This document shows, piece by piece, positions 1 through 47,107 of a DNA stretch of 47,107 bases. Numbering within the stretch: the stretch's first letter is position 1; the number at the start of each line of letters is the position of its first letter. Made by a program: the position numbers and the translations under genes. The stretch is from Candidatus Methylomirabilota bacterium. GTDB lineage: Bacteria; Methylomirabilota; Methylomirabilia; Rokubacteriales; CSP1-6. Under the pieces are notes generated by a model. It made no database searches, was not told where the DNA came from, and worked only from the letters and a program-made list of their open reading frames with translations. The stretch spans positions 1-47,107 of the forward strand of contig DASYVT010000122.1 in NCBI GenBank assembly GCA_035936835.1, written 5' to 3'.

Positions 1-109
1 AGGTCATCCCTTCAACCGACAGCACGACCGTCGACTGAGCGGCTAGCACGACTTGCGCCGCCAACAGCAGAATGAGCGTAGCGACCCAGAATCCGTGTCT
101 GCGCATCAT
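1..109 (-). CDS. merP: MerP-like periplasmic mercury-binding protein, 3' part cut off by the window edge
   Basis: Reading on the minus strand from ATG at 109, the first 36 codons give a short basic N-terminus, a hydrophobic signal segment (ATLILLLAAQVVLAA) and the start of a heavy-metal-associated domain, VVLSVEGMT, which normally continues as C-x-x-C. A GAGGTG ribosome-binding site lies 5 bases before the start and overlaps the merT stop. MerP carries Hg(II) across the periplasm to MerT. The window ends inside the codon after GMT, whose first base is T, so that codon could be TGC, TGT or even TGA. Identity rests on position after merT and on the GMT motif. Confidence 0.75.
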   Translation of the reverse strand, partial: MMRRHGFWVATLILLLAAQVVLAAQSTVVLSVEGMT

Positions 110-113
110 CGCA

Positions 114-521
114 TCACCTCCCGCCCATGCCCTTCATGTCATGACCGGCGGCGCCGTGCCCACCTGTGTCACTCAGGCGGACCAGGATGTCAGAGGCCAT
201 TTCGGGGAACCGATCGAGCAGAACAGCCGTCACCACGACAAGGCTAGCCAGCCCCAACAGAGCCAAGGTAGTCCTGCCCCCCACCATGCGGCAGGCGAGC
301 GCTTCGCACCGACGACGCTCCAGGATGTAGAGGGCGAAGCCCGCCACCACGCCAAGGATTCCCGTTGGGATAAAGATCCATCGGTATTGCATGGTCACCG
401 CCATGAATGCGCCGCTTCCGAGGCCGAGGACGATGACGGTCAGCGGCAAGAGACAGCAGAGCGATGACAGCAGGGCGCCAGCCCAGGCGGCCACACCCGC
501 GCCCAGCGAGCCAAGTTTCAT
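114..521 (-). CDS. merT: MerT mercuric ion transport protein
   Basis: This 135-residue inner-membrane protein moves Hg(II) from MerP into the cytoplasm. The vicinal cysteine pair in the first membrane helix is visible in LSSLCCLLPLT, and the second cysteine pair of the family is in RRRCEALACRMVG on the loop after helix 2. A third hydrophobic helix (TLALLGLASLVVVTAVLL) follows, and the tail is His/Gly/Met rich (GGHGAAGHDMKGMGG), which may add metal ligands. Length is close to the usual ~116-130. The start overlaps the merF stop by four bases (ATGA) and the stop abuts the merP ribosome-binding site, so the genes are co-transcribed. Confidence 0.9.
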   Translation of the reverse strand: MKLGSLGAGVAAWAGALLSSLCCLLPLTVIVLGLGSGAFMAVTMQYRWIFIPTGILGVVAGFALYILERRRCEALACRMVGGRTTLALLGLASLVVVTAVLLDRFPEMASDILVRLSDTGGHGAAGHDMKGMGGR

Positions 522-727
522 GGTTTTCTCCTCCGGACCTGTCTGTACCGGTACAGGGCGAACCCGGTGAAACCGATGAGCAGAGGAAGCACGACCAGAT
601 CCAGGCGGCCCGTGAGCGCACCGAGGCCAAGTGCCCCCAGCAGCAGCACCAGCGCCGGGGTGAGGCAGGCCAGGCAGGTCAGCGCCGCGCCGATTACACC
701 GAGGAGCAACCAGCGATCACGCCACAT
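518..727 (-). CDS. merF: MerF-type mercury uptake membrane protein
   Basis: This is a 69-residue protein with two membrane helices: LLLGVIGAALTCLACLTPALV and a second from about residue 41, followed by a basic tail (YRYRQVRRRKP). The pattern GxIGAALxCLxCLTPxLVxLLG is that of MerF, which imports Hg(II) through cysteine pairs. Here the first pair is spaced C-L-A-C and the C-terminal pair of plasmid MerF is missing. It sits between the zinc-ribbon gene and merT, overlapping merT by four bases. Confidence 0.85.
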   Translation of the reverse strand: MWRDRWLLLGVIGAALTCLACLTPALVLLLGALGLGALTGRLDLVVLPLLIGFTGFALYRYRQVRRRKP

Positions 728-735
728 CGCTCCTC

Positions 736-1017
736 CTAGAGCGCCTCTGCGGCGTAGGCCCCGTATTCAAAGGTGAGCCGATAGCGCCGCCCGCAGCACT
801 CGATCACGTCTCCCGCCTTGGCATCTTCCGACAGTGTCATCACCTCGTCGCAGCCCGGACAGCTCACCCGATACGCGAGGGTGGCAGACCACTGCCCTCC
901 CTCATCCCTGATACGCAGGGCGTGGCCCGCGCAGTTCGGACAATCGAGCAGGTCCCCGGATGTGATTCCAGGGGGCAGCTCGATCTCTTCCCCGCAATCG
1001 GGGCATCGGACCTTCAT
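736..1017 (-). CDS. Tandem LysW-like zinc-ribbon protein of the mer operon
   Basis: The 93-residue protein is two copies of a small zinc ribbon. The first is CPDCGEEIELP then GDLLDCPNC (C5, C8, C26, C29). The second is CPGCDEVMTL then GDVIECCG (C53, C56, C74, C75). The spacing and the GD-I/L-C turn resemble LysW/ArgW-type carrier ribbons, but the acidic C-terminal EDWGE-like tail of those carriers is absent, so a carrier role is not supported. It lies between the glutaredoxin-like and merF genes, 5 bases after the former. With about eight cysteines it may bind or pass on Hg(II), or act as a zinc protein for MerB. That role is inference. Confidence 0.72.
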   Translation of the reverse strand: MKVRCPDCGEEIELPPGITSGDLLDCPNCAGHALRIRDEGGQWSATLAYRVSCPGCDEVMTLSEDAKAGDVIECCGRRYRLTFEYGAYAAEAL

Positions 1018-1022
1018 CGCGA

Positions 1023-1262
1023 TTAGAGCCCCAAGAGACGCTTCAGCCGCCCCCGGTCGAATCCGACGATCACTTCGTCGTCGACCGTGATGACGGGCAC
1101 GGCCATGCGGCCGGTCTTGGCGACCAGTTCCTCCCGAGCCGTCGCGTCCTCCGCGACGTTCTTCGCGACAAAAGCAATCCCCTGAGACGAAAGAAACTCT
1201 TTCGCCGCGTGGCAGGACTGTCAGGTGGTCGCCCAGTAGACCGTGATCTGCTGGTTCGTCAT
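1023..1262 (-). CDS. Glutaredoxin-like selenoprotein (UxxC) of the mer operon
   Basis: Reading through one in-frame TGA (1221-1223) gives 79 residues with a complete glutaredoxin/NrdH fold: beta strand [10 protein letters not shown], then U14-Q-S-C17, helix [11 protein letters not shown], the cis-proline strand [17 protein letters not shown], and a terminal helix. The TGA stands exactly at the first cysteine of the family CxxC, so the active site reads UxxC. Without read-through only 13 residues would be made. A hairpin follows the TGA (separate entry). The start ATG overlaps the MerB stop as ATGA, and the stop is 5 bases before the zinc-ribbon gene. Likely role: reducing Hg-bound or oxidised thiol and selenol groups of the operon's proteins. 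The role is inference; the fold and UGA position are seen. Confidence 0.85.
1175..1223 (-). promoter_or_regulatory. SECIS-like stem-loop after the glutaredoxin UGA
   Basis: On the minus strand, directly after TGA 1223-1221, CGAAAGA and TCTTTCG pair perfectly around a three-base loop GTT about 24-26 bases after the TGA. A lower stem pairs CAGTCCTG with CAGGGGATTG, with a small bulge and one G-U. A G-U apical loop at this distance from UGA is the usual form of a bacterial SECIS that recruits SelB. Confidence 0.7.
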
Positions 1263-1927
1263 GGCTTCTGGCCCCTCAGGAGCCCTCCAAAGACCCGCTC
1301 GCCGAGCTTGAAGGCCTCGGACACCGGAGTCCCCGCGCCTTCCATCGTGGGATTGGCCTCCCACCACGCCCTCATATGCTCTTCCGACCGGAAGAAGTTG
1401 AGGGCCGTTCAGGTTGTCGTCGAGGCTCGCCGCTCGCCGTCGCACCGTTTCCCCGCCCAGACCATGACCCCTTCGGCGTCCGGCCCCGGCCCGAATGGAT
1501 CGGCCGACAACTCAAGGGTCTCCCCGCAATGATGGCAGCGCGATCGGATGCGCACCGACTCCCCGAGCATCGGCGCCACTCCCAACGCGTCGATCGCGCA
1601 GCAGACGTAGCGGTCTCCGCGTCCCGACAGATGGACGACAAAGGATGTGGGGGTGGCCGAAAAGGGATACGCCAAGTCCACGCGACCATCGCGGATTTGG
1701 ATCAGGTCGTCCTCGTCCCGCCTCGTCAGGGCCGCTCGAATATCGTCCGGGGCCCGCTCGGGGAAGGCCCGGATGATCTCCTCAACCACGATCGGGTCGG
1801 GCCGCTCGACGAAAGCTCGCAGAATAGCCTGTAAAACTTCGGCTTCCCGCGCCACGCGCCGTGTGGTCCATCGCGCTTCCAGCGCCGGATCCGCCAGCTC
1901 TGCCGCGCTCTTGATCTGGAATGTCAT
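1259..1927 (-). CDS. merB: MerB-like organomercurial lyase with selenocysteine at the catalytic position
   Basis: Reading through TGA 1409-1411 gives 222 residues, the normal MerB length (~212). Residues 1-80 form a winged-helix-like region. The catalytic C-A-x-D motif is seen in YVCCAIDAL (C110, D113; C96 and D99 of E. coli plasmid MerB), and RIRSRC131 matches the structural cysteine. The TGA is residue 173, in STT-U-TALNFF. In MerB the catalytic C159 has the same distance to the conserved FF. The C-terminal helix region [16 protein letters not shown] continues in frame. MerB cleaves the carbon-mercury bond and passes Hg(II) to MerA. ATG 1927 was chosen because GGAGG lies 9 bases upstream; ATG 1933 is the alternative. 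It is the first gene of the operon and overlaps the glutaredoxin gene (ATGA). Confidence 0.85.
1368..1411 (-). promoter_or_regulatory. SECIS-like stem-loop after the merB UGA
   Basis: Three bases after TGA 1411-1409, GCCCTCA pairs perfectly with TGAGGGC. Inside it, TCTTCC pairs perfectly with GGAAGA around the four-base loop GGTC. The loop resembles the GGUC-containing apical loop of the E. coli fdhF SECIS and sits about 20 bases after the UGA. The two stems are separated by an ACT/GCATA internal loop. This is the strongest hairpin of the four in the window. Confidence 0.78.
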
Positions 1928-1976
1928 GGGCATCCCCCTCCAAGGCCGTCGGTGACCGTCTCGAACCCCTGGCATA

Positions 1977-2007
1977 ACGGTACAGTCTGTAGTAACTACA
2001 GACTCAA
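1977..2007 (-). promoter_or_regulatory. mer operon promoter with MerR operator
   Basis: On the minus strand: -35 TTGAGT (2007-2002), 19-base spacer, -10 TACCGT (1982-1977). The spacer is almost filled by a perfect 21-base palindrome at 1984-2004, arms AGTCTGTAGT and ACTACAGACT around one base. An over-long 19-base spacer with a dyad inside it is the signature of MerR-activated promoters. MerR untwists the DNA to realign -35 and -10. It lies 50 bases before merB and 30 bases before merR, so it probably also controls merR. Confidence 0.88.
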
Positions 2008-2036
2008 GCACTTTCTTCGAGGGGGTGGAACCAGGC

Positions 2037-2525
2037 ATGAACGCCAGATCAGATGGGTTACCAATCGGAGCCCTGTCCAAACAGACGGGCTGCAACATCG
2101 AGACCATCCGCTACTACGAGAAGGCCGGCCTCCTACCCACCCCCGCAAGGAGTCCCGCGGGCTATCGGCGATACGGCAGCACTCATCTCAAACGCCTCAC
2201 CTTCATCCGCCGCGCCCGGGCGCTCGGCTTTTCCATCGAAGAGGTCCGGAAGCTCCTCAAGCTCGCCGATGAACGCAAACGGCCGTGCGCCGAGGTCCGG
2301 GTCGTGGCCGGCGTGCACCTGAAGGATGTCCAAGCCAAAATCGCAGACCTTCGAGCCATGGAGCGCGTCCTCCGGGAGACCGTCGCCAAGTGCGCGAGCG
2401 GCAGGAGCCCCGACTGTCCGCTCATCGAGTCTTTGTCTCGCGAGGGCCCAGACAATCCCTCCACGTTAACGGCGAGCCATGTGCGGGCGCAGAGGAAGGC
2501 GTCAGAACGAAGCGCCCGGGATTGA
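2037..2525 (+). CDS. merR: MerR mercury-responsive regulator
   Basis: The 162-residue protein has the MerR winged helix (IGALSKQTGCNIETIRYYEK, then SPAGYRRYG), a second helix pair around residues 40-75 and the long dimer helix. All three Hg(II) ligands of Tn-type MerR are present: PCAEVR, AKCASG and PDCPLIESL. Hg sensing is therefore well supported, unlike for other MerR relatives. ATG 2037 was chosen: GTG 2025 lies inside the GAGGGGG ribosome-binding site. The C-terminal tail of about 30 residues after PLIESL is longer than usual. Its stop codon lies in a 22-base repeat that forms a hairpin. Confidence 0.92.
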   Translation: MNARSDGLPIGALSKQTGCNIETIRYYEKAGLLPTPARSPAGYRRYGSTHLKRLTFIRRARALGFSIEEVRKLLKLADERKRPCAEVRVVAGVHLKDVQAKIADLRAMERVLRETVAKCASGRSPDCPLIESLSREGPDNPSTLTASHVRAQRKASERSARD

Positions 2526-2544
2526 AACGCGACTTTCAGTCCCC
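2523..2544 (+). repeat. 22-base direct repeat, copy 1 (with CTGAAA/TTTCAG-type dyad)
   Basis: The 22 bases from 2523 are repeated exactly at 4902-4923. Copy 1 begins with the merR stop codon. Within it GCGACTTTCA (2529-2538) pairs perfectly with TGAAAGTCGC (2556-2565) over a 17-base loop, a likely terminator-type hairpin between the convergent merR and peroxiredoxin genes. Confidence 0.8.
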
Positions 2545-2594
2545 TAGGACGAGTGTGAAAGTCGCCCATCCCGAGACTGCACGGGCGGCCAGCC

Positions 2595-2632
2595 GCTCAC
2601 CGGCGGCAGCGACACGGCCGCCGCCGGTGAGC
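2595..2632 (-). terminator. Strong hairpin after the peroxiredoxin gene
   Basis: GCTCACCGGCGGC (2595-2607) and GCCGCCGGTGAGC (2620-2632) are perfect 13-base arms over a 12-base loop, 10 bases beyond the peroxiredoxin stop. There is no T run, so it may act as an mRNA-end stabiliser rather than as a classical terminator. Confidence 0.6.
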
Positions 2633-2641
2633 ACGTCTTGC

Positions 2642-3301
2642 CTATCGCGGCTGGGGGACGATCCGGATGTACGGTTTCGGCGCCTTCCAGCCCCCCGGGT
2701 ACGCCTGCTTGGCGTCGGCATCGGAGACTGCCGGCACGATGATGACGTCCTCCCCCGGCTTCCAGTTCACGGGGGTAGCCACCTTGTGCTTCGCCGTCAG
2801 CTGGCAGGAATCCAGGAGCCGCAGCACTTCGTCGAAATTGCGGCCGGTGCTCATCGGATAGGTCAGCATCGCCTTGACCTTCTTGTCCGGCCCGATGACG
2901 AACACCGAGCGCACGGTCGCGTTGTCGGCCGCGGTGCGGCCCTGCGCAGTGGTGCCGGAGTCCTCCGGCAGCATGTCGTAGGCCTTCGCCACCTTCAGCT
3001 CGGAGTCGCCGATCAACGGGTAGGTGACGGCGTGCCCCTGCGTCTCTTCGATGTCCTTGGACCACTTCTGGTGATCGGGGACCGAATCTACACTGAGGCC
3101 GATGATCTTGCAGTTGCGTTTCTCGAACTCGGGCTTCAGCCCCGCCATGTACCCGAGCTCGGTCGTGCAGACCGGGGTGAAGTTCTTCGGATGCGAGAAC
3201 AGGATGGCCCAGCCATTGCCGATCCACTCGTGGAAATTGATCCGGCCTTGCGTGCTCTCCGCCGTAAAGTTGGGAGCTTCACTGTTGATTCTCAGCGCCA
3301 T
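2642..3301 (-). CDS. 1-Cys peroxiredoxin (Prx6 family)
   Basis: This 219-residue thiol peroxidase reduces hydrogen and organic peroxides. The peroxidatic motif is FSHPKNFTPVCTTELG (C45), preceded by the INFHEWIGNGWAIL strand. The Prx6-type C-terminal domain is present (GRNFDEVLRLLDS, then TPVNWKPGEDVIIVPAV). There is no separate resolving cysteine at the usual 2-Cys position. This peroxiredoxin uses an ordinary Cys codon, in contrast to the UGA-bearing AhpC-like gene at 5647-6303. ATG 3301 has GAGGTG 5 bases upstream. It is transcribed alone, divergently from the 68-residue gene. Confidence 0.92.
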   Translation of the reverse strand: MALRINSEAPNFTAESTQGRINFHEWIGNGWAILFSHPKNFTPVCTTELGYMAGLKPEFEKRNCKIIGLSVDSVPDHQKWSKDIEETQGHAVTYPLIGDSELKVAKAYDMLPEDSGTTAQGRTAADNATVRSVFVIGPDKKVKAMLTYPMSTGRNFDEVLRLLDSCQLTAKHKVATPVNWKPGEDVIIVPAVSDADAKQAYPGGWKAPKPYIRIVPQPR

Positions 3302-3489
3302 GACGCACCTCCGCATCGTGTGAACCGTTCGTACGCGAGCTACCCGTGGAAGAACTGGGGCCATCACCTCCTGCCGCCGTCGCGTGACCACAGGCCCCCA
3401 TTAAGTACCTCCGGGCTCCCCACGCGTCAAGTTCCGGCCGGGTATACCATGGGTCACGCGATGCTGCGGGGGCGACCCGGGGAGGGTTT

Positions 3490-3696
3490 ATGTTTCAGCC
3501 GAACGAGCGGGTGACGGTAGACCTGTCCGGCCTCGTCATCCAGGGCGTCTCGTTCAGCCAGAACGTGCAGAAGGCCCTCGGGACGATCCTGCAGCAGGTA
3601 TCCACGGACCCGTCCATCTACAAGGTCGAGCTCCTGTTCAGCTTCAAGGGCATCAAGCGGGTGGAGGTGCCGGAGGGGCGGATCCACCGAAGCTGA
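3490..3696 (+). CDS. Small protein of unknown function upstream of the cysteine-synthase-like gene
   Basis: The protein has 68 residues and no signal or membrane segment. It shows alternating strands (RVTVDLSGLVIQGVSF, then YKVELLFSFKGIKRVEV) and a central helix, suggesting a small alpha/beta fold. I do not recognise a family. A GGGAGGG ribosome-binding site precedes the ATG. It ends 35 bases before the start chosen for the PLP enzyme and is probably co-transcribed with it. Confidence 0.65.
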   Translation: MFQPNERVTVDLSGLVIQGVSFSQNVQKALGTILQQVSTDPSIYKVELLFSFKGIKRVEVPEGRIHRS

Positions 3697-3731
3697 CCGT
3701 GAGCTTGCTTCAGAGGAGCGCAAGAACCGTC

Positions 3732-4661
3732 ATGCCCTGGGACAAACGCATCGAGCCGTTCCTGGACCGCTACCCGGCGCTCCGCGCCATCGGCAACACC
3801 CCGCTCGTCCCGGTGCACATCTTCGGCGCCGACCTGCCCGGCGTCGAGGTCTTCGCGAAGATGGAGTGCCTCAACCCGGGCGGCTCGCTCAAGGACCGCC
3901 CCGTCCTGCGCATGCTGCTTCCAGCGCTGGCGGATGGGCGGCTGCTGCCAGGGAAGATCATCCTGGACAGCTCATCGGGCAACGCCGGCATCGCATACGC
4001 GATGGTGGGGCGGATCATCGGCTACCCCGTCGAAATCGTCATTCCGGACAATGCCAGCGCAGAGCGCAAGAAGCGGATGCTGGCGCACGGCGCGCACCTG
4101 GTCTACACGGACGCGCTGAAGGGCTACGATGAAGCGTTGCGCGAGGTGCACCGCCGCCACGAAGCCGACGCCCAGCGCTATTTCTTCTGCGATCAGTACA
4201 GCAACGAGGATAACTGGCGCGCCCACTACGAGACGACGGCTGTCGAAATCCTGGACCAGACCGACGGCAGGCTCACGCACGTCATGGCAGGCGTCGGGAC
4301 CGGAGGGACGGTGACGGGGTTGGGGAGACGCTTGAAGGAGCACGACCCCAAAATCCGCGTGATCTGCGTGCTCCCGGAGGTGTTTCCCGGGATCGAAGGC
4401 CTCAAGCCGCTCGGGGGTCCCGAGGATATCGTCCCCGCGATCCTGGACGAGGCGGTCATCGATGAGCGGATTCCCGTCACCAGCGATGACGCCTACAAGA
4501 TGTGTGGGAGACTAGCCCGCGCGGGCTTTTTCGTCGGCCAGTCCTCCGGGGCCTACATGGTCGGGGTCGAACGCATCGCCCGTCGCGAGCGAGCGGGACG
4601 CTTCGTGACGCTGTTCAACGATCTCGGGGAGCGCTACTTCTCGACTCGGCTCTGGGACTAG
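3732..4661 (+). CDS. Cysteine synthase / cystathionine beta-synthase-like PLP enzyme
   Basis: The protein is a fold-type II PLP enzyme of about 309 residues. Motifs in order: AIGNTPLVPV, the Schiff-base lysine in NPGGSLKDRPV, the substrate loop SSSGNAGIAYA, the phosphate-binding loop GVGTGGTVTGLG, and SSGAYMVG for the pyridine nitrogen. It would make cysteine from O-acetylserine or O-phosphoserine plus sulfide, or use a related substrate. Start 3732 has AGGAG 14 bases upstream; GTG 3699 is in frame and possible. Its place between a peroxiredoxin and predicted selenoprotein genes suggests supply of thiol for redox and metal defence (inference). Confidence 0.88.
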   Translation: MPWDKRIEPFLDRYPALRAIGNTPLVPVHIFGADLPGVEVFAKMECLNPGGSLKDRPVLRMLLPALADGRLLPGKIILDSSSGNAGIAYAMVGRIIGYPVEIVIPDNASAERKKRMLAHGAHLVYTDALKGYDEALREVHRRHEADAQRYFFCDQYSNEDNWRAHYETTAVEILDQTDGRLTHVMAGVGTGGTVTGLGRRLKEHDPKIRVICVLPEVFPGIEGLKPLGGPEDIVPAILDEAVIDERIPVTSDDAYKMCGRLARAGFFVGQSSGAYMVGVERIARRERAGRFVTLFNDLGERYFSTRLWD

Positions 4662-4665
4662 CCGA

Positions 4666-4770
4666 GGCCGCGCCCGTCGCGTCCTTCCAGCGATGGAACT
4701 CGCGCACGCATGTCTCGGGATCGCCCAGGATGAGCCGATCGGGGGCGAGAATCGTCAACGAGAACTCCGT
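4666..4770 (-). pseudogene. C-terminal scrap of an LLM-class flavin-dependent oxidoreductase
   Basis: On the minus strand APDRLILGDPETCVREF, then HRWKDATGA is a recognisable piece of luciferase-like monooxygenases (normally ~350 residues). Nothing upstream in frame belongs to the family and the expected tail is missing. It is read as decayed remains left between gene blocks. Confidence 0.55.
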
Positions 4771-4856
4771 GCCCGGCGGGCTATTACGGCACTCCGCTAA
4801 CCGGTTCTTCCAGTGGTAGCGCGTAAGTACCATAAGGCCTGTTCTCGCTCATGACC

Positions 4857-4876
4857 GGCCTGGTCCCAGGCCTTTT
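4857..4876 (+). terminator. Rho-independent-type terminator
   Basis: GGCCTG and CAGGCC pair around GTCC and are followed by TTTT and more pyrimidines. It lies about 195 bases after the cysteine-synthase-like gene on the same strand. Confidence 0.5.
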
Positions 4877-4901
4877 CCTTGGCGCAGTAAACGTTGGCGG
4901 C

Positions 4902-4923
4902 TGAAACGCGACTTTCAGTCCCC
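4902..4923 (+). repeat. 22-base direct repeat, copy 2
   Basis: Exact second copy of the 22 bases at 2523-2544. Here too it takes part in a hairpin: CGACT (4909-4913) with AGTCG (4939-4943), and CAGT with ACTG inside. The two copies flank the 2.4-kb block with the peroxiredoxin, 68-residue and PLP-enzyme genes. Confidence 0.8.
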
Positions 4924-4967
4924 AGCACCGAGAACTGGAGTCGTTCGGCACCGTTGGTTCAAATCAC

Positions 4968-5012
4968 GGGCCTGCAATTACCGAAATCGAACAACCTGAC
5001 CTTCGGGGATGA
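4968..5012 (+). repeat. Dispersed ~45-base intergenic element, copy 1
   Basis: It starts GGGCCTGCAATTACCG and runs to the ACCTTCGGGG region. Similar sequence occurs at 7066-7112 on the same strand and at 17318-17361 on the opposite strand, always between genes. It overlaps the small ORF at 4978-5088. Confidence 0.5.
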
Positions 5013-5088
5013 CCTCGTCTGAGGCTGGTGTCCTAGCGAGTTCGGTCCACGAATGCGCCGACGCGATCTCGTACCGGTCCATCCTCAT
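4978..5088 (-). CDS. Possible 36-residue peptide behind the OsmC-like gene
   Basis: ATG 5088 is preceded by a textbook AAGGAGG site and follows the OsmC-like stop by 19 bases on the same strand. The product is MRMDRYEIASAHSWTELAR and about 17 more residues, with no recognised family. Its 3' part lies inside the dispersed element. It could be a real small gene or the truncated start of a lost one. Confidence 0.35.
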   Translation of the reverse strand: MRMDRYEIASAHSWTELARTPASDEVIPEGQVVRFR

Positions 5089-5107
5089 CGTGGCCTCCTT
5101 CGGACCC

Positions 5108-5620
5108 CTACGCCGACGCCGCAGGGCGCCCATCTTCGTGGAGCGTCAGCACCTGCTCTCCTGCCCGGAGGGTGGCGGACCAGCTGATGGTGATGGCGTC
5201 CTTGACACTCTGATGGGCCGGGCAGCCCTGTGGGTGGACCTCCAGCGCCCGCTCGGTTGCCTCCCGCGCCTCCGCAGGGACCGTGAGGTCGTAGTGCACG
5301 TGGATCGCCGTGATACGGATCGTCTTGCCGATGCCGGAGATCCGCCCCTCGGCGGTCGCCGTGTAGGAGTCTCGATCAAACGCGATGTTGCGCCCTGCCA
5401 GGGCGCCGCGCAGTGTGCCGTACATTCACCCCGCGACGGCCGCCACAATGTGGTCGAGAGTCGAGGCGATCGGGGGACCTTCCGTGGCCCCGTAGTATTC
5501 CCGGAGGGTGCCCTGCACGCCGTAGACCACCGGCTCCGGGACCTCTCCAAGGTAGGCACGGCGGTAGCCGTCGCGGTATTCGAGCCTGGCGCGTGACGTG
5601 TATTCAAAGTCGTCGGCCAT
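5108..5620 (-). CDS. OsmC-like selenoprotein
   Basis: Reading through TGA 5426-5428 gives 170 residues. OsmC/Ohr proteins are thiol peroxidases acting on organic hydroperoxides with two conserved cysteines. Here the first (normally in an A-G-C turn) is the UGA codon in IVAAVAG-U65-MYGTL, and the second is intact in HPQGC133PAHQSV. The N-terminal strands (EYTSRARLEYRDGYRRAYL) and the C-terminal ISWSATL strand complete the fold. A perfect hairpin follows the UGA. Start ATG 5620 lies 26 bases after the AhpC-like stop, so the two predicted selenoproteins form one operon. The Cys position and homology on both sides of the TGA argue against a simple nonsense mutation. Confidence 0.82.
5390..5428 (-). 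promoter_or_regulatory. SECIS-like stem-loop after the OsmC UGA
   Basis: Nineteen bases after TGA 5428-5426, GCGCCCT (5406-5400) pairs perfectly with AGGGCGC (5396-5390) over the three-base loop GGC, the loop being 27-29 bases after the UGA. Distance and G-rich loop suit a bacterial SECIS, although the loop lacks the G-U seen in the other three. Confidence 0.62.
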
Positions 5621-5646
5621 GGGACCCTCCTGTCGAGTGAAGCACC

Positions 5647-6303
5647 TCAGCGTTGCCGGGACAGCGCCCGCACCGCCTCGAGCGTGTCCTCCGGCTCGGG
5701 GCGGGTGGTGTAGTCTGGGTCGCTCTCGGCGGCCCGAATGATGCCCTGCGGATCGATGACGAAGCGAGCTGGGATCGGCAGCGTCCACGAGGCGTCCCCG
5801 TTGAACTTCTCGAGATCCAGCGGGAACGTGCCGTAGACCTGACGCAGATACGCCGGCAGCTCGAAGCGCAGCCCGAATTTCGTGGCGACCTCGTTGCCAC
5901 GATCAGTCAGGATGTCAAACGTCAGCTGACGTGTCCGGCTCAGCTCCCGGTTGTGCTCAGGCAATTGCGGAGAAATCGCCACGAGGGTGGCCCCCAGCCT
6001 CGCGAGTTCCGGCAGGATCGCTTGTAGAGCCACCAGCTCTACATTGCAATAGGGTCACCACCGGCCGCGGTAGAAGGTGACGATGAGCGGCCCCTTGGCG
6101 AGGAGGGCGCGGGAGTCAATCGGCTGCTCGGCGGAATTGGGCAACACAAATTCTGGGGCCTTATCGCCCACCTTGAGGACCCGGTCAGCTGCCCCTGAGG
6201 CCCGAAGCTCCTCCACCGCCCGGTGCATGGTCGCCACCACATCGGCCGGGCGCCCGGATTCGAGGCGTGTCTGTAGCGCTTTGAGCTCTGCTTTCAGGGA
6301 CAT
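5647..6303 (-). CDS. AhpC/TSA-like peroxiredoxin selenoprotein (UxxC)
   Basis: Reading through TGA 6055-6057 gives 218 residues. After a helical N-terminal extension (1-40) comes the thioredoxin-fold AhpC/TSA domain: KVGDKAPEFVLPN, then LIVTFYRGRW-U83-PYC86. The family consensus is FYRGxWCPYC, so UGA replaces the peroxidatic cysteine and gives UxxC. The rest of the domain follows in frame (LARLGATLVAISPQLPEH, then FDILTD, then RFVIDPQGII). A perfect 8-base-pair hairpin directly follows the UGA. It is the first gene of a two-gene unit with the OsmC-like gene. Predicted role: reduction of peroxides with a selenolate nucleophile. Confidence 0.87.
6023..6057 (-). promoter_or_regulatory. SECIS-like stem-loop after the AhpC-like UGA
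   Basis: TGTAGAGC (6043-6036) and GCTCTACA (6030-6023) are perfect 8-base arms over the loop TGGTG, about 20-24 bases after TGA 6057-6055. The loop carries the G-G-U expected of a bacterial SECIS. Confidence 0.75.
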
Positions 6304-6716
6304 AGGCTGATCCTCTCCGCGACTGCGTCAAGATGCCACGCGATGCTTCAGCCCCAGCCCCTCGACACCATGGTGCGAAGGCAGGGGTCCCGATTCGATT
6401 CAGTCTGTCTGGAATTAGATGCATGGCCGGCTGCCTGCGATTCGGCGGCGGGTGCCCGGTCCGGCAGGAAGGGTATCGACAGGCCGGCGATCGTTGCCCG
6501 GGCCGGGGGTGGTCCGGCCCGCAGGCTCCGCCCAGGGGAGCGGCTTCTCGGGCAGGCGCCAACCCGTGCCGAGGCACTCCAGCCCGCCGGGTCCCTGCCG
6601 TACCAGGTCTCGGCCGATCGAGATAAATCTGCCATCGTTGTGACAACTGCCGACCGCTCAGGGCACACGATGGACTCCGAGTCAGAGCATTTCACCTTCC
6701 CTGGAGGAGGCCCCTT
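6304..6716. other. Non-coding stretch between divergent units
   Basis: Both strands were read here. No frame shows a recognisable domain or a good ribosome-binding site until the one before 6717. It must hold the promoters of the AhpC-like/OsmC-like unit (minus) and of the MxKDx gene (plus), but I cannot point to clear -35/-10 elements. Confidence 0.4.
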
Positions 6717-6869
6717 ATGCGGCGGTGGACGATGCTGGTGGTTGCGCTGGTATTGGTGATGGCGTTCGGAACGGGCGGCTGCGCTCAGACGCCGAGCGGC
6801 AGCGGAGACATGATGGATAAGGACAAGATGATGGACAAGAAGGACGACAAGATGATGGACAAGAAGTAA
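6717..6869 (+). CDS. Small MxKDx-repeat lipoprotein
   Basis: The 50-residue product has a signal segment (MLVVALVLVMAFGTGGC) with a lipobox ending at C19, then a short Ser/Gly linker and a Met/Lys/Asp repeat tail: MMDKDKMMDKKDDKMMDKK. It matches the description of pentapeptide MxKDx-repeat proteins, small exported proteins of unknown function. GGAGGAGG precedes the start. Methionines in a periplasmic, acidic and basic tail next to bufferin and copper genes suggest Cu(I) or Ag(I) binding (inference). Confidence 0.75.
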   Translation: MRRWTMLVVALVLVMAFGTGGCAQTPSGSGDMMDKDKMMDKKDDKMMDKK

Positions 6870-6925
6870 TAGGTTGGGTTCCAGGGGCTCCTGACACCCC
6901 ATGACCTGCTCCCGCTGAATGCGCA

Positions 6926-6955
6926 GCGAGCGTCGGGGACAGCTCCGGCGCTCGC
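6926..6955 (+). terminator. Hairpin after the MxKDx gene
   Basis: GCGAGCGTCGG (6926-6936) and CCGGCGCTCGC (6945-6955) pair over 11 bases with one G-U and an 8-base loop, 57 bases after the stop. No T run follows. Confidence 0.4.
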
Positions 6956-7065
6956 GCGGGGCATGTCACACGTCGACCGTATTTTCAAGACAACTGCTAG
7001 AACGAAGGGATTGGACACGCTCAATCCCCTCGCCTTCGAGGCTGACTTGGTCTAAACGGTAGCGC

Positions 7066-7112
7066 GGGCCTGCAAGCATCGATATCGAACAAGTTGACCT
7101 TGGCGGTGGAGA
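7066..7112 (+). repeat. Dispersed ~45-base intergenic element, copy 2
   Basis: It starts GGGCCTGCAAGCATCGATAT and continues ATCGAACAAGTTGACCTT. It matches copy 1 at most positions and lies just beyond the bufferin operon's last gene. Confidence 0.5.
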
Positions 7113-7126
7113 TCATTTGCTCAACC

Positions 7127-7600
7127 TCAGCAGGGCCGGGGCCCGAGCCAGCGGCGGAGCAGGTGGTCCGCCGAAATCGCTCCTGCACCTCGCGTCAACA
7201 GGAAGAGCAGGATGGAACCCCAGACCAGGTGCTCGTGCCACGCCTGTGGGTAGACGAAGAGCTGGATGGTGACAATCTGTCCGAGCAGGGGGAGCGTGGC
7301 CAGTCGGGTGGCGAGCCCGGCAATGAGGAGGGATGAGCAGCCAAGCTCGAACGTGGTGGCCAGCATCGTCGCGATGACCGGCGGGAGCAGCGGAACCTTG
7401 TACTCGTCCTGGAACAACGCGATCGTGGACTCCCAGCTGGCAAGCTTGAGCAGACCGGCCGGCATGAACACGCTGGCGATGGCCAAGCGGAACAGAAGCT
7501 GGTGCACGGAGGGCGGCACGCGCCCGAGCAGATCGGTCACCGTTTCGCCCAGCTTGCGTAACGCCGGAGCGGCCTGGGCGTCCGGGGTACCGTCAGCCAT
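7127..7600 (-). CDS. DoxX-family membrane protein of the bufferin operon
   Basis: This 157-residue protein has four hydrophobic helices; the DoxX pattern is seen in RLAIASVFMPAGLLKLASW, then ATTFELGCSSLLIAGLATRLA, then GSILLFLLTRGAGAISADHLL. DoxX proteins are often the last member of bufABCD-type operons, where their role (possibly redox or quinone-linked) is unsettled. ATG 7600 overlaps the BufC-like stop as ATGA. Confidence 0.82.
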   Translation of the reverse strand: MADGTPDAQAAPALRKLGETVTDLLGRVPPSVHQLLFRLAIASVFMPAGLLKLASWESTIALFQDEYKVPLLPPVIATMLATTFELGCSSLLIAGLATRLATLPLLGQIVTIQLFVYPQAWHEHLVWGSILLFLLTRGAGAISADHLLRRWLGPRPC

Positions 7601-8394
7601 CAACCGTGCTCCGGACCCTTTGACGAGACTTCATAGTCGACCGGCAGCTGCTCGGCGAACAGGTTCCGCAATGCCGGCGGGAGATCGAACGCGCCATTTG
7701 TCTCGAGAGCTGCCTCGGCCGCCTCAGCGAGACAATCGCCGCGGCTGAGCGCGCGGCGGAACACATATATCGCTGGATCGAGCGGGCGGAACACGGCATG
7801 GTCCCCCATCCGCCGCACCTCCAGACTCACGCCACCTGAGCCCAGATCCACCGTGGCGTCGGGGTCGCCCTCCGGCTGGTTGACCCGCCAGATCTGGTCG
7901 ATGGGCCAGGGCGAGCGTAGCAGCGAGAGCGACGGATCAAGGCGAAGGGTCAGGCCTGGCAGATCCTCCACGGGCAGCTGGGAGAGCACCACCGGATCGA
8001 GCGCCGCGGATTGTTCAGCATGCGTGGCTGTGTTCAGCGCCCATTCGAGCCGCGCCACATCACGCAGGTACTGCAAGTGCCGGCAGGGCTCGAAGTCGGC
8101 GAGGAATGCTGGGAACGAGCTTCCGTACTCGAACAGGCAGGGCCCGGCCGGCGGGTGGGCGCGGATATATTGATCCGCCGCATAGCCGAAGAACCGCTCA
8201 TGGACGAGACGGCAGACCACTGGATAGGTCGCCTGGAGCGCCGCCGTGAGCGTCGTGAACACATGATGCCGGTAGATATCAAGCCGTGCCTGGGGCCTTA
8301 GGCCGTCTGCCAGGATCTGCGCCGCAGCCGACTCCGTTGGGCCGCCAAGAAGGGCTTCCAGGAATGCGGCCTGCAGCTCACGCAGTGGCGGCAT
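7600..8394 (-). CDS. BufC-like partner of the MNIO enzyme (DUF2063 type)
   Basis: The 264-residue protein begins with the DUF2063 putative DNA-binding-like domain (LRELQAAFLEALL, then RLDIYRHHVFTTLTAALQATYPVVCRLV, then FGYAADQYIRAHPP). It continues with a second domain ending in ALRNLFAEQLPVDYEV. In characterised systems this protein binds the precursor and presents its cysteines to the MNIO enzyme. It overlaps the BufB gene by 17 bases, so translation is coupled. Confidence 0.85.
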   Translation of the reverse strand: MPPLRELQAAFLEALLGGPTESAAAQILADGLRPQARLDIYRHHVFTTLTAALQATYPVVCRLVHERFFGYAADQYIRAHPPAGPCLFEYGSSFPAFLADFEPCRHLQYLRDVARLEWALNTATHAEQSAALDPVVLSQLPVEDLPGLTLRLDPSLSLLRSPWPIDQIWRVNQPEGDPDATVDLGSGGVSLEVRRMGDHAVFRPLDPAIYVFRRALSRGDCLAEAAEAALETNGAFDLPPALRNLFAEQLPVDYEVSSKGPEHG

Positions 8395-9253
8395 GAGGCG
8401 TCCCTGGGAGCGCCCTGTACAAGAGTCCATCGGCGACGCACGCTTCGGCGAGGAGGACATCCAGAGCCGGGATGGCAGTGTCCCATTCCACAAGGGTGGC
8501 TACCGGGCCGAGATGCGCCAAGGCATGGGCGTAGAGCTTCCAAACCTCGGGCGAGACCCGCGAGCCATGGTCGTCGATGAGGATGGTGAGCCCGTCGGCG
8601 TCATTGCGCGCGTGGCCGGCCACATGGATCTCATGCACGGACTCCCGCGGCAGAGCGTCCACGTAGGCCACGGCATCGAAACCCAGGTTGTGGGCCGAGA
8701 CGTAGATATTGTTCACGTCGCAGAGCAGTCCACAACCGGTCTGCTGGGCCACCTCGATCAGGAACTCGGGCTCCGGGATGGGTGAATGCCGAAAGCGGAG
8801 ATAGCTCGACGGGTTCTCAACCAGGATCTGCCGACCGAGCGCGACCTGTACGTGGTCAATGTGACGGCACACCAGTTCGAGGCTCTCCTCGGTATATGGC
8901 ATCGGAAGAAGATGGTTCAGGTAGACGCCGCCCGTGATGCTCCACGACAGGTGCTCCGACACCAGGGCGGGCTCGACGCGCCCGACCAGGGTTGCGAGGC
9001 GCTTCAGGTGGCGTGCGTCCAGGCCATCCGCGCTGCCGAGCGAGAGCCCAACGCCGTGGAGGGAGACTGGATAGTCGCGACGGACCTGATCGAGGTCCCG
9101 CAGCGTCGGACCACCTCCCAGATAGTTCTCCGCATGCACCTCAAGCCAGGCGATGGGCGGGCGAGTGGTGATGACCTCCTGGACGTGGGGCGCGCGCAAC
9201 CCGATGCCGGCCGCCGCCGGCGCGCCAGCTGTGTCTGCATCGCCTCCGGTCAT
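8378..9253 (-). CDS. MNIO-family (DUF692) multinuclear iron oxygenase, BufB-like
   Basis: This 291-residue TIM-barrel enzyme modifies cysteines of the adjacent precursor (to oxazolone/thioamide-type groups in studied bufferins). Iron-ligand segments are visible: LEVHAENYL, VSLHGVGLSLG, SEHLSWSITG, LVENPSSYL, LCDVNNIYVSAHN and EIHVAGH. ATG 9253 starts the conserved region after a short Gly/Ala leader; longer in-frame extensions into the BufA gene are not credible. The start lies 40 bases after the precursor's stop. Confidence 0.9.
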   Translation of the reverse strand: MTGGDADTAGAPAAAGIGLRAPHVQEVITTRPPIAWLEVHAENYLGGGPTLRDLDQVRRDYPVSLHGVGLSLGSADGLDARHLKRLATLVGRVEPALVSEHLSWSITGGVYLNHLLPMPYTEESLELVCRHIDHVQVALGRQILVENPSSYLRFRHSPIPEPEFLIEVAQQTGCGLLCDVNNIYVSAHNLGFDAVAYVDALPRESVHEIHVAGHARNDADGLTILIDDHGSRVSPEVWKLYAHALAHLGPVATLVEWDTAIPALDVLLAEACVADGLLYRALPGTPHAATA

Positions 9254-9293
9254 CCCGCCACTCGCCCACCCATCGCCTAGTGCTCCCTCGCCC

Positions 9294-9569
9294 CTACGCC
9301 CTCTTGGGCTGCAGGCTGCCGTCCACGAGCTTCTCGCAGGTGCCCTTGGGGACGTACACCCAGGCATCGCCCTGCTTGTCCCGCTTGGACGTGCCCGCGC
9401 AGGACGAATTGGCCGTCTGGCAGTCGTTCTTGGCTGCCCGCGCGATGCTAAAGCACTTTTCGTGCTCGAACTTCGGCACCGGCGCCGGGCCGGCCTGCGC
9501 GCTGGTGAACAGCGGCACGGAGAATGCGGCGGCGACGGCAGTCGTGATGAGCACACGGGTCGTCTTCAT
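9294..9569 (-). CDS. Bufferin precursor, BufA1-like (DUF2282)
   Basis: The 91-residue product has a Sec signal peptide (KTTRVLITTAVAAAFSVPLF, then TSAQAG) and a core with four cysteines: HEKCFSIARAAKNDC, then SSCAG, then VPKGTCEKLVDG. This spacing and the final PKGTCEK motif are those of DUF2282 bufferins, periplasmic copper-binding peptides whose cysteines are modified by BufB/BufC. The site AGGAGGA precedes ATG 9569. It is the first gene of the operon behind an ECF-type promoter. Confidence 0.9.
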   Translation of the reverse strand: MKTTRVLITTAVAAAFSVPLFTSAQAGPAPVPKFEHEKCFSIARAAKNDCQTANSSCAGTSKRDKQGDAWVYVPKGTCEKLVDGSLQPKRA

Positions 9570-9634
9570 CTGGTCTGTCCTCCTGGTCATGGGTGGATGG
9601 GAGTGTCCGATCGCGGACGCCTCAACTCGGTTCT

Positions 9635-9663
9635 CTAACACCGACAGCCGGCCGATTATTCCC
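9635..9663 (-). promoter_or_regulatory. ECF-sigma-type promoter of the bufferin operon
   Basis: Minus strand: GGGAATA (9663-9657), 13 bases, then CGGTGTTAG (9643-9635). The same elements with the same 13-base gap occur in the opposite promoter at 9701-9728. The start codon is 66 bases downstream. Confidence 0.68.
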
Positions 9664-9700
9664 ATGCACCCCACCGAATCGCGGGCCTTCCCAGAATCCA

Positions 9701-9728
9701 GGGAATACAACAGCCGGTATCGGGGTTT
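9701..9728 (+). promoter_or_regulatory. ECF-sigma-type promoter of the sigma/anti-sigma pair
   Basis: GGGAATA (9701-9707), 13 bases, CGGGGTTT (9721-9728); the sigma start is 30 bases downstream. Sharing both elements with the bufferin promoter implies that the sigma factor drives its own gene and the operon. Confidence 0.68.
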
Positions 9729-9757
9729 ACCATGTGGAGGTTCGCCCAGGGGGATCT

Positions 9758-10336
9758 ATGCTCAGGTGGGTCAGAGGGCGCGGGCACGCGCCGGAATTCG
9801 AGGAGGTGGCGCTGGTCCACCTGGACCTTCTGTACCGCATGGCGCTCCGCCTCACCCACAACCGGTCAGAGGCCGAGGACTTGGTCCAGGAAACGTGGCT
9901 CCGGGCCCTCCGGCACTTCGACCAGTTCGATCCCGGGAGCAATTGCCGGGCCTGGCTGGTGACCATCCTGCGCAATGCCTTCTTGAACAAACTCCGCCGG
10001 GAGGGCCGTGAGCGCCTGGAGAGCGAGGCCGCTGGCGAGAGCGCCGGGTCGGCGACCTTCGAGGACTCGGCCGTGGAGCGGTCGACGCCCGAGGAGGAGT
10101 TCCTTCAGACAGTGTTCCACGGCGACGTCGAGCGCGCGCTCAAGACCCTGTCTGAGGCGTCTCGGCAGGTGATCATGCTGGCCGACCTCGAGGGCTTCAC
10201 GTACAGGGAGATCGCCCAGGTCCTGAGCTGCCCGATCGGCACGGTGATGTCACGGCTGTCCCGCGCCCGGCAGCTGCTCCGGAAGGAGCTTCGGGCGCTG
10301 GCCCGTGAGCACGGCTACAGCGAGGAATCGCGATGA
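9758..10336 (+). CDS. ECF-family RNA polymerase sigma factor
   Basis: The protein has 192 residues. Region 2 is seen in HLDLLYRMALRLTHNRSEAE, then DLVQETWLRALRHFDQF, then NCRAWLVTILRNAFLNKLRR. Region 4, the -35-binding helix-turn-helix, is in LSEASRQVIMLADLEGFTYR, then EIAQVLSCPIGTVMSRLSRARQ. ATG 9758 follows a CAGGGGGA site. It overlaps the anti-sigma gene as ATGA, is divergent from the bufferin operon and probably controls it in response to copper or envelope stress. Confidence 0.9.
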   Translation: MLRWVRGRGHAPEFEEVALVHLDLLYRMALRLTHNRSEAEDLVQETWLRALRHFDQFDPGSNCRAWLVTILRNAFLNKLRREGRERLESEAAGESAGSATFEDSAVERSTPEEEFLQTVFHGDVERALKTLSEASRQVIMLADLEGFTYREIAQVLSCPIGTVMSRLSRARQLLRKELRALAREHGYSEESR

Positions 10337-11127
10337 CCTGCCGGGAGTTCGAACCAATGTTGCACGCCTTCGTGGACGGTGAGCTGGACGTCGAGACCAC
10401 GACGGCGGCGCAGGCTCATGTCTCGTCCTGCCCCGAATGTCACGGACGGGCGGATGGGGAGCGTCGCTTCCGTGTCCTGCTGCGCCAGCAGCCCCACGAC
10501 GTGGCGCCGCCGGAGCTCCGGGCGCGCCTACTCGCGGTGGCTCGCCGTGAGCGTCGGCGGGCGGCTTTGCGCGTCTGGCTGGGCGTGCCGGCCTTTGCCA
10601 CCGCGGCCGTCCTGCTGGCGGCAATCCTCATCACCCGCGCAATGCCACCGGGTCCGAGTGCCCCCAGATTCGTTGACACGCTCGTGGACAAGCACCTCGC
10701 CTATGCGCAGATCGAAAGTCCGGCCGAGTTCACGTCGAGCGAGCCCGGCAGGGTGGCGGCGTGGGTCCGGGATCGGATCGGGATGCGTGTCCCGGTGCCC
10801 GACTATTCCCATGCAGGTATCCGTCTGGTCGGGGCGCGCATCTCGGAGGAGGGCGAACAGAAGCTCGCCTACCTGCTCTATGAGAAGGGGCACATGCTGA
10901 TGTCGGTCTTCATGCTTCCCGACGCGGCGGAGGCACAGACCCTGCCCGGGAAGGCGGTGAGCTACCGCGGACACGAGTATCTGACCCGCGAGCGCAAGAG
11001 CCTCCGGACCGTGTCCTGGCGCGACGGGAAGGCGGTCTTTAGCCTGGTCTCGATGCTCGACTACGACGCCCTGCTCGAATGCGCGGATCGCCTTCGTGTC
11101 GAGCGAGCCCGCGAGGCCCAACTGTAA
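10333..11127 (+). CDS. Membrane-anchored zinc-finger anti-sigma factor
   Basis: The 264-residue protein begins with a ZAS domain: CREFEPMLHAFVDGELD, then AQAHVSSCPECHGR, giving the H-x3-C-x2-C zinc site. A single membrane helix follows at about residues 78-100 (VPAFATAAVLLAAILIT), then a periplasmic domain of about 160 residues with IRLVGARISEEGEQKLAYLL and HMLMSVFMLP. The Met/His-bearing outer domain may sense the metal. The zinc-site C-x2-C may also be the redox or metal switch. It is translationally coupled to the sigma gene. Confidence 0.87.
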   Translation: MTCREFEPMLHAFVDGELDVETTTAAQAHVSSCPECHGRADGERRFRVLLRQQPHDVAPPELRARLLAVARRERRRAALRVWLGVPAFATAAVLLAAILITRAMPPGPSAPRFVDTLVDKHLAYAQIESPAEFTSSEPGRVAAWVRDRIGMRVPVPDYSHAGIRLVGARISEEGEQKLAYLLYEKGHMLMSVFMLPDAAEAQTLPGKAVSYRGHEYLTRERKSLRTVSWRDGKAVFSLVSMLDYDALLECADRLRVERAREAQL

Positions 11128-11636
11128 GAGGTGGAGATCCATTGCGACTTGGCCATTGAAGACAAGTCGAATAGTCGACCTGGGCGCAAACATCCGCATC
11201 ATCGTCGAAGCTCTGGGGCAGGAGGCCCTGGAATCGACAGAGCTACATGGCCCACTGCAAAACGCCGAAATAAGTGCATTACATCACGCGGGCCGGAACT
11301 TCCCAGAAACAGTCAGCCCCACGCGCATGCCAGCAAGAGACAGCGACTTCCGAAGCCGGCCAACCGCGGCATAGCCGTACGGGAACTCCGAGAGCTCGGA
11401 AGGCATGAGGTCTGACGTCGCCGCTCGAGCGCGCGGTTTGAGATCCTGACCCTACGGGCCCAACCCTTGACGCGTTTCCGGCGTAGAGGCCTGCTCAATC
11501 CTTCGAGCTGGCTTTTGCAAGGGATTGCCAATCGACAGGGCTTGTCTTCATTGGCCGGACGAGAGGATGGGGGCTGAGACGGAGCGCACTAGGGCCTTAG
11601 TCCGAACCCGTGTTCCGTCGAGGACCCGACGCGGCC
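11128..11636. other. Gene-poor stretch
   Basis: No frame in this 509-base stretch shows a domain or a credible start. Codon use looks random in all six frames. A small perfect dyad TCCGAG/CTCGGA is at 11387-11400. It separates two converging transcripts (anti-sigma and the FecR-like gene) and may be eroded DNA. Confidence 0.4.
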
Positions 11637-13895
11637 TTACCGCTCGCCTCGAGTGGGTGGTTCCACGTGAGCCGGGCGGTCAGTCGGTGCCGTGGCCGGG
11701 CCGGGATGATTGGCGCGGGGTTCCTCTCGCGCACGCCTGCTCGCGCCGTTCTGGGTGACGGGAGGCGGCGGGGGTGGCGGCGGCGTCTGACGTGACGCCA
11801 TGCCCTCCTGCGTCGACCGCGCAGCGGCGATGGCGCCTGCTGGGCCACGCTCAGGGGTCGCAACTACTCGTTTGTCCTTTCGTGGCTCAGACCCCGCCCC
11901 TGTGGGGGCGTCGGAATGCACCGCATCGCGGGGTTGAGGCGGCGTCACCTTTGACGAGCCGGGCGTTGGAGGCGGTGATGCCCGCTCTGCCGTGCTGCCC
12001 TTCTTCTCGACTGGTCCGGGAACGGTGGGGCCGGCAACCGCAGGCGCCGCGCTCGGAGTACGAGCCGGGCCGGCTCCGGGTGCGACAGCAGCATTCGGAG
12101 AAGGAGGCGCAGACCGAGGCGAGGGCACACCCGACCCTGTGGGGAAATCAGAGCGCATCGTGTCGCGGGACTGAGTCGGCGCAGCCTTTGGTGAACCCGA
12201 TGGTGGGACTGGCGACGCCTGCTCCGCCGCGCTCCCCTTCTTCTCTAGAGGCCCGCGAACGGTGGGACCGGCAACGCCAAGTGCCCCGCTCGGAGTCCGA
12301 GCCGGACTGGCTCCTGGTGCGACCGCAGCATTCGTGGAAGGAGGTGCAGACCGAGGCGAGGGCACTAGTCGGGGCGGCGCTGTTGGCGCGACCGCCGGCG
12401 TCGCGGCAAGACCCTGGGCCTGCAGCGCCGGCCGGAGATCGTGAGGCGCACGCGTCGCCACCACCGGGCGCGCCTGGATGGCCGCCGGTGGCGGAGCCGC
12501 AGAGCCGGTCGCCGGCTGCACGCTGGCCGCGATCGGCCGGACCGCGAGCGCGCCGCGCACCGGCGTGAGCTGCTGCGCCTGCGCTTGACTGATCCGCGTC
12601 GGCTGCACCTGGCCCTGGCCGAAGCGCTCGGCGGGCACGCCCACCACGGCGTTGGTCACCTGCACGTTCCGGTACACCGTGATGTTGGTCACGTTGATGT
12701 TCGTGGTGCGGTTGACGACGACGTTGTTGACGACGCGCGGGCCGCCCCAGCCGCCCCACCAGGCCACGCCGACGAAGCCAGGCCGCCCCCACCACGGGAA
12801 CACCGGCTCGCCCCAGCCGAGCGGCGCCCAGTAGAGCGGCCGACCCACGGTCACCGCGCCGCCGCCGCCGAGGAAGACGACAAGCGCCGGGGCGTAGGCA
12901 GGGCGGACGACGACCGGCCCGGGGGCCCAGGCCCAGTAGTTGCCAAGGAAAACCCAGCGGCCGTAGTGATAGGGCGCCCAGCCCCACGGCGCATCATCGA
13001 GCCACGTCCATCCGAAGCGCGGGTCCCAAATCCAGCGGCCTGTGCTGTACGGCACCCAGTCCGGAGACACACCGGCGGGTACCCACACCGACCCGTACGT
13101 CTCGACCGGGCGCCAGCTCCCGTACTGATTGAGTGCCTCCCCTCCGTACACGGCAGGCGAGACGTAGCGCGTGCTCGCGGGCTGGAGGAGATAGTCCGTG
13201 CGCTGGTAGTTCCAGCGATCCCACGCGCTCAGCGCCGGGGCGGCAGCCATCTCCACGCGCGGCGAGTCCGTCCCGGTGATCACGACTTGCTGATTGGCCG
13301 CGACCGGTGTGGCGGCACCGCCCGCGGGAGTCACCGTGGCGCTGCCCCCGCGGTGGGTGTCGAACGCGGTGGACTCCTGGCTCACCTCGACATGGTAGTA
13401 GCCCGTGCGCTCGACGGTGAAGGCTCCGTGCGGGGTGTCGAGCTCCACCGTCTGCGCCGCCGTGAGCTCGCGCAGGTCAAGCGCGGCATGACCGGCCGTC
13501 ACGCGGAACTGGACGAAGTCGGGCTCCTGGTTATCGAGGCCGACGTGCGTGCCTTCGGATGCCCGTAGGAAGGCGCGCTGCCCGACCTGGATCTCGACAT
13601 TGCCGCCCTGTCCCGTATAGAGGAGGTCGCCCGGCGCCAGGGGCATGTTGACCTTGGCCGGTGTCCACTCCTGCCCGCCGGGGCGCCAGAAGGACACCTC
13701 ACCGTTGAGGTAGCTCACGCGTGCCGGCGTGACGTCACTGGCCGGCGCTGGCACCGGCGCTCCGGGCGGGGCTGGAGGGGCAGCCGGAGCGGATGGGGCG
13801 GGCGGGGCAGGTGGCGGATCGACCGCCCGTGCTACCCCCGGGCCGCTCATCATGATCAGTGCCAGAAGCGCTGCAACGACTCGTCGTGGGATCAT
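11637..13895 (-). CDS. Large exported FecR/DUF6600-type protein with Pro-rich repeats
   Basis: The 752-residue product has a signal peptide (VVAALLALIMMSGPGVARA) and a Pro/Ala linker. A FecR-like beta domain follows at about 50-215 (YLNGEVSFWRPGGQEWTPAK, then GDLLYTGQGGNVEIQVGQRA). Next is a Trp/Tyr/Gly-rich DUF6600-like part at about 235-400 (GSWRPVETYGSVWVPAGVS, WIWDPRFGWTWLDDAPWGWA). A low-complexity Pro/Ala/Ser tail carries two tandem 79-residue repeats. AGGAG precedes ATG 13895. The function of these proteins is unknown; a cell-surface or peptidoglycan-associated role is likely. Transcribed alone. Confidence 0.82.
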   Translation of the reverse strand: MIPRRVVAALLALIMMSGPGVARAVDPPPAPPAPSAPAAPPAPPGAPVPAPASDVTPARVSYLNGEVSFWRPGGQEWTPAKVNMPLAPGDLLYTGQGGNVEIQVGQRAFLRASEGTHVGLDNQEPDFVQFRVTAGHAALDLRELTAAQTVELDTPHGAFTVERTGYYHVEVSQESTAFDTHRGGSATVTPAGGAATPVAANQQVVITGTDSPRVEMAAAPALSAWDRWNYQRTDYLLQPASTRYVSPAVYGGEALNQYGSWRPVETYGSVWVPAGVSPDWVPYSTGRWIWDPRFGWTWLDDAPWGWAPYHYGRWVFLGNYWAWAPGPVVVRPAYAPALVVFLGGGGAVTVGRPLYWAPLGWGEPVFPWWGRPGFVGVAWWGGWGGPRVVNNVVVNRTTNINVTNITVYRNVQVTNAVVGVPAERFGQGQVQPTRISQAQAQQLTPVRGALAVRPIAASVQPATGSAAPPPAAIQARPVVATRAPHDLRPALQAQGLAATPAVAPTAPPRLVPSPRSAPPSTNAAVAPGASPARTPSGALGVAGPTVRGPLEKKGSAAEQASPVPPSGSPKAAPTQSRDTMRSDFPTGSGVPSPRSAPPSPNAAVAPGAGPARTPSAAPAVAGPTVPGPVEKKGSTAERASPPPTPGSSKVTPPQPRDAVHSDAPTGAGSEPRKDKRVVATPERGPAGAIAAARSTQEGMASRQTPPPPPPPPVTQNGASRRAREEPRANHPGPATAPTDRPAHVEPPTRGER
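11892..12365 (-). repeat. Tandem duplication of 237 bases (79 codons) inside the FecR-like gene
   Basis: Copy A is 12365-12129 and copy B 12128-11892 on the minus strand. Both begin GTGCCCTCGCCTCGGTCTGC and encode VPSPRSAPPS, then NAAVAPGA, then EKKGS. They differ at many positions, mostly without frame change, so the duplication is not recent. Confidence 0.85.
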
Positions 13896-13997
13896 GGCTG
13901 ACTCCTGTCTGTCCCGGGAGCGGCTATGGCCGGTCGGTCACGGCGCAGGCCGCAATCTCCTCGAGGACACTCTGCCTATCTGACGCAACAACGCGGT

Positions 13998-14011
13998 CGG
14001 GTATTTACCCG
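13998..14011. promoter_or_regulatory. Palindrome upstream of the FecR-like gene
   Basis: CGGGTA-TT-TACCCG is a perfect 6+6 dyad about 100 bases before the FecR-like start, suitable as a small operator. No matching regulator is identified. Confidence 0.3.
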
Positions 14012-14100
14012 GATTTCCGATATCACGGGTGAACGCAGCGGGGTATCATGGCGCAGTTGCCGCTAAAAGACGCGGCCCCCGAGGCTCCTGGCTGGTTCGG

Positions 14101-14334
14101 AGGGCTCCACCCGATGGGTGACGCGACATCTGGCCTGTGTCGCCTCTCGTTCAACGCCCAGCTCCGTGTCGAGTTCCATCGTGCGACGGTGACCTCCGAC
14201 GCCGGGCTGCTGTGGCCACGCGAGGTGGCCGAGCGGCTCGGCTTGGGCGCGCTGATCGAGCGACCACCTCGGTAGAGGAATTCGACAAGAAGGTGCTGCG
14301 CGAGCGCTTCAAGGGCTGGAAACCGAAGCCGTAG
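14101..14334 (+). pseudogene. Remnant of an IS1380-like transposase
   Basis: The plus-strand frame reads LRVEFHRATVTSDAGLLWPR, then EVAERLGLGALIE, which resembles the beginning of IS1380-type DDE transposases (a V-T-S-D-A/G-G-L-L then RE-DRxLGL pattern). The frame stops at 14275. A short second frame ends in KVLRERFKGWKPK at 14334. The catalytic domain is absent, and no terminal inverted repeats were found. Confidence 0.5.
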
Positions 14335-14370
14335 CGAGCCGTTCACCCATCACAGAGAAAGGAGATCGCT

Positions 14371-15393
14371 ATGTGCTTCTTCGACACCTCCTCGCTCTCT
14401 CACGTGCCTGCAGGAGTCTCGCGACGCCAGTTCCTAGGCGGCGGGCTGGCCGCAGGAGTAGCCGGCACCGCGCTGGGCTTGGGCAAGTCGCTCCTGCTCC
14501 CCGGCGTGGCTGAAGGGGCTGAGCCCGCTCCCAAGAGCGGGGGGCCCGGTTCCGCAGGCGTGAATTTCAAGTGGTTCGGCACCGACGGATGGGAGATCAC
14601 CTTCGGCAACAAGACGATCCTGCTCGATCCATGGTTCAGCCGGTTCGATACGGGATTCTTCGCGGGCAAGTTCAACGCGAAGACGCCCATCAAGGTGGAA
14701 GAGGCCCTGATCGACCAGCACATCCCGAAGGCCGACCAGATCCTCATCGGCCATGGCCACTGGGATCACATGGCCGACATCCCGTACATCGCGAAGAAGA
14801 CCGGAGCCCAGGTCATCGGCTCCGAGACCCACGCCAATGTGCTCCGCGCCTCCGGCGTCACGGAGGGCAAGATCGTGCAGGTCAAGGGTGGCGAAGTCAT
14901 GCAGTTCGATGGGTACACCATCGAGGTCTTCCCCGGCCTCCACTCCATGGGACCCACGAAGAAGCACGCGGTCCCGGGCCACCTCTACTCCGTCCCGCCG
15001 CCCCCCACGACCGTCGGGGACATGCCCGAGGGGGACAGCCTCATCTATCTGATCACGATCGGGGGCAAGTTCAGCATCTTCCTCATGAGCACCGCCAACT
15101 TCGTCGAGCGGGCCATCGCCGGCCTCAAGCCCGACGTGGCGCTGGTGGCCTCCATCTTCGCCAACCAAATCCACAACTTCACTCCGCGGCTCCTCAAGGC
15201 GCTGAACTACCCGAAGGTGATCCTCCCCACGCATTGGGACAACTTCGAGAAGCCCTACTCGGAAGGGCCGCAGGATTTGCGGGCGATCTTCGGCGACCCG
15301 GCGAATCTCGACCTCTGGGTGAAAGAGGCGAAGCAGGTGTCGCCCAAGAGCAAGATTGTGGTGATGAAGTTCTTCGAAGCCTACGCCGCGTAG
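14371..15393 (+). CDS. Twin-arginine-exported metallo-beta-lactamase-fold hydrolase
   Basis: The 340-residue protein has a Tat signal, VSRRQFLGGGLAAGVAGTAL, after a 20-residue leader. Then comes an UlaG/L-ascorbate-lactonase-like metallo-beta-lactamase fold: FGTDGWEITFGNKTILLDPW, the metal motif GHGHWDHMADIP (HxHxDH), the LHSMGP loop and the final LPTHWDNFEKPY histidine. The substrate is unknown. A clear AAAGGAGA site precedes ATG 14371. It is a single gene with no related neighbours. Confidence 0.88.
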   Translation: MCFFDTSSLSHVPAGVSRRQFLGGGLAAGVAGTALGLGKSLLLPGVAEGAEPAPKSGGPGSAGVNFKWFGTDGWEITFGNKTILLDPWFSRFDTGFFAGKFNAKTPIKVEEALIDQHIPKADQILIGHGHWDHMADIPYIAKKTGAQVIGSETHANVLRASGVTEGKIVQVKGGEVMQFDGYTIEVFPGLHSMGPTKKHAVPGHLYSVPPPPTTVGDMPEGDSLIYLITIGGKFSIFLMSTANFVERAIAGLKPDVALVASIFANQIHNFTPRLLKALNYPKVILPTHWDNFEKPYSEGPQDLRAIFGDPANLDLWVKEAKQVSPKSKIVVMKFFEAYAA

Positions 15394-15487
15394 GCGCCCG
15401 CGGGGTGCAGCTCGGTCCAGCCGCTGCCGGGCTGCGCCTCTAGCGGAAGCAATTCCCCGCGAGTGCAGCCGGGCGCGGGGGCGACGA

Positions 15488-15600
15488 CTATTCCGCGGCT
15501 CCGTAGCGGCGCGGCAGCTCCGCGATGTCGCGGCGCCCGGTCCGCGTCGCGTGCCTGAGCGCCGTCATATCCGCCCGATCCCGCGCATTGGGAACAAGTG
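15488..15600 (-). pseudogene. Ankyrin-repeat remnant
   Basis: The minus-strand frame ends VPNARDRADMTALRHATRTG, then RRDIAELPRRYGAAE before a stop. This is one and a bit ankyrin repeats (consensus VNARDxxGxTALxxAxxxGxxDIxELLxxxGA) with substitutions at conserved places (P for D, R for M, P for L). No other repeats precede it in any frame. Read as the decayed end of an ankyrin protein. Confidence 0.5.
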
Positions 15601-15848
15601 CAGCTGTTCCCCGCTTGTATCGGTTCAAGCCAGCCGACTCTTCAGTCCTGGCTAGAAGCCGCGCCCGGAGGGGACACCCGTGGGAATCCCAGTCTGATTC
15701 CCATATTCCGAAGACATTCCTACATCGGTCCCCACCTGATTCTCTCGGATTGAGCCTGCCAGAAAGACTCTCGAGCACAAAGCAGACGACTTCGGCTGGG
15801 CTCCAGCCTCCGATGATGTCCACCTCGAAGGTCAAGCGGGTCGATTTC

Positions 15849-15874
15849 GGTGGTTGCGTGGGCCCGCAACCACC
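15849..15874. repeat. Inverted-repeat cluster
   Basis: GGTGGTTGCG (15849-15858) and CGCAACCACC (15865-15874) form a perfect 10-base hairpin. ACCTGT/ACAGGT overlaps it on the right, and CGGTTT-G-AAACCG follows near 15915-15927. The stretch 15601-16003 holds no gene that I can support. Confidence 0.5.
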
Positions 15875-16003
15875 TGTCGGCAAACAGGTCACTGATGTTT
15901 CAGTTCGAGGTCACGGTTTGAAACCGGTGTTTGGTCACGGCTACATTTTCGCCAAGTAACTCTGTGTGTTACAGCTCACTGAGACCGAAGAAAGGCGACG
16001 CGA

Positions 16004-16048
16004 CTAAAACACTCTGGCGGGGGGTGACTACTCTCCCCGCCCCGCCAG
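16004..16048 (-). terminator. Rho-independent terminator of the DUF6282-like gene
   Basis: On the minus strand CTGGCGGGG (16048-16040) pairs with CCCCGCCAG (16022-16014), and TTTT follows at 16009-16006. It lies 26 bases after the gene's stop. Confidence 0.7.
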
Positions 16049-16073
16049 TCTGTTGGTCCGTTCCTCAGCGGCA

Positions 16074-17156
16074 TCAGCCCATTAGCAGCTTGCCCGGCAC
16101 CTCCCGGCCCATGATCTTGATCTGCTCCTTGGTGATTCCCTCTGCCACGAGCCCGGCCACCAGCATCGCGTAGCCGTCCGGCTGAGACGGGTTGCCCGTC
16201 TGGCCGAGGTCGGTGCCGAGGACGAAGTTCTCGGCGCCCACGGCCTTGATATGGGCGGCGGACTCCTTGTACGTCACCTGCCGCCAGTGGCGCATCCAGG
16301 GGAGATGCGCGGTCGGCCCCATGAGCGGCCCCATGGCGTCGATCTCCAGCTTGGCGCCCATGGACGCGGCCTTCTTCATCTGCTCGACCGTCATGTTGAC
16401 CACCTCGAACTCCGAGTGGGTGACGACAACGCGGTCGCAGCCGGCATCGCGCGCGGCCTCGATGATCGCCAGGCACTCGGTCGGTGAAGCATGGCCGGTG
16501 CAGAGCACGAGCTTCTGCTGGGCGCAGACCTTGAGCACGTCGCGGAGCGCGGGCAGGGCCTTGCCGTCGGGGCCCACGACCTTGATGCCCTCGGGCGCAT
16601 CCTTGAAGTGCTTGACGTGGTTGTCGGCGTCGAAGGTCGGCAGCCACACCACGCGGCCGTAGCCGCCCTGCATCCGCCACATCCACTGCACGGCCTCCGT
16701 ATTGATGCCGCCTGCGGCACCGTTGAGGGTCACACCGCCAAAAGCTTTGATGCCCGGGTTGTGCTTGCGTACAAGCCAGGCGCGATCGGCGGTGAGGGCC
16801 ACGTGGTTCTTCAACACGACGGCTTCCATTTTGCGCGCCATGTAGAGTTGGGCCATCTCGTCATCGTCGACGGCACGACCGAAGACATCGGGGGCGCAGT
16901 GGTTGTGGAAGTCGATCAGGCCCTCGATGGGGCTGACGGCTGGCGGGGGCGGCGGGAACACGCGCACCTGGGCCGCCGCCGTGTCCTTCAGGGTCGCAAG
17001 CGCGGCGAGCCCGACGGCGCCGGCGGCCGCGGTCTTGAAGAAGTCCCTGCGGCTCGTGCTCCGGCCGTCAGCGGTGCTCCGGGGGTCGGGGTCGTGGCTC
17101 CAACTGTGGCCGCAGCAGTTCATGAAGCGCCAGCGTGGAAGGGTAAAGGGGTTCAT
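16074..17156 (-). CDS. Tat-exported amidohydrolase-like protein (DUF6282 type)
   Basis: The 360-residue protein has a long N-terminal leader with the Tat motif STSRRDFFKTAAAGAVGLAA. The TIM-barrel metal sites are visible: GLIDFHNHCAPDVFGR (HxH), VVLKNH, LVLCTGHASPTE and VVVTHSEFE. FVLGTDLGQTGNPS closes the barrel as in amidohydrolases. DUF6282 proteins are believed to be metal hydrolases; the substrate is unknown. ATG 17156 has AGAGGAGG upstream. An internal ATG at 17122 (MNCCGHSW) is possible. Confidence 0.82.
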   Translation of the reverse strand: MNPFTLPRWRFMNCCGHSWSHDPDPRSTADGRSTSRRDFFKTAAAGAVGLAALATLKDTAAAQVRVFPPPPPAVSPIEGLIDFHNHCAPDVFGRAVDDDEMAQLYMARKMEAVVLKNHVALTADRAWLVRKHNPGIKAFGGVTLNGAAGGINTEAVQWMWRMQGGYGRVVWLPTFDADNHVKHFKDAPEGIKVVGPDGKALPALRDVLKVCAQQKLVLCTGHASPTECLAIIEAARDAGCDRVVVTHSEFEVVNMTVEQMKKAASMGAKLEIDAMGPLMGPTAHLPWMRHWRQVTYKESAAHIKAVGAENFVLGTDLGQTGNPSQPDGYAMLVAGLVAEGITKEQIKIMGREVPGKLLMG

Positions 17157-17317
17157 GGGCCACCTCCTCTTTGAGGCAGGGTTGAGCGGCCAAGGCAGCA
17201 GGTCTGGTCCACGACACACTCCGGTTCTAGGCACCCTGCGGCATAGCACGAACCGATCTGCAACACAACCCCTACCCCGGGCGGGCATGATTGGGAGGCG
17301 ACCGTAGACCACCCGGA

Positions 17318-17361
17318 TCACCTCGAAGATCAGCTAGGTCGATAGCGGCAATTGCAGGCCC
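17318..17361 (-). repeat. Dispersed ~45-base intergenic element, copy 3 (inverted)
   Basis: On the minus strand it starts GGGCCTGCAATTGCCG and ends GATCTTCGAGGTGA, close to copy 1 with one small gap. The rest of 17157-17570 holds no gene that I can support. Confidence 0.45.
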
Positions 17362-17570
17362 CCGCAATGTGACCCGCCAACTAGGAATTAGTGGCTCCCG
17401 GGCCTCGACTCCGACGGTCCTGCCGAGGACCGGGCGAGTCGACCTGCTCCTCGGAGAATTTCGAGCGCTTCATCGGTCCCGTCCTTTCGTGTGATGGACC
17501 ATCGAAGGCGCCAGCGTACTCTAGTTTTGGGCCGTCGTCGTTTTCGGGGGAGAGGTCACGACTCTTGCCA

Positions 17571-17609
17571 CGGGGAGGCCACCTGTCCAGGGTCCAGGTG
17601 GCCTCCCCG
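17571..17609 (-). terminator. Strong hairpin closing the MerR-family unit
   Basis: CGGGGAGGCCACCTG (17571-17585) and CAGGTGGCCTCCCCG (17595-17609) are perfect 15-base arms over a 9-base loop, 11 bases beyond the small gene's stop on the minus strand. No T run follows. Confidence 0.62.
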
Positions 17610-17620
17610 CACGTCGCTCG

Positions 17621-17803
17621 TCAGACCTTCGAGAGCTGGCCGGATCGAATCAGGTCAACCAGCACATTCCACTCGTCCTTGGTGAGAACCGCGAGATTGC
17701 CGGCCTCACCGACCCGGACGTGTTCGCCAGCGAACTCCACCTCCGGGCACTCCCCACACCCGGCTGGGCACAACAGCACTTTCCGGTTGTCCAATGTGTT
17801 CAC
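17621..17803 (-). CDS. Small Cys-rich protein co-transcribed with a MerR-family regulator
   Basis: The protein has 57-60 residues: a metal-site-like start, VLLCPAGCGECPEVEF (C-x3-C-x2-C), then HVRVGEAGNLAVLTKDEWNV and LVDLIRSGQL. The second half resembles the DNA-contact or dimer region of small regulators, but I do not recognise a family. GTG 17803 overlaps the regulator's stop; TTG 17794 has AAGGAGG at ideal distance and may be the real start. As partner of a metal-type MerR gene it may bind or carry the same metal. Confidence 0.7.
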   Translation of the reverse strand: MNTLDNRKVLLCPAGCGECPEVEFAGEHVRVGEAGNLAVLTKDEWNVLVDLIRSGQLSKV

Positions 17804-18228
17804 CTCCTTCCTTTCACGATCTTGAGTCGCTCGATGTGATGGCAGACGGTGGCCTCGCCGCGTCGTGGTGATCGTGAGGACGATCTGAGTAGTTCCTTGA
17901 GACCGCGTCGCACTTCGGTCAGGTCAGCGAGCGTTCGGTCAAGCTCCTCGACCTTCTGCCGTACAAGGTCAAGGACGTGTGGACACGGGCAGCGGCCCGA
18001 CCGCCTGATCTGGACCACCTCCTTGATCTCATCGAGGTGGAAACCGAGGCGCCGCGCCTGTGCGACGAATGCCAGGGTCGACAGAGTCTCCGGCCCGTAG
18101 ACCCGGTAGCCCGATGTAGTCCGTCGCGACGCAGGGAGAATGCCTGTCCGTTCGTAGAGCCGAAGCGCCTTGCGGCTCACCCCGCTCCGTGAGGCCACTT
18201 CACCGATGAGTAGGCCGTCTCGTCCCAT
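17800..18228 (-). CDS. MerR-family metal-responsive regulator
   Basis: The 142-residue protein has the MerR DNA-binding domain (LLIGEVASRSGVSRKALRLY, then TTSGYRVYGPETL) and the dimer helix (HVLDLVRQKVEELDRTLADL). Potential metal ligands are C-P-C-P-H at RSGRCPCPHV and C-H-H near the end (TVCHHIERL). This differs from the CxxxxxxxCC site of CueR, so the inducer is uncertain; zinc, cadmium, lead or another thiophilic metal are options. Its promoter (separate entry) places the start site at or just before ATG 18228. It does not lie next to a transporter on its own strand, though the copper cluster begins 140 bases upstream. Confidence 0.85.
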   Translation of the reverse strand: MGRDGLLIGEVASRSGVSRKALRLYERTGILPASRRTTSGYRVYGPETLSTLAFVAQARRLGFHLDEIKEVVQIRRSGRCPCPHVLDLVRQKVEELDRTLADLTEVRRGLKELLRSSSRSPRRGEATVCHHIERLKIVKGRR

Positions 18229-18234
18229 GGATGG

Positions 18235-18266
18235 AGCCTAAACCTTCCCCCTTGGGGCAAGGTCAA
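18235..18266 (-). promoter_or_regulatory. MerR-type promoter of the regulator gene
   Basis: Minus strand: -35 TTGACC (18266-18261), then -10 TAGGCT (18240-18235) after 20 bases, or TTTAGG after 18. The dyad ACCTTnCCCCnnGGGGnAAGGT (18242-18263) fills the spacer. The predicted transcription start falls at about the ATG, so the mRNA may be leaderless. Confidence 0.75.
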
Positions 18267-18368
18267 GTGCTTTTTTCAGCAGGCGTTCACGTTCACGGGG
18301 CCCCCTTGCGCAAGCGCAGGGCGGCTCCATCATGGATCAGCACAGCCCCCGCTATCACCGCCCTCGCC

Positions 18369-19838
18369 CTAATGACGGTGCCCACCGCTTGAAGGTTGCG
18401 TCGGAGTCGGCCGCGGCTGGGGAGGTGCGGCTTGCACGTCCGTTCCCGCTTCCTTCACGAGCGCCATGATCTCGTCGTACTTGTCAGGCGGAAGCACCCG
18501 GACCAGGGTCATCATGCCGCCCAGCGATGCCGACCAATCCTTCGGCAAGCCATAGGTCTCGGCCTTCGTGACCTCCTCGTCCATCGGCATCCACATGTCC
18601 TGAGGGAAGCCGGGCACCCGGCGTTGACCGCTCCCGGCCCCGTACCCGGGCGTGGCCGCCCGGCTCTGATGAGGCGGCTGGCCGACCATCGGGGACACGG
18701 GCTTCTCGGCGGTAGTCATGCCCATTCCCCGCCCAAAGCCGGGCGCGTTCTCGTCAGACAGGGCGTGCCCCTTCATGATCCCCATGCCCTCTTCCATCCC
18801 CTTGCCAGTCTGCAAGGGTCCGCCGTGCGCCATGGGGCCGACCATGGACACCATCTGGTTCATCATGTGGTGCGGCAGGTGACAATGCAGCATCCAGTCG
18901 CCTGGGTATTTTGCGACGAATTCAATGTCCCGCGCCTGGGCAACACCGACGAGGACGGTATTCTGCTGATAGCGAGCCGACTCTGGGATCCGTCCGGACT
19001 CCGTTCCCGTCACGGTGAACTGCATGCCGTGCAAATGGATCGGATGGTGATCCATCCCGATATTTATGATCCGGATGCGGACCCGCTCCCCAAGTTTGAC
19101 CAGCATTGGTGTCGCCGCCGGGCCTGCCTTGCCGTTGAACGTCAGCCAGTTGAACTCCATGGACAGCGTGTTCGGGACCGTATTGTTCGGCAAAACGGCC
19201 CACTCCTGCAGGATGATCCCGAAATCCTTCTGCACGGCGGGCTCATAGGCCTGCGTCGGGTGGATGATGAAGAACCCGATCAGGCCGATCATCTCGGCCA
19301 TGGCCATGTGGGTGTGATAGAAGAACGTGCCGTTCTGGTGGAGAGTGAACTCATAGGTGAACTGCTCGCCCGGCATCACGAGGGGCTGGCTAATGGCCGG
19401 CACGCCATCCATCTCGATCGGTACCTCGAGACCATGCCAGTGCACGGTCTGCGGCTCAGGCAGGCGGTTCTCAAAGAGAACACGCACGCGGTCGCCCTCG
19501 GTCACCTCAATCGTCGGTCCAGGCATGCTGCCGTTGTAACCCCAAACGTCGAAGAGCTTGCCGGGCACGAACTCGACCTTGACGGGTTCGGCCACGAGTC
19601 GGAATACCTTGACACCCTTGTCCATCTCGTACGGGAGCTTCGGCACATCAAGGACGTTCACTGCCACTTTGGTCCCGGTCGCCTTGCCCGTCGGTGCCGC
19701 GCCGCGCGCCTGCCCAGCAACCGGCCGCGCACCATGTCCAGCATGCTGCGCGTCGGCTCTGCCGGCCCAGGCGGCGCTGAGCATGCCGGCCGCGGCGCCG
19801 AGTGCTCCCTGGAGGAAATTCCGTCTGCGCACTGTCAT
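18369..19838 (-). CDS. Tat-exported multicopper oxidase
   Basis: The 489-residue protein has the Tat signal TVRRRNFLQGALGAAAGMLS and all four copper-binding motifs: TVHWHGLEV, FFYHTHMAM, HPIHLHGMQF and HCHLPHHMMNQM, with the axial Met. It resembles CopA/CueO-type periplasmic oxidases that turn Cu(I) into less toxic Cu(II). A Met/His/Gly-rich segment (GPMAHGGPLQTGKGMEEGMG) follows the last motif, as in copper-tolerance enzymes. AGGAG precedes ATG 19838. It is the last gene of the copper cluster, 30 bases after the TolC-like gene. Confidence 0.93.
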   Translation of the reverse strand: MTVRRRNFLQGALGAAAGMLSAAWAGRADAQHAGHGARPVAGQARGAAPTGKATGTKVAVNVLDVPKLPYEMDKGVKVFRLVAEPVKVEFVPGKLFDVWGYNGSMPGPTIEVTEGDRVRVLFENRLPEPQTVHWHGLEVPIEMDGVPAISQPLVMPGEQFTYEFTLHQNGTFFYHTHMAMAEMIGLIGFFIIHPTQAYEPAVQKDFGIILQEWAVLPNNTVPNTLSMEFNWLTFNGKAGPAATPMLVKLGERVRIRIINIGMDHHPIHLHGMQFTVTGTESGRIPESARYQQNTVLVGVAQARDIEFVAKYPGDWMLHCHLPHHMMNQMVSMVGPMAHGGPLQTGKGMEEGMGIMKGHALSDENAPGFGRGMGMTTAEKPVSPMVGQPPHQSRAATPGYGAGSGQRRVPGFPQDMWMPMDEEVTKAETYGLPKDWSASLGGMMTLVRVLPPDKYDEIMALVKEAGTDVQAAPPQPRPTPTQPSSGGHRH

Positions 19839-19868
19839 GGTGGCTCTCCTTGTCGTCTCTGGAAATGT

Positions 19869-21251
19869 CTAGTCTGCGGGCCGGCCCGCGGCTGTCGGCA
19901 CGTGGCCGGTCGGCGGCGGCTGGCTAACGGACATGTGGAAAGGCGCGTCCAGTCCCCCACTCAAGAGCATCCCCTCCAGAAGCGAAGCCGTGCGCCACAG
20001 GTCGACCAGCGCCTGCGTGTACTCGGCGCGTGACTGGAAGAGCGTGCGCTGCGCGATGAGTACCTGTGGGTACGCCGCGGCCATCTGCTGGAACCCTTTC
20101 CGGTAGAGCTCAACGGATTGCTGCGCGCGCGGGAGGATCTGGCGCTCGTAGCGCTCGACCTCCATCCTGGCGTCCTCGTAGCCACGAATGACCGTCGCGA
20201 GCTCGGAGCGGAGCGCCAGCTCCAGGCGCCGCACCTCGGCCTGCGCGTGCTCGAGGTCGGCCTGGGCTGTCGCCACATTGCCCTGCTGGCGGTCGAAGAG
20301 TGGGAGCGGGATACCAATCTCGATGCCGGTCTCGAAACCAACGTCCTTGCCAGGCGTAACCTGTTCCGAATTGTATCCGAGCTTCGTCCGCACGAACAGG
20401 TTTGGGATCCGCTCGGCACGCACCCGCTCGAGGGCGGCTTTGGCCCGCTCGACATTCACCTGAGCCTGCCGGACCTCTGGGCTCTCGCGCAGCACGCGGG
20501 CCAGCACCGCTTCGCCGTCGAAGCGCGGCATCTTCGCGGTCAGATCGCCCTCAAGTTTGGCGATCGGCAGTGATGGCTCGCCCACCGCCGAGGCCAGCAT
20601 CCGCCAGACGCGCTGCTGGTGACTCTGCGCTTTCATCAGCTCGATCTCCGCCCGCTGGGCCTGCATCTCGACGTCCAGCACATCGGGGCGATCGGCCTGC
20701 CCCACGTTGAAGAGCTCCCCGGAAACTCCAACAGCCTCCCGAGTGAGCTTGGCCAGCGCCTGCCGCTCGTCCACAATGCGTGCGGCGCCGAGGCCTTCGT
20801 AGTAGAGCATCCGCACCGTGGTCAACACGCGGAGCCGCTGCATATCCGCCGTGATGGCGGCGCGCTGGCTGTCTGTCGCCGCGAGGTCCCGGCTCTTCTG
20901 CAGCTTGCCGGCGGTGACGATGGGCACCTGGAACCAGAAGAAGTTTTTGTTCTGGTTAGGCGTACGGGTGTTCTGGTCCTCAAGCTGGTAACCGACCAGG
21001 GGATTCGGATAGAGGCCCGCCTGCGTCTGGCGGCCTTGCGCGGCGCGGATGGAGGCCTGCACTTGGGACAGCGTGGGATTCTTCTCGAGCGCAATACGCT
21101 CGAGGTCTTCGAGGCGCAGCCCGCCCATGGGTGTAGCCGCTTGTGGCGCCTGCGCGCTGACGAGCGTCACGGACCCCAGGAGCGCGGCCGCGCCGACCAG
21201 CGAGGCCAACCCACACGCACCCACGACACCAGTCCGCTCAGTGGCCAGCAT
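19869..21251 (-). CDS. TolC-family outer-membrane efflux protein (first copy)
   Basis: The 460-residue protein has a signal peptide (ASLVGAAALLGSVTLVSAQA) and two TolC/OEP repeats of helices: DLERIALEKNPTLSQVQASI, LYPNPLVGYQLEDQ, then ARVLRESPEVRQAQVNVERA and GIEIGIPLPLFDRQQGN. It would form the outer-membrane duct of a CusCBA-type pump. ATG 21251 overlaps the cytochrome c stop by 14 bases. The cluster has a second TolC gene at 23940-25238, and the two differ clearly in sequence. Confidence 0.88.
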   Translation of the reverse strand: MLATERTGVVGACGLASLVGAAALLGSVTLVSAQAPQAATPMGGLRLEDLERIALEKNPTLSQVQASIRAAQGRQTQAGLYPNPLVGYQLEDQNTRTPNQNKNFFWFQVPIVTAGKLQKSRDLAATDSQRAAITADMQRLRVLTTVRMLYYEGLGAARIVDERQALAKLTREAVGVSGELFNVGQADRPDVLDVEMQAQRAEIELMKAQSHQQRVWRMLASAVGEPSLPIAKLEGDLTAKMPRFDGEAVLARVLRESPEVRQAQVNVERAKAALERVRAERIPNLFVRTKLGYNSEQVTPGKDVGFETGIEIGIPLPLFDRQQGNVATAQADLEHAQAEVRRLELALRSELATVIRGYEDARMEVERYERQILPRAQQSVELYRKGFQQMAAAYPQVLIAQRTLFQSRAEYTQALVDLWRTASLLEGMLLSGGLDAPFHMSVSQPPPTGHVPTAAGRPAD

Positions 21252-21822
21252 GTCCGCCTCCCAACCCAGGATGCTCGCCCGGTGTATGTGGCCCTTGATG
21301 CCCCGAGAGAGTGTGAACATAAGCGATCACAGCCCACCGGTCGGGGATCGTCAGCTCGCCCTTCCATGGCGGCATGGCCGACCCAATGGACTTGTACGGC
21401 TCGACGAGCCCGCCTTCGCTCACGCGCCAGAACCAGAAGTTGCCGGCCATCTCGCCTACCATCTTGGCGTCGGTGAAATCGGCCGGCTTGAGCGGCAGAT
21501 TGAGGCTGCCCGGCCCTTTGCCGTCCCCCTTCTCGCCATGGCAGAGAGCGCACTTGGCCGTGTAGATTTCCTTCCCCTTGGCGATCATCTTGGGATCTGT
21601 CCAGGCCCGCGCCGGAATGTGCGAGGTCGCGTAGGCGGCAGGCACCGGCGCATGCACGTGAGCGTGAGCGCCGGCGGCCGGACCCGTTCCCGGTTGCTGG
21701 GCCTGAGCAAGGATCTGCTGAGCGCCCAGCGCCGGGTCGCCCATGCCAGGACCGAGCGTCCGCAGCGCGGCGGCCAAGGTCGTGATGCCGAGCACCTTCC
21801 AATGGAGCCGTCCAACCGTCAT
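21238..21822 (-). CDS. Exported monoheme c-type cytochrome
   Basis: The 194-residue protein has an N-terminal export segment (VLGITTLAAALRTLG), a His/Ala-rich linker (GAHAHVHAPVPAAYATSH) and one class I cytochrome domain with the heme site KCALCHGEKGDGKG and a distal Met in IGSAMPPWKG. GGAGG lies 5 bases before ATG 21822. Between efflux genes it may pass electrons to or from the multicopper oxidase. The Gly/His C-terminus (GEHPGLGGGHAGH) could bind copper. Confidence 0.88.
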   Translation of the reverse strand: MTVGRLHWKVLGITTLAAALRTLGPGMGDPALGAQQILAQAQQPGTGPAAGAHAHVHAPVPAAYATSHIPARAWTDPKMIAKGKEIYTAKCALCHGEKGDGKGPGSLNLPLKPADFTDAKMVGEMAGNFWFWRVSEGGLVEPYKSIGSAMPPWKGELTIPDRWAVIAYVHTLSGHQGPHTPGEHPGLGGGHAGH

Positions 21823-21973
21823 AAAAGCCTCCAACGGGCTCGTACGGGCCCGGAACGTAGGTAAAGTGCGAGCTGCCCGGGCGGTAGCCAGAGCGGACAC
21901 GACGTGAGCCGTCCGCAAGGCAAAATCCTTGGAACTTGGGATACCGCGGGCAACTACGGCTTACAGAGGACGG

Positions 21974-22339
21974 CTAAATCAGGAGTGCAGCGTGGAGGAT
22001 GAAGCGAGGTGGACCGCTGAGGGATACCGGTCGCATGCCGACAGCTACGACGTGGTCCTGCAAAGGCACCGCCCAGGCCTCCAGACTCGGCAGAAACGCC
22101 ACCGCGTCAAGTCCGAATGCGGGCGTATTGCTGGGCGCAGTGGCGGCGCCCTCGCAGGCACTGAGGTGTGCCGCACTGTGGTGGTGCGGCTCGCCGCCCT
22201 GGTCGATCTCGTGTGCCGGTGCCGCCTCAGCACTGTGCGACTCCGTGGAGAACTCACAGACGTTGCCGAAGACCATCAGGGTCGCCGCGAACACCAGCGT
22301 CCACCGGGAGCCGAATCGCCAGAATCTAGGCGCGCGCAT
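21974..22339 (-). CDS. His-rich exported protein of the copper cluster, unknown family
   Basis: This 121-residue product starts with RRF-like basic residues and a hydrophobic segment (WTLVFAATLMVFGNVCEF), followed by a His-rich stretch (GGEPHHHSAAHLSACEG) and a neutral C-terminal half. It resembles small cobalt/copper-linked proteins such as DUF2946, but the match is by composition only. It lies between the cytochrome and the small membrane gene, same strand, with 111 bases to the latter. Confidence 0.6.
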   Translation of the reverse strand: MRAPRFWRFGSRWTLVFAATLMVFGNVCEFSTESHSAEAAPAHEIDQGGEPHHHSAAHLSACEGAATAPSNTPAFGLDAVAFLPSLEAWAVPLQDHVVAVGMRPVSLSGPPRFILHAALLI

Positions 22340-22449
22340 GATCGCGAAGGTTACTCGACGGTTCCGCCGGTGTCAACAAATGGTGGCGCCGGCGGCACGG
22401 CAACCGCCGCGACACGTGCGGTGGTCTGCACCGATCTCACGGCCGGGGT

Positions 22450-22602
22450 TCATCGCCCGTCATCGCCCCTGCGCCCGCTGAGCCATCGGATTGCTAGCAC
22501 GACGGCCAGAACCACCAGCGCGAGCACACCCAGCGCCAGCACCCAGCAGATCACCATCATCCAGCCACCGCCCATCATTCTTCCCATCATGTCGGTCATC
22601 AT
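22450..22602 (-). CDS. Met-rich single-span membrane peptide
   Basis: ATG 22602 has AAAGGAG 7 bases upstream. The 50-residue product is MMTDMMGRMMGGGWMM, then a membrane span VICWVLALGVLALVVLAVV, then a basic tail RWLSGRRGDDGR. The Met-rich N-terminus suggests Cu(I)/Ag(I) binding near the pump (inference). Similar short Met/Gly/Trp membrane peptides (SHOCT-type upstream parts) are common beside copper genes. Confidence 0.65.
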   Translation of the reverse strand: MMTDMMGRMMGGGWMMVICWVLALGVLALVVLAVVLAIRWLSGRRGDDGR

Positions 22603-22656
22603 GACGACTCCTTTCTACCAGGTCATCCCAGTGAGACTCACGTCCAGTTCCCGCAC

Positions 22657-23925
22657 CTAGCCGGACGGCGCATTCCGGGCGGCCTCGGCGCGCAGGAGAA
22701 AGCTTCCGTCCGTGACCACGATCTCGCCCGGCTGTAGGCCGCTGAGGACGACCTGGCTCTCGCCCCTCTGCTCTCCCAACCGCACGATGCGTTGGATGAA
22801 CTTGCCGGCCTCGCCCTTGGCGGGCAGGAAGACGACCTGTCTGTCGCCGAGGCTCTGGACTGCCACTTTCGGGACCAGCACCACGCGCTGTCCCGAGCTG
22901 GTGTCGAAAGCCATGGACAGGTACATGCCCAGCCGGAGTCGGCTGTCACGGTTGGGCACCTCGACCCGAACCTTGGCCGTTCGGGTGGCCGGCTCCACCC
23001 TCGGATCGATGTAGGTCACACGGCCTTGGAGCGTCAGTCCGGGATAGGCCGGCGTCGACACCGTCGCGGCGGAGCCCACCCGTACGGCTGCGAAGTCCTG
23101 CTCGTAGAGATCGCCCACCGCCCACACCTCGGACAGATCCGTCACGACGAACATCTCCTGGCCCATGCCGACGACCTGCCCGAGGTTCGCAGTCCTCGCT
23201 GTGACCACGCCATCGATGGGCGCGGGCACGGTCACGCTGGACACGATCTGGCTCGGTGACTGGAGGACGCGGATCTGCGCAGGCCCCAAGCCCAGCACCA
23301 TGAGCCGCTGGCGGGCAGACTCCAGCTCCGTCTCGTGGGTCGCGTGCACCGCCGTAACCTCTTCCAGCTCCTGGCGACTCGCGGCCCCGATCTCCGCGAG
23401 CTCCTGCGTCCGGCGGAGCTTTCGGTGATCGGCCTCCAGCATGGCCGCCATCGAGAGGAACTTCGTCTGCGCGTCGGCAAGCTCGCTGCTGAACACCGCG
23501 GCGAGCGGTTGCCCTCGCTTGACCGTGCTGCCCAGCTCCACGGCGACGCGGGTCACGATGCCCCCCGCGACCGGCGTCACCTTCACCTCCCGGTACGCAT
23601 TGGCCATCACGGTCCCCGGCACGGTGATCGCGCGACTCTCCTCGGCACTGATCACGGCGGCGGTCTTGATTCCCGCCCGCGCGATGGCCTCGGGCGTCAG
23701 CACGACCTCGACGGAATCCGACGGTGTCGTGACGGAAGCCGGTGGCGTGGAGACGCGAGCAACCGGAGAGACCTGAAGTGGCTGGCCGAGCCACCCGGTC
23801 CTCATGACCAGCACCGCGCTGCCTGCGCCCAGAGCCACGAGCCCGAGTGCCCCGGCCACCAGAAGGGAAGGCGTCAGCCGGCGCGGCTGATTGGGCGGAG
23901 CGCCACCGTCCCACTCGTTGTCCAT
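22657..23925 (-). CDS. cusB: RND efflux adaptor, CusB/CzcB type
   Basis: The 422-residue periplasmic adaptor has an N-terminal membrane anchor (LLVAGALGLVALGAGSAVLV), two half-lipoyl motifs (VTPVAGGIVTRVAVELGSTV and TVPAPIDGVVTARTANLGQV), an alpha-hairpin (LAEIGAASRQELEEVTAVHA) and a beta barrel (QGRVTYIDPRVEPATRTAKV). It bridges CusA and TolC. ATG 23925 has AAAGGAG upstream and follows the TolC gene by 14 bases. An early Met before the lipoyl domain may receive copper from a chaperone. Confidence 0.9.
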   Translation of the reverse strand: MDNEWDGGAPPNQPRRLTPSLLVAGALGLVALGAGSAVLVMRTGWLGQPLQVSPVARVSTPPASVTTPSDSVEVVLTPEAIARAGIKTAAVISAEESRAITVPGTVMANAYREVKVTPVAGGIVTRVAVELGSTVKRGQPLAAVFSSELADAQTKFLSMAAMLEADHRKLRRTQELAEIGAASRQELEEVTAVHATHETELESARQRLMVLGLGPAQIRVLQSPSQIVSSVTVPAPIDGVVTARTANLGQVVGMGQEMFVVTDLSEVWAVGDLYEQDFAAVRVGSAATVSTPAYPGLTLQGRVTYIDPRVEPATRTAKVRVEVPNRDSRLRLGMYLSMAFDTSSGQRVVLVPKVAVQSLGDRQVVFLPAKGEAGKFIQRIVRLGEQRGESQVVLSGLQPGEIVVTDGSFLLRAEAARNAPSG

Positions 23926-23939
23926 GTCGGCGTCTCCTT

Positions 23940-25238
23940 TCACCGCTCGGGCTCCCCGATCGCGCGCTCGACCTCCACGGCGGTGGTGTACGCCAACTTG
24001 AGGGCCTCCGTGTAACCCATCTCCACCTCGATGAAGCGGCGCTGCTCGGCGATGACGTCGAGCAGTGGGCGTCGGCCCAGCTCCCATGTCCGGCGCACGA
24101 CATCGAGGTTCCGCTGGGCCACGTCACGCACGCCGTGGGTGTAGATGTCGAGCGCCTGCCGCACCGCCTGGTATTGCGCGAAGGCCGACGCGACTTCCTG
24201 TCGGACGGTCAGGATCAGCGCATCCAGGCGCCGTCCAGCCCCTCGGGTCTCCGCCTCGGCGGCCGCCACGTTTCCCTCGTTCCGGTTCCGCACCGGCACC
24301 GTAATGGACACGCTGCCACCGAAGTAATCGAAGACGCCCTGAATTGGTCGCGTGCCGCCACGATCGGTCAGCCCCATCAGGTCGAAGCCGGTTGACTGCC
24401 GCTGGTACCCCACGTTGATGCTGGCATCCCATCGGCCCTCGGCCCGCTCTTTGGCCACACGGGCGCGGGCCGTGGCCGCCTCGGCGCGCGCCATCGCCAG
24501 ATCCGGGCGGACCTCGAGGGCACGCGCCGCGGCTGCCACCCGGTCGAGGGTAACGGGCGGCGGCGTGAAGAGGTCTCCTGCGACAGAGAGCGGCGCCTCG
24601 GGCCCGAGCCCCGCCAGCGACTTCAACTGCAGGGTGAGCACCTCTCCGCGACTGGCGACGAGTCGCCGGTTGGCGTCAAGGCGGCTCACCTCGACCTGAA
24701 GCAGACTCTCCTCGAGCGCCGGCACTGCGCCCTGTCGGACCCGCTCGCCGACCAGCGCGAGTCCCTTGCGGTTCACTCGCAGGAGCTCGTCGGCCGTCTC
24801 CAGGTCGCGCTGGGCTCCAAGGAGCTCGGCGGCCTTCATCCGCACCTCGGCCCGGAGCCGCCGCTCACGGTCCGCCACCTGCGCGCGCTTGGCCTCGAGC
24901 TCTTGCCCGGCGACACCGATCCGCCCTTCCTGGCGGCCATTGAGATCGAGGGGCACGGTGAGCCCGACCGTCACGTTGTTATCCGAAGTCAGCGCCTTTT
25001 GGCCGCCGAGCTCCACCGTCGGGTTCGGCCGGAGGCCGGCCTGGAGCAAGCGGCCGCGCGCGGCGTCGATGTCCGTGCGGGCGGCGGCCAAGTCAGGGTT
25101 GTCCCTGAGTGCCCATGCGACCACCTCGTCAACCGTCAGTCGCCCCGGCAAAAGCTGGGCCCATGCCTCGGACACAGCAACGGCGAGCACCGTCAGCGCA
25201 ATGACCCCGCCGGCGATACGATGTCCCCGGATGGTCAT
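23940..25238 (-). CDS. cusC: TolC-family outer-membrane efflux protein (second copy)
   Basis: The 432-residue protein has a signal peptide (GVIALTVLAVAVSEAWA) and two OEP helical repeats: VDEVVAWALRDNPDLAAART, LRPNPTVELGGQKAL, then ALEVRPDLAMARAEAATARA and VSITVPVRNRNEGNVAAAE. Lying between the CusB and FixH-like genes, it is the likely cognate duct of the CusA pump. Confidence 0.88.
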   Translation of the reverse strand: MTIRGHRIAGGVIALTVLAVAVSEAWAQLLPGRLTVDEVVAWALRDNPDLAAARTDIDAARGRLLQAGLRPNPTVELGGQKALTSDNNVTVGLTVPLDLNGRQEGRIGVAGQELEAKRAQVADRERRLRAEVRMKAAELLGAQRDLETADELLRVNRKGLALVGERVRQGAVPALEESLLQVEVSRLDANRRLVASRGEVLTLQLKSLAGLGPEAPLSVAGDLFTPPPVTLDRVAAAARALEVRPDLAMARAEAATARARVAKERAEGRWDASINVGYQRQSTGFDLMGLTDRGGTRPIQGVFDYFGGSVSITVPVRNRNEGNVAAAEAETRGAGRRLDALILTVRQEVASAFAQYQAVRQALDIYTHGVRDVAQRNLDVVRRTWELGRRPLLDVIAEQRRFIEVEMGYTEALKLAYTTAVEVERAIGEPER

Positions 25239-25244
25239 GGCCTG

Positions 25245-25664
25245 TTACCGCACCGAGACGGAGAAGCGCGCCGAGCCTTTGCCGGCCGGGCCGTCCCAGG
25301 AGACCGCGACCTGCCGGGTGCCGGCGTCGGGGAACTCGATCGTGCCAACGTAGCGCCCGGGCGCCTTGTCGGGCGTCACCGTCGCTCCTGCCACCATGGG
25401 CGCCATACCGGGCATCCCCATGCTGGTGCTCAGGCTGACCTTGTCCATGTCCATCGGCTGCTTGGTCGCGGCCGAGGTGAAGTCGAGCACGAAGGCGTTC
25501 TTCCCCGGCTTCCACTGCCCCGTCTCGCTCTTGAGCGTGACGACCACGTCCTTCGTCTGCTGCGTCTGGATCACCTTGAGATCCGCGGCCCAGCCGGCCA
25601 TGAGCGGCCCGGTCGCCACCGCCCATCCTGCCAACACCAACGCCGCCATCAATCGCTTCAGCAT
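25245..25664 (-). CDS. Small exported FixH/YtkA-like protein
   Basis: The 139-residue product has a signal peptide (RLMAALVLAGWAVATGPLMA) and a beta-sandwich-like domain with KDVVVTLKSETGQWKPGKN, DFTSAATKQPMDMDKVSLS and the Met-rich turn MGMPGMAPM. It ends TRQVAVSWDGPAGKGSARFS. This is the YtkA/FixH-like pattern found beside copper RND genes, and the Met cluster is a plausible Cu(I)/Ag(I) site. ATG 25664 has AAAGGAGA upstream, 32 bases after cusA. Confidence 0.8.
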   Translation of the reverse strand: MLKRLMAALVLAGWAVATGPLMAGWAADLKVIQTQQTKDVVVTLKSETGQWKPGKNAFVLDFTSAATKQPMDMDKVSLSTSMGMPGMAPMVAGATVTPDKAPGRYVGTIEFPDAGTRQVAVSWDGPAGKGSARFSVSVR

Positions 25665-25696
25665 GTTTTGTCTCCTTTGACGCTGCATTGTTCCAT

Positions 25697-28600
25697 TCAT
25701 TGTCTGCCCTCTTCGCGCCCAATCTGTCGCTCGCGAAGCCAGTAGAAGATCACCGGCGTCACGATCAGGACCAGCGCGAGCGAGCTCAACATTCCGCCCA
25801 GCACCGGGGTCGCCAGGGGTTTCATGACCTCGGCGCCGGTCGAGTGGCTCCACATGATGGGCAGGAGGCTCGCCACCACCGCCGAGACCGTCATCACTTT
25901 CGGCCGGAGCCGGAGCAGCGCCCCCTCCTGCACCGCCTCGAGCAGGGCGGCCCGGGTGAGCCGCCCCCCGAGCGACTCCCGCTTCCTGGCCACCGCCTCA
26001 TCCAGGTAGATCACCATCACCACGGCTGTCTGCACGGCCGTTCCGAACAGCGCGATGAACCCCACCCACACCGCGACCGAGAAGTTGTAGCCGAGCGCGT
26101 ACTGGAGGTAGATCCCGCCCGCGAGCCCGAAGGGCACCGCGAGCAAGACCTGCGCGGCGTCGAGGATCGAGTGATACGTGAGATAGAGCAGCAGGAAGAT
26201 GATCACGATGACGACCGGGACCACGAGCTGGAGCCGCTGCTTGGCTCGCACCTGATTTTCGTACTGCCCGCTCCACTCGATGTAGGACCCCTTCGGCAGG
26301 GGCACCGACTTTGCGACGATGCGCTTGGCCTCGTCTACGAAGCTCCCGACGTCCCGTCCGCGGACATTGAGGAGCACGGTCACGACAAGCAGACCGTTCT
26401 CGCTCGAAATCATCGCCGGCCCGCTCACGGATCGCACTTCGGCGAGCTGCCCGAGGGGCACCTGGATGCCGGTCGGCCCGGACACCAGGACGCCGGCCAG
26501 GGCCTCGGCGCTCGCGCGGTACTGCGGGGCGTACCGGACCCGGACGGGGAAGCGCTGGCGCCCTTCGATCGTGAGCGTGAGATTGGTTTCCCCGACGGCG
26601 GTCTCGATGACGTCCTGGACGGCGCCCACGGAGATGCCGTACCGGGCGGCCGCCTCCCGGTTGACCGTGATGTCGAGGTAGGGCACTCCGCTTACCTGCT
26701 CCGCGTAGACGTCCGCCGCGCCCGGGATCGCGCGCAGCACCTCAGCGACAGCGCGGGCCCGCTCTTCCAGCAGGCGGAGGTCAGCGCCGAAGATCTTCAC
26801 GCCCACCTCCGAGCGGATGCCCGTCGTGAGCATGTTGATCCGGTTGATGATGGGCTGGGTCCAGATATTGGAGACTCCGGGCATGGTCGTCGCCGCGTCG
26901 AGCTCGCCGATGATCTTCTCCCGCGTCATCCCGGGTCGCCACTGTGACTCGGGCTTGAGGCCGACCACCGTCTCCGTCATGTTGAGAGGCGCCGGATCCG
27001 TCGAGGTGTCGGCGCGAGCCACCTTGCCCACCACCGAGGCCACCTCGGGCACGGTCAGGATGGCCGCATTCTGCTTCCGCGTGAGCTCGATCGCCTGAGG
27101 CAGCGATACCGCCGGGTCGGTGATCGGCATGAACATCAGGTCGCCCTCGTTCAGCGGCGGCATGAATTCCTTGCCCATCCGGGGGATGAGGGCGACCGCG
27201 CCCACCACGACCAGCGCGGCGACAGCGAGCGTCGGCAGCCGATGCCGGAGCGCCCAGTCGAGGACGGGGCGGTACAGCCAGATCAGGGGCTTCATGACCG
27301 GGTTCTCCTCCTCCCCTCGCACCCGGCCGCCGATCAGCAAGGTGCAGAGGACCGGCACCAGCGTCACTGAAAGGATCGTCGCCCCTGCCATCGCGAAGGT
27401 TTTGGTGAAGGCGAGAGGATGGAAGAGCTTGCCTTCCTGCCCGGTGAGGGCGAACACCGGGATGAAGGCAAGGATGATGATGGCCATCGAGAAGAAGATC
27501 GGACGGCCCACCAGCCGCGTCGCGTCGAGCACCGCGACTGCCACAGCCGCCCGGTCGCGGGGGTTCACGCCGCGCTTCTCGATGAAGCGGAACGCGTTCT
27601 CGGTGACCACGATCGCGGCGTCCACGAGCACGCCGATCGCGATGGCGATCCCGGCCAGGGACATGATGTTCGAGGTGATCCCCAGATACCGCATGAACAG
27701 GAAGGCTGTCAGCACGGCGAGGGGGATCGGGATGGTCACGATCAGGACCGAGCGCAGGTGGAGGAGGAAGAGGATGTTCACGAGCGTGACGACAAGGGCT
27801 TCCTCCAGGAGTGCGCGCTTGAGGGTCTGCACGGCCCGCTGGATCAGCACCGATCGGTCGTAAAAGGGCACGATGTGGACGCCCGGAGGCAAGCCGGGCT
27901 CCAAGACGCGGATCTTTTCCTTCACCCGCTCGATGACGTCAACCGTGCTGACGCCGTACCGTGCCACGACCACGCCTCCGACTGCCTCGTTCGTGCCCTT
28001 GACCAGGGCCGCGGCGCGGAACGCGTCGCCGATCTTGACGTCGGCGACCTGACGCAGATAGATGGGCACGCCATTCTCGGCCCCGATCACCACCTGCTCC
28101 AGGTCTGCCGGCCGCTCGATCAGGCCGAGCCCCCTGACGACCGACCACGTGCCGCTGCCCTCGACGACGTTGCCACTCACGTTGCGGTTGCTTCGCATCA
28201 CCGCGTCCACCACGGCCGACAGGGGAATCCGAAGGGCGCGCAGGCGCTTGGGATCCACGTCGATTTGATACTGGCGGACCATCCCGCCGACGCTGGCGAC
28301 TTCGGCCACGCCGGGAACCGCGTTGAGCTGGTAGCGGATGTACCAGTCCTGGATGGCCCGAAGGTCACGTAGGGATTGCCCCGCGCCTTCGACCGTGTAC
28401 CAGAAGACGTGGCCGACCCCGGTGGCGTCGGGCCCGAGGGTCGGGACCACGCCGGTTGGCAACGACTTGGTGACGAGATTCAGCCGCTCAAGGACGCGCG
28501 TGCGGGCGAAGTAGAGGTCCACCGCATCCTCGAAGATCACGTTGATCATCGAGAAGCCGAAGGCGGAGGACGATCGCACCACCCGCACACCGGGCAGGCC

Positions 28601-28822
28601 CTGGAGGCTCGTGGTCAGCGGATAGGTGACCTGGTCTTCGACCTCCTGCGGCGAGCGGCCGGGCCAGTCGGTGAACACGATGACCTGGTTGTCCGAGAGA
28701 TCCGGAATCGCGTCGATCGGAGTCGTGAGCAGCGCCCAATAGCCCCACCCTGCGAGCGCTGCAAAGCCCGCAATCACGAGGAAGCGATTGCGGAGCGAGA
28801 CCGCGATCAGCCAATCGATCAC
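25697..28822 (-). CDS. cusA: CusA-type RND pump (Cu(I)/Ag(I) efflux)
   Basis: The protein has about 1041 residues and the RND plan of twelve helices and two large periplasmic loops. The helix-4 motif [20 protein letters not shown] is that of the monovalent-metal (Cu/Ag) branch. Export methionines match CusA: M in [14 protein letters not shown] and M in [11 protein letters not shown]. It expels Cu(I) or Ag(I) through CusB and TolC. GTG 28822 ([16 protein letters not shown]) fits the family N-terminus; GTG 28837 is five codons longer. Confidence 0.93.
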
Positions 28823-28940
28823 GGCTGAGCCCCGCACGGACGTGACGCCAGATGCCAGAACATGGACACTCTCCCTCGCTCCCGGTGAGCGGACTTCGCC
28901 CCGGGCTGCTAACGGTCGTTACGACGGATCGTTGAGTGAA

Positions 28941-29222
28941 CTACGCGGAGAGGAGCGAGGGCTTCGGCGGGGGCTTCGGGACGGTCAGCGGAACGGCGGC
29001 AGCATGGTCAGGAGCCAATATAACCAGGGTCGTTACGGGATCCAGCGACGTGCCAGCGGTTGGTGCGGCCGTCGTGCCCGAGGATGCGCCACAGGAGTCC
29101 TCGCACACGAACATGACGCACATCGCCAGGCACGGGTCGGCCGCTATCGCCAGCGGGATCAACAATGCCCACAGGAGGACGACGGCCGTTGCAACGCAGA
29201 CGACCCAGCGCTTCATATGCAT
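28941..29222 (-). CDS. Small exported Cys-bearing protein upstream of cusA
   Basis: The 93-residue product has a signal peptide (RWVVCVATAVVLLWALLIPL, then AIAA). A cysteine cluster follows in DPCLAMCVMFVCEDSCGAS, and the tail is Pro/Ala rich. Four spaced cysteines right after the signal suggest a metal site. I do not recognise a family. It lies 103 bases before the CusA start and is probably the first gene of the cluster. Confidence 0.6.
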   Translation of the reverse strand: MHMKRWVVCVATAVVLLWALLIPLAIAADPCLAMCVMFVCEDSCGASSGTTAAPTAGTSLDPVTTLVILAPDHAAAVPLTVPKPPPKPSLLSA

Positions 29223-29237
29223 GGATTATAGCATCCC

Positions 29238-30038
29238 TTAGTACCAACGCGGGTCGCCCGGCAGGACAGCGAGAGGCTTGCCGTCCATTTGGAGCACGCG
29301 CGGCCTGATCGTCTGCACCTCTCGCCTGCCCAGGGACTCCAGCACGCTCGAGGCCGGGGCGCCACCGGCCGCCACCAGCTCGAGGTTCTTGATGGTCGGA
29401 AAGCGGAGACCGATGTCTTTACGCTGAGAGGCGGCAATTGCCTCCGCCGGGGTCAGCCATTTGAGGTCCACGATCTCGTGGCCATCCACGACGGGCTCCT
29501 GCCCCGGCGGCATGACAGCGGCGAAGAAGCGCGTATCGAAACGGAGCGGCTGCTCCTCGGGCGTGATCCAGTGGGCGAAGTAAGCCACGCGGTCGGTTGC
29601 CAGCGTCAGATGCTCGGCCCTCAGCATATCGAAAAAGGCCGGGTTGGCCTTCTGGCACGCGATCCGATAGGCCTCGTAGCGGGGCTTGGCGTCCGACGCA
29701 ATGCGGAGCAGGCGGCCGTCGGGCTCATAGGCCAGAAGCACCCCCACCTCCTCGAAGGCTTCGCGGATGGCTCCTACCCAGTATGAGAGAGCGTCTCGGG
29801 GCGCGAGTCCACCGCCGAGCCGAGCCGCCGCGTGCCCGGCCGTGAGACCACGGCAGAAGCCTTCACCGTCGGGGGGCATGTCGTCGGCTTCGACCTTGCC
29901 GCCCGCGAAAACGTAGTCTCCGGCGGCAAACTTGCTCTTGGCATGGCGCTGGAGCAGCAGGGCCTCGACTTCCGTGGGTGGCCGGTCTCGAAGGACGACG
30001 AGGGTAGCGGCCGGGGACGGGATAACGGGCTGGGTCAT
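29238..30038 (-). CDS. NUDIX-family hydrolase
   Basis: The 266-residue protein carries the Nudix helix core REAFEEVGVLLAYE after WVGAIREA, and an early glycine loop (GDYVFAGGKVEADD). It cleaves nucleoside-diphosphate-linked substrates (possibly CoA- or ADP-sugar-type); the substrate is not evident. ATG 30038 gives the usual family start (TQPVIPSPAATLVVLRDR). GTG 30062 is possible. Not linked to the copper genes by overlap. Confidence 0.85.
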   Translation of the reverse strand: MTQPVIPSPAATLVVLRDRPPTEVEALLLQRHAKSKFAAGDYVFAGGKVEADDMPPDGEGFCRGLTAGHAAARLGGGLAPRDALSYWVGAIREAFEEVGVLLAYEPDGRLLRIASDAKPRYEAYRIACQKANPAFFDMLRAEHLTLATDRVAYFAHWITPEEQPLRFDTRFFAAVMPPGQEPVVDGHEIVDLKWLTPAEAIAASQRKDIGLRFPTIKNLELVAAGGAPASSVLESLGRREVQTIRPRVLQMDGKPLAVLPGDPRWY

Positions 30039-30111
30039 AGGGCGAGTCCATCGGATTGTCACACAGGAGACCGGGGGCTGTCCAAGCGCATGCTAACCTT
30101 GGTGTATCCGC

Positions 30112-30288
30112 ATGAAACCTCTCGCTCTGCTAACGGTCCTGGCCCTGGGGCTCCTCTTGGGTGGCTGTGCTTCGAGCACCCCGCCCGCTCGCCGAGACTC
30201 TCCCCCGATCCGCACCCGCTGCCTCAATGACCGGAGCGAGGGATCCACGCGGCCCATTATCTTTCTCTTCTGCGCGGAGTCACCCTGA
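30112..30288 (+). CDS. Small lipoprotein
   Basis: The 58-residue product has a lipobox: KPLALLTVLALGLLLGGC (C19). The mature part is short (ASSTPPARRDSPPIRTR, then two more cysteines in CLNDRSE and FLFCAESP). Its function is not known. It starts 74 bases from the NUDIX start in the divergent direction. Confidence 0.65.
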   Translation: MKPLALLTVLALGLLLGGCASSTPPARRDSPPIRTRCLNDRSEGSTRPIIFLFCAESP

Positions 30289-30372
30289 GCGCCCGGTCGG
30301 GCAGGAGCCGAAAGAGGCTTGCCAGGGCCCTGCTCTGGTGAGAGAATCCCCAAGTAATAGAGGGGGTTGGGC

Positions 30373-30699
30373 ATGAACGAACGCAGGGCCGATCTCAGGC
30401 GATACCCCAGAGCCAAGGTAGCTTGGCCGGTAGTCCTCGAGGTTGGAGACCGCCACTTCAACATCCAGACCATGGACCTGAGCCCCATGGGCACCAAGGT
30501 CGGGCTGGTGGAGGCCCCCCTCGAAATCGGTAGCTCGGCCAAGCTCCGCATCCGCCCCCCGAACGGCCACAGCCTCGACGTCAATGCCATCGTCTGGCGC
30601 TCGGACCGAGACGGCTCGGCCTTCTTCTTCATCGGCGTGGACGGGGACGACGACGTGTACGCTGAGACCGCTCCACGGCCTGTGCCGCTGCCGTCCTGA
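30373..30699 (+). CDS. PilZ-domain protein
   Basis: The 108-residue protein shows the c-di-GMP-binding RxxxR motif (RRYPRAKVAW) and the D-x-S-x-x-G motif (TMDLSPMGTKV), followed by the barrel (LRIRPPNGHSLDVNAIVW). A stand-alone PilZ protein would relay c-di-GMP to motility or surface functions. ATG 30373 has a GAGGGGG site; TTG 30367 is less likely. Confidence 0.85.
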   Translation: MNERRADLRRYPRAKVAWPVVLEVGDRHFNIQTMDLSPMGTKVGLVEAPLEIGSSAKLRIRPPNGHSLDVNAIVWRSDRDGSAFFFIGVDGDDDVYAETAPRPVPLPS

Positions 30700-30768
30700 C
30701 CGCTCGGCCTCCAGCAGCCCACTCCCCGCGTCACGCCTACCTACCACCGTCACCAGCGAGGATCCCTC

Positions 30769-31230
30769 ATGAGCGCGGAAGCCAGGATCAAGGAGCTCGG
30801 CCTCGCCCTGCCCCAGCCGGCCAAGCCCGGGGGTAACTACGTCCCGGGTGTGCGCGTCGGCAACCTCCTCTTCCTCTCGGGCCACGGGCCCGTTCGGGTG
30901 GACGGCGTGCCGACGGTGCGCGGCAAGGTCGGACGCGACCTCTCGCTCGAGGACGGCTACAAGGTCGCGCGGGACGTGGGCATCAACCTGCTGGGCTCGG
31001 CCAGGACACTCCTGGGCAGCCTCGACAAGGTCAAACGGGTCGTCAAGGTGCTGGGCATGGTCAACTCCGCCGAGGGCTTCGGCGACCAGCCCAAGGTGAT
31101 CAACGGCTTCTCGGACCTGATGGTCGAGGTCTTCGGCGAGAACGGCCGGCACGCCCGCTCGGCGGTGGGCATGGCCGAGCTGCCCATGGGCATCCCCGTC
31201 GAGATCGAGATGATCCTCGAGGTCGAGTAG
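30769..31230 (+). CDS. RidA-family protein
   Basis: The 153-residue protein matches RidA/YjgF: PQPAKPGGNYVPGVRVGNLL, then FLSGHGPV, then VKVLGMVNSAEGF and the C-terminal AVGMAELPMGIPVEIEMI. RidA enzymes deaminate reactive enamines or imines. Family enzymes use an Arg near the last motif. Here ARSAVG supplies one. A GAGG site precedes ATG 30769. Confidence 0.88.
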   Translation: MSAEARIKELGLALPQPAKPGGNYVPGVRVGNLLFLSGHGPVRVDGVPTVRGKVGRDLSLEDGYKVARDVGINLLGSARTLLGSLDKVKRVVKVLGMVNSAEGFGDQPKVINGFSDLMVEVFGENGRHARSAVGMAELPMGIPVEIEMILEVE

Positions 31231-31265
31231 CGCGGCGAAGCCGAGCGCGGACACCGTGGCCGCGC

Positions 31266-32075
31266 TTACTCGCCGGCGATGAGACGGGGCAGGACGCGGA
31301 GCGCCTCGGCGATGCGGGGGCCGTACCAGGTGGCGAGCTTACCGTCAACCAGGTGGACGCGGCGGTCTCGCACCGCGGGGATGTCGGGATGCGCGTCAAA
31401 ATCCGCGAGGTGGGCCCGGCGAAACCGGTACGGCTCGTCGGGCAGCAGGATAATCTCTGGCGCTGCGCGGGCGACATCCGGGAGCGTCACCTCCGGGTAG
31501 CGCGTCGCTGACTGACCGAAGACGTTGTCGCCTCCGCACAGCGCGAGCATGTCGTGGGCGTACGTGTCGCGGTTCACGGTCATCCAGGGTTGGCGCCAGA
31601 TCGGGTAGAACACTCGGCGGGCGGGCGTTCCCGCGCAGCCGCTGCGCACGTCATCCAGCGCGGCCTCGAGCGCCGCGGCCATCTCTTCCCCCCGTTCCGG
31701 CAGCCCGACTACCAAGCCGAGATCGCTCACGAGCCGAATGCCCTCGGCGACGGTCCGGGGATACGTGACGTAGACCGGGATGCCCCAGCTCCGCAGAGTC
31801 TCGACGTGCTCGCGGACGTTCTCTTCGATGTTGGCGACGACCAGGTCCGCGTTGAGCTCGCGGATCACGTCCAGCTTCGGGTTCTTCTCGCCGCCCACGC
31901 GCGTCTTGGTCGCGACACCCTCTGGAGGCTCGGTGCAGTACACCGTGCAGCCCGCCACCGAGGGACCGGCGCCGAGCGCGAAGAGAATTTCCGTGACGCT
32001 CGGAATGAGCGAGACAATGCGCCGGGGCGGCGCCGGCAGGACCACGGCGGCTCCCGTTGCGTCGTGGAACCTCAT
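31266..32075 (-). CDS. BtuF-like helical-backbone metal/cobalamin receptor
   Basis: The 269-residue protein has the two lobes of class III binding proteins: RRIVSLIPSVTEILFALGAG, then VTYPRTVAEGIRLV, then the long helix, then PEIILLPDEPYRFRRAHLAD and GKLATWYGPRIAEALRVL. No signal peptide is seen, so it may be cytoplasmic or the true start may be further upstream. It lies 33 bases from the divergent dihydroorotate dehydrogenase start. Confidence 0.82.
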   Translation of the reverse strand: MRFHDATGAAVVLPAPPRRIVSLIPSVTEILFALGAGPSVAGCTVYCTEPPEGVATKTRVGGEKNPKLDVIRELNADLVVANIEENVREHVETLRSWGIPVYVTYPRTVAEGIRLVSDLGLVVGLPERGEEMAAALEAALDDVRSGCAGTPARRVFYPIWRQPWMTVNRDTYAHDMLALCGGDNVFGQSATRYPEVTLPDVARAAPEIILLPDEPYRFRRAHLADFDAHPDIPAVRDRRVHLVDGKLATWYGPRIAEALRVLPRLIAGE

Positions 32076-32108
32076 CGCGCTCTAGGATACCATGTGGCCG
32101 GAACGACC

Positions 32109-33098
32109 ATGGAGCGCGCCACCGATCTCCTCTACCGTCTGCTCTACGGCGGCGTGCTCTCGCGGCTCCCGGAGCGAATCGCCGTGCCGCTCGGCCAGTG
32201 GGCACTGCGACTCGTCCCGCTCGACCTGCTGCCGGTGTTCCGCAACGACGATCCTCGCCTCGCGATCACGCTGGGCGGCGTGAGGCTGCCGAACCCGCTG
32301 ATCTTGTCCTCCATGTACTACGACACGACCATTCTCAGGCGGGCAATGGGGCTCGGGTTCGGCGCCGTCACCGCCAAAAGCATCACGCCGAAGCCGCGCC
32401 CGGGGCATCCGCGGCCGAACCTCGTGCGCATCACCACGCCGGAGGGGCCCGGGCTCGTCAACTGCAACGGCTTTCACAATCCCGGCCTCGAGGCCTATCG
32501 CATCGCGCTGGCTTCCCTTCCTCACCGCGTCCCGCTCATCGTCGCCGCGGCGGGCGAGTCGGCGGACGACTACGTCGCAGTGGTCGAGGGCTTGGCACCC
32601 TTCGGCGACCTGGTGGAGATCAACATCTCCTCGCCCAATACCAAGCTCGTGTACGGTTGGTCCGAGCGGCCCCAGGAGCTGGCGAAAGTCTTCCGCGCGG
32701 TGCGAAAGGCAACGGACAAGCCGGTCATCGTAAAGGTGTCGCCGGATTTTCGCCGGATCAATGAAGAGACGACGATCCCGGCTGCGCGTGACGCGGGCAT
32801 CACCATCGTCAACTGCGGCAATGCGCACCGCGTGGAGGAGCCGCGCCTCTCGCAGAAGGCCGGAGGGCTCTCGGGGCCCGCGCTCTTTGAACGCACGCTC
32901 GAAAACGTGCGGCGCCTGCGTGAGAAATTCGGCGACGGCATCGAGATCATCGCCACCGGAGGCATCGACGCGCCCGACAAGGCCCTCCAGGTACTCCAGG
33001 CCGGCGCGACGGCGTGCGGCTACTTCACCGGATTCATCACGCGCGGCCCGCTCCTGGCGCGACGAATCCTCGATGCGCTTGTCAAGGCCTCTCGGTAA
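32109..33098 (+). CDS. pyrD: Dihydroorotate dehydrogenase (quinone-type family)
   Basis: The 329-residue flavoprotein has an N-terminal helical part (TDLLYRLLYGGVLSRLPER), then LGGVRLPNPLILSSMYYDTT, the catalytic loop INISSPNT with the active-site serine of class 2, NCGNAHRVEEPRLSQKAGGL and GGIDAPDKALQVLQAGATAC for FMN phosphate binding. The family's usual N-R-x-G-F is N-C-N-G-F here, and the class 2 GLR motif after SPNT is missing, so it could be a paralogue with a related substrate. Confidence 0.82.
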   Translation: MERATDLLYRLLYGGVLSRLPERIAVPLGQWALRLVPLDLLPVFRNDDPRLAITLGGVRLPNPLILSSMYYDTTILRRAMGLGFGAVTAKSITPKPRPGHPRPNLVRITTPEGPGLVNCNGFHNPGLEAYRIALASLPHRVPLIVAAAGESADDYVAVVEGLAPFGDLVEINISSPNTKLVYGWSERPQELAKVFRAVRKATDKPVIVKVSPDFRRINEETTIPAARDAGITIVNCGNAHRVEEPRLSQKAGGLSGPALFERTLENVRRLREKFGDGIEIIATGGIDAPDKALQVLQAGATACGYFTGFITRGPLLARRILDALVKASR

Positions 33099-33106
33099 CC
33101 CACACC

Positions 33107-33133
33107 TTATCCACTTATCCACAGCCATCCACA
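33107..33133 (+). promoter_or_regulatory. DnaA-box cluster
   Basis: TTATCCACT (33107-33115) overlaps a perfect DnaA box TTATCCACA (33115-33123) by one base. CCATCCACA (33125-33133) differs by two bases. An A-rich stretch (GAAAAAATG) follows. The DnaA consensus is TTATCCACA. There is no dnaA, dnaN or repeated AT-rich block nearby, so this is not called an origin. Confidence 0.55.
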
Positions 33134-33295
33134 CCATGAAAAAATGCACGGTCCGATGCGGTTCTGCGGTCACGTATCGAATATATGACGCTCCGACCGT
33201 CCACCGCTTCGATAGGTTGAAAGACACACAGCATTCACGCGTGTCCCACGCTCGCAGAGCGAGAAAACCCGCATCTGGCGCGGCGAAACGAAGCC

Positions 33296-33324
33296 TTGAC
33301 ATGGTTTGTGCCCGTACCTAAGGT
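33296..33324 (+). promoter_or_regulatory. Sigma-70-type promoter
   Basis: -35 TTGACA (33296-33301), 17-base spacer, -10 TAAGGT (33319-33324). It drives the gene at 33392 and the lipoprotein after it. Confidence 0.7.
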
Positions 33325-33391
33325 GGACACCTGCGCGGCATTTACGAGGTAGAAAAGAGGACGTGAACACGCAGCTGAGGGGACGGTGAGT

Positions 33392-33634
33392 ATGGAGGCC
33401 AGCCGGAAGCCACTGGCGAAGGTCGAAGGCAGGAAGCGGATGCGGCTCAGCGGACTGACGGTGGTGTGGAGGGGGACGCCGAGCCTGGATGACTGGGTCG
33501 CCTACATCGCCAACGGTACGAAGTCGAAGAAGCTGATCCTGGCCGATCACACCTCGGAGCGGAAGGTAAAGGGCCTCCTGGTGCGCATCCAGGGCCTCTC
33601 CAAGAAGGAAGTCGAAAAGCTGGCCAAGGGCTAG
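33392..33634 (+). CDS. Short basic protein, unknown family
   Basis: The 80-residue product is basic and soluble: RMRLSGLTVVWRGTPSLDDW, then KSKKLILADHTSERKVKGL, then LSKKEVEKLAKG. I recognise no family. ATG 33392 has GAGGGGAC 9 bases upstream; GTG 33386 is alternative. A clear promoter precedes it and the next gene starts 10 bases later, so they form an operon. Confidence 0.6.
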   Translation: MEASRKPLAKVEGRKRMRLSGLTVVWRGTPSLDDWVAYIANGTKSKKLILADHTSERKVKGLLVRIQGLSKKEVEKLAKG

Positions 33635-33643
33635 GAGATCTCC

Positions 33644-34017
33644 GTGCGACGACTGCTATCGTTTGTAGCCGGAATCGCCCTGCTGGGGCTGGCGGGCTGC
33701 GCCAGCACGCAGGCGCCGCCCACCGTGGACGTGAGCGGCAAGTGGCAGGGTACGTGGGTCGCCCTCATGCCGTCCCAGGACGGTGGCCAGATCCAGATGG
33801 ACATCAAGCAGACCGGCTCTCGGTACAGCGGGACCATCCTGGTGACCGGCGGCCGGAACGACCCGACCGGTCTCACCGAGGGGTTCGTCACCGGCAACCG
33901 GTTGAGATCACCGTGCCGGCCGGCATGACGGGCTCCCTGACCGTGACCGGCGACGAGATGAGCGGCACCCTCGCCGGCATGAGCGGCGCGAAGATCACCC
34001 TCCGGCGGCAGAAGTAA
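33644..34017 (+). pseudogene. Exported small lipoprotein interrupted by a frameshift
   Basis: From GTG 33644: signal and lipobox (LLSFVAGIALLGLAGC), then VSGKWQGTWVALMPSQDGGQ and YSGTILVTGGRNDPTGLTEG, then FVTGNR. The frame then stops at 33928. In the minus-one frame the same protein goes on as VEITVPAGMTGSLTVTGDEM to LRRQK at 34017. The join is near 33898-33905 (AACCGGTTGAG). One missing G there would restore a single ~123-residue protein with beta-strand repeats. It could be a real mutation or a base error. Confidence 0.7.
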
Positions 34018-34054
34018 CCTCGGCCGCCGCGCGCCTCAGCCGCGCGGGAAGAGG

Positions 34055-34498
34055 CTAGTCTAAGGTCAGCGGGTTGATGGTGGCCACGGTCGAGGGATCC
34101 TCGGCCCAGATGGCCGGATCACCGTCCACGAAGAGCTCGACGGTATTGCCATCGGGATCCTCGCAGTAAATCGATTGGCTCACACGATGATCCCGCGTGC
34201 TCCGAATCGGCACCTGGTGGGCGTCGAGCTGGGCCTTCGCCTCCCGCAGCAGGTCCAGAGAGTCTCCGATCTTGAGGGCGACGTGCGCCAACCCCACCGC
34301 GTCGTCAGGCGGCGAGGGGGCATCGGCACCTACGGCCATGACCGCCAGGTCATGGTGGTTGTTGCCCGCCGAGAAGAAGACCATCCGCCCCGGGAAGCGC
34401 GCGACCTCTTTGAGCCCCAGCACGCCCTCGTAGAAGGCCTTCGAGCGCTCGAGGTTCCTCACCTTCAGCACCACGTGCCCCACTCCCTGGATTTTCAT
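34055..34498 (-). CDS. VOC-family (glyoxalase/dioxygenase fold) protein
   Basis: The 147-residue protein has two beta-alpha-beta-beta-beta modules: QGVGHVVLKVRNLERSKAFY, then GRMVFFSAGNNHHDLAVM, then AHVALKIGDSLDLLREAKAQ and IYCEDPDGNTVELFVDG. The metal-binding H and E at the usual places are present. Substrate unknown. ATG 34498 starts the conserved domain. Located at the end of the housekeeping run. Confidence 0.87.
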   Translation of the reverse strand: MKIQGVGHVVLKVRNLERSKAFYEGVLGLKEVARFPGRMVFFSAGNNHHDLAVMAVGADAPSPPDDAVGLAHVALKIGDSLDLLREAKAQLDAHQVPIRSTRDHRVSQSIYCEDPDGNTVELFVDGDPAIWAEDPSTVATINPLTLD

Positions 34499-34513
34499 AG
34501 AACCTCCGGTTAG

Positions 34514-34624
34514 CTCGCCTCGTCGCTCTCGTGCCTGCGGCAACTCGGCAGCGCCTCGGCTCAGACTGATCAGCCCTCGCCTCGTCGCTCTCGTGCCTGC
34601 GGCAACTCGGCAGCGCCTCGGCTC
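34514..34624 (-). repeat. Two direct 49-base repeats between radC and the VOC gene
   Basis: The 49 bases at 34514-34562 recur exactly at 34576-34624, with 13 bases between them. Each contains CTCGTGCCTGCGGCAACTCG. It lies just upstream of the VOC start, so it may affect its leader. Confidence 0.85.
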
Positions 34625-34627
34625 GCA

Positions 34628-35314
34628 CTACAGCGCTCCTCGCTGTGCCAGGCTGATGAACCGCTCCCGACCGATAATAACGTGGTCGTGGATGCGCAGG
34701 TCGAGAAGCTTTGAACACTCGACCAGCTGGCGGGTGAGTCTCAGGTCCTCGCGGCTCGGCGTGGGGTCGCCGCTCGGGTGGTTGTGGAGCAGGATGATGG
34801 AAGCCGCGGATTCGAGGATGGCAGGCTTGAAGACCTCCCGCGGATGGACAAGGCTCGCCGACAGCGTCCCCTCGGAGACGACCACGTCCTTGAGCAGGCC
34901 GTTCTGGGCGTCGAGGAGGGCCAGCCTGAATACCTCCTTCTTGAGGTCTTCCATCAGCGGCCCGTAGCGCGCGAAGACCTGCTCGGGGCTGGACAGCACC
35001 GGGCGCGCGTGACCGTTGCGCGATCGAAGCCGCCGCGTGATCTCGAAGGCGGCCGCCAGCCGGACAGCCCTGGCCCGCCCCACACCGCGCACACCCGCCA
35101 CCTCGGCCACTTCGCGCCCCGCCAGCTCCTGGAGCGTGCCGAACTGCGTCAGGAGCCCGCCCGCCACGTCGAGGGCGCTCATCCCCCGGATGCCCGTCCC
35201 GAGCTGTATCGCCAGGAGCTCGGCGTCGGACAAGGCCGCCGCGCCCTTGTGATAGAGGCGCTCCCTGGGCCGCTCCTCGGCCGGCCACTCCGCGATCCGA
35301 AGCTCACCCGTCAT
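34628..35314 (-). CDS. radC: RadC-family JAB1/MPN protein
   Basis: The 228-residue protein has a helix-hairpin-helix N-terminal part (RLYHKGAAALSDAELLAIQL, EVAEVAGVRGVGRARAVRL) and the JAMM metal motif SIILLHNHPSGDPTPSRED. RadC was linked to DNA repair by older work, but its biochemical role is unsettled. ATG 35314 gives the family start (GELRIAEWPAEERPRERL). Confidence 0.92.
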   Translation of the reverse strand: MTGELRIAEWPAEERPRERLYHKGAAALSDAELLAIQLGTGIRGMSALDVAGGLLTQFGTLQELAGREVAEVAGVRGVGRARAVRLAAAFEITRRLRSRNGHARPVLSSPEQVFARYGPLMEDLKKEVFRLALLDAQNGLLKDVVVSEGTLSASLVHPREVFKPAILESAASIILLHNHPSGDPTPSREDLRLTRQLVECSKLLDLRIHDHVIIGRERFISLAQRGAL

Positions 35315-35361
35315 GCCGTTCTCGTAACATGAAGCTCGTCGCAGGCACAATGTCCACTCTC

Positions 35362-35796
35362 TCAGACGCCCGCCAGGACCTCCGCGGGCCCGGCGAGCTC
35401 GATCTGGCGGGGCTCGTCGCCCAATCCCGCGATCGTCACGGTAATGGTACGGGGCGGCAGGAGAGACAGGAGCTTGTCGGCCCACTCGACGACCGTGACG
35501 CCCTCCCCGTGGAGCATCTCCTCGAGGCCCAGGTCCACGAGCTCGGTCAGGCTTCCGGTGCGGTACGCGTCAACGTGATAGACCGGCAGCCTGCCCCGAT
35601 ACTCGTTGACCAGGACGAAGGTCGGGCTCGTGACATCCGTCATGACGCCCAGGCCGCGCGCGAGGCCCTGGAGGAAGCAGGTCTTCCCCGCCCCGAGCGG
35701 GCCGATGCAGGCCACGACGTCGCCCCTGCCGAGCCGGGCACCAAGCCGGGCACCAAGGGCCTGCGTCTCCTGGGCGCTTCGTGAGACGACCTTCAT
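35362..35796 (-). CDS. tsaE: TsaE, tRNA threonylcarbamoyladenosine biosynthesis ATPase
   Basis: The 144-residue protein has the Walker A loop GPLGAGKTCF, then TSPTFVLVNEYRGRLPVYHV and VVEWADKLLSLLP. TsaE works with TsaB/TsaD to make t6A on tRNAs reading ANN codons. It overlaps the nnrD stop by four bases. Confidence 0.92.
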   Translation of the reverse strand: MKVVSRSAQETQALGARLGARLGRGDVVACIGPLGAGKTCFLQGLARGLGVMTDVTSPTFVLVNEYRGRLPVYHVDAYRTGSLTELVDLGLEEMLHGEGVTVVEWADKLLSLLPPRTITVTIAGLGDEPRQIELAGPAEVLAGV

Positions 35797-37346
35797 CGGG
35801 CAGCCGGGTTGAGCGCCCCCGGAATCGCCTCGATGATGTCGGAGGCGATGAGGCCTTCCTCACCGCGATCGGCTGCGGCAAGGTCCCCCGCCAGCCCGTG
35901 GAGGACGCAGCCGGCCTGGAGCGCGGCGAGCGGGTCGAAGCGGCGCGCGAGGAACGCGCCGATCATGCCCGTCAGCACATCGCCGCTGCCGCCCGTGGCC
36001 ATGCCGGGATTGCCCGTGTGGTTGATGAAGACGCGCCCGTCCGGGCCACCGAGCACACTGCGCGCCCCTTTGAGCACGAGATGGACGCGGTAGCGGGCGC
36101 AGAATTCCCGCACGGTCTCGATCCGATCGGCCTGGACCTCGGCGATCGAGGTCCCGAGCATCCGCGCCATCTCGCCCGGATGCGGCGTGAGAACGCGAGG
36201 CGCCGGCGCGTCGCCGAGTAGGTCGAGGTGACCGGCCAGCGCCGACAGCGCGTCGGCGTCGACGACCATGGGCCGGTCGAGCTCGGCGACGAGCGCACGC
36301 GCGAGGGCCTGGCTCTCGGGGTCCAGGGAGAGCCCGGGCCCAAGCGCCACGGCGTCGCGCTGGGACGCGAGCTCGAGGACGCGGTCCTTTGCCCTGAAAG
36401 AGACGGACTGGGCCGCGGTCTCCGGCAGCGCCTCGGTCATGATCTCCATACTGAAGCCGGCGACGATAGACTGCTGGGACACCGCGGTCGCAACGGTGCA
36501 GAGGCCGACACCGCTCCTGAGCGCCGCGCAGCCCGCCAGCGCCGCGGCGCCGCTCTTACCGATCGATCCCGCTACGACCAGGAGGTGGCCGTACGTGCCT
36601 TTGTGGGCGTCGGGCTTTCGCTTCGGGAAGAATCCGCTCACCGAGGTGTCATCGAGTAGAAAAGTGGCTATCCCGCGCCCGACCTCCGCCTCGGGGATGC
36701 CGATGGGGACGACGACCACGCGGCCGGCTTGCTCGGCGGCGGGATAGAGGAGGAGGGAGCGCTTGTAGCCCGCGAAGGTCGCCGTGAGCGTGGCACGCAC
36801 CGCGGGACCGGGGAGAGCGCCGCCGTCCGAGCCTAGCCCCGAGGGCAGGTCGAGCGCGACCACGACACACCCTGCCCGTGCCGCCGACTCGTTCAGCCGT
36901 CCGATGACGTGAGCGGCAAGTCCGCGGGCCGGCGCGGTGAGCCCGGTGCCGAGTAGCGCGTCCACGGCGAGGTCGGTTCCGTCGAGGGCGCGCGAGACCG
37001 TCGCGGCCTCCGCTTCGGTGCGGATCTCTTCGACGCCCCCTCGCCATTGGGCGAGCGCGTGGGCCGCGTCCCCCTTCACCTCGACGCGCGAGCCGATCAG
37101 AAGGACACGGACCTTCGTCCCCTTGGCCTTCAGGTGCCGGGCGACCACGAAGCCGTCGCCGCCGTTGTTGCCCTTGCCGCAGAGGACGAGGACCCGCTTT
37201 CCCCTGATCGGCGCCCACTCGCGGGCGATCAGCGCCGCGGCGCCGCGGCCGGCATTCTCCATGAGCCGGGGCCCGGAGATGCCGAGCGTCTCGATCGCGC
37301 GGGCGTCGAGGGCGCGCATCTCGGCGGCCGTGAAGACCGGCCACAT
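35793..37346 (-). CDS. nnrD: Bifunctional NAD(P)H-hydrate epimerase / dehydratase
   Basis: The 517-residue fusion repairs hydrated NAD(P)H. Residues 1-215 are the epimerase (NnrE/YjeF-N: RLMENAGRGAAALIAREWAP, VLCGKGNNGGDGFVVARHLK). From about 225 comes the ADP-dependent dehydratase (NnrD: HKGTYGHLLVVAGSIGKSGA, VLTPHPGEMARML, then NHTGNPGMATGGSGDVLTGM). ATG 37346 gives the family start PVFTAAEMRALDARAIE. It is coupled to tsaE and follows the unknown lipoprotein gene. Confidence 0.93.
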   Translation of the reverse strand: MWPVFTAAEMRALDARAIETLGISGPRLMENAGRGAAALIAREWAPIRGKRVLVLCGKGNNGGDGFVVARHLKAKGTKVRVLLIGSRVEVKGDAAHALAQWRGGVEEIRTEAEAATVSRALDGTDLAVDALLGTGLTAPARGLAAHVIGRLNESAARAGCVVVALDLPSGLGSDGGALPGPAVRATLTATFAGYKRSLLLYPAAEQAGRVVVVPIGIPEAEVGRGIATFLLDDTSVSGFFPKRKPDAHKGTYGHLLVVAGSIGKSGAAALAGCAALRSGVGLCTVATAVSQQSIVAGFSMEIMTEALPETAAQSVSFRAKDRVLELASQRDAVALGPGLSLDPESQALARALVAELDRPMVVDADALSALAGHLDLLGDAPAPRVLTPHPGEMARMLGTSIAEVQADRIETVREFCARYRVHLVLKGARSVLGGPDGRVFINHTGNPGMATGGSGDVLTGMIGAFLARRFDPLAALQAGCVLHGLAGDLAAADRGEEGLIASDIIEAIPGALNPAAR

Positions 37347-37348
37347 CG

Positions 37349-38158
37349 CTACTTGCCTCGCGTGGAGGCCTGGAGATCGGCCCACTGGGTCAGGAAGTCC
37401 CCGAGCATGGCCGTGTAGGCGTCTCGGTAGGTCGTGCGCACCGACATCGGCAGCTCGATGTGCAGCGACCTCTCCGAGCGGCCGAGGAGGCCGCCCGATT
37501 TGGAAGCCGACGCGCTGTAGCGCAGCGTATCCACGGGCTCGACGAAGATCTCGAGCTTCGGCGCTTCGGGTTGGCTGCGCAGATGGGCGTCCCGCACGAG
37601 CTCGAGGAGGGTCTTGAGCCGCCAGGCCTCCTCCAGGGTGAGGCCGACCGTGGCGATCTCGACACGCGAGGCCGTATCCTGGTGGCCGTTGCCGTGGATC
37701 TCGACGTAGAAGCGCAGCGGCCCCTGGGCAGCCTCGGCGACCGAGCGGCCGTAGCTGTCGTAGACGCGCCGGGCGGCCTCGGTCTCCCCTTCCGAGCGCG
37801 GCGGATCGCCCGCCACGCTCTCAGTCGGGCGGTTGACGTTGTAGCGACGCCCCTGGGCGTCGAGCTTGCCGAAGCCCGTGGCGACAACGGCGCCGAAGCC
37901 GGTGCTGCGCGCGAGCTCGAGGCCGATCAGGTCGGTGGCGGTGTCGGTGGTGCCGTGAGGGGCCCCGATGACGTAACCCGGGCGGCCCTTCTGGACATTG
38001 AAGCTGCCCTGGCCTGGGAAGCTGCCCTGCCCCGGCAGGGTCGGGCGCGGCGCATCGCCTACGGACACGGGCTGTTTCCCCCCGATGAGCCCCGCGCAGC
38101 CGGACAGGCAGAGCGCGAGGCCAAGTACGACGCTAGGTGCTGTGGCCCGCCCCGGCAT
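37349..38158 (-). CDS. Lipoprotein with possible N-formylglutamate-amidohydrolase-like fold
   Basis: The 269-residue product begins with a lipobox (PSVVLGLALCLSGC). The domain has GYVIGAPHGTTDTATDLIG, then GFGKLDAQGRRYNVNRPTE, then FYVEIHGNGHQDTASRVEI, which resemble the metal-loop pattern of FGase/poly-glutamate hydrolase-like proteins. This is a visual resemblance only. Its 5' end overlaps acpS by 26 bases, and the gene lies between acpS and nnrD, where other bacteria have none. Confidence 0.65.
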   Translation of the reverse strand: MPGRATAPSVVLGLALCLSGCAGLIGGKQPVSVGDAPRPTLPGQGSFPGQGSFNVQKGRPGYVIGAPHGTTDTATDLIGLELARSTGFGAVVATGFGKLDAQGRRYNVNRPTESVAGDPPRSEGETEAARRVYDSYGRSVAEAAQGPLRFYVEIHGNGHQDTASRVEIATVGLTLEEAWRLKTLLELVRDAHLRSQPEAPKLEIFVEPVDTLRYSASASKSGGLLGRSERSLHIELPMSVRTTYRDAYTAMLGDFLTQWADLQASTRGK

Positions 38159-38549
38159 CCGGCAGGTCTCCCACGAGCATGGCCTGGGCCATGGCGTAGT
38201 CACCGTCGTGGGTAAGCGAGAGCAGCACGCGCGAGGCGCCCTTGGCGCGCGCGATGGCCGCCGAGCGCCCCGTCAGCACCATGGTCGGCGCCTGGCCGGG
38301 CTCGCGGCGGACCTCGAGCTCGCGCCAGTTGACGCCCATGCGCAGGCCCGTGCCGAGCGCCTTGAGCGTCGCCTCCTTGGCCGCAAACCGCGCTGCCAGG
38401 TGGGGAATGGGGTCGCGGCGCCTGCGACAGTAGGCGATCTCCGCCTCGGTGAAAACGCGCTGAAGGAAGCGATCGCTCCAGCGCTCGACGACGCGGCGGA
38501 GGCGCGAGATCTGCGCCAGGTCGACGCCGATGCCTTTGACCTCCGTCAT
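38133..38549 (-). CDS. acpS: Holo-[acyl-carrier-protein] synthase
   Basis: The 138-residue enzyme transfers phosphopantetheine from CoA to ACP. Its Mg-binding residues are in GIGVDLAQISRLRRV and RFAAKEATLKALGTGL; the CoA-site region ends LLSLTHDGDYAMAQAM. It follows glmM by 10 bases and overlaps the next gene. Confidence 0.93.
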   Translation of the reverse strand: MTEVKGIGVDLAQISRLRRVVERWSDRFLQRVFTEAEIAYCRRRRDPIPHLAARFAAKEATLKALGTGLRMGVNWRELEVRREPGQAPTMVLTGRSAAIARAKGASRVLLSLTHDGDYAMAQAMLVGDLPDAGAGHST

Positions 38550-38559
38550 GGGACCTCCG

Positions 38560-39909
38560 TCATGCTCCGATCGACTTCCTGATGATGGTCGACAGCTCCG
38601 AGGCGATGCTCTCGATGCGCGCCCTGTCCTCGCCCTCGATCATGACGCGAGCCAGGTTTTCCGTGCCTGAGTAGCGGAGGAGGATGCGCCCCGCCGCGCC
38701 CAGCTCGCGCGCGCGGGCCGCGTGGCGGTCGGCGAGGCCCGGAATGGATTCGAGCGGAGGCTTCTCACGCACCCGGACGTTGACCAGCACCTGCGGACAC
38801 TTGGTCATGCAGGATGCCAGCGCCGAGAGCGGCTGCCCGGTCTCGCGCATCACGGCCAGGAGCTGGAGCGCCGAGACGATGCCATCGCCCGTGGGCGTGT
38901 GGTCGAGGAAGAGGAGGTGCCCGGACTGCTCGCCTCCCAGGTTGGCGCCGGTCTTGACCATCTCCTCGAGGACGTAGCGGTCGCCCACCTGCGTCTTCAC
39001 CGTCCGGATGCCCACCTCGGCCAGCGCCTTGTCGAGACCCAGGTTGGCCATGACCGTGGTCACCACGGTGCCGGTCTTGAGCCGGCCGCTCGCCGCCAGG
39101 TGCCGGCCGCAGACAGCGAGGGCGTAGTCGCCGTCGCGGATCTCCCCCGTCTCGTCCACGGTGATCAGCCTGTCGCCGTCGCCGTCGAACGCCAACCCCA
39201 GGTCCGCGCCCGCGGCCCGCACGCGGCGCTGGAGCCGCTCGGGGTGCAGGGCACCCGAGAGGCGGTTGATGTTGAGGCCATCGGGCTTCGCGGCCAGGAC
39301 AGAGACCTTGGCGCCGAGGGCACGGAAGAGCCGCGGGGCGACGCGGCTGGTGGCGCCGTGGGCACAATCAAGAGCCAGCGTGACGTTGCCCAGGTCGAAG
39401 GGGAAGGTCTGGCGCGCGTGGGCAATGTACTCGGCCTCGGCCCGATCGTAGTGGACCAGGCGTCCGACCGAGGCGCCCGTGGGCTTCGGGGCGACGTCCG
39501 GGCTGCCCAGGCGCGCCTCGATCTCATCCTCCCAGCTGTCGGGAAACTTGGCGCCCTCGGAAGAGAAGATCTTGATGCCATTGTCCTGGAAGGCGTTGTG
39601 GGACGCCGAGAGCACCACGCCGCCGTGGGCCTCGAGGCTTCGCGTGAGATACGCGATGCCGGGCGTCGGCAGCACGTTCACCGCGAAGACATCCGCCCCC
39701 GCCGACAGCGCCCCCGAGACGAGCGCTCCCTCGAGCATGGGCCCCGACAGCCGCGTGTCTCGCCCCACGACAAGGCGGACCTTCGTCACACCGTGATGCT
39801 CGAGAAGCGTCGCCACGAGCTGGCGTCCGAGGCGGAAGGCCAGCTCTGTCGTCAGCGGCTCCTCGTTGGCGACGCCGCGGATGCCGTCGGTGCCGAAGAG
39901 GCGGCCCAT
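38560..39909 (-). CDS. glmM: Phosphoglucosamine mutase
   Basis: The 449-residue enzyme makes glucosamine-1-phosphate for peptidoglycan and LPS. FGTDGIRGVANEEPL is at the start, the catalytic serine in GGVVLSASHNAFQDNG, the metal loop in LAFDGDGDRLI and the C-terminal RYSGTENLARVMIEG. It overlaps ybbR by one base, the common cdaA-ybbR-glmM order that links cell-wall sugar to c-di-AMP. Confidence 0.96.
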   Translation of the reverse strand: MGRLFGTDGIRGVANEEPLTTELAFRLGRQLVATLLEHHGVTKVRLVVGRDTRLSGPMLEGALVSGALSAGADVFAVNVLPTPGIAYLTRSLEAHGGVVLSASHNAFQDNGIKIFSSEGAKFPDSWEDEIEARLGSPDVAPKPTGASVGRLVHYDRAEAEYIAHARQTFPFDLGNVTLALDCAHGATSRVAPRLFRALGAKVSVLAAKPDGLNINRLSGALHPERLQRRVRAAGADLGLAFDGDGDRLITVDETGEIRDGDYALAVCGRHLAASGRLKTGTVVTTVMANLGLDKALAEVGIRTVKTQVGDRYVLEEMVKTGANLGGEQSGHLLFLDHTPTGDGIVSALQLLAVMRETGQPLSALASCMTKCPQVLVNVRVREKPPLESIPGLADRHAARARELGAAGRILLRYSGTENLARVMIEGEDRARIESIASELSTIIRKSIGA

Positions 39910-40286
39910 CAGCGCCTGCGGGCCAGCGCCACGCGCACGACGGCAGGATTCACGCGCAGCACGCTCACACCGGGGGGCACGACGATCTGCTCGGCTCCCA
40001 GGCTGACCACGAGGTCACCGGGGCCGGCGCCGGCCAGGCTCACCCTCACCCGGAGGGACTCGGGCGACATGCGCGAGAGCGCGGATCTCAATCCGTGCAG
40101 CTGCACCTCGACGCTCTCGGGCCTCTCGCCCGTCACGACGAGCCCCGGCGGCACCGAGTCGAGCTCGAGCGGCAGGGAGACGACGAGATTGGTCTTCTCG
40201 GAGGTCATGACGAAGACCCAGAGCCCCGCGGAGAAGGCCAGGGCCAGGAGCTTGAGCTCCCAGTGGCGCGTCAGGACAGCGATCAT
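39909..40286 (-). CDS. ybbR: Short YbbR-domain protein (CdaA partner)
   Basis: The 125-residue product has one membrane helix (LKLLALAFSAGLWVFVM) followed by a single YbbR-like repeat (LVVSLPLELDSVPPGLVVTG, ESVEVQLHGL). CdaR/YbbR of Firmicutes has four repeats and ~480 residues, so this is a minimal form. It is separated from cdaA by 142 bases with repeats instead of the usual overlap. Confidence 0.82.
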   Translation of the reverse strand: MIAVLTRHWELKLLALAFSAGLWVFVMTSEKTNLVVSLPLELDSVPPGLVVTGERPESVEVQLHGLRSALSRMSPESLRVRVSLAGAGPGDLVVSLGAEQIVVPPGVSVLRVNPAVVRVALARRR

Positions 40287-40309
40287 CCGGTTCTGGGGGG
40301 GAGCGGCGC

Positions 40310-40387
40310 CGCTCCTCCCCCAGACCCCCCCACCGCACTGATCATCCGCGACGCGGGCAGCGCTCCTCCCCCAGACCCCCCCACCGC
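40310..40387. repeat. 27-base direct repeats and hairpin between cdaA and ybbR
   Basis: The 27 bases at 40310-40336 recur at 40361-40387 (both starting CGCTCCTCCCCCAGAC). The first copy forms a hairpin with the G-rich run just before it (GGAGCGGC/GCCGCTCC, centred near 40307). It looks like a low-complexity intergenic repeat. Confidence 0.75.
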
Positions 40388-40428
40388 CTGGGTCGGCTGG
40401 TCTGTGGCGGACCACATCGTTTGGCAGG

Positions 40429-41253
40429 TCATTTGCGGAGCCATCCGCGGGCCGGCTCCCACCAGGGCTGGTCGGCCGGCAGCGGAGCGGCCTCGAGGGA
40501 GAAGAACTCGGCCAGGCGCCGGCGGAGGGCATCGGAGTCCAGGGGGCTCTCCATGCGGCCCTCGACCGCCAGCGAGATCCGGCCGCTCTCCTCAGAGACC
40601 ACCAGCACGACGGCGTCGGTCTCCTCGCTGAGCCCGAGCCCCGCGCGGTGCCGCGTACCCATCGTGCGCCCGAGCTGCGCGTTGCGGGAGAGCGGCAGGA
40701 AGCCGCCCGCCGCGGCGATGCGCCCGCCGCGGATGAAGACGGCACCGTCGTGCAGCGGCGAGTACGGAAGGAAGAGGCTCTCGAGCAGATCGGCCGAAAC
40801 GAGGGCGTCGAGCGGCACGCCGAGCTCGACGTAGTTGCGCAGCCCCGTCGCCCGCTCCAGGACCACGAGGCCGCCGATGCGCTTGCCGGCCAGGGACTGG
40901 GCGGCCTTGACCACCTCGTCGAGCAGGTGGCTCTGCTGCTCCCGTCCCGCCCGCGTCACCACGCGGAAGAACGGGTTCTGGCCGACCTGCGCCAGCGCGC
41001 GGCGCAGCTCGGGCTGGAAGAGCACGATGAGGGCGAGCACCCAGAAGGACCAGAAGTTGTCGAGGATCCAGCTGGTGCCGTACAGCTCGAACCGGTGGGC
41101 GAGGAACGAGGCGGCCATGAGGGCGGCGAGCCCGAGCAGCATCTGGACGGCCCGCGTTTCCTTGAACATGACGAAGACACGGTAAAGGACGAGCGCGACC
41201 AGGAAGATGTCAATCGCGTCCCGCACCCGGAAGGCCTGCAGCGCCGGCCACAT
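40429..41253 (-). CDS. cdaA: CdaA-type diadenylate cyclase
   Basis: The 274-residue enzyme makes c-di-AMP from two ATP. Three N-terminal helices are followed by the DAC domain with DGAVFIRGGRIAAAGGFLPL and GTRHRAGLGLSEETDAVVLV (the DGA and RHR motifs). ATG 41253 begins the family N-terminus. It starts 2 bases after the folP-like stop and is upstream of ybbR and glmM. Confidence 0.94.
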   Translation of the reverse strand: MWPALQAFRVRDAIDIFLVALVLYRVFVMFKETRAVQMLLGLAALMAASFLAHRFELYGTSWILDNFWSFWVLALIVLFQPELRRALAQVGQNPFFRVVTRAGREQQSHLLDEVVKAAQSLAGKRIGGLVVLERATGLRNYVELGVPLDALVSADLLESLFLPYSPLHDGAVFIRGGRIAAAGGFLPLSRNAQLGRTMGTRHRAGLGLSEETDAVVLVVSEESGRISLAVEGRMESPLDSDALRRRLAEFFSLEAAPLPADQPWWEPARGWLRK

Positions 41254-41255
41254 GC

Positions 41256-42131
41256 TCAGGCGTCGCCTTGGGAACGGCGTATGGGGGAGCGGCGTATGGC
41301 TTCGGCGACGCGCACGGCCTGGACGGTATCTGCAACGTCGTGGGCGCGGACCAGGTGGGCGCCGCCCAGCACCGCCGCCACCGCGGCGGCCAGGGATCCG
41401 GGCAGGCGCCGGCCGGGATCGGCCTCGCCGGCAATCTCTCCCACGAAGGACTTGCGCGAGACGCCGATGCAGATCGGCCGACCGAGGTCGCGCAGCCGCC
41501 CGAGGCCGGCCAAGATTTCGCAGTCCCACTCGTGCCAGGCGAGACCGCGCCGCCTGAAGAAGCCGATGCCGGGATCCACCACGATGCGCTCTTCGGGGAT
41601 ACCCGCCTGGGTGGCGATGCGCAGGCTCTCCTCAAGGAGGTCCATGACGGCGTCTACAGGGCCCTGCCCCTTGGCGCCGCCCCGCTCCGACGCCATGAGG
41701 ATGACGCCAGCCCCCGCCCTGGCGACCAGGGGGGCGAGAGCGGGATCGGCAGTAAGACCGCGGACGTCGTTGATGATCGCGGCCCCAGCCTCGAGAGCGG
41801 CCCGCGCCGGCTCCGCGCGGCTCGTGTCCGCCGAGACGGGCACCTCGAGCTTCGAGGCCAGAATCCCCACCGCCCACGCGAGGCGCTCGGCCTCCTCGGA
41901 GGCGGAGATGGAGCCCGACAGGTAGGGGGCCGTGGACATGGCCCCCACGTCGAGGAGAGCCGCGCCTTCGCGCGCCATGCGCTCGGCAGCACGCAGGAGG
42001 TCGTCGCCCCCCGTGACCACCGAGCCCGCGTAGAAGGAGCCGGGGCTGACGTTGAGCGCGCCCATCACGGCCACGGAGACGCCGTCGCCGAGATGCACGC
42101 CTGCCAGAGCCGCTCGGATGGGGGTGGTCAC
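41256..42131 (-). CDS. folP: Dihydropteroate-synthase-like enzyme with altered motifs
   Basis: The 291-residue protein has the DHPS TIM barrel: ALNVSPGSFYAGS (canonical NVTPDSFSDG), DVGAMSTAPYLSG (canonical GGESTRPGA), VSADTSRAEPARAALEAGAA, then INDVRGL, then DPGIGFF and CIGVSRKSFVGEI. The pterin-binding asparagine and the final K-S-F are present. The Asp of PDSF and the Arg of STRPGA are replaced by Gly and Ala. It is therefore DHPS or a close relative. GTG 42131 has no ribosome-binding site, being next to the ftsH terminator. Confidence 0.8.
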   Translation of the reverse strand: MTTPIRAALAGVHLGDGVSVAVMGALNVSPGSFYAGSVVTGGDDLLRAAERMAREGAALLDVGAMSTAPYLSGSISASEEAERLAWAVGILASKLEVPVSADTSRAEPARAALEAGAAIINDVRGLTADPALAPLVARAGAGVILMASERGGAKGQGPVDAVMDLLEESLRIATQAGIPEERIVVDPGIGFFRRRGLAWHEWDCEILAGLGRLRDLGRPICIGVSRKSFVGEIAGEADPGRRLPGSLAAAVAAVLGGAHLVRAHDVADTVQAVRVAEAIRRSPIRRSQGDA

Positions 42132-42134
42132 GCC

Positions 42135-42169
42135 AATAAAAATACCATTGACGCCGAGGCCAATGGTAT
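42135..42169 (-). terminator. Rho-independent terminator after ftsH
   Basis: Minus strand: ATACCATTG (42169-42161) pairs with CAATGGTAT (42150-42142), then TTTTTATTGG. It is 27 bases after the ftsH stop and just before the folP GTG, so folP needs its own start or read-through. Confidence 0.85.
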
Positions 42170-42195
42170 CGAAATGCTGAGGAAAAAAGCGTGAA

Positions 42196-44010
<1,815 letters not shown>

Positions 44011-44080
44011 AGCGTTTTGAGTATAGCACAGGGGTCCAGAGGGCTACCCGCCAGAGGGCTATCCGGACCCCCGGTCATGG

Positions 44081-44617
44081 CTAGGCCCCCGGAAGGTCCT
44101 CCAGGACGTGAATGTCCGGCAGGCCGCGGTAGAGGCCACCCAGGTCGAAGCCGTAGCCGAGCACGAACCTGTCCGGGATGGCGAACCCCACGTAGTCGAG
44201 CGACACGTCGACCTGGCGGCGCTCGACCTTGTCGAGCAGCGCGCAGACCCGGAGGCTGCGTGGGTGCCGCGTCTCCAGGTTGCGCCGCAGATAATCGAGC
44301 GTCCGGCCGCTGTCCACGACGTCCTCAACGATGACGACATCCCGCCCCTCGATGGACACCGACAGGTCCGCCGTCAGGCGCACGGCGCCGGACGAGCGCG
44401 TGCCGGGGCCGTACGAGGATACGCCCATGAAGTCCATGGCAATGGGCGCGGGGATGGCGCGGATGAGGTCAGCCATGAACACTGCCGCGCCCTTGAGCAC
44501 CCCCACCAGCAGCGGGACGTGCCTGGCGTGCTCGCGAGCGATGGCATGGCCGAGCTCGCCAACCCGGACGGCGATCTCCTCGCGGGAGATGAGCACCCGG
44601 CCGGGGCCCTGGGGCAT
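44081..44617 (-). CDS. hpt: Hypoxanthine phosphoribosyltransferase
   Basis: The 178-residue purine-salvage enzyme has the PRPP loop DVVIVEDVVDSGRTLDYL, the start motif HVPLLVGVLKGAAVFMADL, and the purine-binding DKVERRQVDVSLDYVGF, then DRFVLGYGFDL. It precedes ftsH, as in many bacteria, where hpt and ftsH are adjacent. Confidence 0.95.
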   Translation of the reverse strand: MPQGPGRVLISREEIAVRVGELGHAIAREHARHVPLLVGVLKGAAVFMADLIRAIPAPIAMDFMGVSSYGPGTRSSGAVRLTADLSVSIEGRDVVIVEDVVDSGRTLDYLRRNLETRHPRSLRVCALLDKVERRQVDVSLDYVGFAIPDRFVLGYGFDLGGLYRGLPDIHVLEDLPGA

Positions 44618-44641
44618 TGGGTCTCCTACCTTCGGGGCGGC

Positions 44642-45361
44642 CTACCTGGGAGTGACGAAAGCGGCCAGGGAACGCTCGCCACGCACCCGCTCGACCATAC
44701 GCTGGGCCTCGGCCTTGCTCTTGAAGGTGCCGACGCGGACGCGGTAGTTCGTCTGGCCGTCGCTCGCGACGGCGGGCGCGATGTAGGCGTCGAAGCCTGC
44801 CTCCCTGAGCTGCCTGTGGACCGAGGCCGCCTGCCCCTGCGTCTTGAAGGCCGCGACCTGCACTGACCAGAGGCCGGACCAGAGGCCGGCCGCGTCCGCC
44901 TGCGCCCGCGGGGGCGCCGCCTCGGCCTCCGGCGCCGCGGGCTTCTCGACGAAGGTTTCCCCGCGACTCGTGTACGGATAGGGCGGCGGTGGCGGCTCGG
45001 CACGCACGGGCTCAGGAGCGAACTGGACCTTGGCCTCGGGATGCTGCGAAGCGTCGGCAGAGCCGCGGCCCAGCGGCGCGGTGAGCGTCTGGTAGAAGGT
45101 GAGCTTCTGGTCGACTTGGGTCGGCGGCTCGACGGCGGCGGCCGACAGGCCGCCCCGCTTGCCGGGCGGCACGGTCTTCCTCGCGACGCTGTCAGCGCTG
45201 GCCGCGGCGGCAGGGCGGCTCCACTGGCGTCCCACGAGCACGCCAAGCGTGAACGTCAGCCCCATGATGACGGCGCCCGCGGTGAAAAGGGCGATCCACT
45301 GGAGTGAACCGGGCCCGCTCTTCACGCGGCCTCGCGGTGACGCCGGGCGGGCGGGACTCAC
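44642..45361 (-). CDS. SPOR-domain membrane protein
   Basis: The 239-residue protein has one N-terminal helix (QWIALFTAGAVIMGLTFTLG) with its C-terminal part outside, a Pro/Ala-rich linker, and a C-terminal SPOR domain (GLWSVQVAAFKTQGQAASVH, then YIAPAVASDGQTNYRVRVGT, then FKSKAEAQRMVERVRG). SPOR domains bind septal glycan stripped of peptides. GTG 45361 overlaps argS (GTGA). Confidence 0.88.
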   Translation of the reverse strand: MSPARPASPRGRVKSGPGSLQWIALFTAGAVIMGLTFTLGVLVGRQWSRPAAAASADSVARKTVPPGKRGGLSAAAVEPPTQVDQKLTFYQTLTAPLGRGSADASQHPEAKVQFAPEPVRAEPPPPPYPYTSRGETFVEKPAAPEAEAAPPRAQADAAGLWSGLWSVQVAAFKTQGQAASVHRQLREAGFDAYIAPAVASDGQTNYRVRVGTFKSKAEAQRMVERVRGERSLAAFVTPR

Positions 45362-47031
45362 ATGGCCTCCGGAGCCGAGACGCCCAAAAGGCCGAGGCCG
45401 TTGCGCACCACCTGCCCCACGGCGGCAGACAGGCCGAGGCGCGCGAGCGTCAGTGCCCTCTCCTCAGTGATCACGCGATGGGATTTGTAGTACGGGTGGT
45501 AGAGGCCCGCGATCTCGCTCAAGTAATAGGCGATGCGATGGGGCTCGCGGGCGCGCGCCGCTCCCGCCACGGTTCCCGGGTACTGGAGGAGGCGTTTGAT
45601 CAGGCTCTGCTCCACCGGCAGCCTCAGCGGCCGGAAGTCGACCTCGTCCCACGGGGGCAGCGGAACCCTCTGCTCCGCGGCCATCCGGAACAGGCTCGCG
45701 ACGCGCGCATGCGCGTACTGGACGTAGAAGACCGGGTTGTCGGCGGACTGCCGCGTCGCCACGGCCAGGTCGAAGTCGAGCGGGCTGTCGTGCCGGCGCG
45801 TGAGGAAGGTGAAGCGCGCGGCGTCCGTGCCGACCTCTTCGATCAGCTCCTCCATCAACACGAACTCGCCGCGCCGCTTCGACATACGCACGGGCTGGCC
45901 GTCGCGGAGCAGGGTGACGAGCTGGACGATCAGCACCTCGAAGCACTCGGGAGCGTGCCCGAGGGCCTGCATGGCCCCCTTCATCCGGGCGACGTGGCCG
46001 TGGTGGTCGGGTCCCAGAAAGTCGATGACGACGTCGGCGCGAGCCTCCTTGAACTTCAGGAAGTGATGAAAGCCGATGTCCACGGCGAAGTACGTCAGCT
46101 CGCCGTCCGACTTCCGCAGCACGCGGTCCTTGTCGTCGCCGAAGGCCGTCGAGCGGAACCAGAGCGCCCCGTCCTCCTCGAAGGTGTGGCCGGCCGCCGC
46201 GAGCGCCGCGATGGCCTTGTCCGCCAGATTCGGGCGCCGCACGTCATCCTGCTCATGCGTCCAGCTGTCGAACTTCGTCCCGTAGGCTTCGAGGACTTGG
46301 CGCTGGCGCGCCACAAGGGCCGCGACGGCCTTGCGTCCGAGCAGCTCCACGCGCTCGGCCTCCGGCGTCTTTACCATGGCGCGCGTGCCCTCGGCATCCG
46401 CCGCCATCCAGTCCTTGACGAGGTCCACGAGGTACTCGCCCGGATACGAGTTCTCCGGCAGCTCGGCCGACTCGCCCAGGGACTGGCGCAGCCGCACGTC
46501 CACCGAGCGGGCGAGCGCTTCGAACTGGTTGCCGGCGTCGTTGACGTAGAACTGGCGCTCGACGTCATGGCCCTGCGAACGGAGGATGCGCGCGAGCGCA
46601 TCGCCCACCGCCGCGGCCCGGGCGTTGACGATGACCAGGGGGCCCGTCGGATTGGCCGACACGAACTCGAGGAGGAAGCGCGTGTCCCGGCCCGCCGCGC
46701 TCGTGCCGTACGTGTCACCGGCCGCGAGAATGCCCTTGAGCGACTCGGCGCACCAGTCCGGCGCGAGGAAGACATTCAAGAAGCCCGGCCCCGCGATCTC
46801 GAGCCGGTCCACGAGCCCGCGCTTGGGAAAGTGGCTCGCGATGGCTTCCGCGATCTGTCGCGGCGCCTTCTTCGCGGAGCGCGCCAGCGTCATGGCGACG
46901 TTGGTGGCGTAGTCGCCGTGCGCCTCCTCTCTCGGAACGTCCCATACAATGTCGTCCGGAACGGGCAGGCCCGCGCCGGTGAGCGCTTCTCTCAACGCTG
47001 TCGCCAAGTGGTCGGTGATGGTGTCATGCAT
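45358..47031 (-). CDS. argS: Arginyl-tRNA synthetase
   Basis: The 557-residue class I synthetase has EFVSANPTGPLVIVNARAAA, then VGDALARIL in place of the usual GPLHVGHxRGA, so the HIGH histidines are missing. The KMSKS loop is VRMSKRRGEFVLME. The N-terminal Arg-S domain (LATALREALTGAGLPVPDDI) and the C-terminal anticodon domain (QSLIKRLLQYPGTVAGAARA, then YYLSEIAGLYHPYYK) are intact. Length and all other regions fit ArgRS. It is upstream of the SPOR gene and overlaps it by 4 bases. Confidence 0.92.
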   Translation of the reverse strand: MHDTITDHLATALREALTGAGLPVPDDIVWDVPREEAHGDYATNVAMTLARSAKKAPRQIAEAIASHFPKRGLVDRLEIAGPGFLNVFLAPDWCAESLKGILAAGDTYGTSAAGRDTRFLLEFVSANPTGPLVIVNARAAAVGDALARILRSQGHDVERQFYVNDAGNQFEALARSVDVRLRQSLGESAELPENSYPGEYLVDLVKDWMAADAEGTRAMVKTPEAERVELLGRKAVAALVARQRQVLEAYGTKFDSWTHEQDDVRRPNLADKAIAALAAAGHTFEEDGALWFRSTAFGDDKDRVLRKSDGELTYFAVDIGFHHFLKFKEARADVVIDFLGPDHHGHVARMKGAMQALGHAPECFEVLIVQLVTLLRDGQPVRMSKRRGEFVLMEELIEEVGTDAARFTFLTRRHDSPLDFDLAVATRQSADNPVFYVQYAHARVASLFRMAAEQRVPLPPWDEVDFRPLRLPVEQSLIKRLLQYPGTVAGAARAREPHRIAYYLSEIAGLYHPYYKSHRVITEERALTLARLGLSAAVGQVVRNGLGLLGVSAPEAM

Positions 47032-47107
47032 TCCCGGCTCGTTAAGACACGAATCGCCGCACGTGGCGGCGTCGATTAATAATACGCCCCGGCTCTCGCG
47101 GAGCCGC

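Follow-up and report, generated by a model that had tools for sequence, protein, structure and literature searches.

The catalytic set of canonical MerB, the organomercurial lyase (PF03243; PDB entries 3f0o, 3f2f and 1s6l; MerB2, 5c17), consists of Cys96, Asp99 and Cys159 (PMC8261052, PMC4525700). The mercury is held by Cys96 and Cys159 and leaves the enzyme upon attack by an external thiol (PMC4525700). Relatives that contain selenocysteine (Sec) have been described. An alkylmercury lyase MerB-like selenoprotein is listed in a review (PMC9312934); it is now named SaoL (NF040728) and carries the motif CU (Haft and Gwadz 2023, as cited in PMC13188914). The latter review also cites an assembly from the Methylomirabilota for which 63 selenoprotein genes were predicted (Deng et al. 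2026). In the part of the literature that was covered, no paper describing a MerB with selenocysteine inside a mer operon was found. The statement of the initial annotation that no Sec-MerB is on record therefore has to be narrowed: reviews list the Sec-containing, MerB-like SaoL, but the protein reported here scores below the SaoL cut-off. Sec-containing MerB-like proteins being already known, what appears to be new, judging from the sequences, is a Sec-MerB lineage that lies below this cut-off and resides in a genuine mer operon.

The window, a stretch of 47,107 nucleotides from a Candidatus Methylomirabilota bacterium, a soil organism of the Rokubacteria type, contains a gene, merB-Sec, at positions 1259 to 1927 of the reverse strand. 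The gene encodes 222 residues followed by a stop, as established by translation, Pfam, phmmer, alignments and a structure model. The initial annotation had proposed that a MerB frame runs from 1927 to 1259 across a TGA at 1409-1411, that this TGA takes the place of the catalytic Cys159, and that the partner motif C-A-x-D is intact; all three proposals are borne out. When TGA is translated as U, the frame holds a single internal TGA (1411-1409, residue 173), and its true stop is the TGA at 1261-1259. The Pfam MerB match spans the internal TGA (residues 89-214, E-value 1.5e-26, 93.3 bits against a cut-off of 27). In phmmer alignments to PDB chains, residue 173 lies opposite the catalytic cysteine of MerB2 (5c17) and of the MerB chain represented by 3f2g, five residues before Phe178-Phe179, and the aligned residue in the plasmid MerBs of Pseudomonas K-62 and Bradyrhizobium is a cysteine. 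With reference to R831b MerB, Cys110 corresponds to Cys96, Asp113 to Asp99, Cys131 to Cys117 and Sec173 to Cys159, and the partner motif reads C110-A-I-D113. Cys110, Asp113, Cys131, residue 173 and the FF pair are invariant in an alignment of 27 proteins and, in a second alignment, are common to the plasmid MerBs, to which the product is up to about 35% identical. An automatic annotation would end the gene at the UGA and so miss the C terminus together with the catalytic residue.

The merB-Sec product thus shares with canonical MerB the fold, Cys96, Asp99, position 159, Cys117, the FF pair and the mer-operon setting. It differs in having Sec (UGA) in place of Cys159 and is only about 20-22% identical to canonical MerB in structural alignment. 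Because UGA, predicted to encode Sec as a functional equivalent, replaces the Cys159 codon, merB-Sec is classed as a Sec variant and not as canonical MerB. The scores against the curated NCBIfam MerB models are below their cut-offs (58.3 versus 193 bits for NF009710 and 44.8 versus 200 for NF033555), and no dedicated NCBIfam model covering merB-Sec was found. The AlphaFold model of the product has a mean pLDDT of 88. A Foldseek search with this model gave MerB or MerB2 for all of the top 11 PDB matches (TM 0.56-0.69 by query, E-values 6e-11 to 7e-8), and these two proteins were the only confident matches. The loop that holds Sec173 (residues 162-174) is poorly predicted, with a pLDDT below 50, and the geometry of the active site is therefore deduced from the alignment.

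The likeness to SaoL is that of one Sec-containing MerB homologue to another: residues 27-141 match the NF040728 profile at 1.5e-14. The score, however, is 54.2 bits against a cut-off of 140, and the assignment of merB-Sec to SaoL was rejected on this ground. No protein above the NF040728 cut-off was found in the 60 Methylomirabilota genomes searched. The motifs also differ, being U-T-x-x-N-F-F with no preceding cysteine in merB-Sec and CU in SaoL, which was compared by its profile and description only. Unlike SaoL, merB-Sec is accompanied by mer genes and a glutaredoxin. The position below the SaoL cut-off and the location in a genuine mer operon set this variant apart from SaoL.

A search for the same TGA in related genomes, as the initial annotation had suggested, covered 50 homologous loci, almost all from relatives in the same phylum, and 43 of them have it. 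Another five loci carry TGC or TGT (Cys) in this column. In the remaining two the alignment slips locally, and the TGA is found within the same motif but a few positions off. According to these counts the column alternates solely between TGA and Cys codons, and a TGA in 43 of 50 loci with TGC and TGT as the sole alternatives is more than chance would produce. The 43 loci include copies and overlaps; 40 are distinct after the TGA, and 27 of those are close homologues. An error of sequencing or assembly might have made a TGA from TGC or TGT, and the source does look like a metagenome assembly in many contigs. The same TGA, however, recurs in dozens of assemblies that are independent of one another and whose flanking codons have diverged, so that the probability of such an error is vanishingly small.

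The sequence beyond the TGA bears on whether it is an ordinary stop. Homologues at 41-62% identity can be aligned through to the C terminus. Over residues 174-222, merB-Sec differs from its homologue in one genome of the same genus (G001) by no synonymous and one nonsynonymous change, and from that in another (G004) by five synonymous and four nonsynonymous changes, a ratio near 0.25. The region downstream of the TGA is, by these comparisons, under purifying selection. Were the TGA an ordinary stop, merB would be truncated or decaying, or the codon would be a translational switch giving a protein of 172 residues; without Sec insertion the frame does close there, and the list of open reading frames ends it at 1409. 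This is very unlikely, because homologues from different genera and families have the TGA in the same column, because it is followed by a region under purifying selection and a conserved hairpin in a genome with the full Sec machinery, and because the truncated product would lack the residue at position 159, the FF pair and the C-terminal helix. Sequencing error, pseudogene and general reassignment of UGA were each rejected for this codon on the evidence of the homologues.

In a tree of the 27 proteins, a pair of Cys forms (L029 and L031) nests within the Sec forms, which suggests a reversion from Sec to Cys in their ancestry. Two close copies of merB appear damaged, one by a change of frame inside the gene (L026, G001:C120) and the other by loss of the stretch with the Sec codon (L076, G004:C47). 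A second, longer MerB-like family of the Rokubacteria (L060-L067, L078) has a TGA at the Cys159 position and the same GGUC hairpin; its C terminus is different and most of its members have Glu for Asp99. The copy of this family in the genome of the window (L059, G000:C175) is split across frames. The Methylomirabilis-type MerB genes (L068-L072, L077) likewise have a TGA at the same position, followed by a hairpin with a UGUAC loop. In 151 genomes of another phylum MerB was matched six times, weakly or moderately and never with a TGA; 17 genomes of a third phylum gave no MerB match.

The initial annotation had noticed a two-part stem with a GGTC loop behind the TGA. The RNA from 1405 to 1368 (reverse strand, 38 nt) indeed folds into a bacterial SECIS-like hairpin of -21.2 kcal/mol, with a lower stem GCCCUCA/UGAGGGC and an upper stem around the GGUC loop. 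None of 200 dinucleotide shuffles folds as well (z -2.99; z -3.65 for a tighter segment). The conserved upper hairpin begins 11 nt after the UGA, and the spacing is constant at 11-12 nt across the homologues, including two MerB lineages of the phylum that are less closely related; in the Methylomirabilis-type lineage the stem is the same and the loop differs. The upper stem is identical throughout the close Sec set, and the lower stem is perfect solely in the window and in the relatives nearest to it.

Evidence for this hairpin comes from codon choice. The FFRSE segment is written TTC TTC CGG TCG GAA in 27 of the 27 distinct close Sec homologues, while nearby in the same genes only 39% of the Arg codons are CGG, 42% of the Ser codons TCG and 24% of the Glu codons GAA. 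Kinship inflates the count of 27, but the codons flanking FFRSE vary freely in these genes, which shows that there was time to diverge. The Cys homologues break the hairpin, and one of them, L031, keeps FFRSE but uses TCC and GAG, thus disrupting the structure by synonymous changes alone. The energies of the whole 51-nt fold are not consistently lower than those of synonymous shuffles (mean z -0.69 for the Sec genes), and those of the core hairpin alone have a mean z of -1.48. As only the core hairpin folds below the synonymous shuffles, the argument is carried by the invariance of the codons and not by energy. Rfam at its gathering thresholds gave no match in the window and did not recognise the hairpin.

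The genome contains all four genes, selA, selB, selC and selD, for which the initial annotation had proposed a search. SelA was detected by profile at 498 bits, and selC (tRNA-Sec, 71.3 bits) lies 1.6 kb from selA. A SelB-like open reading frame adjoins selA (5203-7110 of L010, read from the sequence rather than scored by profile). SelD (348 bits) has an in-frame TGA of its own in the motif YAACAGU. SelA is present in 25 of the 25 genomes with a close TGA-bearing MerB homologue and was undetected in three genomes with Cys-type MerB (G083, G088, G091), of which the completeness is only 68-85%. Together, the pairing of TGA with Cys, the conserved hairpin and the Sec genes strongly support the reading of the UGA as Sec. 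None of the findings that the initial annotation had named as evidence against Sec, a sense codon other than Cys in relatives, a genome devoid of Sel genes or a sequencing error behind the TGA, was encountered.

Recoded UGA occurs in other bacteria, and a tRNA for Trp or Cys might in principle decode the codon in this lineage. The merB-Sec gene itself, however, terminates at a TGA that overlaps the next start, the codon exchanges with Cys and not with Trp, a tRNA-Sec is present, and a SECIS-like hairpin follows the UGA in merB-Sec, the glutaredoxin gene and selD alike. Decoding by another tRNA is therefore extremely improbable.

The merB-Sec gene is the first of a mer operon, in which it is followed in one direction by genes for a UxxC glutaredoxin, a zinc-ribbon protein, MerF, a MerT-like protein and MerP. 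A MerR-family regulator is encoded divergently upstream (2037 to 2525, forward strand; TIGR02051 at 2.8e-39 and 134.2 bits, below the cut-off of 150.85). Between the two genes, at 1977 to 2007 on the reverse strand, there is a candidate promoter of the MerR type for the merB operon, consisting of TTGAGT, a 19-base spacer with the dyad CTGTAGTTACTACAG, and TACCGT. The dyad occurs once in the window, with zero occurrences expected. From its layout, this segment would act as the MerR-type promoter of merB.

The start of the glutaredoxin gene (P0003; 1023 to 1262, reverse strand; Pfam Glutaredoxin 2.9e-16) overlaps the merB stop in the sequence ATGA. Its product is a predicted selenoprotein of the YruB/NrdH/Uxx-star type, with an in-frame UGA at 1221 to 1223 (WATT-U-QSC) that opens the active-site motif (U-Q-S-C). 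This second TGA, like the mer operon around merB, had escaped the initial annotation. Uxx-star (NF041212) and YruB (TIGR02196) likewise have Sec where the redox motif begins, but P0003 is below both curated cut-offs (55.1 versus 66 bits and 83.9 versus 88.55 bits, respectively), has UxxC rather than UxxT, and is coupled to merB. A SECIS-like hairpin follows at 1174 to 1220 on the reverse strand (core CGAAAGA-GUU-UCUUUCG, -18.6 kcal/mol, z -2.16). Because the neighbouring glutaredoxin genes of the relatives have a TGA at the same place and keep the hairpin core, the two adjoining genes for predicted selenoproteins in the operon are conserved as a pair. The pair is also found in some Methylomirabilis-type genomes; at three such loci (L070, L071, L077) a TGA-containing glutaredoxin gene and MerF adjoin the MerB gene.

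The remaining genes of the operon lie on the same strand. A two-module LysW-like zinc-ribbon protein is encoded at 736 to 1017 (Pfam PF21344, 7.6e-8), and its gene recurs beside merB and the glutaredoxin gene in the mer operons of relatives. The MerF mercury transporter at 521 to 727 scores 55.4 bits with NF033565, above the cut-off of 50. The MerT-like mercury transporter at 114 to 521 (NF010314, 2.5e-5) is below the cut-off with Pfam MerT (3.6e-4), and its synteny is conserved. The MerP-like gene, cut by the contig end, begins within 1 to 109 with a signal peptide followed by SVEGMT, as judged by translation and from relatives.

We consider it probable, with good confidence, that the first gene of this MerR-controlled mer operon encodes a SelB- and SECIS-dependent organomercurial lyase, which has Sec at the Cys159 position and cleaves the C-Hg bond. 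The steps might be as follows. SelA, selC and the Sec-containing SelD would supply the Sec-tRNA, and SelB would bind the GGUC-loop hairpin downstream, causing the ribosome to decode the UGA at 1411-1409 as Sec. In the folded enzyme, Cys110 (C96) and the selenolate of Sec173 (C159) would bind the organomercury, and Asp113 (D99) would then protonate the carbon. The Hg(II) product would be handed on, plausibly to the adjoining UxxC glutaredoxin or to small thiols, and finally to a mercuric reductase encoded elsewhere. A selenolate would be ionised at neutral pH and bind mercury more tightly than a thiolate. At position 159 it could thus speed the capture of mercury and slow its release. One may speculate, from the conserved pairing with merB, that the glutaredoxin serves this release or a re-reduction.

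It is also conceivable that the protein is a selenoprotein with another main role, cleaving or sequestering other organometals or metalloids, or just binding mercury. Some members of the MerB superfamily, such as the 99Ser variants, have been proposed to be generalised organometal enzymes (PMC8261052), and SaoL bears the name of organometallic lyase (PMC13188914). Several Sec-MerB homologues (e.g. L092, L093) lie outside mer operons, beside genes for a luciferase-like monooxygenase, SnoaL-like proteins or ABC substrate-binding proteins, so that mercury need not be the target of all members and the substrates of the family may vary. The gene in the window, however, shares its operon with MerR, MerF, MerT-like and MerP genes and encodes the whole organomercurial lyase triad, which makes another main role rather unlikely for it. 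As for a wider extension of the lyase proposal, the chances seem to us evenly balanced: a mer operon spread through the clade of Methylomirabilota, in which MerB and a dedicated glutaredoxin would both be selenoproteins, so that selenolate chemistry would serve the cleavage of organomercury as well as the release of Hg(II), and in which Sec159 would occur in at least three MerB lineages.

The chemistry of selenium and mercury has mostly been treated as a matter of toxicity, in which mercury disables selenoenzymes. Here, an organomercury-cleaving enzyme appears to place a selenolate at the very position that binds mercury, and its gene is coupled to that of a second predicted selenoprotein. If so, nature provides a test of what MerB might gain from Sec (a lower pKa, faster attack and tighter mercury binding) even though product release is expected to suffer, and the natural Cys relatives L029 and L031 are the controls. 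Soil bacteria of the Rokubacteria type would then also carry a gene for the degradation of organomercury.

MerA is absent from this contig, which ends within merP, and of the MerA-like matches in this genome the highest-scoring one has 401.5 bits, below the curated cut-off of 454. Elsewhere in the same genome, a MerA-like flavin disulphide reductase (L080, G000:C172:2192-3517) has a TGA at its second redox cysteine (CVNRGU) and is possibly a Sec-containing enzyme as well.

Follow-up and report, generated by a model that had tools for sequence, protein, structure and literature searches.

Directly downstream of merB in the mer operon of an uncultured soil bacterium from the Rokubacteria group we find a gene, grx, for a small glutaredoxin in which an in-frame UGA stands at the first active-site cysteine, and we conclude from comparative sequence evidence that this is a real selenoprotein gene whose UGA codon 14 is predicted to be read as selenocysteine (Sec). 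The gene lies in the window, by which we mean the whole stretch of 47,107 nucleotides that was analyzed. The assignment of Sec to codon 14 follows from the conservation of the UGA, from a conserved SECIS hairpin and the codon bias at this hairpin, from the Sec machinery of the genome and from a genetic code that is not reassigned. The constant partner of grx appears to be a zinc-ribbon gene and not merB, and we slightly favor a role of the protein as a reductant of mercury-binding groups.

The grx Gene and Its Operon

The gene runs on the minus strand from 1262 to 1023 and codes for 79 amino acids, with the UGA as the only internal stop and TAA at its end. The initial annotation had described it as a complete glutaredoxin with a UxxC active site and had recommended a profile search with the read-through protein. 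This search supports the description, since the protein matches the Pfam glutaredoxin family PF00462 over the full domain with 59.8 bits (E 2.9e-16, cut-off 22.9). The AlphaFold model has a glutaredoxin fold with a mean pLDDT of 94.4 and is best matched by 7c10, Grx1 of Clostridium (Alkaliphilus) oremlandii OhILAs (TM 0.90, rmsd 0.9 A, 51% identity). This structure was obtained with a U13C construct, residue 13 of the native protein being Sec (PMC4479559), so that the nearest known protein, with its U13xxC16 motif, is itself a known UxxC selenoprotein. The best matches among the NCBIfam models are GlrX_YruB and the UXX-star families, small (seleno)proteins of the glutaredoxin fold, all of them below the curated cut-offs (TIGR02196, 83.9 vs 88.55 bits; NF041212, 55.1 vs 66; NF041114, 31.9 vs 72; NF041211, 29.6 vs 100). 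In 21 of 21 aligned copies the UxxC pair, that is the UGA at the first active-site cysteine together with the resolving Cys17, is kept along with Pro56; the invariant Cys17 and Pro56 are what one expects of a redox-active thioredoxin fold doing redox work.

On the minus strand the order of the genes is merB, grx, zinc ribbon, merF, merT-like and merP (Table 1). The stop codon of merB and the start codon of grx overlap in an ATGA at 1262-1259, which is kept in the same genus only. Thus grx is situated between merB and the zinc-ribbon gene and is part of a mer operon, as had been proposed; it shares this operon with merB and further mer genes behind a MerR-type operator. The operator is a perfect 21-bp dyad, AGTCTGTAGTTACTACAGACT (1984-2004), between TTGAGT (2007-2002) and TACCGT (1982-1977). 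It is unique within the window, with a chance expectation of 0.02, and recurs at other loci of the kind (L085, L146, L155). Judged from the operator with its 19-bp spacer, from MerB and from MerF/T/P the operon is a mer operon, even though the regulator narrowly misses the MerR equivalog cut-off. No MerA above the TIGR02053 cut-off was found in the genome, an assembly of 236 contigs in which merA may be missed, and the MerA-type CC terminus is present in none of the six near-full-length relatives. The absence of MerA would not disqualify the operon as a mer operon.

Table 1. Features of the mer operon in the window
Feature	Position	Strand	Evidence or remark
merP, 5′ part	1..109	-	first 36 codons; contig end after ...VEGMT
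merT-like membrane protein gene	114..521	-	weak Pfam match, below cut-off
merF, Hg transport	518..727	-	NF033565 over cut-off
LysW-like double zinc-ribbon gene	736..1017	-	directly 3′ of grx; Cys here
grx, predicted UxxC glutaredoxin-like selenoprotein	1023..1262, stop included	-	translation with TGA = U, Pfam, fold, conservation
Predicted bacterial SECIS hairpin of grx	1186..1206	-	stem GGCGAAAG / CUUUCGUC, apical loop AGUUU
Codon of resolving Cys17, UxxC motif	1212..1214	-	invariant
UGA codon 14, predicted Sec	1221..1223	-	first residue of U-Q-S-C active site; UGA in 63/63 copies
merB, alkylmercury lyase, own in-frame UGA	1259..1927	-	PF03243 E 1.5e-26, over cut-off
merB SECIS-like hairpin	1379..1396	-	UUCUUCC-GGUC-GGAAGAG; conserved, z -2.85
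merB UGA codon 173, equivalent of catalytic Cys159	1409..1411	-	aligned to Cys of GGTCKQIHYF, MerB2 5c17
MerR-type operator	1984..2004	-	perfect dyad AGTCTGTAGT-T-ACTACAGACT, 19-bp spacer; points down operon
merR-family regulator, divergent	2037..2525	+	TIGR02051 134 bits vs cut-off 150.9

Conservation of the UGA Codon

Codon 14 is UGA in all of the 63 grx copies that cover it (the window counted; the sampling was not selected for U). The replacement of the first active-site cysteine, for which the initial annotation had given no strand and which is read from the minus strand, is therefore found in every copy examined. A grx profile of 21 copies had matches in 88 out of 95 genomes of the phylum. 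Among the matches listed at E<=1e-10 that cover the column of codon 14 every one has the TGA inside, and the matches lacking a TGA are partial alignments beginning after this position. The reading frame 3′ of the UGA is kept across homologues that are only about 50% identical. Related operons without the downstream frame, or with stop codons inside it, had been named as the observation that would speak against a read-through gene; nearly all relatives have the frame intact, and three loci, L051, L076 and L182, look disrupted, which may be due to assembly errors. The related loci come largely from metagenome assemblies, and the sampling lies almost wholly within the phylum. At L051 (1743-1912), a contig labelled Acidobacteria, the operon is of the same make-up but grx has a deletion that breaks its frame; the label may reflect mis-binning or a transfer. 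A MerB scan of genome contigs returned two contigs labelled Rokubacteria and one labelled Acidobacteria.

The genome contains tRNA-Sec (71 bits), SelA (583 bits), SelB (373 bits) and SelD (348 bits). The genes for tRNA-Sec and SelA/SelB are located together on one contig (C235) and the gene for SelD, itself containing a UGA, on another (C183). Across the phylum SelB is over the cut-off in 83 of the 95 genomes.

One might suppose that translation simply ends at UGA14 and that the frame behind it is the remnant of a decayed gene or the result of a sequencing error. Besides the in-frame stop itself and the three disrupted-looking metagenomic loci nothing points in this direction, and the conserved frame after the UGA, the invariance of the codon, the conserved SECIS hairpin and the Sec machinery make this reading practically untenable; a pseudogene or a sequencing error is ruled out by the conservation. 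A genome-wide reassignment of UGA is ruled out as well, since UGA is the ordinary stop codon of many of the same grx genes.

The SECIS Hairpin

The apical loop of the predicted SECIS hairpin is separated from UGA14 by 22 nt. The hairpin takes the form GGCGAAAG-AGUUU-CUUUCGUC or GAGAAAG-AGUUU-CUUUCUC, and G27 in its small apical loop is invariant, as is required of a bacterial SECIS element (bSECIS). We analyzed covariation in 61 distinct sequences and used 500 shuffles as control. Of the cells 93% can pair, compared with 84.1% in the shuffles, and for covariation we obtained a score of 0.256 compared with 0.131; in both cases none of the 500 shuffles was as high. Moving the partner strand by 1-3 columns abolishes the pairing signal. 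At the pair 20-36 we find C-G in 32 sequences and A-U in the other 29; mismatches are absent, although the 3′ side falls on the synonymous wobble position of a serine codon (TCG/TCT). Since the two forms follow the clades for the most part, the number of independent events is below 29. One outlier (L183) has an additional U-A swap elsewhere in the stem.

The codons that form the hairpin are strongly biased when compared with the remainder of the same genes. Leucine is encoded by CTT in 58 of 59 cases (20 of 362 elsewhere), phenylalanine by TTT in 53 of 58 (29 of 128 elsewhere) and lysine by AAA in 53 of 56 (30 of 146 elsewhere), and these codons stand in grx genes that are otherwise GC-rich. 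Taken alone the hairpin of the window is not exceptionally stable (z -1.25), and an Rfam scan of window positions 1-3500 gave no match near a gathering score. It is thus the conservation of the predicted SECIS element, and not the stability of the window hairpin, that makes the case for it.

Linkage and Phylogeny

Linkage was tallied over the 63 grx copies, with 400 nt as the distance limit between grx and merB. The zinc-ribbon gene adjoins grx in 34 loci and merB does so in 24. There is no merB nearby in 14 of the 34 loci with the grx–zinc-ribbon pair, and on long contigs we find MerR-grx-zinc-ribbon-merF units without merB (L144, L147, L155). Conversely, 13 of 47 Sec-MerB genes have grx within 400 nt and 34 do not. 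In two families (f5 and f6) Grx contains Sec next to an all-cysteine MerB, and one or two Sec residues occur in the zinc ribbon. On this gene neighborhood evidence the zinc ribbon together with the Hg import module, and not MerB, is the constant partner of grx.

Grx paralogues without mer neighbors occur in the same genomes, one of them in the present genome (C183), and also have Sec; Sec in this Grx is therefore probably older than the link to mer. In the tree the window Grx belongs to a cluster of 15 mer-linked rows (SH-aLRT 95) apart from the non-mer paralogues, and over the whole Grx tree, which is based on 76 columns and has few forks resolved, linkage to mer switches six times or more. 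A viral origin of grx was rejected because no relative was present in viral contigs, and spread by plasmids was rejected because the plasmid matches listed are generic glutaredoxins with about 43% identity or less.

Outside the families f5-f7 most MerB matches across the phylum contain one TGA. Sec-MerB genes with Sec at the position of Cys159 and a SECIS hairpin that has a GGUC loop occur widely in the phylum (47 MerB loci). A second Sec-MerB type (UTGMNLF) is also present, and mer neighbors were not found for it.

Possible Role of the Glutaredoxin

Starting from the Sec codon, the fold and the operon as they are read from the sequence, we infer that Grx would be the operon's own glutathione-independent reductant of mercury-binding thiols/selenols, an interpretation that we hold with slightly more confidence than doubt. 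The same judgement covers, jointly, its classification as a dithiol-type (here selenol/thiol) redoxin of the NrdH/YruB/cGrx1 kind. The UGA would be read as Sec by means of the bSECIS hairpin, and the resulting selenol/thiol redoxin would be made from the MerR-controlled operon together with MerB, the zinc-ribbon protein and the Hg importers MerF/T/P. The selenolate of U14 would attack disulfides, selenylsulfides or pairs blocked by Hg in those cytosolic partners that bind Hg, primarily in the zinc ribbon and, where present, also in MerB. Cys17 would then resolve the mixed bond on Grx, and a putative flavin disulfide reductase would recycle the protein. No GshB match was found in the genome with the one model used, which a GshF-type enzyme would escape; with no glutathione synthetase found, it is plausible that thiols/selenols are reset by a protein reductant after mercury or oxidation. 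There is also a precedent, as Grx1 of C. oremlandii has been shown to reduce a selenoenzyme, MsrA (PMC4479559).

The co-occurrence with Hg-transport genes would fit a metal-transfer role of Grx equally well, and the two roles are not mutually exclusive. In such a relay the UxxC motif would be a soft-metal chelate handing Hg(II) from MerB/MerF/MerT to the zinc ribbon, a task that in other systems falls to the N-terminal domain of MerA. We take this to be a serious possibility, if on balance an unlikely one. The constant neighbors of grx are Hg carriers (MerF/T/P and the zinc ribbon), which in many relatives have Sec at metal-ligand cysteines (GMTUxxU in MerP, CPNUAG in the zinc ribbon). A canonical MerA was not found in the genome, and MerB yields Hg poorly to monothiols and far better to MerA (PMC4525700). 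However, Sec is found throughout the Grx family including the non-mer members and was thus probably not gained for mercury, and in one relative (G093) a MerA with CC terminus is encoded upstream of the grx–zinc-ribbon pair, so that Grx persists where MerA exists. Furthermore, Pro56 of the thioredoxin fold is kept, and a cis-proline disfavors metal binding. It is rather doubtful whether a chain of selenolates in MerP (UxxU), MerB (Sec at C159), the zinc ribbon (Sec ligands) and the UxxC Grx passes Hg(II) on without MerA, Grx then replacing the N-terminal domain of MerA.

The initial annotation had suggested that Grx frees Hg from the MerB selenol or regenerates it. The ATGA overlap, the operon shared with Sec-MerB and the precedent of Sec-Grx and Sec-MsrA (PMC4479559) agree with this. 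As a specific function it is nevertheless quite improbable, being weakened by the grx–zinc-ribbon pairs without a nearby merB, by the many Sec-MerB genes that lack an adjacent grx and by the retention of Sec in Grx beside Cys-MerB; where merB is present, such an activity would be possible. We consider it similarly improbable that Grx is a general oxidative-stress redoxin which is merely co-regulated with the mer genes and has no direct partner among the Hg proteins. The close paralogues without mer neighbors would suit a general redoxin, but within the window's group those forms that are linked to mer make a supported cluster, and the pairing of grx with the zinc ribbon persists across families.

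Relation to Known Systems

In textbooks mercury resistance is presented as a system of thiols. Like classical mer operons the window operon has MerR with a dyad operator of 19-bp spacing, MerB, MerF, MerT and MerP. It differs from them by the predicted Sec in MerB and Grx, and in MerP and the zinc ribbon of relatives, by the additional grx and zinc-ribbon genes and by the fact that no canonical MerA was found. In these proteins Sec would be placed at mercury-contacting or redox cysteines, with a Sec redoxin built into the operon.

The window Grx resembles cGrx1 of C. oremlandii (7c10/7c12) in its fold, in the UxxC motif with native Sec and in the KEFLS motif after the active site; whereas cGrx1 works with the selenoprotein MsrA, the window Grx is encoded in a mer operon beside a zinc-ribbon gene. 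The selenocysteine-assisted organometal (SAO) system, as listed in PMC13188914, likewise pairs in one operon a MerB-like selenoprotein, SaoL (CU), with a UxxC selenoprotein of the thioredoxin fold, SaoT. The window MerB, however, reaches only 54.3 against the SaoL cut-off of 140 and SaoT is unmatched; moreover Sec of the window MerB is at the Cys159 position, and the surrounding genes are the MerR/F/T/P genes of mer operons. Sec-glutaredoxins and a few mercury-related selenoproteins (MerP, MerT-like, SaoL, UxxU) are already known (PMC13188914, PMC2398784). The earlier mercury-related ones (MerP, MerT-like, NF041115 UxxU and the MerT/CopZ fusion NF045683) share with the present proteins Sec at Hg-ligand cysteines. 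A glutaredoxin takes part in Hg(II) handling also in Synechocystis, where a MerA-like enzyme is under the control of glutaredoxin 1 (Marteyn et al. 2013, cited in PMC8261052), which in this secondary account is not reported as a selenoprotein and belongs to another operon type. In the literature searched, to which the Haft SAO/UXX-star papers did not belong, we found no description of a Sec-glutaredoxin (or a pair of Sec-Grx and zinc ribbon) in a mer operon, nor of Sec at Cys159 of MerB.

Gene callers that take the UGA for a stop would shorten MerB and leave out Grx. The very few Rokubacteria entries in a mer survey of 2021 (PMC8261052) would fit a MerB that is cut at the UGA, and the capacity for mercury demethylation in this uncultured soil phylum is then probably under-counted. 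Many relatives keep the arrangement of Sec-Grx and mer genes, which points to a selenium-based handling of mercury that is missed by ordinary annotation and makes it possible to test why selenium would be chosen for this purpose.

Further Predicted Selenoproteins Near mer Genes and in the Genome

In a relative of the same genus (L092:1338-1628) merP continues as GMT-U-GA-U, that is a GMTUxxU motif with two Sec, and the protein is over the cut-off of NF041115, a known family of UxxU metal-binding selenoproteins. The merP gene of the window is cut by the contig end exactly before the position of the first UGA in this relative. The zinc ribbons of relatives have one or two in-frame UGA codons at metal-ligand cysteines (CPNUAG, CxGUGQ; loci L081, L094, L103-L108, L148-L157, L163 and L164), with hairpins after several of them. 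At L165:4951-5241, on the minus strand, a MerT-like protein with a CU motif (FFASACUIGPLLA) adjoins a MerP-like GMTUPSC protein; with those in Grx, zinc ribbon and MerP, the UGA-Sec positions of this region add up to about seven.

Two more UGA-containing genes were seen in the window's own genome. A glutathione-reductase-like flavoprotein (L185:1501-2826, corresponding to C172:2192-3517) has a UGA at its second redox cysteine (GGTCVNRGUIPKK) followed by a hairpin that is weakly SECIS-like; it is a candidate for the partner reductase of Grx. The third Sec-glutaredoxin of the genome (L188:1758-1967, contig C143; VYYRQGUSSC) has a good SECIS-like hairpin and is encoded directly after a MerA/GR-like flavoprotein.
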